From: Pseudomonas sp. FP453
GTDB lineage: Bacteria; Pseudomonadota; Gammaproteobacteria; Pseudomonadales; Pseudomonadaceae
Direction: 5' to 3'
NCBI RefSeq assembly: GCF_030687495.1
Contig: NZ_CP117435.1
Span: 1,798,001-1,862,000 of the forward strand
Length of the DNA: 64,000 nt
Numbering within the stretch: position 1 is the first letter of the stretch; the number at the start of each line of letters is the position of its first letter. This document shows, piece by piece, positions 1-64,000 of this stretch. The position numbers were made by a program, and so were the translations under genes. A model generated the notes under the pieces. That model had not been told where the DNA came from, ran no database searches, and saw only the letters and a list, made by a program, of their open reading frames with translations.

Positions 1-91
1 TGTGATCCCACAGAGCGCTGCGCCGAAGGCTGTCGAGGCTGCCAAGCCTGCGGCTGAGCCGAGCAAGCCGGCGTCTGACCTGGCGTTGTAA
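1..91 (+). CDS. C-terminal end of an unidentified protein (partial)
   Basis: An open frame runs in from the left edge (codons start at base 2) and stops with TAA at 89-91. The 29 visible residues are rich in Ala, Pro and Lys and end in SDLAL. Such a low-complexity tail does not identify the protein. A strong terminator follows at once, which supports this being the true end of a transcribed gene. Confidence 0.5.
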   Translation, partial: VIPQSAAPKAVEAAKPAAEPSKPASDLAL

Positions 92-129
92 GAAACAGCT
101 GTGGTCCTAGGGTCACGCTGAGACAAAAG

Positions 130-168
130 AAGCCCGCTGGACCGGTGACGGTCAGCGGGCTTTTTTGT
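130..168 (+). terminator. Rho-independent terminator
   Basis: AGCCCGCTG-ACC pairs with GGT-CAGCGGGCT across a short loop and is followed by a run of six T. It lies about 40 bases after the stop of the partial gene at the left edge. Confidence 0.85.
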
Positions 169-333
169 GCCTGTGCATTACGTGGGGGCGAGAGTCTTGG
201 CGGCGGCGATGGGTTCAGCAACCCGACAGACACCACCTGTTAAAAAGAACCCAGGCCAAGCAGGAGCGCGGTTGCAACAAGGGGGGATTTTTTACCGGTG
301 TAGGCTTGGGGCGATAACGCCCGAGGGGTTTGT

Positions 334-663
334 ATGTTGCTACGTTATGCAGCATTGGCGGCAGTGGTGGTGGCCGCGTCGGGATGCGTACAGGAGCGTG
401 TCGTGCATGAGCGCAGGCCGGTGCAGCGAGAGTATGTCGAAGTCATCGCGCCACAGCCGCCGCCGGTGCAAGTGGTCGAAGTCGAACCCGTGCCACGTTA
501 CGGCTATGTGTGGTCACGCGGTTACTGGCGCTGGGAGAGCGGGCGCTATGTGGCAGTACACGGTCACTGGGAACCGGTGCGCGAAGGTTACCGCTATGTA
601 CATCCGCACTGGGTGCAACGCAATGACGGTTATCACTGGCAGGGGGGTGGCTGGGTTCGTTGA
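334..663 (+). CDS. YXWGXW-type small lipoprotein
   Basis: 109 residues. The N-terminus is a lipoprotein signal peptide: MLLRYAALAAVVVAASGC, with the lipobox cysteine at residue 18. After a Pro/Val/Glu-rich spacer (about 30-52) comes a region of repeated aromatic-Gly-His-Trp motifs (YGYVWSRGYWRW, HGHWEPV, HPHWVQ) as in the YXWGXW/BcpO family of envelope lipoproteins. The cell role of that family is not well defined. It is a single gene on the plus strand, with no neighbour suggesting a pathway. The start follows a purine-rich GAGGGG about 7 bases upstream. Confidence 0.75.
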   Translation: MLLRYAALAAVVVAASGCVQERVVHERRPVQREYVEVIAPQPPPVQVVEVEPVPRYGYVWSRGYWRWESGRYVAVHGHWEPVREGYRYVHPHWVQRNDGYHWQGGGWVR

Positions 664-674
664 GCCCCGCACGG

Positions 675-1070
675 CTAGGTCAGCCGTTTCATGCCCGCTG
701 CCTTCGCGGCATTGAGATCGAAGGTGGCGGTGTACTCGCATCCTGCTGCATGGGCGCAGCGTTCAATCAGGCAGTCGGCGAAGTCGGCCTTGCTTGCGGT
801 AAACCGTCGGAGTGCCTGCCAGAGGGTTTCGGCATGCTCGATAGTCAGCTCGCGGGTGCGCAGTAACGTCTCCAGAACCACCACCACGTCACTCTTGGCT
901 GATTGGTAGCAGCTCTGTAACACCCATACCAGTTCCACCACCGAGACCAGGCTGACAAACCCCGGCGACAGCGTGGTGAGCGATTCAATCAGATCTGAAG
1001 CCTTGGCCGATTGGACGGGATCATCCTGGGTGACATAGCGCACCAGCACATTGGTATCCAGGCCGATCAT
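675..1070 (-). CDS. PIN-domain toxin, VapC-like ribonuclease
   Basis: 131 residues with the PIN-domain acidic set: D5 in MIGLDTNVLVRY, a Glu in VSVVELVWVL, an Asp in KADFADCLIE and a final Asp in TATFDLNAAK. Known PIN toxins cut RNA (often initiator tRNA or rRNA) and are held inactive by the partner antitoxin. The start codon overlaps the stop of the upstream AbrB-type gene (ATGA), so the two are translationally coupled. The length is normal for the family. The RNA target cannot be read from sequence. Confidence 0.85.
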   Translation of the reverse strand: MIGLDTNVLVRYVTQDDPVQSAKASDLIESLTTLSPGFVSLVSVVELVWVLQSCYQSAKSDVVVVLETLLRTRELTIEHAETLWQALRRFTASKADFADCLIERCAHAAGCEYTATFDLNAAKAAGMKRLT

Positions 1071-1309
1071 CCGGCCTTTGCTCCCTGTGCGGCGATAGCG
1101 CGATTCATGTCTTCAACGGACACGGCCTTGGCGGGTTTCTGGATCAGGCCCTTCAGGTCATGCACGGTTTTGCTAGCGGCAATGATCGAAAACCTGCCGT
1201 CTTCCATTTCGACAAACTCAACGCGATCGCCTGTCTCAAGGCCCAGGGCGGTCCTTACCTGGACAGGAATGGTGATTTGCCCTTTCGAGGTCAGTGTGGC
1301 GGTCGCCAT
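1067..1309 (-). CDS. AbrB/MazE-type antitoxin
   Basis: 80 residues. The N-terminal half is a SpoVT/AbrB DNA-binding fold (TLTSKGQITIPVQVRTALGL, then a GDRVEF turn); the C-terminal half is the probable toxin-binding tail. I chose the ATG at 1309 because GGAG lies about 8 bases upstream and the AbrB domain begins right after it; longer in-frame starts would read through the operator palindrome at 1331-1354. It is the first gene of a two-gene operon with the PIN toxin and probably represses its own promoter. Confidence 0.85.
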   Translation of the reverse strand: MATATLTSKGQITIPVQVRTALGLETGDRVEFVEMEDGRFSIIAASKTVHDLKGLIQKPAKAVSVEDMNRAIAAQGAKAG

Positions 1310-1330
1310 ATTGAAAATCTCCACGGTGAT

Positions 1331-1354
1331 ATTCCTTACCTTAGGGTAAGGAAT
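1331..1354. promoter_or_regulatory. Palindromic operator upstream of the toxin-antitoxin pair
   Basis: ATTCCTTACC-N4-GGTAAGGAAT is a perfect inverted repeat with 10-base arms. It ends 22 bases before the antitoxin start codon. AbrB/MazE-type antitoxins commonly bind palindromes in their own promoter, so this is the probable autoregulatory site. Binding is inferred. Confidence 0.65.
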
Positions 1355-1496
1355 AATGGAGGACAAGATCCGTTGGTCCATAGGTTGTGCCTTCTGCTGT
1401 GAGTGAATCGGACTCACTAAACCCTAGCCCGATTCACAGCATCAGCACGCCCTGGAACACGCCCAAAGCGCTACAACGTATGACCAACTGCTGGCG

Positions 1497-2870
1497 TTAT
1501 TGCACCACGCGATAGCACGGCACATAAGCCGCGCCACCTGGCAACTTCATGCGGTGCTGGGCGACAAATGCCTGCAGCAACTCATCCAGCGGTTTCATGA
1601 TGGCCGGATCGCCGTGGATCTCGTACGGGCCATGTTCTTCGATCAGGCGGATGCCCTTGTCCTTGACGTTGCCCGCCACGATCCCCGAGAACGCGCGGCG
1701 CAGGTTGGCCGCCAGTTCGTGTGGCGGTAGCGCATGGCTCAGTTGCAGGCTGGCCATGTTGGCGTGGGTCGGGTCGAACGGGCGCTGGAAACCTTCGTCG
1801 ATCTTCAGCAGCCAGTTGAAGTGAAACGCATCGTTGCGCTCGCGGCGGAACTGCTTCACGCCCTTGAGCCCGGCCGTCATCTGGCGGGCCACTTCGGCCG
1901 GGTCGTCGATGATGATCTGGTAGTGCGCCTGTGCCGCTTCGCCGAGGGTGGCCCCGACAAACGCGTGCAGTTGTTGCAGGTATGGCGCGGCGTGTTTCGG
2001 CCCGGTGAGAATGACCGGGAACGGCAGGTCGCGGTTGTCCGGGTGCATCAGGATGCCCAGCAAGTACAGGAACTCCTCGGCCGTGCCGGCGCCGCCCGGG
2101 AAGATGATGATGCCGTGGCCCACGCGCACGAACGCTTCCAGGCGTTTTTCGATATCCGGCAGGATCACCAGCTCGTTGACGATCGGGTTGGGCGCTTCGG
2201 CGGCGATGATGCCCGGTTCGGTCAGGCCCAGGTAGCGCCCACCGGTAATGCGTTGCTTGGCATGGGAAATGGTCGCGCCTTTCATCGGACCTTTCATCAC
2301 GCCGGGCCCGCAGCCGGTGCACACGTCCAGGCTGCGCAGGCCCAGTTCATGGCCGACTTTCTTGGTGTATTTGTATTCTTCGGTATTGATCGAGTGGCCG
2401 CCCCAGCACACCACGATTTTCGGTTCGACACCGGCCCGCAGCGTACGGGCGTTGCGCAGCAGGTGGAACACATAGTCGGTGATGCCCTGGGAGTTGCTCA
2501 GGTCGATGCGCTGGCTGTCCAGCTCGTTCTCGGTGTAGACGATGTCGCGCAGGGCGCTGAACAACATCTCACGGGTACTGGCGATCATTTCGCCATCAAC
2601 GAAGGCATCGGCCGGCGCGTTCAGCAGTTCCAGGCGCACACCGCGATCCTGCTGGTGGATGCGCACTTCAAAATCCTTGTAGGCGTCGAGGATGGTCTTG
2701 GCGTTGTCGATATGCGCGCCGGTGTTGAGGATTGCCAGGGCGCACTGGCGGAACAGGGTGTAGGTGCTGCCGGTGCCGGCTTCGCTCAGTTGCTGCACTT
2801 CACGTTGGGACAGGGTTTCGAGGCTGCCCTTGGGGCTGACGGAGGCATTGATGACTTGACGTTGGGGCAT
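1497..2870 (-). CDS. ppnN: Nucleotide 5'-monophosphate nucleosidase PpnN
   Basis: 457 residues from the ATG at 2870, which has AAGGA 7 bases upstream and gives the MPQRQVINASVSPKGSLETL N-terminus of the PpnN/YgdH family. The central part is a LOG-type (lysine-decarboxylase-like) Rossmann domain with CWGGHSI, the CTGCGPGVMKGPMKGA loop and the PGGAGTAEEFLYLLGI motif that binds phosphoribosyl. In E. coli this enzyme splits purine and pyrimidine monophosphates into base and ribose 5-phosphate and is stimulated by (p)ppGpp. The family's N- and C-terminal domains are both present. It is a stand-alone gene. Confidence 0.93.
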   Translation of the reverse strand: MPQRQVINASVSPKGSLETLSQREVQQLSEAGTGSTYTLFRQCALAILNTGAHIDNAKTILDAYKDFEVRIHQQDRGVRLELLNAPADAFVDGEMIASTREMLFSALRDIVYTENELDSQRIDLSNSQGITDYVFHLLRNARTLRAGVEPKIVVCWGGHSINTEEYKYTKKVGHELGLRSLDVCTGCGPGVMKGPMKGATISHAKQRITGGRYLGLTEPGIIAAEAPNPIVNELVILPDIEKRLEAFVRVGHGIIIFPGGAGTAEEFLYLLGILMHPDNRDLPFPVILTGPKHAAPYLQQLHAFVGATLGEAAQAHYQIIIDDPAEVARQMTAGLKGVKQFRRERNDAFHFNWLLKIDEGFQRPFDPTHANMASLQLSHALPPHELAANLRRAFSGIVAGNVKDKGIRLIEEHGPYEIHGDPAIMKPLDELLQAFVAQHRMKLPGGAAYVPCYRVVQ

Positions 2871-3020
2871 TCTGATTCCTTGAAAGCGCAGCCACCGCGC
2901 CCGTAACGGGCCGCGATGGCTGGAGAATGTTGGGCGCCGAACTCGGTCGCACGAGACCATTGTTTACCTCAGGCACAAGGCCGAGTGCAAACACCGTCGC
3001 GCACCATCATGCCGCAGAAC

Positions 3021-3845
3021 TTACTGAATCAGCTTCCAGTTTTTGTAGAAAACCCGACGCAGGGTAAAGACCATTGCGGCAAACCCCGCGATCACGGCAT
3101 TGAGCACCCGCGGCAGCGGGGTCGGCCGCACGATATCGATAAACAGGCAGTAACGCTTTGCATCGTTCTTGTTGAAGGAGGCGTGCATCAGCGTGTCATC
3201 GAAGATAAACAACGGGTCGTCGTGCCAGTAATGTTTGTGCTGGCCGACCTGGATGTACACGCCGTCATGATGGGGCGCGGGTGCCATGTTGTAGAGCACC
3301 CGGAACATCATGCGCAGGGGGCCGAAGTGAAAAGAGGTCGAACGGTTCTCGTTGAACACCGACACACCGATGGTCTTCACGAACGGCAGTTTCTCGCGCA
3401 GTTTCGGGATGTCCAGGGTGGTTTCGATCGGCCGCCCGTACCACTGGAAAAACAACATGCCGCGCTTCTTCTCGGCCATGCGTTCGTCCAGGTAGCCGAT
3501 GATTTCATCCTTGTGGCCCATGGCTTCGTTGAGCACCAGTTGCAGGTCTTCACGCCAGGCCGGCGGCAGGTCGTTCATCGTATAGACGTGGCGGTTACGT
3601 GAACTCAACAGGTCGAACAAGGTGTTGAACGGCGCCAGCAACCAGGTATTGCGGCCGCTGCCGATAAAGTATTTTTTGAGGGTGGGCGCGTCATACAGGC
3701 CGTTGCGCAGGAAGTCATAGATACCGCACACCAGTACCAGGCCGAGGAACACCACGGTGGTCAGGGGAAACAGGCCGATAATCAGGAGCACGCCAAGTAT
3801 CCAGGCGATGGACACCGCTTTTTTGCGTAGGGCAGACTTGTTCAT
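3021..3845 (-). CDS. lpxO: LpxO-like lipid A hydroxylase (Asp/Asn beta-hydroxylase family)
   Basis: 274 residues from ATG 3845 (GGAG about 9 bases upstream); a longer in-frame start exists at 3917 but adds no conserved sequence. Two N-terminal membrane segments (about residues 8-45) anchor the protein. The rest is an aspartyl/asparaginyl beta-hydroxylase fold with the non-haem iron histidines in STSFHFGPLRM and DTLMHASFNKND. LpxO enzymes 2-hydroxylate the secondary lauroyl chains of lipid A at the inner membrane using oxygen and 2-oxoglutarate. The substrate is inferred from family. It is divergent from fabV. Confidence 0.8.
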   Translation of the reverse strand: MNKSALRKKAVSIAWILGVLLIIGLFPLTTVVFLGLVLVCGIYDFLRNGLYDAPTLKKYFIGSGRNTWLLAPFNTLFDLLSSRNRHVYTMNDLPPAWREDLQLVLNEAMGHKDEIIGYLDERMAEKKRGMLFFQWYGRPIETTLDIPKLREKLPFVKTIGVSVFNENRSTSFHFGPLRMMFRVLYNMAPAPHHDGVYIQVGQHKHYWHDDPLFIFDDTLMHASFNKNDAKRYCLFIDIVRPTPLPRVLNAVIAGFAAMVFTLRRVFYKNWKLIQ

Positions 3846-4152
3846 GAAACTCAGCTCCGGCTGGACGCCAATCGACAGGTCCGGATCCGTGGCCGCGAGT
3901 GGTGGGTTATGAAACATAATGAAACAACTGCGTCATGATAAGGCGTCCAGCGCCGGACAGGCGTTACAAATATTGCGAAATTGTGAACGCTTTACACAGT
4001 TTTTAACGGCATACGCGTTTACCGATTGGATTTTGTAAACAGAAGATTTGCGACTATCGTGACGCTTCGGTTTTTCGGGCGTCATAGACCGGTACGATTG
4101 AAGTTGAATGGCCACCACTGGCCATCGACCCCTTGGAAGAGGCAGAAATTTT
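3846..4152. other. Divergent intergenic region lpxO/fabV
   Basis: 307 bases that must hold both outward promoters. It is AT-richer than its flanks. A weak sigma70-like pair facing fabV can be read as TTGTGA (3981-3986) and TAACGG (4004-4009) with a 17-base gap. I see no gene, hairpin or repeat in it. Confidence 0.4.
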
Positions 4153-5346
4153 ATGATCATCAAACCGCGGGTTCGTGGCTTTATCTGTGTGACCGCTCAC
4201 CCTGTTGGCTGTGAAGCGAACGTCAAGCAACAGATCGACTACGTGACCCAACACGGCGTCATCGAAGGCGGCGCCAAGAAGGTGCTGGTCCTCGGCGCTT
4301 CCACCGGCTACGGCCTGGCCGCGCGCATCAGTGCTGCGTTTGGCTGCGGTGCCGACACCCTGGGCGTGTTTTTTGAGAAGCCAAGTGAAGACGGCAAGCT
4401 CGGTTCGGCCGGCTGGTACAACAGCGCTGCATTCGAGAAGTTCGCTGTCGAGAAAGGCCTGTACGCCAAGAGCATCAACGGCGACGCGTTCTCCGACGAG
4501 ATCAAGCGCCTGACCATCGAAACCATCAAGAAAGACCTGGGCAAGATCGACCTGGTGGTCTACAGCCTGGCTGCGCCACGCCGTACCGACCCGCAAGGCG
4601 TGGTGCACACCTCCACCCTCAAGCCGATCGGCAAGCCTGTGACCCTGCGCGGTATCAACACCGACAAAGGCGTCGTGGTCGACACCACCCTTGAGCCTGC
4701 AACCCAGGAAGAAATCGACGGCACCGTGAAAGTCATGGGTGGCGAAGACTGGCAGCTGTGGATCGACGCCCTGCGTGACGCCGACGTCCTGGCCGAAGGC
4801 GCCAAGACCACTGCGTTCACCTACCTCGGTGAAAAGCTGACCCAGGACATCTACTGGAACGGCTCCATCGGCGAAGCCAAGAAAGACCTCGACAAAAAAG
4901 TCCTGACCCTGCGCGATAACCTCGCTGCGCTGAAGGGCGATGCCCGTGTGTCGGTGCTCAAGGCCGTGGTTACCCAGGCAAGCTCGGCGATCCCGATCAT
5001 GCCGCTGTACCTGTCGCTGCTGTTCAAGGTGATGAAAGAGCAGGGCACCCACGAAGGTTGCATCGAGCAGGTCTACGGCCTGTTCAAGGACAGCCTGTAC
5101 GGCAACGAGCCGAAACTCGACGCCGACGGCCGCCTGCGTGCCGACCTGGCTGAGTTGGAGCCTAAAGTCCAGGACGCCGTGGCTGCGCTGTGGAACCAGG
5201 TGACTGACGAAAACGTCAACGAGATCAGCGATTTTGCCGGCTACAAGGCGGAGTTCCTGCGCTTGTTCGGCTTTGAAATCGACGGTGTTGACTACGACGC
5301 CGACGTGAACCCGGACGTGAAGATCCAGGGCCTGATCACCGCTTAA
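4153..5346 (+). CDS. fabV: Trans-2-enoyl-ACP/CoA reductase FabV
   Basis: 397 residues from ATG 4153, the usual FabV N-terminus [28 protein letters not shown] precedes it. The NAD(H)-binding loop is [17 protein letters not shown]. The Tyr-X8-Lys catalytic signature of FabV is visible as Y234-WNGSIGEA-K243. The enzyme reduces the 2-enoyl intermediate in the last step of each fatty acid elongation cycle. In Pseudomonas, FabV is the enoyl reductase that is insensitive to triclosan. Length and motifs fit the family; nothing is missing. Confidence 0.96.
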
Positions 5347-5362
5347 ACCCGGTTCAGTAAAA

Positions 5363-5457
5363 AATGTGGGAGCGGGCTTGCCCGCGAAGACGGAGTGTCA
5401 GACGCTGAATAGGGCGACTGATGCACCGCTTTCGCGGGCAAGCCCGCTCCCACATTT
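5363..5457. repeat. REPIN (inverted REP pair)
   Basis: TGTGGGAGCGGGCTTGCCCG at the left is matched by its reverse complement at the right, about 50 bases apart, forming a long cruciform or hairpin. It lies between the convergent fabV and LysR genes. Confidence 0.9.
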
Positions 5458-5523
5458 GTTTTGTGCTGTCCCAGAACCTTCTCACGCTCTGCCGAGCGCA
5501 CCACGCATGCTTGTGGGCGGTTT

Positions 5524-6429
5524 CTAACGCGCCCATTTCTCCATGGCGAAATCGACAAACGCCCGCAGTTTTGGCAGGCGATAACGGTCTTGGCCGTACA
5601 GCAAGTGCATCGGGCGGCTGGGCAGTTGATAGGCGGTCAGCAAGGCCGTCAGCTTGCCGTCCTGCAAGTCGGGTTGCACCAGGGCATCGGGCAGCATGAC
5701 GATGCCCATGCCTTGCACCGCCGCCTGGCGCAGCGCTTGCGAGCTGTTGATGGTCAGCGAGCCGGACACCGGGATTTCCACTTCGCCTTCGGCGCCGCTC
5801 ATGCGCCAGAGCTTGTCGGCGTTGCGCCAATCGTCGGTGGACGGGTAGGCGAAGGCCAGGCAGTCGTGCTGTTGCAGGTCTTCGGGGGTTCGCGGCGTGC
5901 CGCGTCGCGCCAGGTAGCTCGGTGAGGCACACAGGGTGATGGTGTAATCCTGCATCGGCCGGGCGATCAGGCTGGAGGGTTCCAGGTCGCCCAGGCGGAT
6001 GGCGACGTCGAAGCCGCTGTCGACCATGTCCATGCGCTGGTTGCTGAGCACCACGTAGAGCTTGATCAGCGGGTGGCGCTGGGAGAACTCGCTCAAGGCC
6101 GGGGCCAGGCGCTCGGTGCCAAAGGCCGGTGGCGCGGTGATGCGCAGGGTGCCTTTGGGCACCTCGCTGTGGGCCTGCTCTGCCAGTTGCTCGGAGTCGG
6201 CCACCAGCCCCAGCACTTCCAGGCAGCGCTGGTAATACTGCCCGCCGAATTCCGTGAGGCTTTGTTTGCGCGTGGTGCGCTTGAGCAGGCTGACCCCCAG
6301 GCGCTGTTCGAGAGCGCGCAGGTGATTGCCGACCATGGTGGTCGACATCCCGCAGGCCTGGGCGGCCGCCGTCATGCTGCCGGTTTCCACGACTTTTACG
6401 TACACCGACATCGCCTGGAACAAATCCAT
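5524..6429 (-). CDS. LysR-family transcriptional regulator
   Basis: 301 residues. A winged helix-turn-helix fills residues 1-60 ([20 protein letters not shown], then [10 protein letters not shown]) and the LysR effector domain fills 85-300. ATG 6429 ([10 protein letters not shown]) has AGGA 7 bases upstream and is preferred to the ATG at 6453. It is divergent from the aminotransferase at 6532 and about 100 bases away, so that gene is its likely target. The effector is unknown. It belongs to the subclass with a short N-terminus and MDLFQAM start, often regulators of oxidoreductases or efflux genes. Confidence 0.88.
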
Positions 6430-6531
6430 TATCAAGTCCTGATTCAAAGTCATTGCACGAAAGCGCAGTTTATCCAGCTCAGGTGGCTAACGATACTGCA
6501 GGCATCACAACGATGCACTGGAGCTGCAACC

Positions 6532-7701
6532 ATGACCGCCACCTGCCTGATGACCACTTATCAACCCTTGGCCCTGAGTTTTACCCGTGGCCTGGGCACG
6601 CGCCTGTGGGACCAGCAAGGCCGCGAATACCTGGACGCGGTGGCAGGTGTGGCGGTGACCAATGTGGGGCATTCCCATCCAAAACTGGTGAGTGCCATCC
6701 GTGAGCAGGCGGGATTGCTGCTGCACACCTCCAACCTCTACAGCATCGACTGGCAACAACGCCTGGCCCAGCGTCTGGCGCGGCTGTCCGGCCTCGACCG
6801 CGCGTTCTTCAACAACTCCGGCGCCGAGGCCAACGAGACGGCGCTCAAACTGGCGCGCTTGCATGGCTGGAAAAAGGGCATCGAAGAGCCGTTGGTGGTG
6901 GTGATGGAAAACGCCTTCCACGGTCGCACCCTGGGCACCATGGCGGCCAGCGACGGGCCATCGGTGCGCCTTGGGTTCCAGCGCTTGCCGGGGGATTTTA
7001 TCAAGGTGGGCTTTGGTGATATCGCCGCGATTGAGACGATCACGAAGGCTTACGGTGCGCGTATAGCCGCCGTCCTGCTGGAGCCCATCCAGGGCGAAAG
7101 TGGCGTGCTGCCCGCGCCGCCCGGCTATCTGCAAGCCCTGCGTGATCACTGTACGCGCCACGGCTGGCTGCTGATGCTCGACGAAATCCAGACCGGCATT
7201 GGCCGCACCGGCACCTGGTTTGCGTTCCAGCACGAAGGCATCCTCCCGGACGTGATGACCCTGGCCAAAGGCCTTGGCAACGGCGTGCCGATCGGTGCCT
7301 GCCTGGCGCGGTCGGCGGTGGCGCAGCTGTTCACCCCAGGCAGTCACGGCAGCACCTTTGGCGGCAACCCGCTGGCCTGCCGCGTAGGCTGCACCGTGCT
7401 GGACATCATTGAAGAGCAAGGTTTGCTGCAGAACGCCGCGCAACAGGGCGAGCACCTGCTGGCCCGGCTGCGGGTGGAGTTGAGTGAACATCCGCAGGTG
7501 CTGGCCATTCGCGGTCAGGGCTTGATGATCGGCATCGAGCTGGCCAGCCCTTATCGTGACCTGGCCCAGCGTGCGGCGCAGGAGCACGGACTTTTGATCA
7601 ACGTGACGCGGGGCAAGATCATTCGCCTGCTGCCGCCGCTGACCCTGGAGGCCAAAGAGGTGGAGATGATCGTGCGGGCCATCACCCGCCTGCTGGACTA
7701 G
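6532..7701 (+). CDS. Class III aminotransferase, acetylornithine-aminotransferase family
   Basis: 389 residues, PLP fold type I. Seen: the [18 protein letters not shown] phosphate-binding loop, [12 protein letters not shown], the [12 protein letters not shown] cofactor Asp, and the Schiff-base lysine K246 in [12 protein letters not shown]. The family converts N-acetylornithine plus 2-oxoglutarate to N-acetylglutamate semialdehyde (or runs the reverse or a succinylornithine reaction). Its place beside a private LysR regulator, away from other arg genes, suggests a paralogue for catabolism of an ornithine-like amine, not the housekeeping ArgD. GAG lies 9 bases before the ATG. Confidence 0.85.
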
Positions 7702-7715
7702 CGGCAATCAACTAA

Positions 7716-7738
7716 TGTGGGAGCAGGCATTTCCACAT
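7716..7738. repeat. Collapsed REP half-element
   Basis: TGTGGGAGCAGGC followed directly by ATTTCCACA: the two ends of a REP palindrome with most of the middle missing. It lies between the convergent aminotransferase and punR. Confidence 0.5.
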
Positions 7739-7755
7739 AGGGATCTCCATATGTT

Positions 7756-8664
7756 TCAGAGGCCGTTGAGCCACTCCGAATTCATCGTCTCCTTGTCCCC
7801 CAGATAATCCAGCAACCACGCCATTGCCGGCGACACCTTGCTCTGCGCCCAGGCCACACACGATGGGCTGGCCGGAAACGGCCGGCTCAACTGCAGCGCC
7901 ACCAACTCCCCGCGTTCGATCCACGGCAGCACCTGATGCGCCGGCGCCATGCCGACGCACAGGCCGTCGCGCAGGCAATCGATGGCCGAGGCCCAATTCG
8001 GCACCACCAGCCGGCGTTGGTTATCCAGGGTCCAGGTGTCGCGCTTGGGCAGGTTGCGCGAGGTGTCGGTCATGCACAGCGAGGCGAAGGGCCGCAGTTG
8101 GTCGTCACTGAGCAGGCCTTCCACGGCCGCCAGCGGATGCCGCGCGCTGACCACGCACAGCCAGTTCAACAGGCCCATGTCGCGGAAGGTGAAGTGACTG
8201 GCCACCGGCACTGCGCTGGTGGCGCCGATCACGATGTCGGTGCGCTCGTCGGCCAGGGCATCCCACACGCCGTTGTACACCTCGTACTCCAGCAGCAATT
8301 CCACCTCGGGAAACTGCCGATAGAAATCCAGCACCAGTTGCCGACAACGCTGGGGTTTGACGATGGAGTCCACGGCCACTTTCAACTGGCCGCTCCAGCC
8401 ATTGGCCACCTGCTGGCACAGGCGCCGGGTGCCGAGCATTTTTTTCATCACGCCCCGTGTCTCGTCGACAAACAGGCGCCCGGCGGCGGTCAGCTCGACA
8501 TCGCGGTGCCGGCGCACAAACAGCGGCACCGCCAGCCACTCTTCAATCTGACGCACCGTATAGCTGATGGCTGACGGCACGCGGTTCAATTCCTGCGCTG
8601 CAGCGCTGAAGCTACCGTGGCGTGCCACCGCATCGACCACATCCAGGGAGTATTCGGACCACAT
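7756..8664 (-). CDS. punR: Purine-nucleoside-responsive LysR regulator PunR
   Basis: 302 residues. The N-terminus MWSEYSLDVVDAVARHGSFS and the following AAQELNRVPSAISYTVRQ match, from memory, the E. coli PunR (YdhB) sequence almost residue for residue, which also fixes the start at ATG 8664 (AGG 8 bases upstream). The HTH covers residues 1-60, the effector domain 90-295. In E. coli PunR activates punC in response to purine nucleosides; here punC is likewise the divergent neighbour. Regulation by the 8684-8702 inverted repeat is inferred. Confidence 0.87.
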   Translation of the reverse strand: MWSEYSLDVVDAVARHGSFSAAAQELNRVPSAISYTVRQIEEWLAVPLFVRRHRDVELTAAGRLFVDETRGVMKKMLGTRRLCQQVANGWSGQLKVAVDSIVKPQRCRQLVLDFYRQFPEVELLLEYEVYNGVWDALADERTDIVIGATSAVPVASHFTFRDMGLLNWLCVVSARHPLAAVEGLLSDDQLRPFASLCMTDTSRNLPKRDTWTLDNQRRLVVPNWASAIDCLRDGLCVGMAPAHQVLPWIERGELVALQLSRPFPASPSCVAWAQSKVSPAMAWLLDYLGDKETMNSEWLNGL

Positions 8665-8683
8665 GGCCGTTGCCTTCAAATTT

Positions 8684-8702
8684 ATTGATAAGAGTGTTCA
8701 AT
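8684..8702. promoter_or_regulatory. Candidate LysR (PunR) binding site
   Basis: ATTGA-N9-TCAAT, a perfect 5-base inverted repeat containing a T-N11-A type arrangement, in the AT-rich divergent spacer between punR and punC. It is 20 bases upstream of the punR start. Position and symmetry fit a LysR-type operator; there is no direct evidence of binding. Confidence 0.4.
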
Positions 8703-8786
8703 TATTATCGCTTCACACAGAAACTGTCAGCCTCATAATGGGCGCCAGTCAGCAAATAGTTTGATGGCAGGATCTACAAGGCTTCG

Positions 8787-9971
8787 ATGAAAAATTCTTT
8801 TGGTTTCACTTGGTATCTGGCGGGGCTGAGCATGCTCGGCTACCTCGCCATGGACATGTACTTGCCGGCATTCGGCGCCATGGGCGAGCAACTGCAGATT
8901 GGCGCGGGCGCGGTGGGTGCCAGCTTGAGTATTTTTCTCGCCGGCTTCGCGGTAGGGCAGTTGTTGTGGGGGCCGTTGTCCGACCGCCTGGGGCGCAAGC
9001 CGATTCTGCTCGCCGGCTTGAGCCTGTTCGTGCTCGGTTGCGCGGGCATGTTCTGGGTCGAGACCGCAGCGCAATTGCTGGCGCTGCGTTTTATCCAGGC
9101 GATTGGCGTGTGTTCCGCCGCCGTGAGCTGGCAGGCGCTGGTGATCGACCGCTATCCGGCTGACAAGGCGCACCGCGTGTTCGCCAGCATCATGCCACTG
9201 ATGTCCCTGTCCCCTGCGTTGGCGCCGCTGTTGGGGGCGATCGTGTTGAATCACTTTGGCTGGCAGGCGATCTTCGGTGTGTTGCTGGGGGTGTCGCTGC
9301 TGTTGCTGCTGCCAACATTGCTCCTGCGTCGTATGCCGAAACGTCCGGCAGAAGAGGCCGCACCTTCGCGTCTCGGCTATGGCCAATTGCTCGGCTCCCG
9401 GGTGTTCACCGGCAATGTGATGATCTTTGCCGCGTGTTCGGCCAGTTTCTTCGCCTGGCTGACGGCTTCGCCCTTCATCCTTGGCGATATGGGTTACAGC
9501 CCGAATGACATCGGCTTGAGCTACGTCCTGCCGACCTTGGCGTTTCTGGTGGGTGGCTACAGTTGCCGCAGCGCCTTGCAGCGCTTCCAGGGCAAGACGC
9601 TGTTGCCCTGGTTGCTGGTGGCGTATTGCATCAGCATGGTGGCGCTGTACCTGGTTGCGACACTCACCGTGCCGACCCTCACCACCTTGCTGATTCCGTT
9701 CTGCCTGATGGCGCTGGTCAACGGTGCCAGCTATCCGATTGTAGTGGCGAATGCACTGATGCCGTTTGCCGAAAATTCCGGCAAGGCGGCGGCCCTGCAA
9801 AACACCCTGCAGCTGGGTTTGTGCTTTCTCAGCAGCCTGCTGGTGTCGTCGATGATTGACCAGCCGCTGCTGATTACCGTGATCGTGATGCTGGCGACTG
9901 CGCCGTTGGCGGTGTTGGGGTACTGGTTGGCGCGGCCGAAGGCTGACGGTTCGAAGCTGGCACAAGCTTAG
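8787..9971 (+). CDS. punC: Purine nucleoside transporter PunC (MFS, Bcr/CflA family)
   Basis: 394 residues with about 12 membrane helices. The MFS motif A between helices 2 and 3 reads [11 protein letters not shown]. Blocks such as [39 protein letters not shown] and [20 protein letters not shown] match E. coli PunC (YdhC), and the regulator next door is PunR. E. coli PunC carries purine nucleosides across the inner membrane. The start at ATG 8787 gives [16 protein letters not shown] Tsx-like nucleoside channel gene faces it from 10922, in keeping with nucleoside uptake. Confidence 0.87.
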
Positions 9972-9989
9972 AAGTGTAATGCGATCAAC

Positions 9990-10076
9990 TGTGGGAGCTG
10001 GCTTGCCTGCGATGCTGGCGACTCGGTGTTTCAGTCGTACCGAGGTGATGCTATCGCAGGCAAGCCAGCTCCCACA
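9990..10076. repeat. REPIN (inverted REP pair)
   Basis: TGTGGGAGCTGGCTTGCCTG and its reverse complement about 45 bases apart; this is the GCTGGCTTGCCTGCGAT subtype. It lies between convergent punC and the Tsx-like gene. Confidence 0.9.
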
Positions 10077-10088
10077 CTTTGAAATGCC

Positions 10089-10922
10089 CTAGAAGGTGAT
10101 TTCCATATTCACCGTCGGCGTCGACGTGCGGCTACCCCGGCCACCGTCCACACCAAACTTGTTGTGCCAGTACTCGTAACCCACACCGAGATACAGGTTC
10201 GGCTTCACGCTTTTACCCGGACGCACGGCCACCATCAGCGCGCTGCGCACCAGCGCTTCGGGCGCAGTGTCGCGGCCGTGGTAGTCCTCGCCTTTCTCGC
10301 CGACGTAGTTGATGAACCCCTGGAATTTCGCCGCGTGGTTGGCGATTTCGAAGGGACGCATCCAGGTCAGGTTGAGCATGTAGGTGTCGTCGAAGGTGTG
10401 GTTCGACTCTTGCGCGCCGGGGATGCCGGTGTGGTTCTTTTCCTTGTAGTACAACAGGCTCAGGTCCAGCACGCCGACGGTGTTGAACTTCAAGGTCGGG
10501 CCGAGCACCACCGCACGTTTTTTTGCCGAGGCGAAGTTGTTGTTGCGGTTGGCATCGAAGCCCAGGGTCAGCGCGTAATCCTTGACCAGCCCGGTACCCA
10601 ACGGCACATCGAACACCCGTGACGCGTAAAGCTGGTGCCGATACACCGCGTACACTTCGCTGCCGCCGTGATCGGTGCCCTTGCGCGGGTCACTGCTGTC
10701 GGACAGGAACACATCCAGGTTGAGGAAATTACTGCCATACGTGTAGCCGCTGGCGTGGGTGAAGCTGTAGATCCGCTTGCTGAATTCGTCGGGGTTATTC
10801 GGATTGGTGAACTGTTGGCCGTAGCGGAATCCTACGCTGTTGTTCATCCATTCCACCGCGACAGCCTCCCCGCCGCCGAGGAGGGTGAGCAATACGGTTG
10901 CGCCGTGCAGTGCCTTTTTCAT
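10089..10922 (-). CDS. Tsx-like outer-membrane nucleoside channel
   Basis: 277 residues. A signal peptide (MKKALHGATVLLTLLGGGEAVA) ends near residue 22. The mature part has alternating aromatic beta-strands typical of the nucleoside-specific channel-forming (Tsx) family: WMNNSVGFRYGQQFTNP, LNLDVFLSDSS, EVYAVYRHQL, YLGVGYEYWHNKFG, and a C-terminal Phe. ATG 10922 is chosen because it opens the signal peptide. The start codon is 140 bases downstream of the LysR gene at 11066. With PunC and the NCS2 permease it suggests purine salvage from outside. Family assignment is good, substrate inferred. Confidence 0.75.
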   Translation of the reverse strand: MKKALHGATVLLTLLGGGEAVAVEWMNNSVGFRYGQQFTNPNNPDEFSKRIYSFTHASGYTYGSNFLNLDVFLSDSSDPRKGTDHGGSEVYAVYRHQLYASRVFDVPLGTGLVKDYALTLGFDANRNNNFASAKKRAVVLGPTLKFNTVGVLDLSLLYYKEKNHTGIPGAQESNHTFDDTYMLNLTWMRPFEIANHAAKFQGFINYVGEKGEDYHGRDTAPEALVRSALMVAVRPGKSVKPNLYLGVGYEYWHNKFGVDGGRGSRTSTPTVNMEITF

Positions 10923-11065
10923 TGTTTTAATTCCTTTGGCGTTTGGCTCATGGCGACCTTGCAGGGGCCGCCGGGCGCAGTATCGACACAAGGATCGCGC
11001 ACGCCAAAGAACAGAATCTCGCCTGGGCCGATGCCGAAACGGCAGCAGCCGGGCTGCCCTGAAAG

Positions 11066-12013
11066 TCAGGAAATACGCGGGGGCGCAGTCATTTCATCGC
11101 GTTCGCGCAAGGTAATTTCCTCGCCCAGCAGATGCGCCAACGCTTGCACCGCCACTGGCAAGTCGCGGTCTTTGCGCGCATACACGCCCAGGTCGCTGAA
11201 GATTCCACCCTGGTCACTCAAGGGGATATGCAGCAGTTCGCCGCGCGCCAGGTCGGCCTCGATGCCGATGCGGGTCTGGAAGGCAATGCCCAATTGCTGG
11301 CGTGCCAACTGCCGGGCCAACTCCATGGAGTTGCTGTGCAGCAGCGCCTTGTTTGGCGCTGCACGCTTGTGCAGCGGGGCGATCAGGTGATGCACCGACA
11401 GCTCGCTCTTGGCCTGGATCACCCCGTATTCGCAGCACTGCCCGTAGCTGACTTGGCTTTCACCCGCCAATGCGTGGGTCGGTGTCATCAGCGCGCCGAG
11501 GCGGAAATGGCCGACACACAGTTGGGTGATTTCGCCACTGCGGGGCAGGGCAAACGCCAGCCCCAAATCCGCCTGGCCATTGACCACCGCGCCGGGAATC
11601 GATTGCGAGCCTTGCACCGTGACGCCAATCGTCACCTTCGGATAGCGCTCGCGCATGCGCTTGAGGGCGGCGGGCAGCAGTTCAACGGCAGCGCCTTCCA
11701 CCGTGGCGATTTCCACATGGCCGGTCTGCACGCCATGCAAGCCATCCAGTTCACCGCGCACCCGTTCCACATCCTGCAACAGCAGCGTGATGTGGCGCGT
11801 GAGGATTTCGCCAGCCGCCGTCACACGCAGGCCGCCTGGCAAACGCTCAAACAGCGTCGCGCCCATCTCATCTTCCAGCTTGAGGATCTGCCGGTTCACC
11901 GCCGACGACGCCACATTGAGGCGCCGTGCGGCTTCGCGGATCGAATGGCAGCGCCGCACCATGTCGAAGTAATAGATCGCGGGGGCGTGGATGCGCAGTT
12001 TGCGGTTGAGCAT
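11066..12013 (-). CDS. LysR-family regulator beside a purine permease
   Basis: 315 residues. HTH at about 14-62 (YYFDMVRRCHSIREAARRLN, then VASSAVNRQILKLEDEMG), LysR substrate domain at 95-300. It is divergent from the NCS2 permease at 12187 across a 173-base spacer that holds the ATTGTATACAAT palindrome. AGGAC lies about 10 bases before the ATG. Likely controls the permease and perhaps the Tsx-like gene downstream on the same strand. The effector is not known. Confidence 0.85.
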   Translation of the reverse strand: MLNRKLRIHAPAIYYFDMVRRCHSIREAARRLNVASSAVNRQILKLEDEMGATLFERLPGGLRVTAAGEILTRHITLLLQDVERVRGELDGLHGVQTGHVEIATVEGAAVELLPAALKRMRERYPKVTIGVTVQGSQSIPGAVVNGQADLGLAFALPRSGEITQLCVGHFRLGALMTPTHALAGESQVSYGQCCEYGVIQAKSELSVHHLIAPLHKRAAPNKALLHSNSMELARQLARQQLGIAFQTRIGIEADLARGELLHIPLSDQGGIFSDLGVYARKDRDLPVAVQALAHLLGEEITLRERDEMTAPPRIS

Positions 12014-12108
12014 TTTTTTTCAGGTCCTTTTGCGCAGGTCTTCAGGCCGCGGGACAGGGCGGCTGAATGGATTTTTGTAACGAGGATTACAAGCTTGTTG
12101 TGGAATTG

Positions 12109-12120
12109 ATTGTATACAAT
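12109..12120. promoter_or_regulatory. Perfect palindrome in the permease promoter
   Basis: ATTGTATACAAT, a 12-base perfect palindrome, 66 bases before the permease start. Short TTGTATACAA sites of this kind are typical of GntR-family operators and not of LysR sites, so a second regulator may act here. The outer context AATTG...CAATT extends the symmetry only partly. Confidence 0.5.
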
Positions 12121-12186
12121 TCTATGGACATCCCGTGTTTCCTTTGCATACAGTGATTGCACAACAAAAACAGAGATCCCCTCACC

Positions 12187-13689
12187 ATGACTATCCCGAA
12201 GGCGTCACCGCAGCGGCCCGAAGATGAAAATCTGGGCGTCGCCGCCAACATGGCTTACGGCCTGCAGCATGTCCTCACCATGTACGGTGGCATCGTCGCC
12301 GTACCGCTGATCGTCGGCCAGGCGGCCGGGTTGTCGCCGGCGGATATCGGCCTGTTGATCGCCGCGTCGCTGTTTGCCGGTGGCCTGGCCACCTTGTTGC
12401 AAACCTTGGGTTTACCGTTCTTTGGTTGTCAGTTGCCGCTGGTGCAGGGCGTGTCGTTTGCCGGTGTGGCCACCATGGTGGCAATCGTCGGCAGCGATGG
12501 CGCCGGCGGGGTTCCGGCGATCCTCGGGGCGGTGATGGCCGCGTCGTTTATCGGGCTGTTGATTACCCCGGTGTTCTCGCGAATCACCAAATTCTTCCCG
12601 CCCTTGGTGACCGGTATCGTGATCACCACCATCGGCTTGACCCTGATGCCCGTTGCGGCGCGTTGGGCGATGGGCGGCAACAGCCGCGCGGCGGATTTTG
12701 GCAGCATGTCCAACATCGGCCTGGCCGCATTGACCCTGATGCTGGTGTTGCTGTTGAGCAAGATCGGCAGTGCGACCATTTCCCGTCTGTCGATCCTCCT
12801 GGCGATGGTGATCGGCACCGTGATTGCCGTGTTCCTGGGTATGGCGGACTTCTCCGGGGTGACCCAGGGGCCGATGTTCGGTTTTCCCACACCATTCCAT
12901 TTCGGCATGCCAACTTTCCATGTGGCCGCGATCATCTCCATGTGCATCGTGGTGATGGTGACGCTGGTGGAAACCTCGGCGGATATCCTGGCGGTGGGCG
13001 AGATCATCGACACCAAGGTCGATTCCAAACGCCTGGGTAACGGCTTGCGCGCCGATATGTTGTCGAGCATGTTTGCGCCGATTTTTGGTTCGTTCACCCA
13101 GAGCGCGTTCGCCCAGAATGTCGGCCTGGTGGCGGTCACCGGGGTGAAAAGCCGTTTTGTGGTGGCGACGGGCGGGTTGTTCCTGGTGATCCTCGGCCTG
13201 CTGCCCTTTATGGGCCGGGTGATTGCGGCGGTGCCGACGTCGGTGTTGGGCGGGGCGGGTATCGTGCTGTTTGGTACCGTGGCGGCCAGCGGTATCCGCA
13301 CGCTGTCGAAGGTGGACTACCGCAACAACATGAACCTGATCATCGTCGCCACTTCCATCGGTTTTGGCATGATCCCGATTGCGGCACCGAGCTTCTATGA
13401 TCACTTCCCGACCTGGTTCGCCACCATTTTCCACTCGGGCATCAGCTCGTCCGCGATAATGGCGATCTTGCTGAACCTGGCGTTCAACCACTTCACCGCC
13501 GGTAACTCGGACCAGCAATCGGTGTTTGTGGCAGGGACGGAGCGCAGTTTGTGCTTCCACGATGTGGCCGCGTTGCGCGATGGGGATTACTTCCGCGGCG
13601 GCAAGCTGTTTGATGCCGAGGGTAAGGAGATTCCGTTGGTGGCTGATGTATCAAGGAAGACCGCGAAACCTGAAACCACTGAAGTCTGA
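12187..13689 (+). CDS. Nucleobase:cation symporter-2 (xanthine/urate-type permease)
   Basis: 500 residues, about 14 hydrophobic helices. The NCS2 (UraA/XanQ) fold is shown by LQHVLTMYGGIVAVPLIVGQ, the VQGVSFAGVATMVAIVG helix, the ETSADILAVGEII segment with the conserved Glu, and the family signature QNVGLVAVTGVKSRFVV. The AVTGVKSR form is typical of xanthine/uric acid members, not uracil ones. It is predicted to import a purine base with protons. ATG 12187 is used; the upstream GTG/ATG at 12157 would add ten unconserved residues. Confidence 0.88.
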   Translation: MTIPKASPQRPEDENLGVAANMAYGLQHVLTMYGGIVAVPLIVGQAAGLSPADIGLLIAASLFAGGLATLLQTLGLPFFGCQLPLVQGVSFAGVATMVAIVGSDGAGGVPAILGAVMAASFIGLLITPVFSRITKFFPPLVTGIVITTIGLTLMPVAARWAMGGNSRAADFGSMSNIGLAALTLMLVLLLSKIGSATISRLSILLAMVIGTVIAVFLGMADFSGVTQGPMFGFPTPFHFGMPTFHVAAIISMCIVVMVTLVETSADILAVGEIIDTKVDSKRLGNGLRADMLSSMFAPIFGSFTQSAFAQNVGLVAVTGVKSRFVVATGGLFLVILGLLPFMGRVIAAVPTSVLGGAGIVLFGTVAASGIRTLSKVDYRNNMNLIIVATSIGFGMIPIAAPSFYDHFPTWFATIFHSGISSSAIMAILLNLAFNHFTAGNSDQQSVFVAGTERSLCFHDVAALRDGDYFRGGKLFDAEGKEIPLVADVSRKTAKPETTEV

Positions 13690-13707
13690 AGCCGGTTGAG
13701 GCACCCA

Positions 13708-14336
13708 TGTGGGAGCTGGCTTGCCTGCGATAGCGGCGGTGAATTCACCCCAGTCATCGCGGGCAAGCCCGCTCCCACATTTTGACCGGGGTCACGCACA
13801 TTTTGAATTGTGAACCCAATCCATTGTGGGAGCTGGCTTGCCTGCGATAGCGGCGGTGAATTCACCCCAGTCATCGCGGGCAAGCCCGCTCCCACATTTT
13901 GATCGGGGTCACGCACATTTTGAATTGTGAACCCAGTCCATTGTGGGAGCTGGCTTGCCTGCGATAGCGGCGGTGAATTCACCCCAGTCATCGCGGGCAA
14001 GCCCGCTCCCATATTTTGATCGGGGTCACGCACATTTTGAATCGTGAGCCCAATCCATTGTGGGAGCTGGCTCATCGCGGGCAAGCCCGCTCCCACATTT
14101 TGATCGGGGTCACGCACATTTTGAATTGTGAACCCAATCCATTGTGGGAGCTGGCTTGCCTGCGATAGCGGCGGTGAATTCACCCCAGTCATCGCGGGCA
14201 AGCCCGCTCCCACATTTTGATCGGGGTCACGCACATTTTGAATTGTGAACCCAATCCATTGTGGGAGCTGGCTTGCCTGCGATAGCGGCGGTGAATTCAC
14301 CCCAGTCATCGCAGGCAAGCGAGCTCCCACATTTTG
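13708..14336. repeat. Tandem REPIN array, six units
   Basis: Units begin with TGTGGGAGCTGG at 13708, 13825, 13942, 14059, 14143 and 14260. Spacing is 117 bases except the fourth unit, which is 84 because about 33 bases of the inner loop are gone. Each unit holds a left REP arm of the CTGGCTTGCCTGCGAT type, a loop with GGCGGTGAATTCACCCC, a right arm of the ATCGCGGGCAAGCCCGCTC type, and a linker with CACGCACATTTTGAATTGTG. It fills the gap between the convergent permease and peptidase genes. Confidence 0.93.
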
Positions 14337-14338
14337 AT

Positions 14339-15271
14339 TTAGCCAGCCTTAAGCTTTGGGTACGGTACCGAACACGCCTCATCCAGAAACTTAACCACGG
14401 TGCCCATGCACGCCTGGCGTTCTTCGACATGGGGCATGTGGCTGGAGTCTTCAAACAGCGCCCAGCGCACATCCGCGATTTCATCCAGGAACGGCTTGAC
14501 CACCAATGGCGTGGCCTCGTCATGCCGCCCGGAGATCACCAGGGTCGGCACCTTGATCGCCGACAACCGGCCAATCGACTTCCAATCCTTCAAGCTGCCG
14601 ATCACGTGGAACTCGGTCGGGCCGCTCATGGCGTGGTACACCGTGGGGTCTGAGTCGACTTGGGCAAAGGTCCGCGCGACCTCTTCCGGCCATGGATTGA
14701 CGCGGCACACGTGCTGGTCATAGAAAATCCGCGAGGCGGCGAGGTATTCCGGGTCTTGATAGGTGCCGGCGGCTTCATGCTTGAGCAGGGTTTCGTGCAC
14801 GCCTTCAGGCAATAGCTTACGCAGGCGGTTGGCTTCGCTGACCCAGGTGCGCATGCACGTCGGCGAGTTGGCCGGGATGAACGCGCGCAGGCCCTTGGGC
14901 TGGCGGATCGCGTGTTCGCTGCCGAGCATGCCGCCCCAGGATTGGCCGAGGATCGCGTAGTTATCGCGGATGTTCAGGTGGTCGAGCAGGTTGTCCAGTT
15001 CGGCGAGGAACAGGTCGACGGTCCAGAACGACGGGTCTTTGTCCGGCAGATGGGTGGAGCGGCCGTTGCCCAGTTGATCGTAGTGGATCACGGCATGGCC
15101 GCTGGCGGCGACGTCCTTGAAGGCATCGACATAGTCATGGGTGCAGCCGGGGCCGCCGTGGATGATCACCAGCGGCGTGCGGCCGGTGGTCAGGTCGCCG
15201 GTGACGCGGTACCAGGTCTGGTAGGCGCCAAAGGCCGCATACCCTTCGCGGATTTTTTCGATGAATTCCAT
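14339..15271 (-). CDS. Proline iminopeptidase-family hydrolase next to a LuxR solo
   Basis: 310 residues, alpha/beta-hydrolase fold. HGGPG at 38-42 forms the oxyanion loop, the nucleophile is S111 in GQSWGG, the acid Asp is in [10 protein letters not shown] and the base His in EDSSHMPH. The family frees N-terminal proline or hydrolyses amino acid amides. It lies directly downstream of the LuxR solo on the same strand but with its own lux-box-like site (15334-15353) 63 bases upstream of the start. In the PipR system a peptidase of this family is the induced gene. True substrate unknown. Confidence 0.85.
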
Positions 15272-15333
15272 TTCGTACCCTGCTCTTTGGAAAAAGGATC
15301 AGGGACACGATAGTCGGCACGCCAGATTTAGGT

Positions 15334-15353
15334 AACTAGCAAAACAGCTAGGT
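15334..15353. promoter_or_regulatory. lux-box-like site upstream of the minus-strand peptidase
   Basis: AACTA-N10-TAGGT, 20 bases, one mismatch from the perfect ACCTA-N10-TAGGT form found at the other peptidase. Read toward the gene it begins ACCTAGC. The spacing of 10 between 5-base arms is that of classical lux boxes. A TATCGT-like -10 element lies about 32 bases downstream of its centre, consistent with LuxR activation. Confidence 0.6.
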
Positions 15354-15365
15354 TTTACCCATCGG

Positions 15366-16151
15366 TCAATCTTCCAGCAGGCGGTAATGGGTGGCGCGCA
15401 CCACCGCTTGTACGCGGTTCTTGGCCCCCAGCTTGTGCATCGCCGAGGCCAGGTGCAGGGTGACCACCGCCAGTGAACGGCTCAACTGCGTGGCGATTTC
15501 GGCGGCGGTGAGGCCGTCGGCGGCCCATTTCAGGCATTCGCGTTCGCGTTTGGTCAGGTGGATATGCGGGTACGTGCGTAGCTCTTTGCTGAACAGTGGG
15601 TAGGCCGCTTCCTGCAAGGCGTGGGTAATCAGGCTGAAATCCGCCAGGGTCTGCTGTGCATCCTGCAACACACTGCGGGCCTTGCCGATGCGCAGGCCGG
15701 TCAACGAGGCGAAGCCGCCGCGTGGCAAGTGGATGGGCACGCTGACGCCGCAGGTCAGTTGGCGTTCGTGCAAATAAGAGGAAACAGGTGCGTGGCAAGG
15801 GTCGATGATCTTCTGCAGCGCCGTCTGGGCCTTGGCCTCGTAGGACCAGACAAATGGCGATACTGTGCTCAAGGCCAGGTGCTGCACCGGGTCGATCTGG
15901 TAGAAGCCTTCGCCGCACCACAACGCGTGCCAGTCGGGCGGCGTGTTGCGCAGCTCCAGGACCGAAGGGGTGATCAAGGCGCCGTCATGGTCGATGGGCA
16001 CCGGGGTGTAGTCATACACCAGTGCATCAAAACCCAACTGTTGGGCAAGGATAAAGGTGTTGTCCATCTGTTCATCCAGGCTCCTGCCCGGCATCAGACG
16101 GTTATTGAAGGCAGTAAGCTTGGCCAGCATCCGTTCTGCTCCCGAATTCAT
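15366..16151 (-). CDS. LuxR solo of the plant-responsive (PipR/OryR-like) type
   Basis: 261 residues from ATG 16151 (a GTG at 16184 is the alternative). An autoinducer-binding domain (about 10-160) is followed by a LuxR HTH (about 199-254: LTKRERECLKWAADGLTAAE). Aligned to LasR/TraR, the pocket keeps Trp74, Asp87-Pro88 and Trp102, but the tyrosine equivalent to TraR Tyr61 is Trp78 and the next upstream aromatic is Thr70. Loss of that tyrosine marks the subfamily that answers plant compounds and not acyl-homoserine lactones. No luxI is present. Flanked by two iminopeptidase-family genes and a peptide ABC transporter, as for PipR. Confidence 0.85.
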   Translation of the reverse strand: MNSGAERMLAKLTAFNNRLMPGRSLDEQMDNTFILAQQLGFDALVYDYTPVPIDHDGALITPSVLELRNTPPDWHALWCGEGFYQIDPVQHLALSTVSPFVWSYEAKAQTALQKIIDPCHAPVSSYLHERQLTCGVSVPIHLPRGGFASLTGLRIGKARSVLQDAQQTLADFSLITHALQEAAYPLFSKELRTYPHIHLTKRERECLKWAADGLTAAEIATQLSRSLAVVTLHLASAMHKLGAKNRVQAVVRATHYRLLED

Positions 16152-16209
16152 TTGAATCTCGACTTGCGGCAAGTAGAATGCCACGCCCCGGCGAAGGACT
16201 GCCAGGCCA

Positions 16210-16231
16210 AACCTATAAGAAATACTAGGTT
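16210..16231. promoter_or_regulatory. lux-box-like site upstream of the plus-strand peptidase/ABC operon
   Basis: AACCTA-N10-TAGGTT: a perfect 6-base inverted repeat with the 10-base core spacing of lux boxes. It lies 82 bases before the ATG at 16314, in the divergent spacer next to the LuxR solo gene, so it may serve both directions. Confidence 0.7.
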
Positions 16232-16313
16232 ATGGACGCACGGCATCCTCGGTAGTGTTGGCCTGATCAACGGCCGCTGCCAGCCAGGCCGATACCACAC
16301 AAGGAATGTATGC

Positions 16314-17201
16314 ATGTGGCGTGAAATTGCCCCCGACCAGCAGTACAACGTGCACGTCGACGGCCATAACCTCGTGGTCTACAGCTTCGGCGAAGGCGAT
16401 GAGGTGCTCTTGTGCCTCAACGGCGGCCCGGGCCTGCCGTGTGACTACTTGCGCGACGCCCATGGCTGGCTCAAGGACCATAACCTGCGAGTGGTTGCAT
16501 TCGACCAGCTTGGCACGGGCGCATCAGCCAGACCGACCGATGTTTCCCTGTGGGAAATCCGCCGTTATGTCGAAGAAGTCGAAACCGTGCGCCAAACCCT
16601 GAATCTGGGACGCGTGCATTTGCTGGGGCATTCCTGGGGCGGCTGGCTCGGCATCGAATACGCCATCCATTACCCCGCTGCGTTGAAAAGCCTGATCCTC
16701 GAAAACACCGTCGGCGACATTCCGCACCTGTCCCAGGAGCTTGAACGCCTGCGCGGCGCCCTCGGCAGTGAAACCGTGGCGATGATGCAGCGCCATGAAG
16801 CCATGGGCACCCTCGACCATCCCCAGTACCAGGCCGCCATCACCTTGCTCAACTATCGCCACGTGTGCCGCCTGGACGAATGGCCCGAGCCGGTCAAGCG
16901 CTCCCTCGGCGACTGGAACATGGGGCCTTATGAAACCATGCAGGGCCCTAACGAGTTCCTCTATGTCGGCAACCTCAAGGACTGGAACCGCATCCCCGAG
17001 ATGGCCGACTTTACGATGCCCACGCTGATCACCACCGGCCAACACGACGAACTCACCCCGGCCTGCGCCATGCGTATGAAGATGGCAGTCAAGCACGCCG
17101 AACTCCACGTCTTTCCCAACAGCAGCCATATGCCGTTCTACGAAGAGCCCCAGGCCTATTTCCCGGTGTTGCTGGACTTCCTCGCGCGTCACCGAGGCTG
17201 A
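16314..17201 (+). CDS. Proline iminopeptidase-family hydrolase (PipA-like)
   Basis: 295 residues, alpha/beta hydrolase: NGGPG at 36-40, nucleophile S107 in GHSWGG, acid Asp in TTGQHDELTP, base His in PNSSHMPF. AAGGA lies 8 bases before ATG 16314. It is a clear relative of the 14339-15271 gene but well diverged (NGGPG and GHSWGG against HGGPG and GQSWGG), so not a recent duplication. It is the first gene of an operon with five transporter genes; the permease start is 3 bases after its stop. Probably cytoplasmic, acting on the imported compound. Confidence 0.86.
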   Translation: MWREIAPDQQYNVHVDGHNLVVYSFGEGDEVLLCLNGGPGLPCDYLRDAHGWLKDHNLRVVAFDQLGTGASARPTDVSLWEIRRYVEEVETVRQTLNLGRVHLLGHSWGGWLGIEYAIHYPAALKSLILENTVGDIPHLSQELERLRGALGSETVAMMQRHEAMGTLDHPQYQAAITLLNYRHVCRLDEWPEPVKRSLGDWNMGPYETMQGPNEFLYVGNLKDWNRIPEMADFTMPTLITTGQHDELTPACAMRMKMAVKHAELHVFPNSSHMPFYEEPQAYFPVLLDFLARHRG

Positions 17202-17204
17202 CGG

Positions 17205-18152
17205 ATGAACCTGGCGCGCTACCGTTTTGTGCTGTCCCGGCCGCTGCAATTGCTGCCGGTGTTGTTTGGCATCAGCCTGATCACCTTTATCCTCGTGCGC
17301 TCGATTCCCGGCGATCCGGCGCGGGCCTTGCTGGGCTCGCGCAGCACACCGGACGCGCTGCTGAAAATCCGCGCCCAGTACGGCCTCGACCAGCCGTTGT
17401 GGCTGCAATATTTCTACTTCCTGAAGAACCTGCTCAAAGGCGATCTCGGCCAATCGCTGCTGTACAAGGTCGATGCCCTGAAGCTGATCGTCACCCGCAT
17501 CGAGCCGACCCTGGTACTGGTGCTCGGCAGCGTGCTGCTGGCGCTGTTGATCGCGGTGCCGCTGGCCACCCTGGCGGCGCGCAACAAGGGCGGCTGGGTG
17601 GATAACCTGATCCGCGTGTTCACCACGGTCGGCCTGGGCATGCCGGCGTTCTGGCTGGGGCTGATGCTGATCCTGCTGCTGAGTGTGAAGTGGGGCCTGT
17701 TTCCGGTGTCGGGCTACGGCCGCACCTTTCTCGACAAGGCGCACCACATGGTCTTGCCTTGCCTGACCATTGCCCTGGCACTGTCGGCGGTGCTGGTGCG
17801 CAACCTGCGGGCGAGCATGCTGATGGAATTGCAGGCCGACCATGTCACCGCTGCGCGGGCGCGCGGGTTGTCGGAAGCGGCAGTGTTTCGCCGGCATGTG
17901 TTGCCCAATTCCCTGGTGCCGGCGGTCAACCTGCTGGCGGTGAACATCGGCTGGCTGATCAGCGGCACGGTGGTGATCGAAAGCCTGTTCGCCATTCCCG
18001 GCATCGGCCAATTGCTGGTGCGCGGCATCTTTACCCGCGACTACATGGTGGTGCAGGGCGTGGCCATGGTGCTGGCGTGTGCGACGGTAATCGTCAACTT
18101 TGCCGCCGACGTGGTCACAGTGGCCCTCGACCCACGGGTGAAGATGCAATGA
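17205..18152 (+). CDS. Dipeptide-type ABC transporter permease (DppB-like)
   Basis: 315 residues. It has the DppB/OppB N-terminal block LLPVLFGISLITFILVRSIP followed by PGDPARALLG, six membrane helices, and the EAA-type loop near LQADHVTAARARGLSEAAVF that contacts the ATPase. It forms the inner-membrane pore with the next gene. It starts 3 bases after the peptidase stop and overlaps the next start (ATGA), so the operon is tightly coupled. Confidence 0.93.
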   Translation: MNLARYRFVLSRPLQLLPVLFGISLITFILVRSIPGDPARALLGSRSTPDALLKIRAQYGLDQPLWLQYFYFLKNLLKGDLGQSLLYKVDALKLIVTRIEPTLVLVLGSVLLALLIAVPLATLAARNKGGWVDNLIRVFTTVGLGMPAFWLGLMLILLLSVKWGLFPVSGYGRTFLDKAHHMVLPCLTIALALSAVLVRNLRASMLMELQADHVTAARARGLSEAAVFRRHVLPNSLVPAVNLLAVNIGWLISGTVVIESLFAIPGIGQLLVRGIFTRDYMVVQGVAMVLACATVIVNFAADVVTVALDPRVKMQ

Positions 18153-19006
18153 GCAGCCGCCCGTTGATCGCCCCCTGGCGCTTGCGCCTGCGCTTTGGTT
18201 TTCGCAATGGCCGACTGACCGCCGCGTGGGGCCTGTTGATCTTGTTCGTATGGTTTGCCTTGGCAGTGTTTGCGCCGTGGATCGCACCCTATGACCCGAT
18301 TGCGCAGAACACCGAGTTCAGTTTGCTGGCCCCCAGCCTCGCCCATCCTTTTGGCACCGATAACTACGGGCGCGACATTCTCTCCCGCGTGATCTGGGGC
18401 GCACGCATCGACCTGCAACTGGCCATCGTCGGCGTGATCTTTCCGTTCATGATCGGCACCTTTGTCGGTGCGGTCTCCGGCTACATCGGCGGGCGTTTCG
18501 ACAGCTTCTGCATGCGCGTGATCGACGTGATCCTCGCGTTCCCGTTCCTGGTGCTGATGCTGGCGATCATGGCCATCCTCGGGCCGGGCTTGAAGAGCTT
18601 TTATATCGCCATGGCGCTGGTGGGCTGGGTGTCGTATGCGCGGTTGATCCGCTCGCAGATCCTGGTGCTCAAGGAAAGCGACTTTGCCCTGGCCGCCAAG
18701 AGCCTGGGCTTTGGTCATGGGCGCATTCTGTTCCGGCATTTGCTGCCGAATGCGATGTTTGGCTCCATTGTGTTTTCCATGTCGGACGCGGTGCTGGTGC
18801 TGCTCAACGGCGCCGCCGTCAGTTACCTGGGCCTGGGTGTGCAGCCGCCGACCGCCGAGTGGGGCACGATGGTTGCCGAAGGGCAGGCGTTTATCACCAC
18901 GGCGTGGTGGATCTGTACATTCCCCGGCCTGGCCATCGTCACCCTGGCCATGGGTTTCAGCCTGCTGGCCGACGGTGTCGCGCAAGTGTTGGGGGACCGC
19001 GCATGA
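18149..19006 (+). CDS. Dipeptide-type ABC transporter permease (DppC-like)
   Basis: 285 residues. DppC/OppC features: one N-terminal helix, then IAPYDPIAQN and HPFGTDNYGRDILSRVIWGA, which is the OppC signature, five further helices and an EAA loop at SDFALAAKSLGFGHGRILFR. The start at ATG 18149 overlaps the upstream stop and the stop overlaps the next ATG (ATGA). Partner of the DppB-like subunit. Confidence 0.93.
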   Translation: MSSRPLIAPWRLRLRFGFRNGRLTAAWGLLILFVWFALAVFAPWIAPYDPIAQNTEFSLLAPSLAHPFGTDNYGRDILSRVIWGARIDLQLAIVGVIFPFMIGTFVGAVSGYIGGRFDSFCMRVIDVILAFPFLVLMLAIMAILGPGLKSFYIAMALVGWVSYARLIRSQILVLKESDFALAAKSLGFGHGRILFRHLLPNAMFGSIVFSMSDAVLVLLNGAAVSYLGLGVQPPTAEWGTMVAEGQAFITTAWWICTFPGLAIVTLAMGFSLLADGVAQVLGDRA

Positions 19007-19959
19007 GCCTGTTGCAGGTGCAGGACCTGAGCGTGATCGCCAACAACGCGGGGCGCGATGTAACGCTGGTGGACCGTGTGTCCTTCGCCCTGGCCGAAGG
19101 CGAAATCCTCGGGCTGGTGGGCGAGAGCGGCTCGGGCAAGACCATGGCCTGCCGCGGGCTGATGCGCTTGTTGCCGTCGCCGAACCTGCGGGTGCAGGGC
19201 GCTGCCGTGCGGCTGGCCGGCCAGGACTTGCTGGCGCTGGACGATACCGGCATGCGCGCCGTACGCGGTGGGCAGTTGGGCATGATCTTCCAGAACCCCA
19301 GCAGCCACCTCGACCCGCTGATGCGCATCGGCGAGCAGATTGCCGAGGGCATTCGTCTGCACCAGGGCGCGTCGAAAAAAGACGCGCGCCGGCAAGCCAT
19401 CGAGGTACTGCGCCAAGTCGGCATTCCCGATCCCCAGGCGCGGGTGGACAACTATCCTCACGAATTTTCCGGGGGCATGCGCCAGCGCGCGATGATCGCC
19501 GTCGCCTTGGGCTGCAACCCGAAAGTGTTGATCGCCGACGAACCGACCACCGCCCTCGATGTGACCGTGCAGGCGCAAATCCTGCGCTTGCTGCTGGACC
19601 TGCGCGACCGGCGCGGCCTGTCGATCATCATGATCACCCACGACCTTGGCGTGGTGGCGCAGACCTGTGATTCCATCGCGGTGATGTACGCCGGGCGCCT
19701 GTGTGAGCGGGGGAGCAAGTACGACTTGTTGGCGCGCCCGCAACACCCGTATACCGCTGGCCTGATCGCGTGCCAGCCGGCCCACAGCAGCGGCCACGCG
19801 TTGCTGCGCACCATCGCCGGGCAGCCGCCGTTGTTGGATGCGCTGCCCGCCGGTTGTCGCTTCAACCCGCGCTGCCCGCAGGTGGGCACCTTGTGTACTG
19901 AGCAGGTGCCGCAAGGCTTGCGCGTGGCCTGTCACTACCCGTTGGGAGCACGCCCATGA
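19003..19959 (+). CDS. Dipeptide-type ABC transporter ATPase (DppD-like)
   Basis: 318 residues. Walker A is GESGSGKT at 40-47, the Q-loop is in MIFQNPSSHLDP, the signature is FSGGMRQRAMIA, and Walker B is VLIADEPTTALD with the switch His in MITHDLG. The C-terminal oligopeptide-ATPase extension carries CRFNPRCPQVGTLC with its cysteines. It powers import with the DppF-like partner. Overlaps both neighbours by ATGA. Confidence 0.94.
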   Translation: MSLLQVQDLSVIANNAGRDVTLVDRVSFALAEGEILGLVGESGSGKTMACRGLMRLLPSPNLRVQGAAVRLAGQDLLALDDTGMRAVRGGQLGMIFQNPSSHLDPLMRIGEQIAEGIRLHQGASKKDARRQAIEVLRQVGIPDPQARVDNYPHEFSGGMRQRAMIAVALGCNPKVLIADEPTTALDVTVQAQILRLLLDLRDRRGLSIIMITHDLGVVAQTCDSIAVMYAGRLCERGSKYDLLARPQHPYTAGLIACQPAHSSGHALLRTIAGQPPLLDALPAGCRFNPRCPQVGTLCTEQVPQGLRVACHYPLGARP

Positions 19960-20927
19960 GCCTGTTGCAGATCAAGGACCTGGAGGTGAAGTTTGCCGCG
20001 TCCGGCAGCGGTTTCCTGGGGTTGAACAAGCAGTGGGTGAGGGCGGTCAACGGTGTTTCGCTGAACCTGGCGGCGGGGGAAACCCTGGGCTTGGTCGGCG
20101 AGTCCGGCAGTGGCAAGAGCACCCTGGGTCGGGCGATTCTGCACCTCAATCCGATCAGCGCCGGGCAGGTGTTGTTCGATGGCATCGACATGGCCCATGG
20201 CAGCCCTATCGACATCGCCCGCCTGCGCCACGAAACCGCGATGATCTTCCAGGACCCGTACGCAGCGCTGAACCCGCGCCACACCATTGGCGAAACCATT
20301 GCCGAAGTGCTGCGGGTGCAGCGCAAGGTCACGCCGGACCAGATCCCGCGCCGCGTCGATGAACTGCTCGACCTGGTCGGCCTGCGCCCCGAACTGGCCA
20401 GCCGCAAGCCCGGCTCCCTCAGTGGCGGCCAGTGCCAGCGCGTGGGTATCGCTCGCGCATTGGCGGTGGAGCCGCGCCTGATCATCGCCGATGAATGCGT
20501 GGCGGCGCTGGACGTGTCGATCCAGGGGCAGATCATCAACCTGTTGCTGGAACTGCAACAGCGCATGAACCTGGCGATTCTGTTTATCGCTCATGACCTG
20601 GCCATTGTGCGCCGCCTGTGCGACCGCGTGGCGGTGATGTACCTGGGCAAGATCGTCGAGGAAGGGCCGGTGGAAGCGGTCTTCACCGCGCCGCGTCATC
20701 CCTATACGGCGGCGTTGATCGAGGCGATTCCCGAGATCGATCCCCATCGGCCGTTGCCTACAGAACCTTTGCCCGGTGAGCCACCGAGCCCGCTGAACCT
20801 GCCTGCCGGTTGCGCCTTTCACCCGCGTTGCCGGCATGCGCAAACCATGTGTTCCGTGGTGTTGCCGCCTACCCATTTCCTGCACGAGCATCGGTACAGT
20901 TGCGTGCTTGAAGAACCATTGCTTTAA
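19956..20927 (+). CDS. Dipeptide-type ABC transporter ATPase (DppF-like)
   Basis: 323 residues. Walker A GESGSGKS at 48-55, Q-loop MIFQDPYAALNP (typical of DppF), signature LSGGQCQRVGIARAL, Walker B LIIADECVAALDVS. The usual Pro after the catalytic Glu is replaced by Cys (ADEC in place of ADEP), which does not touch catalytic residues. The C-terminal CAFHPRCRHAQTMC motif is present. It overlaps the preceding gene by ATGA; the binding-protein gene follows 32 bases later. Confidence 0.94.
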   Translation: MSLLQIKDLEVKFAASGSGFLGLNKQWVRAVNGVSLNLAAGETLGLVGESGSGKSTLGRAILHLNPISAGQVLFDGIDMAHGSPIDIARLRHETAMIFQDPYAALNPRHTIGETIAEVLRVQRKVTPDQIPRRVDELLDLVGLRPELASRKPGSLSGGQCQRVGIARALAVEPRLIIADECVAALDVSIQGQIINLLLELQQRMNLAILFIAHDLAIVRRLCDRVAVMYLGKIVEEGPVEAVFTAPRHPYTAALIEAIPEIDPHRPLPTEPLPGEPPSPLNLPAGCAFHPRCRHAQTMCSVVLPPTHFLHEHRYSCVLEEPLL

Positions 20928-20959
20928 CCCTCTGCCATTCATTAACAAGGAGTTGTGAT

Positions 20960-22474
20960 ATGCAATCGCGTCATTTGAAGTTGCTCGCCGCCGCTACATT
21001 GACCGCCTGGTCCCTGACCGCCGGGTTGGCGCAAGCCGCCGGTGTACTGACCATCGGCTGCCGTGAGGACAGCACCACGTTCGACCCGATCAAAAGCGCG
21101 CAAAACCGTGACACCTGGGTATTCGCCAACGTGTACGACACCCTGGTCCGCGTGGACAACCTGGGCACCAAGATGGAGCCGGGGCTGGCAGAAAGCTGGG
21201 ACATTTCCAAGGACGGCCTGACCTACACCTTCAAGCTGCGTGATGCGAAGTTCTCCGATGGCTCGGCGATCAGCGCCGACGACGCGGCGTTCAGCCTGTT
21301 GCGCATCCGTGACAACAAGGCCTCGCTGTGGAGCGATCCGTTCAGCCTGATCGACACCGCCAAGGCGGCTGATCCGAAGACCCTGGTGGTCACCCTCAAG
21401 ACTCCGGCCGTAGCCTTCCTCTCGCAACTGGCGTCGCCGACGGTGTCGATCCTGTCGGAAAAAGCCATGACCAAGATGGGCGAAGACGCCTACTCGGAAA
21501 ACCCGGTAACCTCCGGCGCGTTCACCGTGGACGAGTGGCGCAAGGGCGACCGCGTGATCCTGAAGAAGAACCCGAACTTCTGGCAGGCCAAGAACGTCAG
21601 CCTGGACGGCGTGGAATGGGTCTCGGTGACCGACGACAACACGCGCATGCGCATGGTGCAGAACAACGAGCTGGACACGGCGATCTTCGTACCGTTTTCC
21701 CGCGTTGAAGAGCTGAAGAAAGACAAGAACGTGGTGATCCACTCTGACCCGTCCACCCGCGAAGATCACCTGCTGATCAACCACGCCCACGGCCTGCTGG
21801 CCAAGAAGGAAGTGCGCGAGGCGCTGGACATGGCCATCGATAAACAATCGCTGGTGAAGACCGCCACTTACGGTCAAGGCACTGTGGCGTATTCCTACAT
21901 CCCTAAGGGTTCGCTGTTCCACTACGCCAACAACCTGCAACGCCCGTATGACCCGACGGCCGCCAAGAAGCTGCTGGCCGATGCCGGCGCCAAGGACTTG
22001 AAACTCAACTACGTGGTCAACGCCGGCAACGAAGCCGACGAGCAGATCGCGGTGATCATCAAGGACCAGTTGGCCAAGGTCGGTGTGACCGCCAACCTGC
22101 AAAAGGTCGACCCGACCCAAAGCTGGCAGATGCTGGTGGACGGTGAGTACGATATTTCGGTGATGTACTGGACCAACGACATCCTCGACCCGGACCAGAA
22201 GACCACCTTCGTGCTGGGCCACGACACCAACCAGAACTACATGACCCGTTACAAGAACGACAAGGTCAAGGACCTGGTGGCAGCCGCGCGGATCGAGGCC
22301 GACCCGGTCAAGCGTGAGCAGATGTATGTGGAGTTGCAGAAGCTGGCCAAGCAGGACGTGAACTGGATTGACTTGTACTACAGCCCGTACATCAATATTT
22401 CACGCAGCAACATCAGTAACTTCCTGCAAAACCCATTGGGTCGTTTCACCCTAGAAGAAGTCGTAAAAAACTAA
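20960..22474 (+). CDS. Periplasmic peptide-binding protein of the ABC transporter (DppA-like)
   Basis: 504 residues. A Sec signal peptide (MQSRHLKLLAAATLTAWSL) is cut near AQA-AG at about residue 23. The mature part is an SBP_bac_5 (cluster C) fold: TFDPIKSAQNRDTWVFANVY, PGLAESWDISKDGLTYTFKL, and SGAFTVDEWRKGDRVILKKN. AAGGAG lies 7 bases before the ATG. It is the last gene of the peptidase-transporter operon. Such proteins bind short peptides or related cations; the ligand here is probably also linked to the LuxR solo signal, which is inference. Confidence 0.92.
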   Translation: MQSRHLKLLAAATLTAWSLTAGLAQAAGVLTIGCREDSTTFDPIKSAQNRDTWVFANVYDTLVRVDNLGTKMEPGLAESWDISKDGLTYTFKLRDAKFSDGSAISADDAAFSLLRIRDNKASLWSDPFSLIDTAKAADPKTLVVTLKTPAVAFLSQLASPTVSILSEKAMTKMGEDAYSENPVTSGAFTVDEWRKGDRVILKKNPNFWQAKNVSLDGVEWVSVTDDNTRMRMVQNNELDTAIFVPFSRVEELKKDKNVVIHSDPSTREDHLLINHAHGLLAKKEVREALDMAIDKQSLVKTATYGQGTVAYSYIPKGSLFHYANNLQRPYDPTAAKKLLADAGAKDLKLNYVVNAGNEADEQIAVIIKDQLAKVGVTANLQKVDPTQSWQMLVDGEYDISVMYWTNDILDPDQKTTFVLGHDTNQNYMTRYKNDKVKDLVAAARIEADPVKREQMYVELQKLAKQDVNWIDLYYSPYINISRSNISNFLQNPLGRFTLEEVVKN

Positions 22475-22492
22475 AGAACACCGCAATACCCA

Positions 22493-22582
22493 TGTGGGAG
22501 CGGGCTTGCCCGCGATGGCGATCTGTCAGTGATGAATACCTCGCCTGACACTCCGCCATCGCGGGCAAGCCCGCTCCCACAT
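22493..22582. repeat. REPIN (inverted REP pair)
   Basis: TGTGGGAGCGGGCTTGCCCG and its reverse complement flanking a loop of about 50 bases, between the convergent binding-protein gene and yciK. Confidence 0.9.
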
Positions 22583-22622
22583 TTTTGGTGTTCACATTTT
22601 GCTTTTATGGTGTGGTCAGGGA

Positions 22623-23363
22623 TTATTGCGCGTCGAACGCCTGGCCATTGATGCCAGCACTGTCCGGCCCCATCAGATACAGGTACACCGGCATGATCTC
22701 TTCCGGCGCCGGCCGCTCCATCGGGTTCTCCCCCGGATAGGCCTGGGCCCGCATGCTGGTGCGTGTGCCACCTGGGTTGATGCTGTTGGAGCGTACCGCT
22801 GCCACATCCTCAAGCTCATCGGCCAAGGTCTGCATCAGCCCCTCAGTGGCAAACTTCGAAACACCGTAAGCCCCCCAGTACGCCCGCCCCTTGCGCCCGA
22901 CGCTGCTGGAGGTAAACACCACCGACGCATCCTGGGACAGCTTGAGCAGCGGCAGCAAGGTGCTGGTCAGCATGAACATCGCGTTGACGTTCACGTGCAT
23001 CACGCGCATGAAGTTCTCACCGGACAACTGCTCGATCGGCGTACGTGGGCCGATGATCGAGGCGTTGTGCAGCAGGCCGTCGAGGTGGCCGAACTCCTTT
23101 TCGATCATCGCTGCCAGCTCATCGTACTGATGGGGCAGGGCGGTCTCCAGGTTGAAGGGGATCACCACCGGCTGAGGTTGGCCGGCCGCTTCGATTTCGT
23201 CATAGACCTGGGCCAGGTTGGCTTCGGTCTTGCCCAGCAACAGCACGGTGGCGCCGTGGGCGGCGTAGGTTTTCGCCGCCGCCGCGCCAATCCCGCGACC
23301 GGCGCCGGTGACCAGGATCACCCGGCCTTTGAGCAGTTCTGGACGTGCAGAGTAATCAAACAT
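22623..23363 (-). CDS. yciK: YciK-type short-chain dehydrogenase
   Basis: 246 residues, SDR fold: cofactor loop TGAGRGIGAAAAK, LLHNASIIG, and the catalytic Ser/Tyr/Lys set in VFTSSSVGRKG and YWGAYGVSKFA. ATG 23363 has GAGG 7 bases upstream. YciK-family enzymes are uncharacterised SDRs found next to mupP and ubiG in Pseudomonas, as here. The order ubiG-mupP-yciK on one strand matches other pseudomonads. Confidence 0.88.
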   Translation of the reverse strand: MFDYSARPELLKGRVILVTGAGRGIGAAAAKTYAAHGATVLLLGKTEANLAQVYDEIEAAGQPQPVVIPFNLETALPHQYDELAAMIEKEFGHLDGLLHNASIIGPRTPIEQLSGENFMRVMHVNVNAMFMLTSTLLPLLKLSQDASVVFTSSSVGRKGRAYWGAYGVSKFATEGLMQTLADELEDVAAVRSNSINPGGTRTSMRAQAYPGENPMERPAPEEIMPVYLYLMGPDSAGINGQAFDAQ

Positions 23364-23418
23364 AAATAGCCTCGACAAAATTCACAGTGATACAGCGCTC
23401 AATCTGCAACCCAATTCT

Positions 23419-23508
23419 TGTGGGAGCTGGCTTGCCTGCGATAGCGGTGTATCAGTCAGCAGAAGTGTTGGCTGGCAGGCCGCTATCGCAGGCAAGCCAG
23501 CTCCCACA
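23419..23508. repeat. REPIN (inverted REP pair)
   Basis: TGTGGGAGCTGGCTTGCCTG and its reverse complement, between mupP and yciK within a same-strand gene set. It sits downstream of mupP and upstream of yciK, so it may tune transcription between them. Confidence 0.9.
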
Positions 23509-23540
23509 TTGACATCAGCGGTTTTGAGATAGGTAAGCAA

Positions 23541-24212
23541 TCAGCAACTGCACAGTGCGTTATCCAGCACCTTGCGCAGTTCCAGCGGGTGGTCCACTAC
23601 CACGTCGGCGCCCCAGTTGCGTGGGTTGTCATCCGGGTGGATATAGCCGTAGGTCACCGCGGCGGTGCGGGTGCCGGCATCGCGGCCAGACTCGATGTCG
23701 CGCAGGTCATCGCCCACGAACAACACGCTGGCTGGGTCGAGGTCGAGCATCTTGCACGCGAGGATCATCGGCTCCGGGTCCGGCTTGCTGTTTTTCACGT
23801 GGTCCGGGCAGATCAGCAGGGCCGAGCGCTCGGCCAGGCCCAGTTGCTGCATGATCGGTTCGGCAAAGCGCAGCGGCTTGTTGGTGACCACGCCCCAGAC
23901 CAGCTTGGACTTCTCGATGTCCGCCAGCAGTTCGGCCATGCCGTCGAACAGTTTGCTGTGCACCGCGCAACCCTTGAGGTAACGCTCCAGGAATTCCAGG
24001 CGCAGTTCTTCAAAGCCTGGGGATTCCGGGTCCATCGAAAAGGTCACGGCGACCATCGCTCGCGCACCGCCGGAGATTTCATCGCGGATGTGTGCATCGT
24101 TGATCGGCGCCAGGCCACGGTCGGCGCGCATGGCCTGGCAGATGGCGATAAAGTCCGGCGCGGTGTCCAGCAGCGTACCGTCCATATCGAAGAGAACCGC
24201 TCGCAACTTCAC
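23541..24212 (-). CDS. mupP: N-acetylmuramic acid 6-phosphate phosphatase MupP
   Basis: 223 residues, HAD superfamily: nucleophile motif [11 protein letters not shown] at 7-17, motif II Thr in GVVTNKP, Lys in KNSKPDPEP, and motif [19 protein letters not shown]. MupP removes phosphate from MurNAc 6-P in the Pseudomonas peptidoglycan recycling route that bypasses de novo synthesis and affects fosfomycin tolerance. The start is GTG 24212 with AGGAG 8 bases upstream, 4 bases after ubiG. The call rests on family and the ubiG-mupP-yciK order. Confidence 0.88.
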
Positions 24213-24216
24213 AGGC

Positions 24217-24915
24217 TTACTCCTCGCGCAGGGTCTGGATCATGTAGTTGACGTCGACATCGCTGGCCAGCTTGTAGTGCTTGGTCAGCGGGTTGTAGGT
24301 CAGGCCGATGATGTCCTTGACGGTCAGGCCGGCCTGGCGGCTCCAGGCGCCCAGCTCGGACGGGCGGATGAATTTCTTGAAGTCATGGGTGCCACGGGGC
24401 AGCAGCTTCATGATGTATTCGGCGCCGATGATCGCGAACAGGTAGGCCTTGGGGTTGCGGTTGATAGTGGAGAAGAACACCTGGCCGCCCGGCTTGACCA
24501 TGCGGAAGCAGGCGCGGATCACCGAGGATGGGTCCGGCACGTGTTCGAGCATTTCGAGGCAGGTGACCACGTCGAACTGCTCGGGCATTTCTTCGGCGAG
24601 GTCTTCGGCGGTGATCTGGCGGTATTCGACGTTCACCCCGGACTCCAACTGGTGCAGTTGGGCTACGGCCAGTGGCGCTTCGCCCATGTCGATGCCCATC
24701 ACCGTGGCGCCGCGCTGGGCCATGGCTTCGCTGAGGATGCCGCCGCCGCAGCCGACGTCCAGCACCTTCTTGCCGGCCAGGTTGACGCGTTCGTCAATCC
24801 AGTTGACCCGCAGTGGGTTGATGTCGTGCAGGGGCTTGAACTCGCTTTCGCGGTCCCACCAGCGGTGAGCCAGGGCTTCGAATTTGGCGATTTCGGCGTG
24901 GTCGACGTTGCTCAT
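24217..24915 (-). CDS. ubiG: Ubiquinone biosynthesis O-methyltransferase UbiG
   Basis: 232 residues. SAM-binding motif [16 protein letters not shown] at 51-65, acidic loop [10 protein letters not shown], and the UbiG-specific C-terminal [16 protein letters not shown] block with [19 protein letters not shown]. It methylates both ring hydroxyls in ubiquinone synthesis, at the inner membrane face. AGAGGA precedes the ATG. First gene of ubiG-mupP-yciK. Confidence 0.96.
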
Positions 24916-24979
24916 GGTGCATCCTCTAAATCTGATAAATCGGGTTGTCGGTCTTGAACGTACGGCGTCAAGGCCGGCG

Positions 24980-26311
24980 TTATTCGTGGTGCCCGCTGAT
25001 GCGTTTGCCCCAGGCGATGGCCGTGGCGGTCAACTGTTGCTCATCCATGCGGGTCAATTGCCGGTCGTCGAGCAACTGCTTGCCGGCGACCCAAAGGTGT
25101 TTCACGCAATCCCGTCCGGTGGCATATATAAGCTGTGAGACCGGATCGTAGATCGGTTGTTGCGCCAGCCCTGACAGATCGAAGGCGACCATATCCGCCG
25201 CCTTGCCGACTTCCAGCGAGCCTATCTCGCTTTCCAGGCCCATGGCCCGCGCGCCATTGAGGGTGGCCATGCGCAGGGCGCGGTGCGCATCCAGAGCGGT
25301 GGCCGAACCGGCGACGGCCTTGGCCAGCATCGCTGCCGTGCGGGTTTCGCCCAGCAGGTCGAGGTCATTGTTGCTGGCGGCGCCATCGGTGCCGATGGCC
25401 ACGTTGACGCCAGCCTGCCACAGGCGCTCCACCGGGCAGAAGCCGCTGGCCAGTTTCAGGTTGGATTCCGGGCAGTGGATCACGCTGGTGTTGCTTTCTA
25501 CCAGCAAACCCAGGTCGTCCTCGCTGATTTGGGTCATATGAACGGCCTGGAAGCGCGGGCCCAACAGCCCGAGGCGGCCCAGGCGCGCGAGCGGGCGTTC
25601 GCCGGTCTGCTCGACGGCTTGCTGCACTTCAAAGGCGGTTTCGTGTACGTGCATGTGGATCGCGGCGTCGAGCTCTTCGGCGATCACGCGGATTTTTTCC
25701 AGGTTGGCATCGCACACGGTGTAGGGCGCGTGGGGGCCGAAGGTGATCTTGATGCGCGGGTGGTGCTTGAGGTCGCCGAACAGCTCGACACCCTGGCGGA
25801 TGGCCTCGTCGGCGCTGCTGGCGCCGGGAATCGGGAAGTCGAGGATCGGAATCGCGATTTGCGCGCGCATGCCGCTGTTGTGCACGCAGTCACTGGCGAC
25901 CTTGGGGTAGAAGTACATGTCCGAGAAGCAGGTGATGCCGCCCTTGAGCTGCTCGGCGATGGCCAGGTCGGTGCCGTCGCGTACGAAAGCCTCATCGACC
26001 CACTTGGCTTCGGCGGGCCAGATGTGTTTTTCCAGCCAGGTCATCAGCGGCAAATCGTCGGCCAGGCCGCTAAACAGGCTCATCGCCGCATGCCCGTGGG
26101 CGTTGACCAGGCCAGGGCTGAGCAGCATGCCCGGCAACTCGCGGACCTCTTTGGCTGCCAGCTTCAATGCCGCCGCCCGTGGGCCGATAAAGGCGATGCG
26201 CCCGTCACGGATGCCCACGCCATGTTCCTTGAGCACCACGCCGGCAGGTTCGACGGGCACCAGCCAGGTGGGCAGCAACACCAAGTCGAGCGGGGCGGCA
26301 GTGGCGGTCAT
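24980..26311 (-). CDS. mtaD: 5-methylthioadenosine/S-adenosylhomocysteine deaminase (TRZ/ATZ hydrolase family)
   Basis: 443 residues, amidohydrolase fold. Metal ligands are in [18 protein letters not shown], the HMHVHET block and the [17 protein letters not shown]sp. In P. aeruginosa the gene in this position (between ubiG and mtnA) deaminates methylthioadenosine to methylthioinosine, salvaging the by-product of polyamine and acyl-homoserine-lactone synthesis. It is divergent from mtnA, the next enzyme but one in that route. Start ATG 26311, weak GGAAG upstream. Confidence 0.88.
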
Positions 26312-26381
26312 CGCGGGCTTCTTCCCAGGCAGCTATAAAAGAAGGCCGAAGTATACCCGAGCGCCCCGGCTGGCGGATCGC

Positions 26382-26387
26382 TATAAT
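26382..26387 (+). promoter_or_regulatory. -10 element of the mtnA promoter
   Basis: A perfect TATAAT in the 109-base divergent spacer between mtaD and mtnA, 34 bases before the mtnA ATG. No good -35 hexamer is seen 17 bases upstream, so an activator or an extended element may help. Confidence 0.5.
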
Positions 26388-26420
26388 CGGCGGCTTTTGT
26401 TCATGAGTGCGGAGTAAGGG

Positions 26421-27491
26421 ATGCGCGATCGACTGTTGGCTGCGGAGAAAGTGAAGGCCATCGATTGGCGTGATGGCGCGCTGTACCTGCTCGATCAGCG
26501 TGCCTTGCCGTCCCGGGAAAGCTGGGTGGCGTGCTCCACGGTCGAGGCCGTGGCCGCAGCGATTCGCACCATGGTCGTGCGCGGTGCGCCGGCGATCGGC
26601 ATCAGTGCGGCCTATGGCCTGGTGCTCGCTGCCCGTGAACGGATCGCCGAGGGCGGTGACTGGCAGGCTGCGTGGGAAGAAGACTACGCATTGTTGGCTG
26701 AAAGCCGTCCGACCGCGTCGAACCTGTTCTGGGCTCTGAAACGCATGCGCGACCGTCTGGACCGGCTCAAGAAGCACGCTGATCCGTTAGCGGTGCTGGA
26801 GGCCGAAGCCATTGCGATCCATGAAAGTGATCGGGAAGCCAACTTGAACATGGCCCAGCTGGGCGTCGAGTTGATCCGCAAGCACCAGGGCAACGCCCAG
26901 GCGATCCTGACCCACGGTAATGCGGGCGCCCTGGCTACGGGCGGTGTCGGCACGGCCCTTGGGGTGATCCGCGCGGCCTTCCTGGAAGGCATGGTCGAGC
27001 AGGTCTACGCCAACGAAACCCGGCCCTGGCTGCAAGGCTCGCGGCTCACCGCATGGGAGCTGGCGGGCGAGGGCATCCCGGTGACGGTGAATGCCGACTC
27101 GGCGGGCGCGCATATCCTCAAGACCAAAGGCGTGACCTGGGTGATCGTCGGCGCCGATTGCATTGCGGCCAATGGCGATGTGATCAGCAAGATCGGCACC
27201 TACCAGCTTGCCGTCTGTGCCATGCACCATGGTGTGCGCTTTATGGTGGTGGCGCCGAGTTCGACCGTCGACTTGATGATGGCGACGGGCGATGACGTCG
27301 CGCTGGAAGAGCGTGATCCGGGCGAATTGCTGGAGATCGTCGGGCAGCGTTTGGGGGTGGATGCGTTCAATCCGGTGTTCGACGTGACGCCGGCGGACCT
27401 GATCGACGTGATCGTCACGGAAAAGGGCATTGTCGAGCGGCCGGATGTGGCCAAGATGGCCAAGTTGATGTGCCGTAAGCGTCTGCATTGA
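26421..27491 (+). CDS. mtnA: S-methyl-5-thioribose-1-phosphate isomerase MtnA
   Basis: 356 residues, eIF2B-like isomerase fold: [20 protein letters not shown], the catalytic Cys region [13 protein letters not shown] (here LTH-GN, as in many proteobacterial MtnA), [17 protein letters not shown], and the catalytic Asp in [20 protein letters not shown]. It turns methylthioribose 1-phosphate into methylthioribulose 1-phosphate in methionine salvage. GGAG lies 5 bases before the ATG. Paired divergently with the MTA deaminase. Confidence 0.95.
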
Positions 27492-27914
27492 GGGCGTTGG
27501 TGCCAGTGAAATGGCTATCGCAGGCAAGCCAGCTCCCACACTGAGGGTGTACGCCGCTCAAAATGTGGGAGCGGGCTTGCCCGCGATTGGCCCTGAAAGT
27601 CAACAAAACCCTCGGATCTGCCCACAAAAAATAGCCTCAACGCTTCTCTAAGCCCCTCTCGTCCCCCTCAAGCCTGTCACCCGTCAACTAACTATGCTCC
27701 ATGCGCATCTGGGGGATAGGTGCGTGGCGGCGATTGTGATAACATCCGGCGGTTTCCAAGGCCGCCCCGAGGGGTTGCCTATAACGTGCAGATCCGTGTC
27801 ATAACTCGTTGATTTGTCGTAAGTCGTTGTCAGGCACCGTGCCGGCAGCGGCGAGCTTCGTTCGTCCCATATGGATGTGACGAGGTTTCACCCGAAAAAG
27901 GAATCAGGCTTCTC
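27492..27914. other. Intergenic region mtnA/gyrA with two REP elements and the gyrA leader
   Basis: The first 100 bases hold two REP elements in outward-inverted order: CGCAGGCAAGCCAGCTCCCA at about 27519-27540 and TGTGGGAGCGGGCTTGCCCG at about 27563-27583, the reverse of a normal REPIN. The remaining 320 bases precede gyrA, whose leader must start here. I see no convincing promoter hexamers and no gene. Confidence 0.6.
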
Positions 27915-30569
27915 ATGGGCGAACTGGCCAAAGAAATCCTCCCGGTCAATATCGAAGACGAGCTGAAACAGTCCTACCTCGACTACGCGATGAGCGTGAT
28001 TGTCGGTCGGGCACTGCCTGATGCGCGCGATGGCTTGAAGCCCGTGCACCGGCGTGTGCTGTTCGCGATGAGCGAGCTGGGTAACGACTGGAACAAGCCG
28101 TACAAGAAATCTGCCCGTGTTGTCGGTGACGTGATCGGTAAGTATCACCCTCACGGCGACACTGCGGTGTACGACACCATCGTTCGGATGGCGCAGCCGT
28201 TTTCCCTGCGCTACCTGCTGGTAGACGGCCAGGGCAACTTCGGTTCGGTCGACGGCGACAACGCCGCGGCCATGCGATACACCGAAGTGCGCATGACCAA
28301 GCTGGCGCACGAGCTGCTGGCTGACCTGCACAAAGAAACCGTGGACTGGGTGCCGAACTACGACGGCACCGAAATGATCCCGGCTGTGATGCCAACCCGT
28401 ATTCCCAACCTGCTGGTCAACGGTTCCAGCGGTATCGCCGTGGGCATGGCGACCAACATCCCGCCACACAACCTCGGTGAAGTCATCGACGGTTGCCTGG
28501 CCCTCATCGACAACCCTGAGCTGACCGTCGATGAGCTGATGCAATACATTCCCGGTCCGGACTTCCCGACCGCCGCGATCATCAACGGTCGCGCCGGCAT
28601 CATCGAAGCCTACCGCACCGGTCGCGGCCGCATTTACATGCGCGCCCGCTCGATGATCGAAGACATCGACAAGGTCGGTGGCCGCCAACAGATCGTCATC
28701 ACCGAACTGCCGTACCAGCTGAACAAGGCGCGCCTGATCGAGAAGATCGCCGAGCTGGTCAAAGAGAAGAAGCTGGAAGGCATCACCGAACTGCGCGACG
28801 AGTCCGACAAAGACGGCATGCGCGTGGTGATCGAGCTGCGTCGTGGCGAAGTGCCTGAGGTGATCCTCAACAACCTCTACGCCCAGACCCAGCTGCAAAG
28901 CGTGTTTGGTATCAACGTGGTTGCCCTGATCGACGGCCGCCCGCGCATCCTGAACCTCAAGGATCTGCTGGAAGCCTTCGTGCGTCACCGTCGCGAAGTG
29001 GTCACCCGTCGTACCGTGTTCGAACTGCGCAAGGCCCGCGAGCGCGGCCACATCCTGGAAGGCCAGGCGGTTGCGCTGTCGAACATCGACCCGGTGATCG
29101 CCCTGATCAAGGCCTCGCCAACCCCGTCGGAAGCCAAGGAAGCGCTGATCAGCACGCCTTGGGAATCCAGCGCCGTGGTCGCGATGGTTGAGCGTGCCGG
29201 TGCCGATTCGTGCCGTCCAGAGACCCTGGACCCACAATACGGCCTGCGCGAAGGCAAGTACTTCCTGTCGCCGGAACAGGCCCAGGCCATCCTGGAACTG
29301 CGCCTGCACCGCCTGACCGGCCTGGAGCACGAGAAGCTGCTGGCCGAGTACCAGGAGATCCTCAACCAGATCGGCGAGTTGATCCGCATCCTCAGCAGCG
29401 CTGTGCGCCTGATGGAAGTGATCCGCGAAGAACTGGAAGTGATCCGCGCCGAATACGGCGATGTGCGTCGCACCGAGATCCTCGATGCGCGCCTCGACCT
29501 GACCCTGGGTGACATGATCCCGGAAGAAGAGCGTGTGGTGACCATCTCCCACGGCGGCTATGCCAAGACCCAGCCGCTGGCGGCCTACCAGGCCCAGCGC
29601 CGTGGTGGTAAAGGTAAATCGGCTACTGGCGTGAAGGATGAGGACTACATCGCTCACCTGCTCGTGGCCAACAGCCACACCACGCTGCTGCTGTTCTCCA
29701 GCAAAGGCAAGGTGTACTGGCTCAAGACCTACGAGATCCCGGAAGCCTCCCGTGCCGCCCGTGGTCGTCCATTGGTCAACCTGCTGCCGCTGGACAGTGA
29801 TGAATACATCACCACCATGCTGCCGGTCGAGGAATACACCGAAGGTCACTTCATCTTCATGGCGACTGCCAAAGGCACCGTCAAGAAGACCCCGCTGGAA
29901 TCCTTCAGCCGCCAGCGCAGCGTGGGCCTGATCGCCCTGGAGCTGGACGAAGGTGACGTACTGATCTCCGCCGCCATCACCGATGGCGAGCGTGAAGTCA
30001 TGTTGTTCTCCGACGGTGGCAAGGTGACACGCTTCAAGGAGTCCGACGTTCGCGCCATGGGCCGTACCGCCCGCGGTGTGCGCGGCATGCGCCTGCCAGA
30101 AGGGCAGAAGCTGATTTCGATGCTGATCCCGGAAGAAGGCAGCCAGATCCTCACCGCTTCGGCGCGTGGCTACGGCAAGCGTACCGCCATCAGCGAGTTC
30201 CCGGAGTACAAGCGTGGCGGCCAGGGCGTGATCGCCATGGTCAGCAACGACCGCAACGGCCGTCTGGTCGGCGCGGTCCAGGTGCTCGATGGCGAGGAAA
30301 TCATGCTGATTTCCGACCAGGGCACCCTGGTACGTACCCGTGTGGCCGAAGTGTCGAGCCTGGGCCGTAACACCCAGGGCGTGACGCTGATCAAGCTGGC
30401 CAGCGACGAGACACTGGTGGGCCTGGAGCGAGTCCAGGAACCATCGGAAGTCGAAGGCGAGGAGCTGGAAGGTGAAGAGTTTGACGGCGAGGTGATCGCA
30501 ACAGGCGATGACAGCGTCGACGAGCCAACCCTCGACGCTGCCGCAGACGAAGAAGAACCGCAGGAATAA
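27915..30569 (+). CDS. gyrA: DNA gyrase subunit A
   Basis: 884 residues. The N-terminal breakage-reunion domain has the active-site Tyr122 in [11 protein letters not shown]. The quinolone-resistance region [20 protein letters not shown] has Thr83 and Asp87, the unmutated residues in Pseudomonas. The C-terminal beta-pinwheel includes the GyrA box QRRGGKG (about residues 560-566). The tail is very acidic (many Glu/Asp in the last 40 residues). With GyrB it introduces negative supercoils. AAGGA is about 13 bases and CAGG about 6 bases upstream. Confidence 0.98.
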
Positions 30570-30579
30570 GCGGACACAC

Positions 30580-30612
30580 AGGGGGCGGATGAAGATTCGC
30601 CCCCTTGTTGTT
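30580..30612 (+). terminator. gyrA terminator
   Basis: AGGGGGCG (30580-30587) pairs with CGCCCCCT (30598-30605), loop of 10, followed by TGTTGTTTGT. It is 10 bases after the gyrA stop. Confidence 0.75.
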
Positions 30613-30655
30613 TGTCCCCTTTGAAACAACATGTCCTTTGACTGGACGCGGTCAA

Positions 30656-30742
30656 TGTGGGAGCTGGCTTGCCTGCGATGGCAGCGCTGCGGTATCACTG
30701 CGATACCGAGGTGCCCTTATCGCAGGCAAGTCAGCTCCCACA
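30656..30742. repeat. REPIN (inverted REP pair)
   Basis: TGTGGGAGCTGGCTTGCCTG and its near reverse complement (one change in the right arm: AAGTCAGCTCCCACA) between gyrA and serC, 70 bases before the serC start. Confidence 0.88.
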
Positions 30743-30812
30743 AGGGTTCGCTCCAGGGAAAGGGTGTTGTCGAACATGATTGCAGCCCCACCAGATCAGA
30801 GTGAGATTGGAT

Positions 30813-31898
30813 GTGAGCAAGAGAGCCTATAACTTCTGTGCCGGTCCCGCGGCGCTTCCTGAAGCAGTCCTGCAGCGTGCGCAGGGTGAACTCCTCGACT
30901 GGCATGGCAAAGGCCTCTCTGTGATGGAAATGAGCCATCGCAGCGATGAATTCGTGTCCATTGCCAACAAGGCCGAGCAGGATCTGCGCGACTTGCTGGA
31001 CATCCCATCAGACTACAAAGTGCTGTTCCTGCAAGGCGGCGCCAGCCAGCAGTTCGCGCAGATTCCACTGAACCTGCTGCCGGAAGACGGCACGGCTGAC
31101 TATATCGACACCGGTATCTGGGGGCAGAAGGCCATTGAAGAGGCCTCGCGCTACGGCAACGTCAACGTCGCCGGTACCGCCAAGCCCTACGACTACTTCG
31201 CGATTCCCGGTCAGAACGAGTGGAAACTCTCGAAGGATGCGGCCTACGTCCATTACGTGCAGAACGAGACCATCGGCGGCCTGGAATTCGACTGGGTGCC
31301 GGAAGTCGGTGACGTTCCGCTGGTGTGCGACATGTCCTCGGACATCCTCTCGCGCCCGATCGATGTGTCCAAGTACGGCATGATCTACGCCGGCGCGCAG
31401 AAGAACATCGGCCCGAGCGGCATCCTGGTCAACATCATCCGCGAAGACCTTCTGGGTCGGGCCCGTTCGCTGTGCCCGACCATGCTCAACTACAAGGTCG
31501 CGGCTGACAACGGCTCGATGTACAACACCCCGCCGGCGTTCGCCTGGTACCTGTCCGGCCTGGTGTTCGAGTGGCTGAAAGAGCAGGGCGGTGTCGCCGC
31601 CATGGGCAAGCTCAACGAAGAGAAGAAGCGCACCCTGTACGACTTCATCGACGCCAGCGGCCTGTACAGCAACCCGATCAACCTGACCGATCGCTCGTGG
31701 ATGAACGTGCCATTCCGCCTGGCTGATGACCGCCTGGACAAGCCATTCCTCGCCGGCGCCGACGAACGCGGCCTGCTGAACCTCAAGGGCCACCGTTCGG
31801 TCGGTGGCATGCGCGCCTCCATCTACAACGCTGTCGACATCCACGCGATCAATGCGCTGGTTGCCTACATGGCAGAGTTCGAAAAGGAACACGGCTAA
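30813..31898 (+). CDS. serC: Phosphoserine aminotransferase SerC
   Basis: 361 residues from GTG 30813, giving MSKRAYNFCAGPAALPEAVL as in other Pseudomonas SerC; a TTG at 30780 would add unconserved residues. PLP lysine K197 is in YAGAQKNIGPSG. It makes 3-phosphoserine from phosphohydroxypyruvate and also serves pyridoxine synthesis. It opens the serC-pheA-hisC-tyrA::aroA-cmk-rpsA supraoperon and its TAA shares the A of the pheA ATG. Confidence 0.95.
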   Translation: MSKRAYNFCAGPAALPEAVLQRAQGELLDWHGKGLSVMEMSHRSDEFVSIANKAEQDLRDLLDIPSDYKVLFLQGGASQQFAQIPLNLLPEDGTADYIDTGIWGQKAIEEASRYGNVNVAGTAKPYDYFAIPGQNEWKLSKDAAYVHYVQNETIGGLEFDWVPEVGDVPLVCDMSSDILSRPIDVSKYGMIYAGAQKNIGPSGILVNIIREDLLGRARSLCPTMLNYKVAADNGSMYNTPPAFAWYLSGLVFEWLKEQGGVAAMGKLNEEKKRTLYDFIDASGLYSNPINLTDRSWMNVPFRLADDRLDKPFLAGADERGLLNLKGHRSVGGMRASIYNAVDIHAINALVAYMAEFEKEHG

Positions 31899-32992
31899 TG
31901 TCTGAGCAAGAACTCAAGGCCCTGCGCGTACGCATTGACAGCCTGGACGAGAAGGTCCTGGAGCTGATCAGTGAGCGGGCGCGATGCGCCCAGGAAGTGG
32001 CGCGGGTGAAGATGGCGTCCCTGGCAGAAGGCGAAGTGCCGGTGTTCTACCGGCCTGAGCGTGAAGCCCAGGTGCTCAAGCGCGTGATGGAGCGCAACAA
32101 GGGGCCGCTGGGCAACGAAGAGATGGCGCGGTTGTTCCGTGAAATCATGTCCTCGTGCCTGGCCCTGGAGCAGCCGCTGAAAGTGGCCTACCTCGGCCCG
32201 GAAGGCACCTTCACCCAGGCGGCGGCCATGAAGCACTTCGGTCACGCGGTGATCAGCAAGCCCATGGCGGCGATCGACGAAGTGTTCCGTGAAGTGGCAG
32301 CCGGTGCGGTGAATTTTGGTGTGGTCCCGGTGGAAAACTCCACCGAGGGCGCGGTCAACCACACCCTGGACAGCTTCCTTGAGCACGACATGGTGATCTG
32401 CGGCGAAGTCGAGCTGCGTATCCACCACCACTTGCTGGTGGGCGAGAACACCAAGACCGACAGCATCAGCCGCATCTACTCCCACGCCCAGTCCCTGGCC
32501 CAGTGCCGCAAGTGGCTGGATGCGCACTACCCGAATGTCGAGCGCGTGGCGGTGTCCAGCAACGCCGAAGCGGCCAAGCGGGTCAAGGGTGAGTGGAACT
32601 CGGCGGCCATCGCCGGTGATATGGCGGCGGGCCTGTACGGCCTGACGCGCTTGGCTGAAAAGATCGAGGATCGTCCGGATAATTCCACGCGCTTCCTGAT
32701 GATCGGCAGCCAGGAAGTGCCGCCGACCGGCGACGACAAGACCTCGATCATTGTCTCCATGAGCAACAAGCCCGGCGCGCTGCATGAGCTGCTGGTACCG
32801 TTCCATGACAACGGGATTGACCTGACGCGCATCGAGACTCGTCCTTCGCGCAGCGGTAAATGGACCTACGTGTTCTTTATCGACTTCATCGGCCATCACC
32901 GCGACCCGCTGGTCAAGGGTGTGCTGGAGAAAATCAGTCAGGAAGCGGTGGCACTCAAGGTGCTGGGCTCCTACCCGAAAGCGGTTTTGTGA
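31898..32992 (+). CDS. pheA: Bifunctional chorismate mutase/prephenate dehydratase (P-protein)
   Basis: 364 residues. Residues 1-90: AroQ chorismate mutase helices (LRVRIDSLDEKVLELISERA). About 95-275: prephenate dehydratase with VPVENSTEGAVNHTLDSF. About 282-360: ACT domain with SNKPGALHELLVPF and TRIETRPSR, the phenylalanine feedback site. It converts chorismate to phenylpyruvate. The start overlaps the serC stop by one base; hisC follows after 9 bases. Confidence 0.97.
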   Translation: MSEQELKALRVRIDSLDEKVLELISERARCAQEVARVKMASLAEGEVPVFYRPEREAQVLKRVMERNKGPLGNEEMARLFREIMSSCLALEQPLKVAYLGPEGTFTQAAAMKHFGHAVISKPMAAIDEVFREVAAGAVNFGVVPVENSTEGAVNHTLDSFLEHDMVICGEVELRIHHHLLVGENTKTDSISRIYSHAQSLAQCRKWLDAHYPNVERVAVSSNAEAAKRVKGEWNSAAIAGDMAAGLYGLTRLAEKIEDRPDNSTRFLMIGSQEVPPTGDDKTSIIVSMSNKPGALHELLVPFHDNGIDLTRIETRPSRSGKWTYVFFIDFIGHHRDPLVKGVLEKISQEAVALKVLGSYPKAVL

Positions 32993-33001
32993 GGCGTTAA
33001 C

Positions 33002-34114
33002 ATGAGTGGCAACTTCCTCGCCCTGGCACAGCCGGGCGTGCAACAACTGTCGCCTTACGTTCCGGGCAAGCCTGTGGACGAGTTGGCGCGCGAGTTGAAC
33101 CTGGACCCGGCGAAGATCGTCAAGCTGGCCAGTAACGAGAACCCGTTGGGCCCAAGTCCCAAGGTGTTGGCGGCGATTCGTGAAGAGCTGGCCGAGCTGA
33201 CGCGTTATCCCGATGGCAACGGCTTTGCCCTGAAGTCGCTGCTGGCTGAAAAGTGCCGGGTCGAGCTGAATCAGGTGACGTTGGGCAACGGTTCCAACGA
33301 CATTCTCGAGCTGGTCGGGCGTGCTTACCTGGCGCCGGGCCTCAACGCGGTGTTCAGCGAACACGCATTTGCCGTCTACCCGATCGTCACCCAGGCGGTG
33401 GGTGCCGATGCGCGGGTGATTCCGGCGAAGGACTGGGGCCACGATCTGCCGGCCATGCTGGCGGCCATCGATGCGCAGACCCGCGTGGTGTTTATCGCCA
33501 ACCCGAACAACCCGACCGGGACCTGGTTCGATGCGCAGGCGTTGAACGATTTCCTGCAGGATGTGCCCGAGCACGTGCTGGTGGTTTTGGACGAAGCCTA
33601 CATCGAGTACGCCGAAGGCAGCGACCTGCCGGATGGTTTGGACTTCCTGGCGGCCTACCCGAACCTGCTGGTATCGCGCACGTTCTCCAAGGCTTATGGC
33701 TTGGCGTCGTTGCGGGTTGGCTACGGTTTGTCCACGGCAGTGGTTGCGGATGTGCTGAACCGCGTACGCCAGCCGTTCAACGTCAACAGCCTCGCCCTGG
33801 CGGCGGCCTGTGCGGCGGTGAAGGATGCCGAGTACCTGGAAGAAGGACGCCGTATCAACGAAAGCGGCATGTTGCAACTGCAGGCAGGTTTCCGTGAGTT
33901 GGGCCTGGGCTGGATTCCGTCCAAGGGCAACTTCATCTGCGTCGATCTTGGCCAGGTGGCTGCCCCGGTGTTCCAGGGCCTGCTGGCTGAAGGGGTGATC
34001 GTGCGCCCGGTGGCCAACTACGGCATGCCGAACCACCTGCGTATCACCATTGGTTTGCCGGCCGAGAACGCCCGCTTCCTCGAGGCGCTGGCCAAGGTTC
34101 TGGCTCGTGGTTGA
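33002..34114 (+). CDS. hisC: Histidinol-phosphate/aromatic aminotransferase HisC (hisC2 type)
   Basis: 370 residues, PLP fold type I: LASNENPLGPSP near the N-terminus, NPNNPTG cofactor loop, and the Schiff-base lysine K230 in SRTFSKAYGLASLRVGYG. In the aromatic supraoperon this paralogue is thought to act mainly on phenylpyruvate or prephenate-type substrates, as well as imidazole acetol phosphate. The following gene may overlap its 3' end. Confidence 0.93.
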   Translation: MSGNFLALAQPGVQQLSPYVPGKPVDELARELNLDPAKIVKLASNENPLGPSPKVLAAIREELAELTRYPDGNGFALKSLLAEKCRVELNQVTLGNGSNDILELVGRAYLAPGLNAVFSEHAFAVYPIVTQAVGADARVIPAKDWGHDLPAMLAAIDAQTRVVFIANPNNPTGTWFDAQALNDFLQDVPEHVLVVLDEAYIEYAEGSDLPDGLDFLAAYPNLLVSRTFSKAYGLASLRVGYGLSTAVVADVLNRVRQPFNVNSLALAAACAAVKDAEYLEEGRRINESGMLQLQAGFRELGLGWIPSKGNFICVDLGQVAAPVFQGLLAEGVIVRPVANYGMPNHLRITIGLPAENARFLEALAKVLARG

Positions 34115-34124
34115 TGTCACTGCA

Positions 34125-36353
34125 ATGCAACCTGCTGTGCCTGTGATCGGTCGCCTGGTGGTGGTCGGTCTGGGGTTGATCGGCGGCTCCTTCGCCAAAG
34201 GCCTGCGTGAAAGCGGGTTGTGTGGCGAAGTGGTCGGTGTGGACCTGGACCCGCAGTCGCGCAAGTTGGCGGTTGAGCTCGGGGTAGTCGATCGCTGTGA
34301 GGCAGACCTGGCGCTTGCCTGCCAGGGCGCGGATGTGATCCAGCTGGCGGTGCCGATCCTGGCCATGGAGAAATTGCTGGCGCTGTTGGCCGGCATGGAC
34401 CTGGGCCAGGCGATCCTGACGGACGTCGGCAGTGCCAAGGGCAATGTGGTGCGCGCGGCGCAACTGGCCTTTGGCGGCATGCCGGCGCGCTTTGTGCCCG
34501 GCCATCCGATTGCCGGCTCCGAGCAGAGCGGGGTGGAGGCGTCCAATGCGCAGCTGTTTCGCCGGCACAAGGTGATCCTCACGCCGCTTGCGCAAACCGA
34601 TCCGGCGGCGCTGGCGGTAGTGGATCGTCTGTGGCGCGAGCTGGGGGCGGACGTCGAGCATATGCAGGTCGAGCGCCACGACGAAGTGCTGGCGGCGACC
34701 AGCCATTTGCCCCATCTGTTGGCATTTGGCTTGGTGGACTCCCTGGCCAAGCGCAACGAGAACCTCGAGATTTTCCGTTACGCCGCCGGCGGCTTCCGTG
34801 ATTTCACGCGGATTGCCGGCAGTGATCCGGTGATGTGGCACGACATTTTCCTCGCCAACCGCGAAGCGGTGTTGCGTACCCTGGATACGTTCCGCAGTGA
34901 CCTTGACGCCTTGCGCGATGCGGTCGATGCAGGTGATGGGCATCAGTTGCTGGGCGTGTTCACCCGGGCGCGGGTAGCGCGGGAGCATTTCAGCAAGATC
35001 CTGGCGCGCCGGGCCTACATGGAAACCGCGTCGGATGCCGATGAACTGACGTTCCTGGCTAGCCCGGGCGGCTGTTTGAGCGGGCGTATTCGTGTGCCGG
35101 GCGACAAGTCGATCTCCCATCGCTCGATCATGCTGGGGTCGTTGGCCGAGGGTGTGACGGAAGTCGAAGGTTTCCTCGAGGGCGAAGATGCCTTGGCGAC
35201 CTTGCAGGCGTTTCGCGACATGGGCGTGGTAATTGAAGGGCCGCACCATGGGCGCGTGACCATCCACGGGGTGGGATTGCATGGCCTGAAAGCGCCGCCG
35301 GGGCCGATTTACCTGGGGAACTCCGGGACGTCCATGCGGCTGTTGTCCGGGCTGCTGGCGGCGCAAAGCTTCGACAGTGTGCTGACGGGCGACGCCTCTC
35401 TGTCCAAGCGTCCCATGAGTCGCGTGGCCAAGCCGCTGCGGGAAATGGGGGCGGTGATCGAGACCGGCCCTGAAGGGCGGCCGCCGCTGACTATTCGTGG
35501 CGGCCAGGCGCTGAAAGGGCTGACGTATGCGTTGCCGATGGCCAGCGCGCAGGTCAAGTCCTGCCTGTTGCTGGCCGGGCTGTACGCCGCCGGCAAGACT
35601 TCGGTGACCGAGCCGGCGCCGACCCGTGATCACACCGAGCGCATGTTGCGCGGCTTTGGTTATCCGGTGACGGTTGACGGGGCGACTGCGTCGGTCGAGT
35701 CCGGGCATGCGCTGACGGCAACCCGTATCGAGGTGCCGGGGGATATTTCCTCTTCGGCGTTTTTCCTGGTGGCTGCTTCGATTGCCGAAGGTTCCGACTT
35801 GTTGCTGGAGCATGTTGGCATCAATCCGACGCGTACCGGGGTGATCGACATCCTGCGCCTGATGGGGGCGGATATCACCTTGGAAAACCCGCGTGAAGTG
35901 GGCGGGGAACCTGTCGCTGATCTGCGTGTGCGCGCGGCAGCGCTGAGGGGTATCGAGATTCCCGAAGCGCTGGTGCCATTGGCGATCGATGAGTTCCCGG
36001 TGCTGTTTGTTGCGGCGGCTTGCGCGGCAGGGCGAACCGTTTTGCGCGGTGCCGAAGAGCTGCGCGTCAAAGAGTCTGACCGCATTCAGGTCATGGCCGA
36101 TGGTCTGCTGGCGCTGGGAGTCAAGTGCGAACCGACCCCTGATGGGATTATTATCGACGGTGGTCCGATGGGGGGTGGTGAAGTCCATGCTCACGGTGAT
36201 CATCGGATTGCCATGGCATTCAGTGTTGCTTCCCTGCGGGCGACAGCGCCGATTCGTATCCGTGACTGCTCCAATGTTTCTACATCTTTTCCGAACTTTC
36301 TTACACTGTGTGCCCAAGTCGGCATCCGTGTAGCCCAAGAGGCTCAATTGTGA
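34125..36353 (+). CDS. Bifunctional cyclohexadienyl dehydrogenase/EPSP synthase (TyrA-AroA fusion)
   Basis: 742 residues from ATG 34125; an in-frame GTG at 34107, overlapping hisC and with AAGG 9 bases upstream, is a plausible alternative. Residues 1-300 are TyrA: NAD motif [16 protein letters not shown] and the [13 protein letters not shown] active-site block. From about 310 on it is Aro[34 protein letters not shown], and [12 protein letters not shown]. One chain therefore makes EPSP for chorismate and oxidises prephenate toward tyrosine. This fusion is usual in Pseudomonas. The stop overlaps the cmk GTG start. Confidence 0.95.
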
Positions 36354-37039
36354 ATATTAAAGCACCGGTGATTACCATCGACGGGCCAAGCGGCTCGGGC
36401 AAAGGCACGATCGCCGGCATTCTGGCCAAGCGCCTGGGTTGGTGTCTGCTGGATTCCGGCGCGCTGTACCGCCTGCTGGCCTTTGCTGCGCGCAACCATG
36501 GCGTAGACCTGACCAACGAAGAATCCTTGAAGCTGTTGGCGGCGCATCTTGATGTGCAGTTCGTCGGGGCGACGGAAGGTCATCCGCAACGCATCATCCT
36601 GGAAGGGGATGATGTGACCGATGACCTGCGTAATGAGCAAGTCGGTTCCTGGGCTTCCCAGATAGCCGCACTACCGGCCGTGCGTGACGCATTGCTGCTG
36701 CGCCAGCGGGCTTTTCAAGAGCCCCCGGGCCTGGTGGCTGACGGGCGCGATATGGGAACCGTGGTGTTTCCCGAGGCGCCGCTGAAGGTTTTTCTGACGG
36801 CCAGCGCCGAGGAGCGGGCTCGCCGCCGCTACTTGCAGTTGAAGGGCAAAGTCGATGGTGTTAGTCTGTCGAGTCTGCTAGATGAGATCCGTGCACGTGA
36901 TGAGCGTGATACCCAGCGCGCAGTAGCCCCGCTCAAGCCGGCGGCTGATGCGATACAGCTGGATTCCACGGAGTTGTCCATCGAGCAGGTGCTGGAACGC
37001 ATCTTGAGCGAAATCGCCATTCGCGATATCGCCGGGTGA
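36350..37039 (+). CDS. cmk: Cytidylate kinase
   Basis: 229 residues from GTG 36350 (AGAGG 9 bases upstream), overlapping the tyrA::aroA stop as GTGA. P-loop [20 protein letters not shown] at 11-30, substrate block [13 protein letters not shown], and [19 protein letters not shown] with the nucleotide-binding DxR. It phosphorylates CMP and dCMP. A terminator follows, yet rpsA starts 120 bases downstream. Confidence 0.96.
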
Positions 37040-37042
37040 TCA

Positions 37043-37087
37043 AGAAGGCCGCAGGGGACCAGTCATAGTCCTGCGGTGGCTTCTTTT
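37043..37087 (+). terminator. Terminator between cmk and rpsA
   Basis: AAGAAGGCCGCAGG pairs, with small bulges, with CCTGCGGTGGCTTCTT, then TTAAC. It is likely to stop most supraoperon transcripts before rpsA, which would then need its own promoter. Confidence 0.65.
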
Positions 37088-37100
37088 AACTGAAACTGAC

Positions 37101-37120
37101 CCACACCGTCTGGGGTGTGG
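37101..37120 (+). promoter_or_regulatory. Hairpin in the rpsA leader
   Basis: CCACACC (37101-37107) pairs with GGTGTGG (37114-37120) 40 bases before the rpsA ATG. S1 in gammaproteobacteria represses its own translation through leader hairpins, so this is a candidate part of that element. Function inferred. Confidence 0.4.
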
Positions 37121-37159
37121 AGATGGGCGTATTCTTCGCCCTTATCAACAGGAATTAAA

Positions 37160-38848
37160 ATGAGCGAAAGCTTTGCGGAACTCTTTGAAGAAAGCCTAAA
37201 AACCCTGAACCTTCAGGCAGGCTCCATCATCACCGGTGTTATCGTTGATATCGATTACCAAGCTCGCTGGGTAACCGTTCACGCTGGTCTGAAGTCTGAA
37301 GCTCTGATCCCGCTGGAACAGTTCTACAACGATGCTGGTGACCTGACTATCAATGTCGGTGACGAAGTTCACGTTGCTCTGGACTCGGTTGAAGACGGTT
37401 TCGGTGAAACCAAGCTGTCCCGTGAAAAAGCCAAGCGCGCTGAATGCTGGATTGTTCTCGAAGCAGCCTTCGCAGCTGAAGAAGTGGTCAAGGGCGTTAT
37501 CAACGGTAAGGTTAAAGGCGGCTTCACTGTCGACGTTAACGGCATCCGTGCGTTCCTGCCAGGTTCTTTGGTCGACGTTCGTCCAGTGCGCGACACCACG
37601 CACCTGGAAGGCAAGGAACTCGAATTCAAGGTCATCAAGCTCGACCAGAAGCGCAACAACGTTGTCGTTTCCCGTCGCAGCGTCCTGGAAGCAGAGAACT
37701 CCGCCGAGCGTGAAGCTCTGCTGGAATCCCTGCAGGAAGGCCAACAAGTCAAAGGTATCGTCAAGAACCTCACCGATTACGGCGCATTCGTCGATCTGGG
37801 TGGCGTCGATGGCCTGCTGCACATTACCGACATGGCTTGGAAGCGTATCAAGCATCCATCTGAAATCGTCAACGTTGGCGACGAGATCGATGTCAAGGTT
37901 CTGAAATACGATCGCGAGCGCAACCGTGTTTCCCTGGGCCTGAAGCAACTGGGTGAAGATCCATGGGTTGCTATCAAAGCCCGTTACCCAGAAAGCACTC
38001 GCGTAACCGCGCGTGTTACCAACCTGACCGACTACGGCTGCTTCGCTGAGCTGGAAGAAGGCGTGGAAGGCCTGGTACACGTTTCCGAAATGGACTGGAC
38101 CAACAAAAACATCCATCCTTCGAAAGTCGTACAAGTCGGCGACGAAGTGGAAGTTATGGTTCTGGACATCGACGAAGAGCGTCGTCGTATCTCCCTGGGC
38201 ATCAAGCAGTGCAAATCTAACCCATGGGAAGATTTCTCTGGCCAGTTCAACAAGGGCGATAAAATCTCCGGCACCATCAAGTCGATCACCGATTTCGGTA
38301 TCTTCATTGGTCTGGACGGCGGCATCGACGGCCTGGTTCACCTGTCCGACATCTCCTGGAACGAAGTTGGCGAAGAAGCTGTTCGTCGTTTCAAGAAGGG
38401 CGACGAGCTGGACACCGTTATCCTGTCGGTTGACCCAGAGCGCGAGCGCATCTCCCTGGGTATCAAGCAGCTGGAAAGCGACCCGTTCTCTGAATACGTT
38501 CAGGACAACGACAAAGGCGCAATCGTTAAGGGCATCGTGAAAGAAGTTGACGCTAAAGGCGCCATCATCACTCTGGCCGACGATATCGAAGCGACTCTGA
38601 AAGCCTCCGAAATCAGCCGTGACCGCGTTGAAGACGCGCGCAACGTTCTGAAAGAAGGCCAGGAAGTAGAAGCCAAGATCATCAGCGTTGATCGCAAGAG
38701 CCGCGTGATCCAACTCTCCATCAAGTCGAAAGACGAAGTGGAAGAGAAAGAAGCTATGCAGAGCCTGAAATCGGCTCCAGAAGCTGCCGCAACTGGCGAG
38801 ACCACTATGGCCTCCCTGCTGCGCGAAGCAATGGCTAAGCAGAACTAA
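37160..38848 (+). CDS. rpsA: 30S ribosomal protein S1
   Basis: 562 residues with six S1 RNA-binding repeats; repeats 3-6 are the clearest, each with a [24 protein letters not shown] strand and an ending like RISLGIKQ. Repeats 1-2 (about 20-170) bind the ribosome. The codon use is strongly biased, as expected for an abundant protein. The ATG at 37160 has AGGA 6 bases upstream; the 15-codon upstream extension is the leader. Likely autoregulated. Confidence 0.98.
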
Positions 38849-38865
38849 GTTCTGTAACGCTGTAG

Positions 38866-38894
38866 AAAAAGGGCGACTTCGGTCGCCCTTTTTT
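38866..38894 (+). terminator. rpsA terminator
   Basis: AAAAAGGGCGAC-TTCG-GTCGCCCTTTTTT: perfect stem with a UUCG tetraloop and a T run, 18 bases after the rpsA stop. Confidence 0.95.
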
Positions 38895-39009
38895 GTGCCT
38901 GAAATTCGTTGAATCAACAACCAAGAACCAAGCGGTATGAGCGGCTGTCAGAACTGACTATAGTCGTTTGAAAAGCTGCTTTCGTGTTGTTTATTCAGTA
39001 AGGGTTGGA

Positions 39010-39294
39010 ATGAACAGGTTTATCGTAGTGTTCGCAGTGGCAATGCTTGCAGGCTGCTCTGCCACCAGTGCCAAGACCCATGCTCGGCACGGTGTAAGCG
39101 GCATAGAGATCGATTGCTCTGGCCTGGGCTCTGGTTGGGACAGGTGTGAGAGTCGCGCGGCTCGTGAATGCAAGATGCAGGGCTACAAGGTGGTCACCAG
39201 ATCCAGCGATGCAAAGGACGATGAGGGTGACTATCTATTTGGCTGGAACCCGGCAGGCGCGGTCACTCGGACGATGTTGGTGATCTGTAATTGA
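39010..39294 (+). CDS. Small lipoprotein
   Basis: 94 residues. The signal peptide MNRFIVVFAVAMLAGC has its lipobox Cys at 16. The mature part has four more cysteines (IDCSGLGSG, DRCESRAARECKMQGY, and a C-terminal VICN) and no family I recognise by name. Similar small lipoproteins sit between rpsA and ihfB in other Pseudomonas. Start ATG 39010 follows AGGG at short distance; an upstream TTG-type start would spoil the signal peptide. Confidence 0.75.
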   Translation: MNRFIVVFAVAMLAGCSATSAKTHARHGVSGIEIDCSGLGSGWDRCESRAARECKMQGYKVVTRSSDAKDDEGDYLFGWNPAGAVTRTMLVICN

Positions 39295-39426
39295 GCATGC
39301 AAGGCGTGTTTTGTCGGCCTTGCGCTGACCTGTCGATAAGTTGGGGTATGGGCTGTTCAAATTCATCAAGTCATGCTAAAACCTTCGAAGCGCTTTTCCT
39401 AGCTGCTTGAAAAAGAAGGGAAAAAT

Positions 39427-39723
39427 ATGACGAAGTCGGAGTTGATCGAACGAATTGTCACCCATCAAGGGCTGCTTTCATCCAAGGATGTAGAGCTGGC
39501 CATCAAGACCATGCTTGAACAAATGTCCCAATGTCTGGCTACCGGCGATCGGATTGAGATCCGTGGATTTGGGAGCTTCTCGTTGCACTATCGTGCGCCC
39601 CGGGTTGGGCGTAATCCTAAGACCGGACAATCGGTCAGCCTCGACGGTAAGTTCGTTCCTCACTTCAAGCCGGGCAAGGAGTTGCGAGACCGGGTGAACG
39701 AAGAAGAGGAAGAGGGTGTCTGA
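39427..39723 (+). CDS. ihfB: Integration host factor subunit beta
   Basis: 98 residues. The HU/IHF fold has the DNA-bending arm with [25 protein letters not shown] sequence at about 44-64 and the conserved Pro of the arm in NPKTGQ. N-terminal [11 protein letters not shown] is typical of IhfB. It pairs with IhfA to bend DNA. The acidic C-terminal tail (EEEEEG) is usual in Pseudomonas. Confidence 0.97.
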
Positions 39724-39744
39724 GAATCTTTGAGGAAAGCTACC

Positions 39745-39990
39745 ATGGGTAGAGTTGGGCGTATTTTCTTGGGAATGATCCTGGTGGTCTTCACCTTGGC
39801 AGTCATCGTGTTTGTGCTGGAAAACCAGCAAGGTGTGGCTTTGTCGTTCCTGGGGTGGACAAGCGCCGAATTCCCTGTGGCTGTGTTTGTTGGGCTTGCC
39901 TTGATCGTTGGTGCGTTGATCGGCCCTTTTTTGGGTTTGTTAGTTAGGCTGGCAGGGCGGCGTCGCGTGGAAGCGTCCAAGCGCTCGTGA
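39745..39990 (+). CDS. LapA-domain (DUF1049) inner-membrane protein
   Basis: 81 residues with two membrane helices (IFLGMILVVFTLAVIVFVLE and a second at about 45-70) and the LapA signature VLENQQGVALSFLGW. E. coli LapA with LapB adjusts LpxC turnover and so LPS level; here no lapB follows directly. ATG 39745 has GAGGAA 8 bases upstream and lies 21 bases after ihfB, likely cotranscribed. Confidence 0.85.
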   Translation: MGRVGRIFLGMILVVFTLAVIVFVLENQQGVALSFLGWTSAEFPVAVFVGLALIVGALIGPFLGLLVRLAGRRRVEASKRS

Positions 39991-40582
39991 GCTGGTATGT
40001 CTGATTAGCAGATGCGGCGCTTTACGGGTCTCATCGGCGCCTGAAACACCTTAACTAACAGCAGCGCGAGCGTTGATTGATCGTGAATTCAGTTAATCCG
40101 ATGCCAGACGGTTTGGTGCGCCCGGTTGCCTGTCTGTCGTCAGCTAAAATCGGCGCTGCAGCGTAATCTTGAAGTCAGATAATTCCTACGGATGGCTCTG
40201 TTTTTTGTAGCGTATTCTTCGCTTCAATTTATAGAGGATTTTTGCATGATGCGGAATCTCAAGTTGTGTAAGTAATATTTGTACTGTCCATTGTCTCTGA
40301 AGTGCTTCGAGTGTCGGCCTATTGAGTGAGGCCAATGAATGAAAGCGCGCCGAAATTTTTTATCAATCCTGCTCTTCAAGTCTCACGTGCTTTGAGGTTG
40401 GTAATGGGTTTGATATCGCTTTGATATTATCGCATTAGAGGCGTGGCGGAACGTTCGGGGTGAGAGGTATAGGGTTGGCCTGCAAGGTTTCATCAGGTCA
40501 GAGTAGGGAGGGGGGCTACGATCATTGTTTCCTGATTACTCGTTAGCAAATGCACGCCAGGATGAGCAAGCAGGAGATTTTG
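39991..40582. other. Gene-poor, AT-rich leader of the O-antigen cluster
   Basis: 592 bases with no supported gene. Composition shifts here to AT-rich. Seen: a nine-codon ORF (40246-40275) with AGAGG about 9 bases upstream, and a hairpin GGCCT-N8-AGGCC near 40316-40333. No JUMPstart/ops sequence (GGCGGTAG) is present. A promoter for the O-antigen genes should lie here. A TGATATTAT string near 40418 is a possible -10, without a clear -35. Confidence 0.5.
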
Positions 40583-40774
40583 ATGGAAGCAAATAGATGG
40601 AAGGCCATGCAATGCGCTATCAGTCCCGTATCGCAGTCGAATGAAGGGCGCGTGACACCTGTCAATGACCGACTGTTGAAGAGGGGGAGCGACAAGCGCC
40701 TTGGCAGATTGCGCAAGTGCTCGACGCCGAGTAGCTTTCGAGCGCCAACGCTAGTTAGAGTTTGTGGCAGATAA
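40583..40774 (+). CDS. Short ORF ending on the wzy start codon
   Basis: 63 residues, basic, no membrane segment, no recognised family. AGGAG lies 7 bases before ATG 40583, a good ribosome site. Its TAA (40772-40774) shares a base with the ATG of the polymerase gene, which itself has no clear Shine-Dalgarno, so it may act as a coupling leader ORF. Could also be chance. Confidence 0.35.
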   Translation: MEANRWKAMQCAISPVSQSNEGRVTPVNDRLLKRGSDKRLGRLRKCSTPSSFRAPTLVRVCGR

Positions 40775-41892
40775 TGATGAAGTATTTGTGTTATTTGCTC
40801 GGCGCCTTAATGGTCTTTCCAATAAAGATGCTGGAAAGTGGCGGTGTGAACTACAAGTTAGATGAGTTTTTGCTTGTTTTTGTCGGTGTGGTTTTTTTGT
40901 GCACTCGTCATGCCAGGCCAGCGATGTTTGGTTACGCCTTCCTGGTTCTGCTCTATCTGTTTTACGGCGCGATGATGGTTTATATCAGTGGGCTTGTCGT
41001 TAATTATGAGGTGTTCTTTCGGTTACTCCAGATTCTGCTGATCATCATTGTCATGTCGATGATGTCTGATATTGAAAGAACGGCGATGCTTGACGGGATA
41101 GGTAATTGGGGGCCGGTGTTTGCATTGTTGATGGTTAGCTACCTGGTTTTCAAGCTGGACTACTCTACAAGTGTGTTGCTGGGCAGTCAGCAGCATTATA
41201 AAGATTTCTTTAATAGTAAAGAGTCTTTTTTAAGTGTGCATATAAATACTGTGGGTACGGTGTTGCTGTTGTCGATTTATGTGAATATGTTGAAGTATCA
41301 AGTGACGGGTAGGTCGATATATTTGGTATTGTGTATTTTCATGCTGCTTCCACCTTTTATGCTCTTGTCCAAAGGCGATTTGCTGGCAGTTTCGCTGGCG
41401 CTGGTTTTCCTGGGTTTTGCAAGGTTCAGTGTGTCATATTTGTTTTTTGTGTTTCTGGCGATAGGTGGGGTGGTCGCGGCGGTTTTTGGGGACTTTTCCC
41501 GATTTGATCCCACGCGAGAAATTCTCTATAGCACTGCATTGAAGGCATTTGTTCAAAACCCATTCGGATACGGCATCGGTACGGAAAGCCAGGTTATTTT
41601 TGCTTTGTCTGGAATCGATTATCCGGCTCACAATTTTTTGCTGAGTGCTGCGTTGGAGACAGGAATATTCGGCGTACTGTTTTTTGTTTCCTTGGTTTTT
41701 TACAGCTGTTGGAAGAATAAAAGTCCTATTGCACGGGCTTTTTTGCTCGCGTTTGTTGTCGTGGGGTCTTTCGGTAACGTCATGTATTTTTACAAATACC
41801 ACTTCGTGTTTTTTATGATGATAATTGCTTTTTTTGATAAGACGTATTGTCAGTCTGTCCAGCTGCGTAGTCAAAGATTGGCCGCGATCTAA
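40774..41892 (+). CDS. wzy: O-antigen polymerase (Wzy-like)
   Basis: 372 residues, about ten hydrophobic helices and little else. The region PFGYGIGTESQVIF...YPAHNFLLSAALETGIFGVLFF is the periplasmic-loop pattern (PxGxGxG then HNxxL) of the Wzy/O-antigen ligase superfamily. In the Wzx/Wzy pathway it links repeat units in the periplasm. Codon use is AT-rich. Starts at ATG 40774 or 40777. WaaL ligase is the alternative, but the setting beside glycosyltransferases and Wzx favours Wzy. Confidence 0.75.
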   Translation: MMKYLCYLLGALMVFPIKMLESGGVNYKLDEFLLVFVGVVFLCTRHARPAMFGYAFLVLLYLFYGAMMVYISGLVVNYEVFFRLLQILLIIIVMSMMSDIERTAMLDGIGNWGPVFALLMVSYLVFKLDYSTSVLLGSQQHYKDFFNSKESFLSVHINTVGTVLLLSIYVNMLKYQVTGRSIYLVLCIFMLLPPFMLLSKGDLLAVSLALVFLGFARFSVSYLFFVFLAIGGVVAAVFGDFSRFDPTREILYSTALKAFVQNPFGYGIGTESQVIFALSGIDYPAHNFLLSAALETGIFGVLFFVSLVFYSCWKNKSPIARAFLLAFVVVGSFGNVMYFYKYHFVFFMMIIAFFDKTYCQSVQLRSQRLAAI

Positions 41893-41917
41893 ATGAATTA
41901 AGGTGGGGTGAGTTAGA

Positions 41918-42727
41918 ATGCCTAGGGCGAAAATTGGGATCGTGGTTGCTACGTATAATAGTGAACGAACGCTACGTGAGTGCCTGGACTCTATTAAGGG
42001 GCAGACATTCAAGGATGTTGATCTATATATTCAGGATGGTGGTAGTACAGACGGTACGCTGCAAATAATAGAAGAGTACGGAATGGCCAGGTTCTCCAGT
42101 GAGAAGGATTCTGGCGTTTACAATGCGTGGAATAAAGCATTGGCGCAGGTTGACGCTGACTGGATAACGTTCCTTGGGAGTGATGACTACTTTAGTTCGC
42201 CTTCTGCACTGGCTTCCATAATTGCACACTTGGACGCTGCGGGTGAGCGTGATGTCAAGATTGTTTACGGTAAAAATAATCTTGTTGATCAGTCTGGAGC
42301 CTTTATCGACGAGGTGGGCCTGCCTTGGGAGGCAGCACGTATTGGTTTGAAAAATAAAATGACGATACGTCACCCGGGTTGTTTCCATCATGCGTCGCTG
42401 TTTGAAGCGGGGAATGGATTCGACGAGAGCTATAAGGTGATAGGTGACTATCATTTTATCCTGCGTGCGCTCCGGGCGCGGGACGCCGGCTTTTATCCTT
42501 TTTCCGTGGTGTCTCATCGAGTGGGTGGGCTGAGCAACAAGCCTAGCTTGATGATGTCGATTATTCGAGAGAACTTCAGGCTTCGGAAAGAGTTGGCGCT
42601 ATCTCCGGTGTATTTGGTTGATTCGATTTTTATCAAGCGATTGGTGCTTTTCTTACTGAGCGCTGTATTGGGTGATCGTGGTGTTATGAAGTTGCTGTCG
42701 GTTTATGGTGGGCTCGTGAAGAAATGA
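41918..42727 (+). CDS. Family 2 glycosyltransferase
   Basis: 269 residues. GT-A fold: N-terminal IGIVVATYNSERTLRECLDS, IQDGGSTDGT, and the metal-binding WITFLGSDDYF (DD). An acceptor-side acidic motif is in SYKVIGDYHF. It adds one sugar of the O-unit from a nucleotide sugar on the cytoplasmic face; donor and acceptor unknown. Start 41918 has AAGGTGGGG upstream. Low GC. The next gene starts within its last codon (ATGA). Confidence 0.85.
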   Translation: MPRAKIGIVVATYNSERTLRECLDSIKGQTFKDVDLYIQDGGSTDGTLQIIEEYGMARFSSEKDSGVYNAWNKALAQVDADWITFLGSDDYFSSPSALASIIAHLDAAGERDVKIVYGKNNLVDQSGAFIDEVGLPWEAARIGLKNKMTIRHPGCFHHASLFEAGNGFDESYKVIGDYHFILRALRARDAGFYPFSVVSHRVGGLSNKPSLMMSIIRENFRLRKELALSPVYLVDSIFIKRLVLFLLSAVLGDRGVMKLLSVYGGLVKK

Positions 42728-43779
42728 AAATCTGCTATGTGGTTCCGGCGATTGTCAATAAAGCTCCCATTTTAGTGGTTATGCAGCTGTGTGAGCAAAT
42801 GGTTCGTAGAGGGCACGAGGTTACCGTGCTCTATTTTGATGAGTGTGTCGAAATCGAACTGCTGGAAGGGGTCAGGTTTGAGCGTGTTGGTTTCTACAAG
42901 TCATTTGATTTTTCCGCTTATGATGTTGTTCACTCTCACCTGTTGCGGGCTGATGCGTTCGTGTTTAGGAATAAATCATTTTTTACAAAGGTAAGCTATG
43001 TAAGTACCTTGCATAATTATGTCGAGCGGGAGTTGTATTTTCATTACAACAGGTTTGTTTCGTTTGTGTTCAGCTTTGTCTGGAATGTGTGTTGGTTGAG
43101 GCACGATCGGCTCGTCGTACTGAGCGATGATGCGGTAAAGTACTATTCGAGGTTTTCATATAATAAGAAACTAACAAGGGTCTATAACGGTAGAGATATT
43201 GTTGTGGATTATAGTTTGGTCGAGGATTGGTGTGCCGCTGAAATAAATAAATTGAAAGGGCGTGTCGACTATTTGTTAGGGGCCTACTGTGTGCTCACCG
43301 CCACAAAAGGCATTGATCAATTGGTGAAATTGTTGACTATCAATGCTCGGCTGGGATTGGTGGTCATTGGTGATGGCCCAGCGAAGCAGTCATTGCAGGA
43401 ACTGAGTGTGTCGCTGGGTGTAGACAGTCGGTGTGTATTTCTTCCCTCGGTTCCTTATGCGCATCAGTGTAATGTTTTTTTTGATATGTTTGCCATGCCT
43501 TCTCGTTCAGAGGGGTTTGGATTGGCTCTGATTGAGGCGGCTCTGCACTCGAAAAAAATAGTGTGCTCCGATATTCCTATATTCAGGGAGCTTTTCAGTG
43601 AAGAGGCCGTTTGTTTTTTTGAGCTTGATGATGTCGCGAGCCTGGATGCAGCAGTGATGAGAGGCTTGTCTGACGAATCCAAAGGGCCAGCGGTGTTGAA
43701 CGTTGCTCGCGAGAGGTATAGCTCTCTTGCGATGGCAACCAACTATCTTAAGGTCTATGAGGAGTTGATGCGTGACTAA
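42724..43779 (+). CDS. Family 4 glycosyltransferase
   Basis: 351 residues, GT-B fold. The N-terminal domain opens MKICYVVPAIVNKAPILVVM; the C-terminal nucleotide-sugar domain has LGLVVIGDGPAKQSLQEL and the EX7E motif in PSRSEGFGLALIEAALHSKK. Catalyses an O-unit sugar transfer. ATGA overlap with the previous gene, 8-base overlap with the next. AT-rich codons. Confidence 0.85.
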   Translation: MKICYVVPAIVNKAPILVVMQLCEQMVRRGHEVTVLYFDECVEIELLEGVRFERVGFYKSFDFSAYDVVHSHLLRADAFVFRNKSFFTKVSYVSTLHNYVERELYFHYNRFVSFVFSFVWNVCWLRHDRLVVLSDDAVKYYSRFSYNKKLTRVYNGRDIVVDYSLVEDWCAAEINKLKGRVDYLLGAYCVLTATKGIDQLVKLLTINARLGLVVIGDGPAKQSLQELSVSLGVDSRCVFLPSVPYAHQCNVFFDMFAMPSRSEGFGLALIEAALHSKKIVCSDIPIFRELFSEEAVCFFELDDVASLDAAVMRGLSDESKGPAVLNVARERYSSLAMATNYLKVYEELMRD

Positions 43780-44746
43780 CTATAAGGTTTTGGTTACCGG
43801 TGGGTCGGGCTTCATAGGGACTAATTTGGTAGGTCGTCTGAAGGGGCTCGGGTTCGATGTTTTAAGCCTGGATGTGGCTGCACCGAGGAATCGCGATAAC
43901 CTTGACGTCCACCGTTATTGTGATATTTGCGATGCGGATCTGTTGGCTGAGGCGTTTGAGTCGTTCAGGCCCGACTACGTTTTTCACCTTGCGGCGCGCA
44001 CGGATCTTCGCGGCAAGAGTTTGGACGACTATCGGGAAAATATTGCTGGCGTGGACAATTTGTGCGCAGTTCTTTCCTCGGCCGACTACGTTAAACATGC
44101 TGTTTTCGCTTCCAGTATGTTGGTTTGTAGGGCTGGCCACATACCCGCTACGATAGAGGATGTTTCTCCTACTACTGTCTATGGCAAAAGCAAGGTGGAG
44201 GGGGAGCGTATCGTCCGGCAGTGGATGGCGCGGATGCCAAAGTGCTCTATTGTGCGCCCCACGTCTATTTGGGGGGCCTGGTTTGGAGAGCCCTATCGAA
44301 ACTTTTTCGATATGGTGCTCGCCGGTCGTTATATTAGAATTGGTCGGGCGTCCAGCACGAAGACCTACGGCTATGTAGAAAACTGCGTCAATCAGATTAT
44401 TTCGATTGCCCAGCGTCCTGATGACAGTGTTGAATATTTTTATATCGGTGATGCCGTCCCGTTGAATGTAGACGAGTGGAGTTTGAGTATTGCGTCGCAT
44501 GCAGGTCGTCGGAAGCCGATAAAGGCGCCAATGTTTTTTTTCTATTGTTTGGCATGGGTGGGTGATCTCTGTAATTTTACGGGCTTGAGATTTCCGTTCA
44601 GTAGTTTTCGGCTGAAAAACATGACAACTCATAATGTGGTGGACTGCGCTCCGGCAGAAAAATCGAATGTCTACCCTGTGGTGGGTCTGCAGGAGGGGAT
44701 TGAAAAAACACTGTCATGGCTCAAGGCATCATCGACAAAGGAATAA
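43772..44746 (+). CDS. NAD-dependent epimerase/dehydratase
   Basis: 324 residues, extended SDR: TGGSGFIGTNLVGRL cofactor loop, FHLAARTDLRG, and catalytic FASSM plus YGKSK. It acts on a nucleotide sugar, but which one cannot be told. Starts at GTG 43772 with GGAG 8 bases upstream, overlapping the GT4 gene. The C-terminal half carries a hydrophobic stretch (APMFFFYCLAWVGDLCNF) often seen in steroid-dehydrogenase-like SDRs. AT-rich. Confidence 0.8.
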   Translation: MTNYKVLVTGGSGFIGTNLVGRLKGLGFDVLSLDVAAPRNRDNLDVHRYCDICDADLLAEAFESFRPDYVFHLAARTDLRGKSLDDYRENIAGVDNLCAVLSSADYVKHAVFASSMLVCRAGHIPATIEDVSPTTVYGKSKVEGERIVRQWMARMPKCSIVRPTSIWGAWFGEPYRNFFDMVLAGRYIRIGRASSTKTYGYVENCVNQIISIAQRPDDSVEYFYIGDAVPLNVDEWSLSIASHAGRRKPIKAPMFFFYCLAWVGDLCNFTGLRFPFSSFRLKNMTTHNVVDCAPAEKSNVYPVVGLQEGIEKTLSWLKASSTKE

Positions 44747-45179
44747 CCCACACATTGGCGTCTCTGGAGCCGTAACTGGTGTTTCTTCGCAGAGTGTTCA
44801 AAAGCGTCAGCTGCTGGCTTTGCGTGGATTGGCGGGCTTCAGGGTGTCTGCGACAGATGGCATTTTGCCTGTAAAATCAATGGCCTGTGCCTGGTCAGAG
44901 ACTTTTCAGTGTTCCAGCGTCATGCTAAGGTTCTCGCTGTTGCCAAGCTTTTTGTCCGGTGCGTGTCACTGCTGCGTGCTACCAGGGGCATCCAATGAGG
45001 GCGCTATTTTCATTCGCGTTGTCAGGCGCGGCTCTTCATAAAGTCCGGAAGTGGGTTGGTGTGCGGGGTGCGCATATTTCCAAAGAGTCTGAATTGCGAC
45101 GGAATATAATCGATGATGTTTTTAACGCTCGTTGAATTTTCCGAAAATACCCGTGTTACGAGGCAAAGGGCTGTGACGC
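44747..45179. pseudogene. Possible decayed gene between the SDR and wzx
   Basis: 433 bases with no intact gene of normal size. Protein-like sequence can be read in three frames in turn: HIGVSGAVTGVSSQ then LLALRGLAGFRVSATDGILP (44751-44880, frame of 44754), then KINGLCLVRDFSVFQ and AKVLAVAKLFVRCVSLL (44873-44995, frame of 44873), then the short ORF 44995-45135. The hand-over points coincide, as expected for a glycosyltransferase-like gene broken by frameshifts. The identity is a guess. Confidence 0.35.
44995..45135 (+). CDS. Short ORF, perhaps the 3' end of a decayed gene
   Basis: 46 residues, basic: begins MRALFSFALSGAALHKVRK and ends with ELRRNIIDDVFNAR. AGGGG lies 7 bases before ATG 44995. 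It stops 44 bases before wzx. Either a small gene or the last part of the broken gene in this gap. Confidence 0.3.
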   Translation: MRALFSFALSGAALHKVRKWVGVRGAHISKESELRRNIIDDVFNAR

Positions 45180-46679
45180 ATGAATAGCGCGCTTAAAAAC
45201 GTAGCGGCGAACTTTTTGGGGCAGGGGTGGGCTGCCTTGATGGGGATCTGTTTCGTCCCCCTGTATCTCAAGTTTATTGGCGTTGAAGGTTACGGTTTAG
45301 TTGGTTTCTTTGTAATTCTTTCTGCCGCTATGACTATGCTTGACGGAGGCTTTGGGGCTGTTGCGACCAAAGAAGCCTCGGTTTACGACGCCGCGTCGCC
45401 AGCGGACAAGCTAAAGGTTGTTTTGCTGTTAAGAAGCGTCGAGTGGATATTTTGGTGTGTTGCGCTTACGGCGGGCACAATCGTTATATTTTTGGCTCCG
45501 GTGATTTCTTCTTACTGGCTTGATGTGACTCCCAGCAAGCTGGAGTCGGTTACTCTATCGTTAAGAGTAATGGGCGTGGCGCTGGTTCTTCAGTTTCCTA
45601 TCGCATTTTATTACGGGGCCCTGACCGGGCTTCAAAAGCAAGTTGAGTTGAATGTTGCAACCTCTGTTTTTGCAACGCTGCGCTCGGTGGGCGCCGTGTT
45701 GGTGTTATGGCTTGTTTCGCCGACGGTTGAATGGTTTTTTATATGGCAGTGCGTGATCAATGTTCTGACTGTTTTTATTTTGCGTATTCAGTTGGTGCGG
45801 GAGTTAGGCGGCTGGAAGAAGTCCCCATCATTTTCGGTTGAAGCGCTTCGCCGCCTTCGTGGCTTTGCAATCGGTGTCGGCGTAACCAATGCGCTCACGT
45901 TTTTATTGATGCAGGCCGATAAAATCGTGTTGTCAAAGACGCTGTCATTGACGGATTTTGGTTATTACATGCTGGCTTGGACGTTGGGTACGATAGCGTT
46001 CAGGCTTATATCACCCGTGTTTAATGCCTATTACCCTAGAATTGTCGCAGCCGTAGCATCTGAAAATACCCAAGAGGCTTTCAGCTCTTATATCAGGGCC
46101 AGTCAGATATTGTCGATGTTGGTCATTCCGTTTTCCGTGTGGATTGCGTTGTATAGCCACCCGCTGCTTACATTCTGGACGAGAGACTCGAATATCGCCG
46201 CAGCGGCGAGTGGTCCTCTTGTGATACTGGTAATTGGTACCATGCTTCATTCCTTTATGCATATGCCTTATGCGTTGCAATTGGCCCATGGTTGGACCCG
46301 GTTTAGTGTTTGGCAAAATTTCATTGCCGCAATTCTCGTGGTGCCTGTGACCTATTACCTGGCAAGTACCTATGGCCTGACGGGGAGTGCCTGGCCCTGG
46401 CTGTTGCTGAATATAGGATTTGTTGTGTTGTGTCCGCCGATTGTATTTAGAAAACTGAATATCAAGCCCGCCAAGGTCTGGTATTTCGAGGCTATCGTTA
46501 TTCCGCTGGCTATTTCAGTTTCTACGTTGTGGTTTTTCAAAGTGATCTATGATGTTCTAAGTGTGGGTAACCTCGTGGTGATGTTCTTGTCGCTAGGGGT
46601 GAGCTATTTTCTTGTGGCGCTCCGGTTGTTCGTTTTTCGTTTTGATCTCCGGAGGGTTCAGTGGAGAAATGCACTGTAA
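45180..46679 (+). CDS. wzx: O-unit flippase (Wzx-like)
   Basis: 499 residues with 12-14 membrane helices, polysaccharide-transport (MOP/MATE-like) family. The N-terminus NVAANFLGQGWAALMGICFV and PLYLKFIGVEGYGLVGFF is the family pattern, and MQADKIVLSKTLSLTDFGYY is the mid-protein signature. It moves undecaprenyl-linked O-units to the periplasm for Wzy. AAGGG upstream of ATG 45180. AT-rich. Confidence 0.9.
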   Translation: MNSALKNVAANFLGQGWAALMGICFVPLYLKFIGVEGYGLVGFFVILSAAMTMLDGGFGAVATKEASVYDAASPADKLKVVLLLRSVEWIFWCVALTAGTIVIFLAPVISSYWLDVTPSKLESVTLSLRVMGVALVLQFPIAFYYGALTGLQKQVELNVATSVFATLRSVGAVLVLWLVSPTVEWFFIWQCVINVLTVFILRIQLVRELGGWKKSPSFSVEALRRLRGFAIGVGVTNALTFLLMQADKIVLSKTLSLTDFGYYMLAWTLGTIAFRLISPVFNAYYPRIVAAVASENTQEAFSSYIRASQILSMLVIPFSVWIALYSHPLLTFWTRDSNIAAAASGPLVILVIGTMLHSFMHMPYALQLAHGWTRFSVWQNFIAAILVVPVTYYLASTYGLTGSAWPWLLLNIGFVVLCPPIVFRKLNIKPAKVWYFEAIVIPLAISVSTLWFFKVIYDVLSVGNLVVMFLSLGVSYFLVALRLFVFRFDLRRVQWRNAL

Positions 46680-46686
46680 TTTTCCA

Positions 46687-46815
46687 ATGAGACCTCTGAG
46701 GCTGGCGCAGCTTTGGCACCATTTGTTCAAGTTGGCAGTGGCGTTGGGTGTGATGCGGTACAGGCTCGATTTTTTGATCGGTTGGGACTTAACCTTCTCT
46801 CGAGTAAAAAAATAA
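46687..46815 (+). CDS. Short ORF between wzx and a glycosyltransferase
   Basis: 42 residues, starts MRPLRLAQLWHHLFKLAV, basic with an amphipathic helix. No Shine-Dalgarno is clear. Its TAA ends one base before the ATG of the next gene, the same arrangement as the short ORF before wzy. Could be a coupling ORF, a gene remnant or chance. Confidence 0.25.
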   Translation: MRPLRLAQLWHHLFKLAVALGVMRYRLDFLIGWDLTFSRVKK

Positions 46816-46816
46816 T

Positions 46817-47917
46817 ATGCGCGTTGCTTTCGATTACCAAATATTCGCCCTGCAAAATTACGGTGGCATTTCTCGTTATTTTTGCCGCATCGCCGAGCAG
46901 ATGGCCCAGGCCGGTACCGATGTAGGTGTTTTCTCGCCTTTCTACCGCAATGTGTACTTGAATGAGTTGCCTGAGGGAATCGTTCATGGACGCTGGATAG
47001 AAAAGTATCCGCGCTATACCGCGAGGCTCATGCTTGGCTACAACCGTCTTCAAGGGCGAGTGGCGATGAATCGTTGGCGGCCTCAGGTGGTGCACGAAAC
47101 CTATTACGCCCGTTCCGGTACGGCCCCCAAGGGGTGTCCAACCGTTCTGACGGTCTACGATATGATCCACGAGCTGTACCCTGAGAGCTTCTCTTCGGAG
47201 GACAAGACATCCCTGCTCAAGCGCCGCGCAGTAGAGCGTGCAGACCACGTTATTTGCATTTCGGAGAGCACGCGGCAAGACCTCATGAGGCTGTTCGACG
47301 TCCCCGAAAGCAAGTTGTCGGTTGTTCATTTGGGTTTTGAACAATTCAAGCCGGTCACCCTAAAAAAACCGAGCCAGTTGCCCAGACCCTATCTGTTGTA
47401 TGTAGGGGCACGCTTTGCCTACAAGAACTTCGCCGGGCTGCTTCGTGCCGTGGCGAACTCAACACGGTTAAAGTCAGACTTTGACATTGTCGCGTTTGGC
47501 GGCGGCGGGTTCTCCGAAAACGAACAGGAGTTGGTACAACGTCTTGGTTTTGCTCCCGGGCAGGTGCGGCAGATGGGGGGCGACGATGCTTTGCTGGGTG
47601 AGCTCTACGAGGGCGCCAAAGCCTTTGTCTATCCCTCTATCTATGAGGGCTTCGGACTTCCTCCACTGGAGGCGATGGCGCATTCCTGCCCTGTAATCAG
47701 TAGTGGCACCAGTTCAATGCCTGAAATCATTGGCACCGCAGGTGTTTTTTTCGATCCCGTTAATGATGATGAAATGGCTGGAGCGATAGAAAGAGTGGTT
47801 TACTCTGACAGCGAAATTGCGAGATTGGTCGGGCTCGGGCATGAGCGCTTAAACCAATTCTCCTGGCAGCGCTGTAGCCAAGAAACACTATCGATCTACA
47901 ATTCATTGCAAAGGTAA
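46817..47917 (+). CDS. Family 4 glycosyltransferase (mannosyltransferase-like)
   Basis: 366 residues, GT-B. The N-terminus FDYQIFALQNYGGISRYFCR is the pattern of WbaZ/WbdA-type mannosyltransferases that use GDP-sugars. The C-terminal domain has LYVGARFAYKNFAGLLRAV and EX7E in YEGFGLPPLEAMAHSCPVIS. GDP-mannose or a derivative is a reasonable donor since the next genes make GDP-sugars. From here on GC content rises again. Confidence 0.83.
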   Translation: MRVAFDYQIFALQNYGGISRYFCRIAEQMAQAGTDVGVFSPFYRNVYLNELPEGIVHGRWIEKYPRYTARLMLGYNRLQGRVAMNRWRPQVVHETYYARSGTAPKGCPTVLTVYDMIHELYPESFSSEDKTSLLKRRAVERADHVICISESTRQDLMRLFDVPESKLSVVHLGFEQFKPVTLKKPSQLPRPYLLYVGARFAYKNFAGLLRAVANSTRLKSDFDIVAFGGGGFSENEQELVQRLGFAPGQVRQMGGDDALLGELYEGAKAFVYPSIYEGFGLPPLEAMAHSCPVISSGTSSMPEIIGTAGVFFDPVNDDEMAGAIERVVYSDSEIARLVGLGHERLNQFSWQRCSQETLSIYNSLQR

Positions 47918-47921
47918 TACT

Positions 47922-48881
47922 TTGGACTATTCAGAAAAAACCGCCCTGATTTGCGGTGTGAGTGGCCAGGATGGTGCTTATCTCGCAAAGCTGTTGCTGA
48001 GTAAGGGCTATACCGTTTGGGGGACATCCCGGGATGCGCAGGGCTCTTCATTCGCCAATTTGAAGCGATTGGACGTTTTTCCCAGGGTGAAGTTGCTGTC
48101 GATGGTGCCCGAAGATTTTCGCAGTGTGTTCATGGCGCTCAAGCGTAGCCAGCCTGATGAAGTCTATTTTCTGGCCGGGCAGTCGTCAGTCGGACTGTCG
48201 TTCGAGCAGCCTGCTGAAACAATTCAAAGTATTACCTTGGGAACCCTGAACATGCTTGAGGCATGCCGGATGACCGAACGTCCGATTCGCTTCTATCAAG
48301 CTGGTTCCAGCGAATGTTTTGGTGATACCAACGGCGAGCCCGCCATCGAGAGTACCGCCTTTCATCCTCGTAGCCCTTATGCCGTGGCTAAGTCCTCGGC
48401 GTTCTGGCTGGTCGATAACTATCGCGAGGCTTATAATCTTTTTGCGTGTACTGGCATCTTGTTTAATCACGAATCGCCTTTACGCCCCTCCAGATTTGTA
48501 ACACAAAAAATCGTAACTACAGCCAAACGAATTGCACAGGGCTCCACGGAGCGGTTGACGCTTGGGCGTCTGGATATCGCACGCGATTGGGGGGCTGCCT
48601 CAGAATACGTTGATGCAATGTGGAGGATGCTTCAGTGTGAGGAACCCGGTGATTTCGTGATCGCAACGGGTCAAACCCACACGCTGGAAACCTTTGTTGC
48701 TGAAGCATTCACGCAATTGGGCCTCGACTGGCAAGCTCATGTCGATCAATCGACGGAGTTCTTCCGACCCACTGATCTACTGATCAGTCGAGCTTGTCCG
48801 GCAAAGGCGGAACAGGTTCTGGGGTGGAAAGCCCAATCGACAATGCCTGATGTCATTACCAGCATGCTAAATGCGATTTAA
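47922..48881 (+). CDS. GDP-mannose 4,6-dehydratase-like SDR (second copy)
   Basis: 319 residues, start TTG 47922. Cofactor loop CGVSGQDGAYLAKLLLSKGY. The catalytic set is intact: Ser-Glu in AGSSECFGDT and Tyr/Lys in SPYAVAKSSAFW. It parallels the next gene (gmd) but is 55 residues shorter and has a changed second segment (TSRDAQGSSFANLKRLDV in place of [15 protein letters not shown]), so it is an old paralogue. It could be a dehydratase for another branch or a 4-keto reductase giving GDP-rhamnose or a similar 6-deoxyhexose. Confidence 0.75.
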   Translation: MDYSEKTALICGVSGQDGAYLAKLLLSKGYTVWGTSRDAQGSSFANLKRLDVFPRVKLLSMVPEDFRSVFMALKRSQPDEVYFLAGQSSVGLSFEQPAETIQSITLGTLNMLEACRMTERPIRFYQAGSSECFGDTNGEPAIESTAFHPRSPYAVAKSSAFWLVDNYREAYNLFACTGILFNHESPLRPSRFVTQKIVTTAKRIAQGSTERLTLGRLDIARDWGAASEYVDAMWRMLQCEEPGDFVIATGQTHTLETFVAEAFTQLGLDWQAHVDQSTEFFRPTDLLISRACPAKAEQVLGWKAQSTMPDVITSMLNAI

Positions 48882-48911
48882 CAGTCACTCTAAGAATTTT
48901 AGGACCTAAAC

Positions 48912-50036
48912 ATGACCCTGAAAAAAGCGCTAATTACCGGGATCACCGGCCAGGACGGCTCTTATTTGGCCGAACTGCTGTTGGAAAAGGGCTACGAAGT
49001 TCACGGCATCAAACGACGCGCGTCGTCGTTTAATACGCAACGTGTGGATCACATTTATCAGGATCCGCATGTAGATAATCAACGGTTCATCTTGCATTAC
49101 GGCGACCTTACCGACTCGTCGAACCTGACCCGTATCATTCAGGAAGTTCAACCTGACGAGGTCTACAACCTCGGTGCGCAATCTCACGTCGCCGTAAGCT
49201 TTGAATCTCCGGAATACACAGCTGACGTCGATGCAATGGGCACCCTGCGAATTCTTGAGGCCATCCGTCTGCTCGGGCTGGAGAAAAAGACCCGTTTCTA
49301 CCAAGCCTCCACCTCTGAACTGTACGGCCTGGTGCAGGAAACGCCGCAGAAAGAAACCACGCCGTTCTATCCGCGCTCGCCCTACGCTGTTGCAAAACTC
49401 TACGCGTACTGGATTGTCGTCAACTACCGCGAAGCGTATGGCATGCATGCCTGTAACGGGATCCTCTTCAACCACGAGTCGCCGCGCCGAGGCGAGACGT
49501 TTGTGACCCGCAAAATCACCCGCGGCCTGGCAAATATTGCCCAGGGACTTGAGCAGTGCCTCTACATGGGCAACATGGATGCGCTGCGGGATTGGGGCCA
49601 TGCCAAAGACTACGTCCGTATGCAGTGGATGATGTTGCAACAAGAGGTTGCTGAAGACTTTGTCATTGCAACGGGCGTCCAGTATTCGGTGCGTGAGTTC
49701 ATTTGCTGGTCTGCCGCTGAGCTTGGCCTGACCTTGCGCTTCGAAGGTACGGGTGTAGACGAGCGTGGCATTATCGACTCCATTGTTGGAGATAAGGCAC
49801 CGGCGCTCAAAGTTGGCGATACGCTGGTGCGTATTGACCCACGCTACTTCCGCCCGGCCGAAGTTGAAACATTGCTCGGCGATCCTACCAAGGCCAAGAC
49901 AAAGTTAGGCTGGGTGCCGGAAATCACTGCCCAGGAGATGTGCGCTGAAATGGTTCGCGAAGACTTGAAAGTCGCCCAGCGTCACGCATTGTTGAAGAAC
50001 CACGGTTACGATTTGCCGGTGTCGCTGGAGAACTAA
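48912..50036 (+). CDS. gmd: GDP-mannose 4,6-dehydratase
   Basis: 374 residues. [20 protein letters not shown] cofactor loop, [23 protein letters not shown]/tetramer segment, catalytic Thr-Glu in [10 protein letters not shown] and Tyr/Lys in [12 protein letters not shown], and [20 protein letters not shown]. It makes GDP-4-keto-6-deoxymannose, the precursor of GDP-fucose. AGGA 7 bases before the ATG; fcl begins 2 bases after its stop. Confidence 0.95.
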
Positions 50037-50037
50037 C

Positions 50038-51015
50038 ATGTCACGTCAATTGAGCGAATGTGTTTTTGTTGCCGGCCACAAGGGGATGGTGGGTTCGGCC
50101 ATCGTCCGGCGCCTGCGAACGTTGGGTTATACCAATATTGTGACCCGCGACAGGGCTCAATTGAATTTGCTTGATCAGCGCGCGGTAGCGGATTTTTTTG
50201 CCGGGAACAAGATCGAGCAAGTCTATATGGCCGCGGCAAAGGTGGGTGGCATTCATGCGAACAACACCTACCCGGCCGAGTTCATCTACGAAAACCTGAC
50301 GATGCAGGCGAATATCGTCCATGCGGCGCACCAGCATGACGTGCAGAAAATGCTGTTTCTTGGCTCCTCATGCATTTACCCCATCAAGGTCCAGCAGCCA
50401 ATGGCTGAAGAGGCTCTGCTGACAGGGGTGCTCGAGCCAACCAATGAGCCTTATGCGATTGCGAAGATCGCCGGGATCAAGCTGTGCGAGAGTTACAACC
50501 GTCAATATGGACGTGATTATCGCAGTGCCATGCCCACCAATCTGTATGGTCCGAACGATAACTTCCACCCGCAAAACTCTCACGTGATACCGGCTCTGCT
50601 GCGTCGGTTCCACGATGCTGTCGAGCAGGGCGTTGAAGAGGTAGTGATTTGGGGCAGCGGTTCGCCAAAGCGCGAGTTCCTGCATGTTGATGACATGGCC
50701 AGTGCATCCGTTCATATCATGGAGTTGGATCAAGCGCAGTACGGCGCCTGCACCCAACCGATGCTCTCTCATATCAACGTTGGTACGGGGCAGGACTGCA
50801 CTATTCGAGAGTTGGCCGAAACCATCGCCAAGGTCACTGGGTTCAAGGGTCGCCTGAGCTTTGACGCCACCAAGCCGGACGGCCCGCCAAGGAAGCTGAT
50901 GGATGTTTCGCGTCTTGGGCGATTGGGATGGCACGCAACTGTAAGTCTCGAAGACGGGCTGCGAGACGCCTACGCCTGGTTCTCCGAGAACGCCTTGCAT
51001 GCTCGTTCACGCTAG
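50038..51015 (+). CDS. fcl: GDP-L-fucose synthase
   Basis: 325 residues. [16 protein letters not shown] loop, catalytic Ser-Cys in FLGSSCIYP, Tyr/Lys in [18 protein letters not shown], and the [19 protein letters not shown] substrate helix. It epimerises and reduces the Gmd product to GDP-L-fucose. Coupled to gmd; GGAG 8 bases upstream inside the gmd end. Confidence 0.95.
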
Positions 51016-51150
51016 GCTGAAAACTGACCGTGACGGTCTTTTTCAGGGCTCGGTTCAACCACTTCGTTGTGGGTGTTAACGGTTGTCTCCCGCGCAAACT
51101 ACACTCGCGCCTGTACAGCGGCGCTGATCTCGGTCTCAAAGGATGATTGA

Positions 51151-52566
51151 ATGTTTCTTCCAGTAATCATGGCCGGCGGCTCGGGCACCCGGCTATGGCC
51201 ACTCTCTCGTCAACTGAACCCTAAGCAGTTCCTGCCCTTGGTGGATGCAGACCTGACGATGCTCCAGGCCACGATCAAGCGCCTTGATGGACTTGAGCAC
51301 GGCTTGCCGCGGTTGATTTGCAATGAGCATCATCGCTTTCTTGCTGCCGAGCAGCTTCGGCAACTGGGGCTGGAAGACGCGAACATCATTCTTGAGCCGG
51401 TAGGCCGGAACACGGCGCCGGCCATCGCCTTGGCGGCCCTGCAGGCGCTGAGCGAGCAGACCGATCCGATCATGCTGGTGTTGGCTGCCGACCACTTGAT
51501 TCAAGACGTCCAGGCCTTCCAGGAGAGTATTACGGCGGCCCTTTTGCTTGCAGAGTCGGGCAAATTGGTCACGTTTGCCATTACCCCCACCAGCCCTGAG
51601 ACGGGCTATGGCTACCTTCAGTTGGGTGCTCCTGTTGGGGCCGGTGGGTTCAAGGTCAGCCGATTCGTCGAAAAACCCGACTTGAACACCGCGAAATCCT
51701 ACTTGTCCCAAGGTGGCTACTTTTGGAACAGCGGTATGTTTATGTTTCGCGCCAGTCGCTATATCCAGGAACTTGAAAAGTTTCACCCGGAAATCGTGTC
51801 GGTATGCCGTGGTGCCTTGGCCGGGGGCCAGCAGGATATGCATTTTACCCGGGTTGACGGCACCCTCTTTGCGACGAGCCCGGACGTGTCAATTGACTAT
51901 GCCGTCATGGAGAAAACGGCGGATGCCGTGATGGTTCCGTTGAACGCAGGCTGGAGCGACATCGGCTCGTGGTCGGCGCTCTGGGAGGCCGGTGAAAAAA
52001 ACGCGCAAGGCAACCTGTTCAAGGGGGATGGGCTGTCGGAAAACACTACCGGCAGCTACGTTCACGCGACCCATCGGCTGGTCACTACGGTGGGCGTGCA
52101 AGACCTGATTATTGTGGAGACCAAGGACGCTGTCCTGGTGGCGCACAAAGACCAGGTTCAGGAAGTCAAAAAGATTGTCGATCAACTCAAGGCGGGTGGC
52201 CGTCAAGAGCAGGTCAACCACCGCGAGGTCTATCGTCCTTGGGGTGTGTACGATTCCATCGATAGTGGCGAGCGTTATCAGGTCAAGAGGATTACAGTCA
52301 AACCGGGTGAAAAGCTTTCGGTGCAAATGCACCATCACCGCGCAGAGCATTGGGTTGTCGTGAGTGGCACTGCTCGTGTCACCAACGGGGAGAAAACCTA
52401 TCTCGTCACGGAAAACCAATCCACGTTTATCCCCATCGGCCAGGTCCATGCACTTGAGAATCCGGGGATGATCCCCCTGGAACTGATTGAGGTTCAATCA
52501 GGGTCTTATTTGGGCGAGGATGATATTGTGCGGTTTGAAGATATTTACGGTCGCGTAAAGGGTTGA
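51151..52566 (+). CDS. manC: Mannose-1-phosphate guanylyltransferase/mannose-6-phosphate isomerase
   Basis: 471 residues. N-terminal nucleotidyltransferase ([24 protein letters not shown] at about 172-177) and C-terminal cupin isomerase ([20 protein letters not shown] at about 383-402). It supplies GDP-mannose for gmd and for mannosyl transfer. A 135-base spacer before it could hold a separate promoter; AAGGA precedes the ATG. Confidence 0.95.
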
Positions 52567-52570
52567 CGTA

Positions 52571-53338
52571 TTGAAGATCTCGATTATCACGGTTTCATAC
52601 AATAGTGAAAAAACGATAAGAGACACTATTGAATCTGTGTTGGCTCAAACCTATTCGGATATTGAATACATCATCGTAGACGGTGGATCCAAAGATAATA
52701 CGATGGGTGTGGTCGCGGAGTATGCGGCGTCTATCGCGACCATCGTGAGCGAACCGGATCGCGGTATATACGACGCGATGAACAAAGGTATTGCGCTGGC
52801 CACCGGCGATGTCATCGGTATTCTCAACTCCGACGATTTCTACGAGAGCCCGTCGTCGTTGGAGAGCGTCGCCGCAGCGTTTCGGCTAAAGCCAGACGAT
52901 GCGTTGATCTTCGGCGATGTCGTCTTCGTCAACCCTGATGACCTGCATCGGGTGACACGGGTCTACCGCGCCGCTCATTTCAAGGCTTGGAAACTTCGGT
53001 TTGGATGGATGCCTCCCCATCCCGGAACGTTTATAAGAAGGCAAGCCTACAAGGACGTCGGTGATTATTCCTTGTTGTACACGATATCTGCGGACTATGA
53101 GATGTTTGTCCGCCTGTTGTTGACCAGGCACTGCCGCTTTTCGTATATCGATAAAGTATTGGTACGCATGCGTTCGGGTGGCGTCAGTACTTCAGGTGTC
53201 AAAAGCAGCTTGAAGCTCAATAGGGAAATCGTTCAGGCCTGCAAGCGAAATGGCATATATACCAATTTGTTCATGGTCCTCAGTAAAATCCCATTCAAGT
53301 TATTGGAATACCTCAAGCGCCCGGGAACGAGGAGCTGA
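52571..53338 (+). CDS. Family 2 glycosyltransferase
   Basis: 255 residues from TTG 52571 with AAAGGG 8 bases upstream. GT-A motifs ISIITVSYNSEKTIRDTIES, IIVDGGSKDNT, and the metal pair in VIGILNSDDFY. Similar in pattern to the WcaA/WcaE-like fucosyl or mannosyl transferases. Last base of its stop region is joined to the next gene start (TGATGG). Confidence 0.85.
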   Translation: MKISIITVSYNSEKTIRDTIESVLAQTYSDIEYIIVDGGSKDNTMGVVAEYAASIATIVSEPDRGIYDAMNKGIALATGDVIGILNSDDFYESPSSLESVAAAFRLKPDDALIFGDVVFVNPDDLHRVTRVYRAAHFKAWKLRFGWMPPHPGTFIRRQAYKDVGDYSLLYTISADYEMFVRLLLTRHCRFSYIDKVLVRMRSGGVSTSGVKSSLKLNREIVQACKRNGIYTNLFMVLSKIPFKLLEYLKRPGTRS

Positions 53339-54303
53339 TGGAACATATCTTCATTACCGGTGCCGGCGGCTTTTTGGGTAGAGACTTGATCCGTCGCCTG
53401 CAATCAGAGGGTCGGTATCGCCTGTCCGCCTCGGTCCGGAATGCCGAGACCCATGTCCCTGCGGGCGTGGTTGCGCATTTCACCGGCGCGATGGACGCCC
53501 GAAGCTCCTGGGCGGCGGCCCTCACCGGCGTGGACGTAGTCGTCCACTGTGCTGCCCGAGTGCACGTCATGGCCGATACCTGCGCCGACCCGCTTCAGGC
53601 TTTTCGCGAGGTCAACGTTGCCGCCACGCTGCACCTGGCTCGGCAGGCGGCAACTGCCGGAGTCCGCCGCTTTGTGTTTATCAGCTCGATCAAGGTCAAT
53701 GGCGAAGAATCCCTGGCGGGCAGGCCGTATCGGCCCGATGACGAGCCCAAGCCAATCGACGCCTACGGTCTCTCCAAATGGGAGGCTGAAAAAGGGCTCC
53801 TGCAATTGGCCGAGGAGGTCGAGATGGAGATCGTCATCATTCGCCCCGTGCTTATCTACGGCCCAGGGGTAAAAGCAAACTTTCAAAACATGATGCGTTA
53901 TTTGTGCAAGGGCATCCCTTTGCCGTTGGGCGCCATTCATAACAAACGCAGTTTTGTTGCGTTGGATAACGTAACCGATCTGATCGTCACGTGCCTGGAT
54001 CACCCGGCAGCCAGTAATCAGGTGTTTCTCGTCAGTGATGATGAGGACCTTTCTACCACTGAGCTGTTGCGCAAAATGGCGCGTGCGCTGCGCGCGCCCG
54101 CGCGTTTGGTGCCCGTTCCGGCCTGGCTTCTTACGGCTACGGCCAAGCTTTTGGGACTGTCCGGGTTTTCCCAACGGCTGTGCGGGACCTTGCAGGTCGA
54201 TATCAGCAAGACCCGTTCGTTGCTGGGATGGGCGCCTCGTGTTGGCTTGGATCAAGCACTTGACGGCACGGCACGACATTTTCTGGATCAGAATAAACGA
54301 TGA
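53338..54303 (+). CDS. UDP-sugar 4-reductase/epimerase, WbpV/WbpK-like
   Basis: 321 residues, extended SDR: FITGAGGFLGRDLIRRL, VVHCAARVHVM, catalytic FISSIKVNGE with DAYGLSKWEAE (Tyr/Lys). The set wbpV/wbpK-wbpL-wbpM, as here, makes UDP-QuiNAc or UDP-FucNAc: WbpM gives the 4-keto-6-deoxy sugar and this enzyme reduces C4. The stereochemistry cannot be read from sequence. It overlaps the next gene by ATGA. Confidence 0.82.
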   Translation: MEHIFITGAGGFLGRDLIRRLQSEGRYRLSASVRNAETHVPAGVVAHFTGAMDARSSWAAALTGVDVVVHCAARVHVMADTCADPLQAFREVNVAATLHLARQAATAGVRRFVFISSIKVNGEESLAGRPYRPDDEPKPIDAYGLSKWEAEKGLLQLAEEVEMEIVIIRPVLIYGPGVKANFQNMMRYLCKGIPLPLGAIHNKRSFVALDNVTDLIVTCLDHPAASNQVFLVSDDEDLSTTELLRKMARALRAPARLVPVPAWLLTATAKLLGLSGFSQRLCGTLQVDISKTRSLLGWAPRVGLDQALDGTARHFLDQNKR

Positions 54304-55325
54304 ATGTTCTTTGGTTACTCCCCGGCCTGGCAGGTGTTTCGCTACTGCTCACGTGGCTGCTTCGGCGCTATGCATTGTCGGCCAGCCTGATCGATACACC
54401 CAACGCTCGCAGCTCTCACTCCATCCCAACGCCCAGGGGGGGCGGGGTGGCGATTGTGCTCAGCTTCCTGGCGGCGGTCCCCGTGCTGGCCTTCGCCGGC
54501 CTTGTGCCTTGGCCCTGGGCGTGGGGCATGCTGGGCGCGGGGCTGGGCGTGGCAGTCCTGGGGTTCATGGATGACCACGGGCATATCGCAGCGCGTTGGC
54601 GGCTGCTCGGCCATTTCCTGGCGGCGGCTTGGGTGTTGTTTTTCCTTCACGGGCTGGGGCCGGTCAGGGTGTTCGGCCAGCTTCTGGACCTTGGCTGGTT
54701 TGGGAATGTCCTGGCCGTTCTCTATCTGGTCTGGCTGTTGAATCTCTATAACTTCATGGATGGCATCGACGGCATCGCAAGCGTTGAAGCGCTGTGCGCC
54801 TGCTTGGGCATGTGCGCCATCTATTGGTGGGTGGGCCAGCCACAGCTTGTGTGGACACCGCTGGTGTTCAGCATGGCGGTAGCGGGGTTTCTGTATTGGA
54901 ATTTCCCACCGGCCAGGATTTTCATGGGTGATGCTGGAAGCGGGTTTATCGGCATCATGCTGGGTGCTTTCTCATTGCAGGCCAGTGTCGTTTCCCCTCA
55001 GTTGCTCTGGGCATGGCTGATCATGCTGGGGGTGTTCATCGTCGATGCCACATTCACCTTGATACGCCGGCTGTTGCGCGGGGATAAGGTTTATGAGGCC
55101 CATCGCAGTCACGCCTACCAGTTTGCCTCGCGACAGTTTGGTCAACACCGTCCAGTCACGCTGACGGTCGCGTGCATCAATATCTTCTGGCTGTTCCCCG
55201 TGGCACTGGCAGTCGTGTTGTTGGATATCGATGGCTTTCTTGGGCTTGCTCTCGCTTATGCCCCTTTGATTTGGCTGGCAGTAAGGTTTCACGCGGGAGC
55301 GCTGGAGCACGTTGAGGCGCGCTGA
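54300..55325 (+). CDS. wbpL: Undecaprenyl-phosphate glycosyl-1-phosphate transferase WbpL-like
   Basis: 341 residues with about 11 membrane helices, MraY/WecA family. The cytoplasmic catalytic motifs are NLYNFMDGIDGIA (about 147-159) and FMGDAGSGFIG (about 207-217), and IDTPNARSSHSIPTPRGGGV is near the N-terminus. It starts O-unit synthesis by placing QuiNAc-1-P, FucNAc-1-P or GlcNAc-1-P on undecaprenyl phosphate. Overlaps the reductase gene by ATGA. Confidence 0.92.
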   Translation: MNVLWLLPGLAGVSLLLTWLLRRYALSASLIDTPNARSSHSIPTPRGGGVAIVLSFLAAVPVLAFAGLVPWPWAWGMLGAGLGVAVLGFMDDHGHIAARWRLLGHFLAAAWVLFFLHGLGPVRVFGQLLDLGWFGNVLAVLYLVWLLNLYNFMDGIDGIASVEALCACLGMCAIYWWVGQPQLVWTPLVFSMAVAGFLYWNFPPARIFMGDAGSGFIGIMLGAFSLQASVVSPQLLWAWLIMLGVFIVDATFTLIRRLLRGDKVYEAHRSHAYQFASRQFGQHRPVTLTVACINIFWLFPVALAVVLLDIDGFLGLALAYAPLIWLAVRFHAGALEHVEAR

Positions 55326-55421
55326 TCATCCTGGATGTTCAAGTGCAGACTAAAATAGTCTGATAGCGACATCATCCCTGCGGTGTCTATTGGCAGGTGA
55401 AGGTTATTTTGGAGAATGAAG

Positions 55422-57416
55422 ATGGATCGAATGCGCACGCTGCTGCTGGGCTTGCCAAGGCGTCACAAGCGCGTTCTGCAGGTTCTGACTGACGTCGTGA
55501 TGGTGTGGATCGCGTTGTGGATGGCCTTTGTAGTACGCCTGGGCATCGATGAAATGGTCAATCCTGTCCGGATGCACTTCTGGCTGTTCATTTCTGCGCC
55601 CATCATTGCCATCCCGTTGTTCGTGCGATTTGGCATGTACCGGGCAGTCATGCGTTATTTCGGCAATGATGCGCTGATCGCCATCATCAAGGCCGTCAGC
55701 TTGTCAGCGTTGATATTGGCGTTGGTGGTCTATTGGTACAGCAATCATCAAAACGTGGTTCCGCGCTCGATCGTGTTCAACTATTGGTGGTTGAGCCTGA
55801 TCATGATCGGCGGCTTGCGACTGGGCATGCGCCAATACTTTTTGGGGGATTGGTTCACCGCTTCGCAGCACGTGCCTTTCACCAGTCGTGACGATGGCTT
55901 GATCAAAGTCGCTATCTACGGCGCCGGTTCTGCCGGGAACCAGTTGGTTGCCGCACTTCGAATGGGGCGAGTCATGCGCCCAGTGGCGTTTATCGATGAC
56001 GACTCGAGCATTTCAGACCGAGTCATATCGGGTTTGCATGTGTATAAACCCAAGCACATCCAACAAATGATCGAGGCAACCGGCGCCCAGGAAATCCTTC
56101 TGGCCATCCCCTCGTCCAACCGTGGCCGCCGTCGTGAAATCCTGAGTTTTCTTGAAGGCTTTCCACTCCACGTGCGCAGTGTTCCCGGCTTCATGGACCT
56201 CGCCAGTGGGCGTGTCAAAGTTGACGATATTCAAGAAGTCGATATCGCCGACCTGCTGGGGCGCGATGCGGTCCCGGCACAGGCCGACTTGCTTGAGCAC
56301 TGCGTCAAGGCCCAGGTGGTACTGGTAACCGGTGCGGGTGGCTCCATCGGCTCGGAGCTTTGCCGACAGATTCTTTCCCTGCGGCCAACGACCTTGTTGT
56401 TGTTCGATCACGGCGAATTCAACCTGTACACCATCCTGTCCGAGTTGGAACAGCGCATTGCGCGGGAGTCTTTGCCGGTAAAACTTCTACCGATTCTCGG
56501 GTCAGTGCGTAACCCGGAAAAACTGCTCGACGTGATGAAGACCTGGCATGTCGATACCGTCTACCATGCCGCGGCCTACAAACACGTCCCGATGGTTGAG
56601 CACAACGTGGCAGAAGGCGTGTTGAACAACGTCATCGGAACACTGAATACCGCCCAGGCGGCACTCCAGTCGGGGGTTGCCAACTTCGTGTTGATCTCAA
56701 CTGACAAGGCTGTACGCCCGACAAACATCATGGGCAGTACCAAGCGCCTGGCAGAGTTGACACTGCAAGCCCTGAGCAGGGAATTGGCCCCCGTACTGTT
56801 CGGCGACAAGTCCAATGTTTCCCATGTCAACAAGACCCGCTTCACCATGGTTCGCTTCGGCAACGTTCTTGGGTCCTCGGGCTCTGTGATTCCGTTGTTC
56901 CACAAGCAGATCAAATCCGGAGGGCCGCTGACGGTGACCCACCCGAAGATCACGCGCTACTTCATGACGATCCCGGAGGCCGCCCAACTCGTCATCCAGG
57001 CAGGCTCCATGGGGCAGGGCGGGGACGTATTTGTTCTGGATATGGGCGAACCGGTGAAAATCATCGAACTGGCAGAAAAGATGGTTCATCTCTCTGGCCT
57101 GAGCGTGCGCTCCGATAAAAACCCCCAAGGTGACATCTCCATCGAGTTCACCGGCTTGCGTCCCGGTGAAAAACTTTACGAGGAGTTACTGATTGGCGAC
57201 AACGTGGTCGCGACCCAGCACCCGATGATCATGAGTGCCAGTGAAGATCATCTGTCGTGGGAGGTGCTCAAGGGCACGCTCAAAGAGCTGCTGGCTGCGG
57301 TCGATCAAGATGATTACGCGCGTATCCGAGAGCTGTTGCGCGACACTGTCAGCGGCTACTCCCCCGATGGCGAAATCGTTGATTGGATCTATCAGCAACG
57401 TCGCCTGGAGCCTTGA
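55422..57416 (+). CDS. wbpM: UDP-N-acetylglucosamine 4,6-dehydratase WbpM
   Basis: 664 residues. Four N-terminal membrane helices, a first Rossmann motif VAIYGAGSAGNQLV (about 164), and the catalytic dehydratase domain from about 300: VLVTGAGGSIGSELCRQ. The catalytic Tyr is replaced by Met-containing STDKAVRPTNIMGSTKRLAE, as in all WbpM/FlaA1-long enzymes. ATG 55422 has GGAG 7 bases upstream; ATG 55416 is too near the GGAG. It provides UDP-4-keto-6-deoxy-GlcNAc. Last gene of the O-antigen cluster, as in P. aeruginosa. Confidence 0.95.
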   Translation: MDRMRTLLLGLPRRHKRVLQVLTDVVMVWIALWMAFVVRLGIDEMVNPVRMHFWLFISAPIIAIPLFVRFGMYRAVMRYFGNDALIAIIKAVSLSALILALVVYWYSNHQNVVPRSIVFNYWWLSLIMIGGLRLGMRQYFLGDWFTASQHVPFTSRDDGLIKVAIYGAGSAGNQLVAALRMGRVMRPVAFIDDDSSISDRVISGLHVYKPKHIQQMIEATGAQEILLAIPSSNRGRRREILSFLEGFPLHVRSVPGFMDLASGRVKVDDIQEVDIADLLGRDAVPAQADLLEHCVKAQVVLVTGAGGSIGSELCRQILSLRPTTLLLFDHGEFNLYTILSELEQRIARESLPVKLLPILGSVRNPEKLLDVMKTWHVDTVYHAAAYKHVPMVEHNVAEGVLNNVIGTLNTAQAALQSGVANFVLISTDKAVRPTNIMGSTKRLAELTLQALSRELAPVLFGDKSNVSHVNKTRFTMVRFGNVLGSSGSVIPLFHKQIKSGGPLTVTHPKITRYFMTIPEAAQLVIQAGSMGQGGDVFVLDMGEPVKIIELAEKMVHLSGLSVRSDKNPQGDISIEFTGLRPGEKLYEELLIGDNVVATQHPMIMSASEDHLSWEVLKGTLKELLAAVDQDDYARIRELLRDTVSGYSPDGEIVDWIYQQRRLEP

Positions 57417-57470
57417 TTTAACACCCTGTTACTCAAGCTTTTTTGACGAATCCCACGCATCACCTAAGTT

Positions 57471-57502
57471 TGAAAAGCAGCTTCGGAAAGCTGCTTTTCT
57501 CT
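57471..57502 (+). terminator. Terminator after wbpM
   Basis: GAAAAGCAGC and GCTGCTTTTC pair around a TTCGGAAA loop, with a T run inside the right arm. It closes the O-antigen cluster 55 bases after the wbpM stop. Confidence 0.8.
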
Positions 57503-57526
57503 CATAGTTGTCATGGAGCGTCACCA

Positions 57527-57859
57527 ATGCAAAACACCTACGTTTCTTCCCTGATCTTCGCCTTCCTCACCACACTCTCCGTCACCACCACCGCAGCCCC
57601 TTCGATCAAACCCGAAGCACCCACCCCCATCACTGCGCAAATAACCAAGGCCGAGCAAGCCGCCAAGGTCAACCTGAACGCCGCCGACGCCGAAACCCTG
57701 CGGCGTGACTTGTTCGGCATCGGCGCCGCCAAAGCCAAGGCAATCGTCGCCTACCGCGATAGCAACGGTCCGTTCACGGCAGTGGATGAGTTGTTGGAGG
57801 TGAAGGGCATTGGCAAGGCGTTGCTGGAGAAGAACCGCGATAGGCTGTCGATCAATTAA
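57527..57859 (+). CDS. ComEA-like helix-hairpin-helix protein
   Basis: 110 residues. A signal peptide (MQNTYVSSLIFAFLTTLSVT, cleavage near TAA-AP), a Pro-rich linker, then a tandem HhH DNA-binding domain: KVNLNAADAETLRRDLFGIG and FTAVDELLEVKGIGKALLEK. ComEA proteins bind incoming DNA in the periplasm during natural transformation; in non-competent pseudomonads the role is unclear. ATG 57527 has GGAG 8 bases upstream. Confidence 0.88.
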   Translation: MQNTYVSSLIFAFLTTLSVTTTAAPSIKPEAPTPITAQITKAEQAAKVNLNAADAETLRRDLFGIGAAKAKAIVAYRDSNGPFTAVDELLEVKGIGKALLEKNRDRLSIN

Positions 57860-57868
57860 GTAGCCAGG

Positions 57869-57893
57869 AGGCCGGTCATTGATCGGCCTTTTC
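57869..57893. terminator. Terminator between the convergent comEA-like and tetR genes
   Basis: AGGCCG (57869-57874) pairs with CGGCCT (57884-57889), followed by TTTTC on the plus strand. It overlaps the end of the tetR frame. Confidence 0.6.
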
Positions 57894-58454
57894 ATCTTCC
57901 CGGATCTGCGTTTTCAAGGTGTCTCGAACCACATCCATGATCCGCGTGGCCAATTGTGGATTCTCGACACTCCTGGCCAGCACCAGCGCGCCCACCAGTG
58001 TCGACATCATCACCAGTGCCTGAGCGTCAGTACGGCCCTCACCCAAAGCTGTATCAATCTGTTTGAGCCGTGCATCGAGCACGGCGTCCGTTGTCGGACT
58101 AGGCTGGCCTCGTAGCCCTAGTTCGGAACACATGGTCGGCAAAGGGCAACCCTGGTCCGGGGAGGTCTGATGCCAGTCCGACAGGTAGCTGTCGATGAAC
58201 GCGTCCAACGGCCGCTCCTGGCTGAACAGCATCTCGCAGTGAGTATCGAGTTCTGCGGCCGAGGCGAGCAGGGCTTTTTCTACCAGTTCGTCCTTGGACT
58301 TGAAGTGTGCGTAAAACCCGCCATGCGTCAGGCCCAGCGCTTTCATCAGCGGTTGCAGGCCGGTGGCGCCAATGCCGTCGCGGCGAAAGCGTACCGACGC
58401 TTCCTTGATGATGCGCTGATGGGTTTGGGCTTTGTGGTCTTGGGAGTAACGCAT
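57876..58454 (-). CDS. TetR-family transcriptional regulator
   Basis: 192 residues from ATG 58454 (GAGG 7 bases upstream). The N-terminal HTH is RIIKEASVRFRRDGIGATGL with LMKALGLTHGGFYAHFKSKDEL, the AcrR/NemR-like pattern. The C-terminal domain has the TetR_C subtype block PDQGCPLPTMCSELG, whose Cys residues could sense electrophiles as in NemR. Divergent from the GntR gene. Target unknown. Confidence 0.88.
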   Translation of the reverse strand: MRYSQDHKAQTHQRIIKEASVRFRRDGIGATGLQPLMKALGLTHGGFYAHFKSKDELVEKALLASAAELDTHCEMLFSQERPLDAFIDSYLSDWHQTSPDQGCPLPTMCSELGLRGQPSPTTDAVLDARLKQIDTALGEGRTDAQALVMMSTLVGALVLARSVENPQLATRIMDVVRDTLKTQIREDEKADQ

Positions 58455-58584
58455 AGGGCAGCCTCGGTAACGAGGTGGCAGTTTAACGGAGTTGAACGTT
58501 ATTACACATCCAGCGAAGCGCAGCGGTTGGCACGAAAAGTGATTACGTCTACGCAGAGGATTGTTCAACAATCATGGGGGAGTG

Positions 58585-59244
58585 ATGGCACTCAGTTTGT
58601 CGTTAGCCGATCAGATCGCGCTGGAACTTCGTGCCGACATCATCGGTGGGCGGTTGCTACCTGGCATGGCGTTGGTCGAGGTGGAGTTGGTGAGGCGTTA
58701 CAACGCCTCGCGCAACACGATTCGCGAAGCCTTGCATCGCCTGGGGCAAGAAGGCCTGACCCGGTACGTGCGAAACAAGGGGGTGATGGTCCGGCGCCTG
58801 GAGCGTGAAGAGGTGCGTGATGTGTTTGTAGTGCGACGCACCCTGGAGTTACAGGCCATCGCCCAGAGCGGCGCATTGACCGCCGATCAGTCCGAGCGCA
58901 TGCAAAACGCTATCGACGCCACCACCCTGGCGCGGGAACGTGAAGATTGGCGCGCCGTGGCCACCCACAGCCTGGTGTTCCACCAACAGATTGTCGGGCT
59001 GATGCGCAGCCCGTTGTTCGATGACTTTTTTGCCCAGGTGATCGCCCAGTTACGCCTGGTATTTTGTGCCGCACCCGATGAGCAGCGGTTCCAGTCACCC
59101 TGGCTGGAGCGTGACCGTGAGATATACGTGCTATTGGTCCAAGCGGATAAACCGGCAGCAGGGCAGGCGCTGAGTTTGTATCTGGATGATTCGGAGCGCG
59201 CGTCGCTGGCCCTGTTCGCCCCCCTTGATCGAGGATTTCCATAA
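58585..59244 (+). CDS. GntR-family regulator (FCD subfamily)
   Basis: 219 residues from ATG 58585. Winged HTH at about 5-70 (ADIIGGRLLPGMALVEVELV with RYNASRNTIREALHRLGQEG) and an FCD effector domain (HSLVFHQQIVGL with its metal-binding His). The TAA shares a base with the ATG of the DUF1989 gene, so the pair is coupled and the regulator probably controls that gene. Start is uncertain: GGGGGAG lies only a few bases upstream; a TTG at 58561 is the alternative. Confidence 0.87.
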   Translation: MALSLSLADQIALELRADIIGGRLLPGMALVEVELVRRYNASRNTIREALHRLGQEGLTRYVRNKGVMVRRLEREEVRDVFVVRRTLELQAIAQSGALTADQSERMQNAIDATTLAREREDWRAVATHSLVFHQQIVGLMRSPLFDDFFAQVIAQLRLVFCAAPDEQRFQSPWLERDREIYVLLVQADKPAAGQALSLYLDDSERASLALFAPLDRGFP

Positions 59245-60092
59245 TGTACAAAGACTATCCGGCGGCTTATCAGGTCAGCAAAGGTTCGGCGCTGCAGGTT
59301 GATAAGGCGTTTTATGAGCGCATTCGCGAGTGCGCCGACCAGCGCACCTTGATCGAACAATTCGAGGTGCCGATTCGTACGGGCAGGGCATGGAAAGTGC
59401 CGGCCGGGCATGTGTTCCGGGTGACCACGCCGGTTGGCCCGCAGGTGGGCGACTTCAACGTGTGGAACGCCAATGACCCGCGCGAGCGGCTGTGGGCCGC
59501 ACGCACGCGGCAGTTGCAGGGCGCCCATGTCAGCACCCATGACCGCTTGTGGTCGAACCTGCCGTTTCTGCGGCCCCTGGTGACTATCACCGATGACAGC
59601 CTGGCGAGCTATGGCATCGATGAACATGGCGGGCGCCTGCATGACCTGCTGGGTACGCGCTGCGACCCTTATGTGAACCGCATGCTCACCGGTGAGGACT
59701 TCCATCACCATTGCCACTCGAACCTGACGCGTGCGGTTTTACCCCACGGCCTGACGGAATTCGACGTGCATGACGTGCTGAATATTTTCCAGTGCACCGG
59801 CCTCAATCAGGACGACATGTATTTCATGAAGGCGTGCCCGGCGCAGAAGGGTGATTACCTGGAGTTCTTTGCCGAGATTGATCTGCTGTGCGCGCTGTCG
59901 ACCTGCCCGGGCGGGGACCTGTCACTGCCGATGTGGGGCCCCGACGCGCAGGACCCGCTGACGGTGTGTCGCCCGCTGGGCGTTGAGATCTACCGGTTGG
60001 AAGCGGCGCTGCTGAATGGCTGGAGCCAGCCGGAACGTGCTGCCTACAAGGGGCAGCACGGGTTGCATATGGCCAAGGCGGCTTGGGAGTAA
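59244..60092 (+). CDS. DUF1989 (urea carboxylase-associated) family protein
   Basis: 282 residues. DUF1989 features: KVPAGHVFRVTTPVGPQVGDFNVWN, HVSTHDRLWSNLPFLRPLVT, LLGTRCDPYVNRMLTG, then FHHHCHSNLTRAV with clustered His/Cys. In other bacteria these proteins accompany urea/guanidine carboxylases, where they act as subunits of carboxyguanidine deiminase or accessory proteins. No carboxylase is near here. Coupled to the GntR gene. Substrate unknown. Confidence 0.82.
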   Translation: MYKDYPAAYQVSKGSALQVDKAFYERIRECADQRTLIEQFEVPIRTGRAWKVPAGHVFRVTTPVGPQVGDFNVWNANDPRERLWAARTRQLQGAHVSTHDRLWSNLPFLRPLVTITDDSLASYGIDEHGGRLHDLLGTRCDPYVNRMLTGEDFHHHCHSNLTRAVLPHGLTEFDVHDVLNIFQCTGLNQDDMYFMKACPAQKGDYLEFFAEIDLLCALSTCPGGDLSLPMWGPDAQDPLTVCRPLGVEIYRLEAALLNGWSQPERAAYKGQHGLHMAKAAWE

Positions 60093-60100
60093 CCCAAGGC

Positions 60101-60268
60101 TCAGCGATCTTGCGCGTCCTTGGCATCCGCCTGGGCGTTGCGTTCGGCCACGCGTTTGCGTTGTTCGTCGGTGAGTTCCACCTTGTTGGCGCTGTCCCGC
60201 AGCATCAGCAAGCCACCGACGATCGAGCCGATCGCCACCACTAAAATCAACCACGCATACCACGGCAT
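60101..60268 (-). CDS. DUF2897-like small membrane protein
   Basis: 55 residues: one N-terminal membrane helix (MPWYAWLILVVAIGSIVGGL), then a charged tail with ELTDEQRKRVAERNAQ. AAGGAGAG lies 5 bases before ATG 60268. Matches the DUF2897 pattern common in Pseudomonas. It sits between the convergent DUF1989 gene and eat; a strong hairpin (60292-60313) lies just upstream. Confidence 0.75.
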   Translation of the reverse strand: MPWYAWLILVVAIGSIVGGLLMLRDSANKVELTDEQRKRVAERNAQADAKDAQDR

Positions 60269-60291
60269 AAGGCTCTCCTTGAGGCAGATTG

Positions 60292-60313
60292 CCGTGGGAG
60301 AATTTTCCCACGG
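60292..60313. promoter_or_regulatory. Strong hairpin in the leader of the small membrane protein gene
   Basis: CCGTGGGA (60292-60299) pairs perfectly with TCCCACGG (60306-60313) around a 6-base loop. No T run follows on either strand, so it is not a normal intrinsic terminator. It is 24 bases upstream of the 60268 start. Confidence 0.45.
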
Positions 60314-60379
60314 GAATAACTGCTTTGAGTAACGGGCTTTCTCAGTAGTTCAGTGTAGGCCCGTTCTGCCTCCAGTAGA

Positions 60380-61744
60380 TCAGAGCCCGGTCAACATCGC
60401 ATCCGCCGGGGCACCGGCACGGTTCTGCGCGGTCATCTGGAAGTAGGCAAACCCTACCGCCATGAAGCCCAGGAAGATCAACCCGATCAACGTGTTGAAC
60501 CAGGCCATGGCCACCAGGCACACCACCGCCAGCACCAGCGCAATGCCCGGCACAATCGGGTAACCCGGCGCGCGAAAGGTGCGCTCCAGCAGCGGTTCGC
60601 TTTTACGCAGCTTGAACAGGCTGAGCATGCTCATGATGTACATCACGATGGCGCCGAAGACCGCCATGGTGATCATCGCTGCGGTCAGCGTCATGCCGCC
60701 CAGGTTGATCAAGCCGTCGCTGTAGATCGCGGCGATGCCGACCACGCCGCCGGCGAGGATGGCGCGGTGGGGTGTCTGAAAGCGCGACAGCTTGGCGAGG
60801 AAAGAGGGCAGGTAACCGGCGCGGGCCAGGGCAAAGAACTGACGCGAATAGCCGAGGATGATGCCGTGGAAGCTCGCCACCAGGCCGAACAGGCCGATCC
60901 ACACCAGCATGTGCAGCCAACCTGAGTGGTCGCCCACCACGGTTTTCATCGCTTGCGGCAGTGGATCGTTGATGTTCGACAAGGTGCGCCAGTCACCCAC
61001 GCCACCGGCGAAGAACATCACGCCCATGGCCAGGATCACCAGGGTCAGGATGCCGCTGATGTAGGCTTTTGGAATGGTGCGCTTGGGATCTTTCGCTTCT
61101 TCTGCGGCCATGGCCGCGCCTTCGATGGCGAGAAAGAACCAGATCGCAAAGGGAATCGCCGCAAACATCCCGGCAATCGCCGGCGCGCCAAACGTATCCG
61201 AACCGGCCCAGCCATTCAGGGCGAAGTTGCTGAAACTGAACGCCGGGGCGACCACGCCCATGAATACCAGCAACTCGGCCACGGCGAGCACGCACACCAC
61301 CAATTCGAAGGTGGCAGCGAGTTTCACGCCGAGGATGTTCAGGCCCATGAACACGAAATAGGCGCCGACGGCCGCATGTTTCGGGTCCAGTGCCGGAAAC
61401 TGCACGTTGAGATAGGCACCGATGGCCAGGGCAATGGCGGGCGGGGCGAACACGAATTCAATCAGCGTCGCCAGCCCGGCAATCAAGCCGCCTTTCTCAC
61501 CAAAGGCGCGGCGGCTGTAGGCAAACGGCCCACCTGCGTGGGGAATGGCGGTGGTCAGTTCGGTGAAACTGAAGATAAAGCAGGTGTACATCGCGGCGAC
61601 CATCAGCGAGGTCACCAGGAAGCCCAAGGTGCCGGCGACGCCCCAGCCGTAGCTCCAGCCGAAGTACTCCCCGGAAATCACCAGGCCGACAGCAATGCCC
61701 CACAAATGCAGGGTGCCCAAGGTGGGTTTGAGTTGTGTGTTCAT
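60380..61744 (-). CDS. eat: Ethanolamine permease
   Basis: 454 residues, APC superfamily, 12 helices. The N-terminus LHLWGIAVGLVISGEYFGWS and YGWGVAGTLGF and the helix 3 block TELTTAIPHAGGPFAYSRRA are those of the Eat family. ATG 61744 has GGGAG 9 bases upstream; an in-frame start at 61780 adds unconserved residues. It would import ethanolamine; the ammonia-lyase genes eutBC are not in this window. Confidence 0.9.
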   Translation of the reverse strand: MNTQLKPTLGTLHLWGIAVGLVISGEYFGWSYGWGVAGTLGFLVTSLMVAAMYTCFIFSFTELTTAIPHAGGPFAYSRRAFGEKGGLIAGLATLIEFVFAPPAIALAIGAYLNVQFPALDPKHAAVGAYFVFMGLNILGVKLAATFELVVCVLAVAELLVFMGVVAPAFSFSNFALNGWAGSDTFGAPAIAGMFAAIPFAIWFFLAIEGAAMAAEEAKDPKRTIPKAYISGILTLVILAMGVMFFAGGVGDWRTLSNINDPLPQAMKTVVGDHSGWLHMLVWIGLFGLVASFHGIILGYSRQFFALARAGYLPSFLAKLSRFQTPHRAILAGGVVGIAAIYSDGLINLGGMTLTAAMITMAVFGAIVMYIMSMLSLFKLRKSEPLLERTFRAPGYPIVPGIALVLAVVCLVAMAWFNTLIGLIFLGFMAVGFAYFQMTAQNRAGAPADAMLTGL

Positions 61745-62156
61745 CGTGCTGCGCTCCCTGAACGGTTTGGAATGATTCAAGGTATTGCAGCGGCCATGCC
61801 AGCCTGAGAATCATTGTCGTAAAGGCGCACACCTGTCGTCGGGGGGATGGTTTGGCGTTTGAATCTCGGCAGGGTTGCACCAGATGAGTGCGAGGTTGTT
61901 TGAGCTGCCGCCATCGCGGGCAAGCCCGCTCCCACACTCGACCGCGTTGTCATGGCAAACGCCGATCAAACTGTGGGAGCGGGCTTGCCCGCGATGAGGC
62001 CTTCCCAGCCACTACACCTCTCCTGTAACCCCCGCATAAACCCACTCTTTACGCCGTCTTTACGCCCCGCCCACCCCCTCGCTCTCGTTCCTTTACACCA
62101 CTCCTGCGGACAATTGCCCCACACGCGGCAATACGCCGCTAAACGGAGAAACTTCC
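61745..62156. other. Divergent region eat/kdpF with REP pair and kdp promoter
   Basis: 412 bases. Two REP elements stand in outward-inverted order: CGCGGGCAAGCCCGCTCCCA at about 61915-61934 and TGTGGGAGCGGGCTTGCCCG at about 61972-61991. Downstream lies a direct repeat that may be the KdpE site (62046-62066) and the kdp leader. No gene. Confidence 0.65.
62046..62066 (+). promoter_or_regulatory. Candidate KdpE binding site upstream of kdpFABC
   Basis: TCTTTACGCC occurs twice, at 62046-62055 and 62057-62066, an 11-base period. A related CCTTTACACC follows near 62090-62099. OmpR-family regulators such as KdpE bind T-rich direct repeats spaced about one helical turn. Site is 91 bases before kdpF. 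Confidence 0.5.
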
Positions 62157-62246
62157 ATGAGCGTTCTGGACGGGGTGTCACTGCTATTGGCCGTGGCGCT
62201 GTTCATTTATCTGCTGGCTGCGCTGCTACGCGCGGATCGGAACTAG
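62157..62246 (+). CDS. kdpF: K+-transporting ATPase subunit F
   Basis: 29 residues, one membrane helix: MSVLDGVSLLLAVALFIYLL then AALLRADRN. GGAG 9 bases upstream of ATG 62157. This is the usual size of KdpF, which stabilises the KdpABC complex. The kdpA gene starts 10 bases later. Confidence 0.93.
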   Translation: MSVLDGVSLLLAVALFIYLLAALLRADRN

Positions 62247-62256
62247 GAGCTTGGCC

Positions 62257-63951
62257 ATGCACAGTTATGACTATTGGCTGATCATCGCCTTCTTTGCCGT
62301 GGTGTTGGTGCCGGCGCCGTTCCTGGGCCGGTTCTACTACAAGGTGATGGAAGGCCAGCGCACCTGGTTGAGCCCGGTCCTGGGGCCTGTCGAAAAGGCC
62401 TGCTATCGCCTCTCGGGCGTGGACGAACATCAGGAACAAAGCTGGCAGAAGTACATGCTGGCCCTGCTGGCATTCAACCTTGCCGGCTTCCTGCTGTTGT
62501 TCGCCATCCTGCTGTTCCAGGACTACCTCCCACTGAACCCGCAGAAATTACCGGGCCAGGAATGGACGCTGGCCTTCAACACCGCCGTCAGTTTCATGAC
62601 CAACACCAACTGGCAGTCCTACAGCGGTGAGGCGTCCCTGAGCTACCTCAGCCAGATGGCCGGCCTGACCGTACAGAACTTCGTCAGCGCCGCCACCGGT
62701 TTGGCCGTCCTTGTCGCCTTGTGCCGCGGGATCGGTCGCAAATCCGCGCAGACCCTGGGTAACTTCTGGGTCGACATGACCCGCGCCACCCTCTACGGCC
62801 TGCTGCCCCTGTGCCTGGTGCTCGCATTGTTCCTGGTGTGGCAGGGCGTGCCGCAGACCTTCGCCCATTACGTCGATGCGCTGACGATGCAGGGCGTGGA
62901 TCAGGTGATCCCCCTCGGCCCGGCCGCCAGCCAGATCGCGATCAAGCAACTGGGTACCAACGGCGGTGGTTTCTTCGGCGTCAACTCGGCGCATCCGTTT
63001 GAAGACCCTACCGCGTGGGCCAATCTGTTCGAGGTGGCGTCGATCATCCTGATCCCGGTGGCGCTGGTGTTCACCTTTGGTCACTACGTGAAGGACCTGC
63101 GCCAGAGCCGCGCGATCCTTGGCTGCATGTTGGCGCTGTTCCTGATCGGCGGCGCCACCTCGCTGTGGTCCGAGTCCCAGCCCAACCCGACCCTGAACCA
63201 CCCGGCCGTCGAGCAGACCGCACCGCTGGAAGGCAAGGAAACGCGCTTCGGCACCACCGGCACCGTGCTTTGGTCGGTGACTACCACCGCGGCGTCCAAC
63301 GGCTCGGTCAACGGCATGCAAGACAGCCTCAGCCCGCTGAGCGGCATGGTCGCGCTGGTCAACATGATGGTCGGCGAAGTGATCTTCGGCGGCGTCGGCG
63401 CCGGCATGTACGGCATGTTGCTCAACGTGTTGATCGCGGTGTTCCTCGCCGGTTTGATGATCGGCCGCACGCCGGAATACCTCGGCAAGAAACTCCAGGC
63501 CAAGGAAGTGCAATTGCTCGTCGTCACCTTGCTGGTGATGCCGGTAGGCGTGCTCGTCCTCAGTGCGATCGCCGCCAGCCTGCCCGGCCCGGCGAGTGCC
63601 ATCAGCAACCCTGGCCCTCACGGGTTCAGCCAATTGCTCTACGCCTACACCTCCGCCAGTGCCAACAACGGCTCGGCGTTCGCCGGCCTCAGCGCCAACA
63701 CCGCGTTCCACAACCTGATGCTCGGCCTTGGCATGTTGATCGGCCGCTTCGGCTACATCCTCCCGGTCCTGGCCCTGGCCGGCAGCCTGGCGATGAAGAA
63801 GGCCGCACCAATTGGCCAGAACAGCTTCCCGACCCATGGCCCGCTGTTCGTGACCCTGTTGACCGTGACCATCTTGCTGGTGGGCGGCCTGACCTTCCTG
63901 CCGACGCTTGCTCTAGGCCCCATCGCTGAACACCTGAGCATGGGCTTCTAA
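62257..63951 (+). CDS. kdpA: K+-transporting ATPase subunit A
   Basis: 564 residues from ATG 62257 (GGAG 8 bases upstream), ten membrane helices. The four selectivity-filter-like loops are visible: TNTNWQSYSGE, QLGTNGGGFFGVNSAHPFED, VALVNMMVGEVIFGGVGAGM and YTSASANNGSAFAGL. It is the potassium-selective pore of the high-affinity Kdp pump. The kdpB start follows. Confidence 0.97.
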   Translation: MHSYDYWLIIAFFAVVLVPAPFLGRFYYKVMEGQRTWLSPVLGPVEKACYRLSGVDEHQEQSWQKYMLALLAFNLAGFLLLFAILLFQDYLPLNPQKLPGQEWTLAFNTAVSFMTNTNWQSYSGEASLSYLSQMAGLTVQNFVSAATGLAVLVALCRGIGRKSAQTLGNFWVDMTRATLYGLLPLCLVLALFLVWQGVPQTFAHYVDALTMQGVDQVIPLGPAASQIAIKQLGTNGGGFFGVNSAHPFEDPTAWANLFEVASIILIPVALVFTFGHYVKDLRQSRAILGCMLALFLIGGATSLWSESQPNPTLNHPAVEQTAPLEGKETRFGTTGTVLWSVTTTAASNGSVNGMQDSLSPLSGMVALVNMMVGEVIFGGVGAGMYGMLLNVLIAVFLAGLMIGRTPEYLGKKLQAKEVQLLVVTLLVMPVGVLVLSAIAASLPGPASAISNPGPHGFSQLLYAYTSASANNGSAFAGLSANTAFHNLMLGLGMLIGRFGYILPVLALAGSLAMKKAAPIGQNSFPTHGPLFVTLLTVTILLVGGLTFLPTLALGPIAEHLSMGF

Positions 63952-63963
63952 GGGGATATGAAC

Positions 63964-64000
63964 ATGAATATGCCTGCAAAAAACGCCGCTCCCGTGCAAA
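63964..64000 (+). CDS. kdpB: K+-transporting ATPase subunit B (N-terminal start only)
   Basis: Only 12 codons are in the window (MNMPAKNAAPVQ). AGGGG lies about 9 bases before ATG 63964; an ATG at 63958 is also in frame but too close to it. Position directly after kdpA makes this kdpB, the P-type ATPase subunit. Confidence 0.85.
   Translation, partial: MNMPAKNAAPVQ

Follow-up and report, generated by a model that had tools for sequence, protein, structure and literature searches.

The locus at 14339-22474 of the window, the whole 64-kb stretch of Pseudomonas sp. FP453 DNA that was analysed, is very probably an orthologue of the Pip system, an OryR/PipR-type system for sensing plant compounds; this high confidence, drawn from sequence and analogy, extends to the model as a whole, including two predicted promoters, P1 and P2. 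AapBCDE, with the binding protein AapF, would import a small compound from plants, either peptide-like or derived from ethanolamine, which PipR would bind before binding the conserved lux-type dyads. At pipA, PipR would act as a class II activator, so that pipA would be on only with ligand inside the cell; PipA and AapA would cleave the ligand or a derivative of it, and the response would end. The aapA-F operon would most likely be served by a constitutive sigma-70 promoter, P1, situated in the longest-frame stretch of pipR, and by a weaker, PipR-dependent promoter, P2. Genes, gene order, sites, conservation, spacing, and the missing constraint on 18 codons were all computed here.

Genes of the locus and their relatives

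Gene calls and domain matches bear out the arrangement described in the sequence-only reading, a LuxR solo between two iminopeptidase-family hydrolases, together with a five-gene peptide ABC importer. The genes are as follows.

14339-15271, minus strand: pipA, 310-aa proline-iminopeptidase-family alpha/beta hydrolase (TIGR01250, PF00561, motifs)
15366-16184, minus strand: pipR, longest frame, GTG start
15366-16130, minus strand: pipR, most likely true CDS, 254-aa LuxR solo (PF03472, PF00196)
16314-17201, plus strand: aapA, 295-aa second iminopeptidase-family hydrolase (TIGR01250, 279 bits; motifs)
17205-18152, plus strand: aapB, permease (PF00528, PF19300)
18149-19006, plus strand: aapC, permease (PF00528, PF12911)
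19003-19959, plus strand: aapD, ATPase (PF00005, PF08352)
19956-20927, plus strand: aapE, ATPase (PF00005, PF08352)
20960-22474, plus strand: aapF, 504-aa periplasmic substrate-binding protein (PF00496)

The pip genes on both sides of pipR score above the TIGR01250 cut-off of 168 bits. The pipA protein, at 255 bits, also matched PF00561, carries the motifs GQSWGG, GRHDE, and SSHMP, and is 75% identical to that of strain GM79 over residues 8-301; the two AapA proteins are 90% identical. An Rfam search over 13500-22700 gave no match. Related loci were collected with PipR-derived patterns, and the best 80 of 102, all from Pseudomonas, were compared. The order and strands of the eight genes are alike in 77 of these best 80, GM79 (L081) included, with aapA and the five-gene importer divergent from pipR and pipA downstream of it. 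In two of the three exceptions, the contigs measure 3.7 and 7.6 kb; the third, L069, lacks only a match to aapF.

PipR combines an autoinducer-binding domain (PF03472, 88 bits) with a LuxR-type helix-turn-helix (PF00196, 56 bits). The claim that it has no luxI partner held up: a PF00765 search of the whole FP453 genome was empty, as it was for GM79. Fourteen control genomes also gave none, and two added Pseudomonas genomes, the positive controls, gave 5 matches (4 over the cut-off) and 2. By alignment to GM79, W89 falls at Tyr61 and W85 at W57 of TraR (residue numbering from passages in the set PMC8546723, PMC7683790, PMC10134790, PMC7301841, and PMC3909224); both tryptophans, and D70 with them, are retained in 80/80 loci of the best 80 of 102. 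Both domains, the lack of luxI, the Trp at Y61, the pip neighbor, and the lux-like repeat would thus place the protein among the PAB (OryR/PipR) solos.

The lux-type boxes

Both dyads of the sequence-only reading, one perfect (16210-16231) and one a near match (15334-15353), were exact when the sequence was reread. They and the adjacent -10-like elements are listed below.

15334-15353, minus strand: pipA lux-type box, ACCTAGCTGTTTTGCTAGTT on this strand, centre at -72.5 from the pipA ATG
15307-15312, minus strand: pipA -10-like element TATCGT, centre 34 bp from the lux-box centre
16210-16231, plus strand: aapA lux-type box, AACCTATAAGAAATACTAGGTT, centre at -93.5 from the aapA ATG
16253-16258, plus strand: predicted P2 -10-like element TAGTGT, centre 35 bp from the aapA box centre

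AACCTATAAGAAATACTAGGTT is a perfect inverted repeat, AACCTA-N10-TAGGTT, with 6-bp arms. The pipA box, read as AACTAGCAAAACAGCTAGGT, is AACTA-N10-TAGGT, one mismatch from ACCTA-N10-TAGGT. With up to one mismatch to this pattern, the window holds two matches, the pipA and aapA sites, for 0.28 expected, a count reached by 3 of 100 shuffles of the window; with two mismatches allowed, the count is ordinary (10 versus 7.48 expected, and 24 of 100 shuffles reach 10).

One could suppose that the dyads arose by chance and that the peptidases and transporter serve peptide nutrition, encoded in an operon outside the control of the adjacent LuxR protein. The motif alone is indeed common, with 38 places in the 6.28-Mb genome at up to one mismatch, one of them perfect; at that rate, 0.0006 matches are expected in the 94-bp gap and 0.0011 in the 183-bp gap flanking pipR. 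We find chance scarcely credible, however, in view of the conservation at orthologous loci, which the sequence-only reading had made a test of its proposal: a site is present at both positions in 80/80 loci (best 80 of 102), the pipA core is invariant, and its distance to the -10 element is fixed. The 10 core bases of the pipA box are the same in 75/75 distinct rows of an alignment of 77 of 81 sequences (L036, L080, L082, and L083 were out), and a TAnnnT element lies 34 bp from the box in 80/80 loci (best 80 of 102) and in 77/77 distinct sequences, the runner-up distance reaching 36%. Judged by sequence, box and -10 element are spaced as in class II activation by LuxR, which points to PipR as a class II activator of pipA.

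The aapA box is kept less strictly. Its 20-bp core has no mismatch in 50 and one mismatch in 30 of the best 80 of 102 loci, it ranks just 29th in conservation among 144 windows, and a TAnnnT element 35 bp from it is found in 68 and missing in 12 of the same best 80. The box centres of -72.5 (pipA) and -93.5 (aapA) recur in locus L016, whose sites match. By position, it is possible that pipR is itself autoregulated via the shared box.

The motif had also been expected to occur only at the two places beside pipR. What stood was the pairing: in a tool-drawn sample of 59 Pseudomonas genomes, which contains the window's own, the site pair is present in 13/13 genomes with pipR and in 0/46 without, where 0/46 means no pair visible to the pattern, since the degenerate pattern misses some variants, such as the second box of G051, the one of the 26 boxes in the 13 pipR genomes that was scored by direct reading. 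Confinement did not stand, as single unpaired matches occur elsewhere. Several sites were considered and rejected as PipR sites. AGCTAGCCGAACGGATAGGT, at genome position 2394728, is intergenic and fits the degenerate motif; a similar site in G034 lies in an unrelated stretch with no blastn match. The AACTA-N10-TAGGT at genome position 889690 is surrounded by GTACAAG repeats and probably belongs to another regulator, and a site on contig 2 of G060 is in a genome without pipR.

Lux boxes resemble one another across LuxR proteins, and the FP453 genome has a second Autoind_bind protein, at position 5399860. The dyads might then be bound by this other regulator, or by both, with the locus answering the AHLs of neighbors. 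We regard this as very improbable, given that the box pair tracks pipR and that, in passages of PMC4981722, expression of GM79 pipA requires PipR and six AHLs are inactive.

The probable start of pipR and the predicted promoters facing aapA

The upstream end of the longest pipR frame overlaps a predicted promoter on the opposite strand.

16131-16184, minus strand: 18 extra codons of the longest pipR frame, most likely not coding
16152-16179, plus strand: P1, predicted sigma-70 promoter towards aapA, TTGAAT-16-TAGAAT

From the sequence comparison, pipR most likely starts at 16130 rather than at 16184. The ratio of nonsynonymous to synonymous codon differences (68 of 81 sequences, 67 distinct) is 6.27 in codons 2-18 and 0.70 past ATG 16130, and the upstream stretch is out of frame in 9/81 sequences and has an in-frame stop in 3/81; these results decided the start. 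ATG 16130 has GGGAG 8 bases ahead, and sampled genomes G010 and G013 have pipR frames of exactly 254 aa. Starts at GTG 16184 and ATG 16151 were both rejected: the ATG is absent in part of the loci, and codons 2-18 are without coding constraint. If the later start is true, the published GM79 PipR (289 aa) would carry 37 residues too many, a box so far placed in coding DNA would become part of a plain divergent promoter region, and reporter and complementation constructs for pipR and aapA would have to be read differently.

Some observations on the upstream stretch run counter to the later start. The amino acids VAFYL..F..EI are similar even among distant loci, GTG 16184 is retained in most loci, and 11 of the 13 sampled genomes have a frame that stays open upstream, giving 286, 287, or 346 aa.

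P1 was found by a promoter scan, with 0.4 chance matches expected in the 1.2 kb scanned, and is predicted from its conservation and match to the consensus. Its -10 hexamer, TAGAAT at 16174-16179, lies within an invariant 11-bp block that is kept in 81/81 sequences. With 3-4 of 6 matches, the -35-like hexamer 16-18 bp away is weak, and the mean TTGACA-like score at 8-11 bp, a spacing not expected of a promoter, is slightly higher (3.93) than that at 16-18 bp (3.70). The sigma-54 -24/-12 consensus is TGGCAY-N5-TTGC, and the invariant block at 16169-16183 (TGGCATTCTACTTGC, minus strand) matches it exactly in the window; spotted by eye, it could be a sigma-54 promoter of pipR, tied to nitrogen status. 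GG-N10-GC is retained in 75/81 sequences, but GG replaces GC in the other 6 (L064 and L091-L095), the spacer bases, unneeded by sigma-54, are invariant as well, and exact matches in the genome are near background (30 versus 23 for a control pattern). A plus-strand -10 with a retained -35-like block accounts better for the invariant bases; we therefore ranked the sigma-54 promoter below the sigma-70 reading and consider it unlikely. A literature search for PipR with rpoN gave nothing on the Pip system, judged by titles and the starts of abstracts.

A sigma-70 promoter facing aapA suggests default expression of the importer and on-demand expression of pipA. Expression of the importer without signal would make sense because a cell must import before it can sense, so the importer comes first. 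It also fits the high basal, weakly PipR-dependent expression of aapA in GM79, as P1 would predict: pPaapA is given there a basal level some fivefold above that of pPpipA, and PipR changes it little (passages of PMC4981722). As to the proposal that both peptidases and the importer form one regulon, the GM79 regulon is uneven: pipA is PipR-driven, and aapA is only weakly PipR-dependent (PMC4981722, same passages).

The predicted P1 start lies about 25-45 bp upstream of the aapA lux box, so bound PipR would roadblock P1 and drive P2. Two such stacked promoters for aapA-F, one constitutive and sigma-70-dependent, within what the GM79 annotation takes as the beginning of pipR, and the other activated by PipR, are a tentative proposal, to which we give somewhat less than even chances. 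If it is true, the importer would be on by default, sampling the surroundings, and ligand entry would swap promoters with little change in importer output, while pipA would be strictly switched.

Comparison with known systems

Gene for gene, the locus corresponds to the Pip system of Pseudomonas sp. GM79 (Schaefer 2016), which supports the PipR-like assignment of the sequence-only reading; most of what that reading inferred is already in print for GM79. Genes, order, and strands are common to both, at 71-90% identity (PipR, 71%; AapF, 80%). According to passages of PMC4981722, the GM79 system answers a plant compound, not AHLs; PipR drives pipA through its box, mutation of which abolishes pipA induction; the importer is needed for the response, as seen in an aapB mutant; and peptidase mutants over-respond. 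The box centres given there for GM79 are -71.5 and -91.5, compared with -72.5 and -93.5 in FP453, and the GM79 aapA box is said there to overlap pipR, whereas that of FP453 falls outside pipR whichever in-frame ATG, GTG, or TTG is taken as the start. W104 and W108 of GM79 PipR are retained in FP453; K96, a pocket residue named in the literature, is E in FP453.

An ethanolamine-derivative ligand is reported for GM79 in passages of a review (among PMC8546723, PMC7683790, PMC10134790, and PMC7301841), and by analogy we infer such a ligand for FP453. AapF of FP453 and the AapF chain in PDB entries 7kz8/7kz9 share the same residue at 458 of 480 aligned columns (95%). The GM79 protein matches that chain at only 389 of 480, which means that the structure is of a protein from a different strain; a review passage links this structural work to HEHEAA import. 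A literature search for AapF with PipR found no paper.

Like PipR, the regulators NesR, OryR, XccR, PsoR, PsaR2, and PsrR are described as LuxR solos beside a pip gene with substitutions in the autoinducer pocket (passages of PMC8546723, PMC7683790, PMC10134790, and PMC7301841). At TraR W57 and Y61, OryR and PsrR are given as M and W, whereas PipR has W and W. Passages of PMC4981722 describe the Xanthomonas loci as without a linked ABC importer, and the pip promoter beside psoR, unlike that of pipA, is described in excerpts as without a lux box. For PsaR2, a PAB solo of P. syringae pv. actinidiae, leaf extract gave no pip induction and the gene was not autoregulated (passages of sources including PMC3909224); for Kosakonia PsrR, the passages likewise report no pip induction. 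Across Pseudomonas, our genome comparison finds both PipR boxes kept, along with the spacing from the pipA box to its -10 element; this spacing, the probable later pipR start, and the predicted P1 block appear to be new beyond the GM79 work.

Gene content and genome setting

Genes and boxes of the pipR locus (14339-22474)
First within 14339-22474, minus strand: iminopeptidase-family hydrolase (pipA)
15334-15353: lux-type dyad, pipA box
Second within 14339-22474, minus strand: LuxR-type regulator (pipR)
16210-16231: lux-type dyad, aapA box
Third within 14339-22474, plus strand: second iminopeptidase-family hydrolase (aapA)
Last within 14339-22474, plus strand: family 5 peptide ABC importer, five genes (aapB-F)

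Both hydrolases exceed the TIGR01250 cut-off and retain the GxSWGG, GxHDE, and SSHMP motifs. The genome, a single contig of 6.28 Mb, gave zero luxI matches in a genome-wide search, as did 14 control genomes and Pseudomonas sp. GM79, the source of the reference Pip system; since these first 14 gave nothing, further controls were added, one Pseudomonas with 5 matches (4 above the cut-off) and another with 2. The sequence-only reading was right in what it had observed: the genes, the lack of luxI, and the two dyads, whose sequences match. Two autoinducer-binding regulators are encoded in the genome; the second, at G000:C1:5399860-5400279 (L096), is probably another LuxR solo, given that luxI is unmatched there. 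The PipR of Pseudomonas sp. CBZ-4 is the same as the window's (100% identity), and those of KBW05 and PDM05 come to 99%. Directly downstream of pipA, REP-like GCGGGCAAGCCCGCTCCCACA inverted repeats make up a tandem array at 13708-14338, its units having periods of 117, 84, and longer.

Position and conservation of the two boxes

Taken alone, the number of boxes in the window is modestly unusual: with at most one mismatch the motif occurs 2 times against 0.28 expected (at least 2 in 3 of 100 shuffles), and at two mismatches the window has no excess (10 against 7.48 expected, at least 10 in 24 of 100 shuffles). It is the position of the dyads, not their number, that carries the weight, because at the genome-wide rate (38 near matches in 6.28 Mb) about 0.0006 and 0.0011 would be expected in the two gaps beside pipR.

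A scan for PipR relatives yielded 102; the analysis used the best 80, all from Pseudomonas, with PipR identity as low as 62%. Among these best 80 of 102, every locus has a box with at most one mismatch at both places, and 77 share the full set of eight genes with order and strands unchanged, the exceptions being two short contigs (L036 and L058) and one locus without an aapF match (L069). An alignment of the pipA gap retained 77 of 81 sequences; the ten core bases of the pipA box are invariant in all 75 distinct rows, where the gap overall averages 75%. The aapA box core has no mismatch in 50 of the 80 loci and one in 30. Its conservation ranks 29th among 144 windows, a low place because the adjoining DNA, out to an invariant block before pipR, is conserved still more.

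On the pipA side, all 80 loci (best 80 of 102) have a TAnnnT element at 34 bp from the centre of the dyad, as do 77/77 distinct sequences, the runner-up distance reaching 36%. In luxI the box covers the -35 region (position about -42.5), and the pipA spacing is close to that expected of a box so placed. On the aapA side, TAnnnT lies 35 bp from the dyad centre in 68 of 80 loci; the 12 without it are L069 and L085-L095.

Of 59 sampled Pseudomonas genomes, the window's own among them, 13 carry pipR. A degenerate motif detected the pipR-flanking pair in 12 of these, and in the thirteenth (G051) it found one box, the other being, by direct reading, one base off the motif; no such pair was detected by the motif in the 46 genomes without pipR. 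The expectation that the motif would occur only beside pipR held in this sample for the pair; single matches turn up elsewhere as well, and the motif is thus not confined to this locus. Two genomes without pipR, G018 and G025, have two and three palindromic ACCTA-N10-TAGGT-type matches, probably boxes of other LuxR proteins. A recurring ACCTATCG(T/C)GGAAGCTAGTT, found in G012, G018, G028, G048, and G060 (four of the five without pipR), is likely a piece of a conserved gene. Intergenic ACCTATCCGTTCGGCTAGCT, at 1501-1520 of locus L011 (genome 2394728-2394747), is the sole further fit to the degenerate box in the window's genome; a similar site in G034 is surrounded by unrelated sequence. At L006 1479-1555 (genome about 889668-889744), a near lux-box match is overlapped by several intergenic GTACAAG/CTTGTAC repeats, and the region looks like the operator of a different regulator.

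The pipR start and the invariant block

The longest pipR frame begins at GTG 16184, but the true start is most likely ATG 16130. In 67 distinct sequences without gaps, codons 2-18 of this frame show 7994 nonsynonymous versus 1274 synonymous differences (pairwise sum; ratio, 6.27), with variability almost equal across the three codon positions; in codons 20-58, past ATG 16130, the ratio is 0.70, and the third-position excess usual in coding DNA begins at that ATG. GGGAG stands 8 bases ahead of it, and the stretch upstream is out of frame in 9 of 81 sequences and has an in-frame stop in 3 of 81. Two pipR genomes, G010 and G013, have an open frame of exactly 254 aa; the other 11 are open farther upstream (286, 287, or 346 aa), which speaks neither for nor against a longer form. 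For GM79, a length of 289 aa has been published, and the frame of its locus (L081) reproduces it, with K96, T100, W104, and H105 at the published numbers; on the same evidence, the first 37 residues of GM79 PipR are most likely untranslated.

An 11-base block, TGGCATTCTAC on the minus strand, is present in 81/81 sequences; in 72 its position with respect to the frame does not change. Its plus-strand reading, GTAGAATGCCA, contains a -10-like TAGAAT (16174-16179), and we predict that the block is part of a constitutive aapA-F promoter, P1 (16152-16179, plus strand). At a spacing of 16-18 bp upstream of TAGAAT, the top-scoring -35-like hexamer matches at 4/6 bases in 65 of 81 sequences and at 3/6 in 16, and a promoter scan covering 1.2 kb of the window chose the same -35/-10 pair (0.4 chance hits expected). 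A spacing control is reason for caution over P1: among 44 distinct sequences the -35-like score was 3.70 at 16-18 bp and rose to 3.93 at 8-11 bp, although no promoter is known to be spaced so closely. A less likely reading of the block is a sigma-54 promoter of pipR, on the opposite strand; that pattern fits the window exactly, but its GC is absent from 6 of 81 sequences (L064 and L091-L095), and genome-wide it is close to background (30 versus 23).

Comparison with the Pip system of GM79

In GM79, PipR and the box are both required at the pipA promoter, aapB is required to respond to leaf macerate, peptone, or Ser-His-Ser, and peptidase mutants over-respond; the aapA box is described as overlapping pipR, and the aapA promoter has about five times the resting activity of the pipA promoter and only a weak dependence on PipR (PMC4981722). 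The scan found a sigma-70-like promoter facing aapA and none for pipA, which we offer as a reason for the high resting aapA activity. In such a system, the importer would sample the surroundings, the compound inside the cell would cause PipR to turn on pipA, and both hydrolases would then clear it. The proposal that this LuxR binds both sites and that the peptidases and importer form one regulon was largely correct and already established for GM79; this analysis contributes evidence that both boxes are conserved, the geometry of the promoters, a probable later start of pipR, and the prediction that the importer has a promoter that is on by default.

AapF of the window is identical at 458/480 residues to the AapF chain in PDB entries 7kz8 and 7kz9, against 389/480 for GM79 AapF. 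HEHEAA is the reported ligand for GM79. Failure to bind HEHEAA has been reported for a close homologue elsewhere, and one of the four PipR pocket residues discussed in print differs (K96 in GM79, E in the window's strain); we therefore go no further than to suggest, by analogy, that the system likely takes the same ligand as that of GM79 or a related one.
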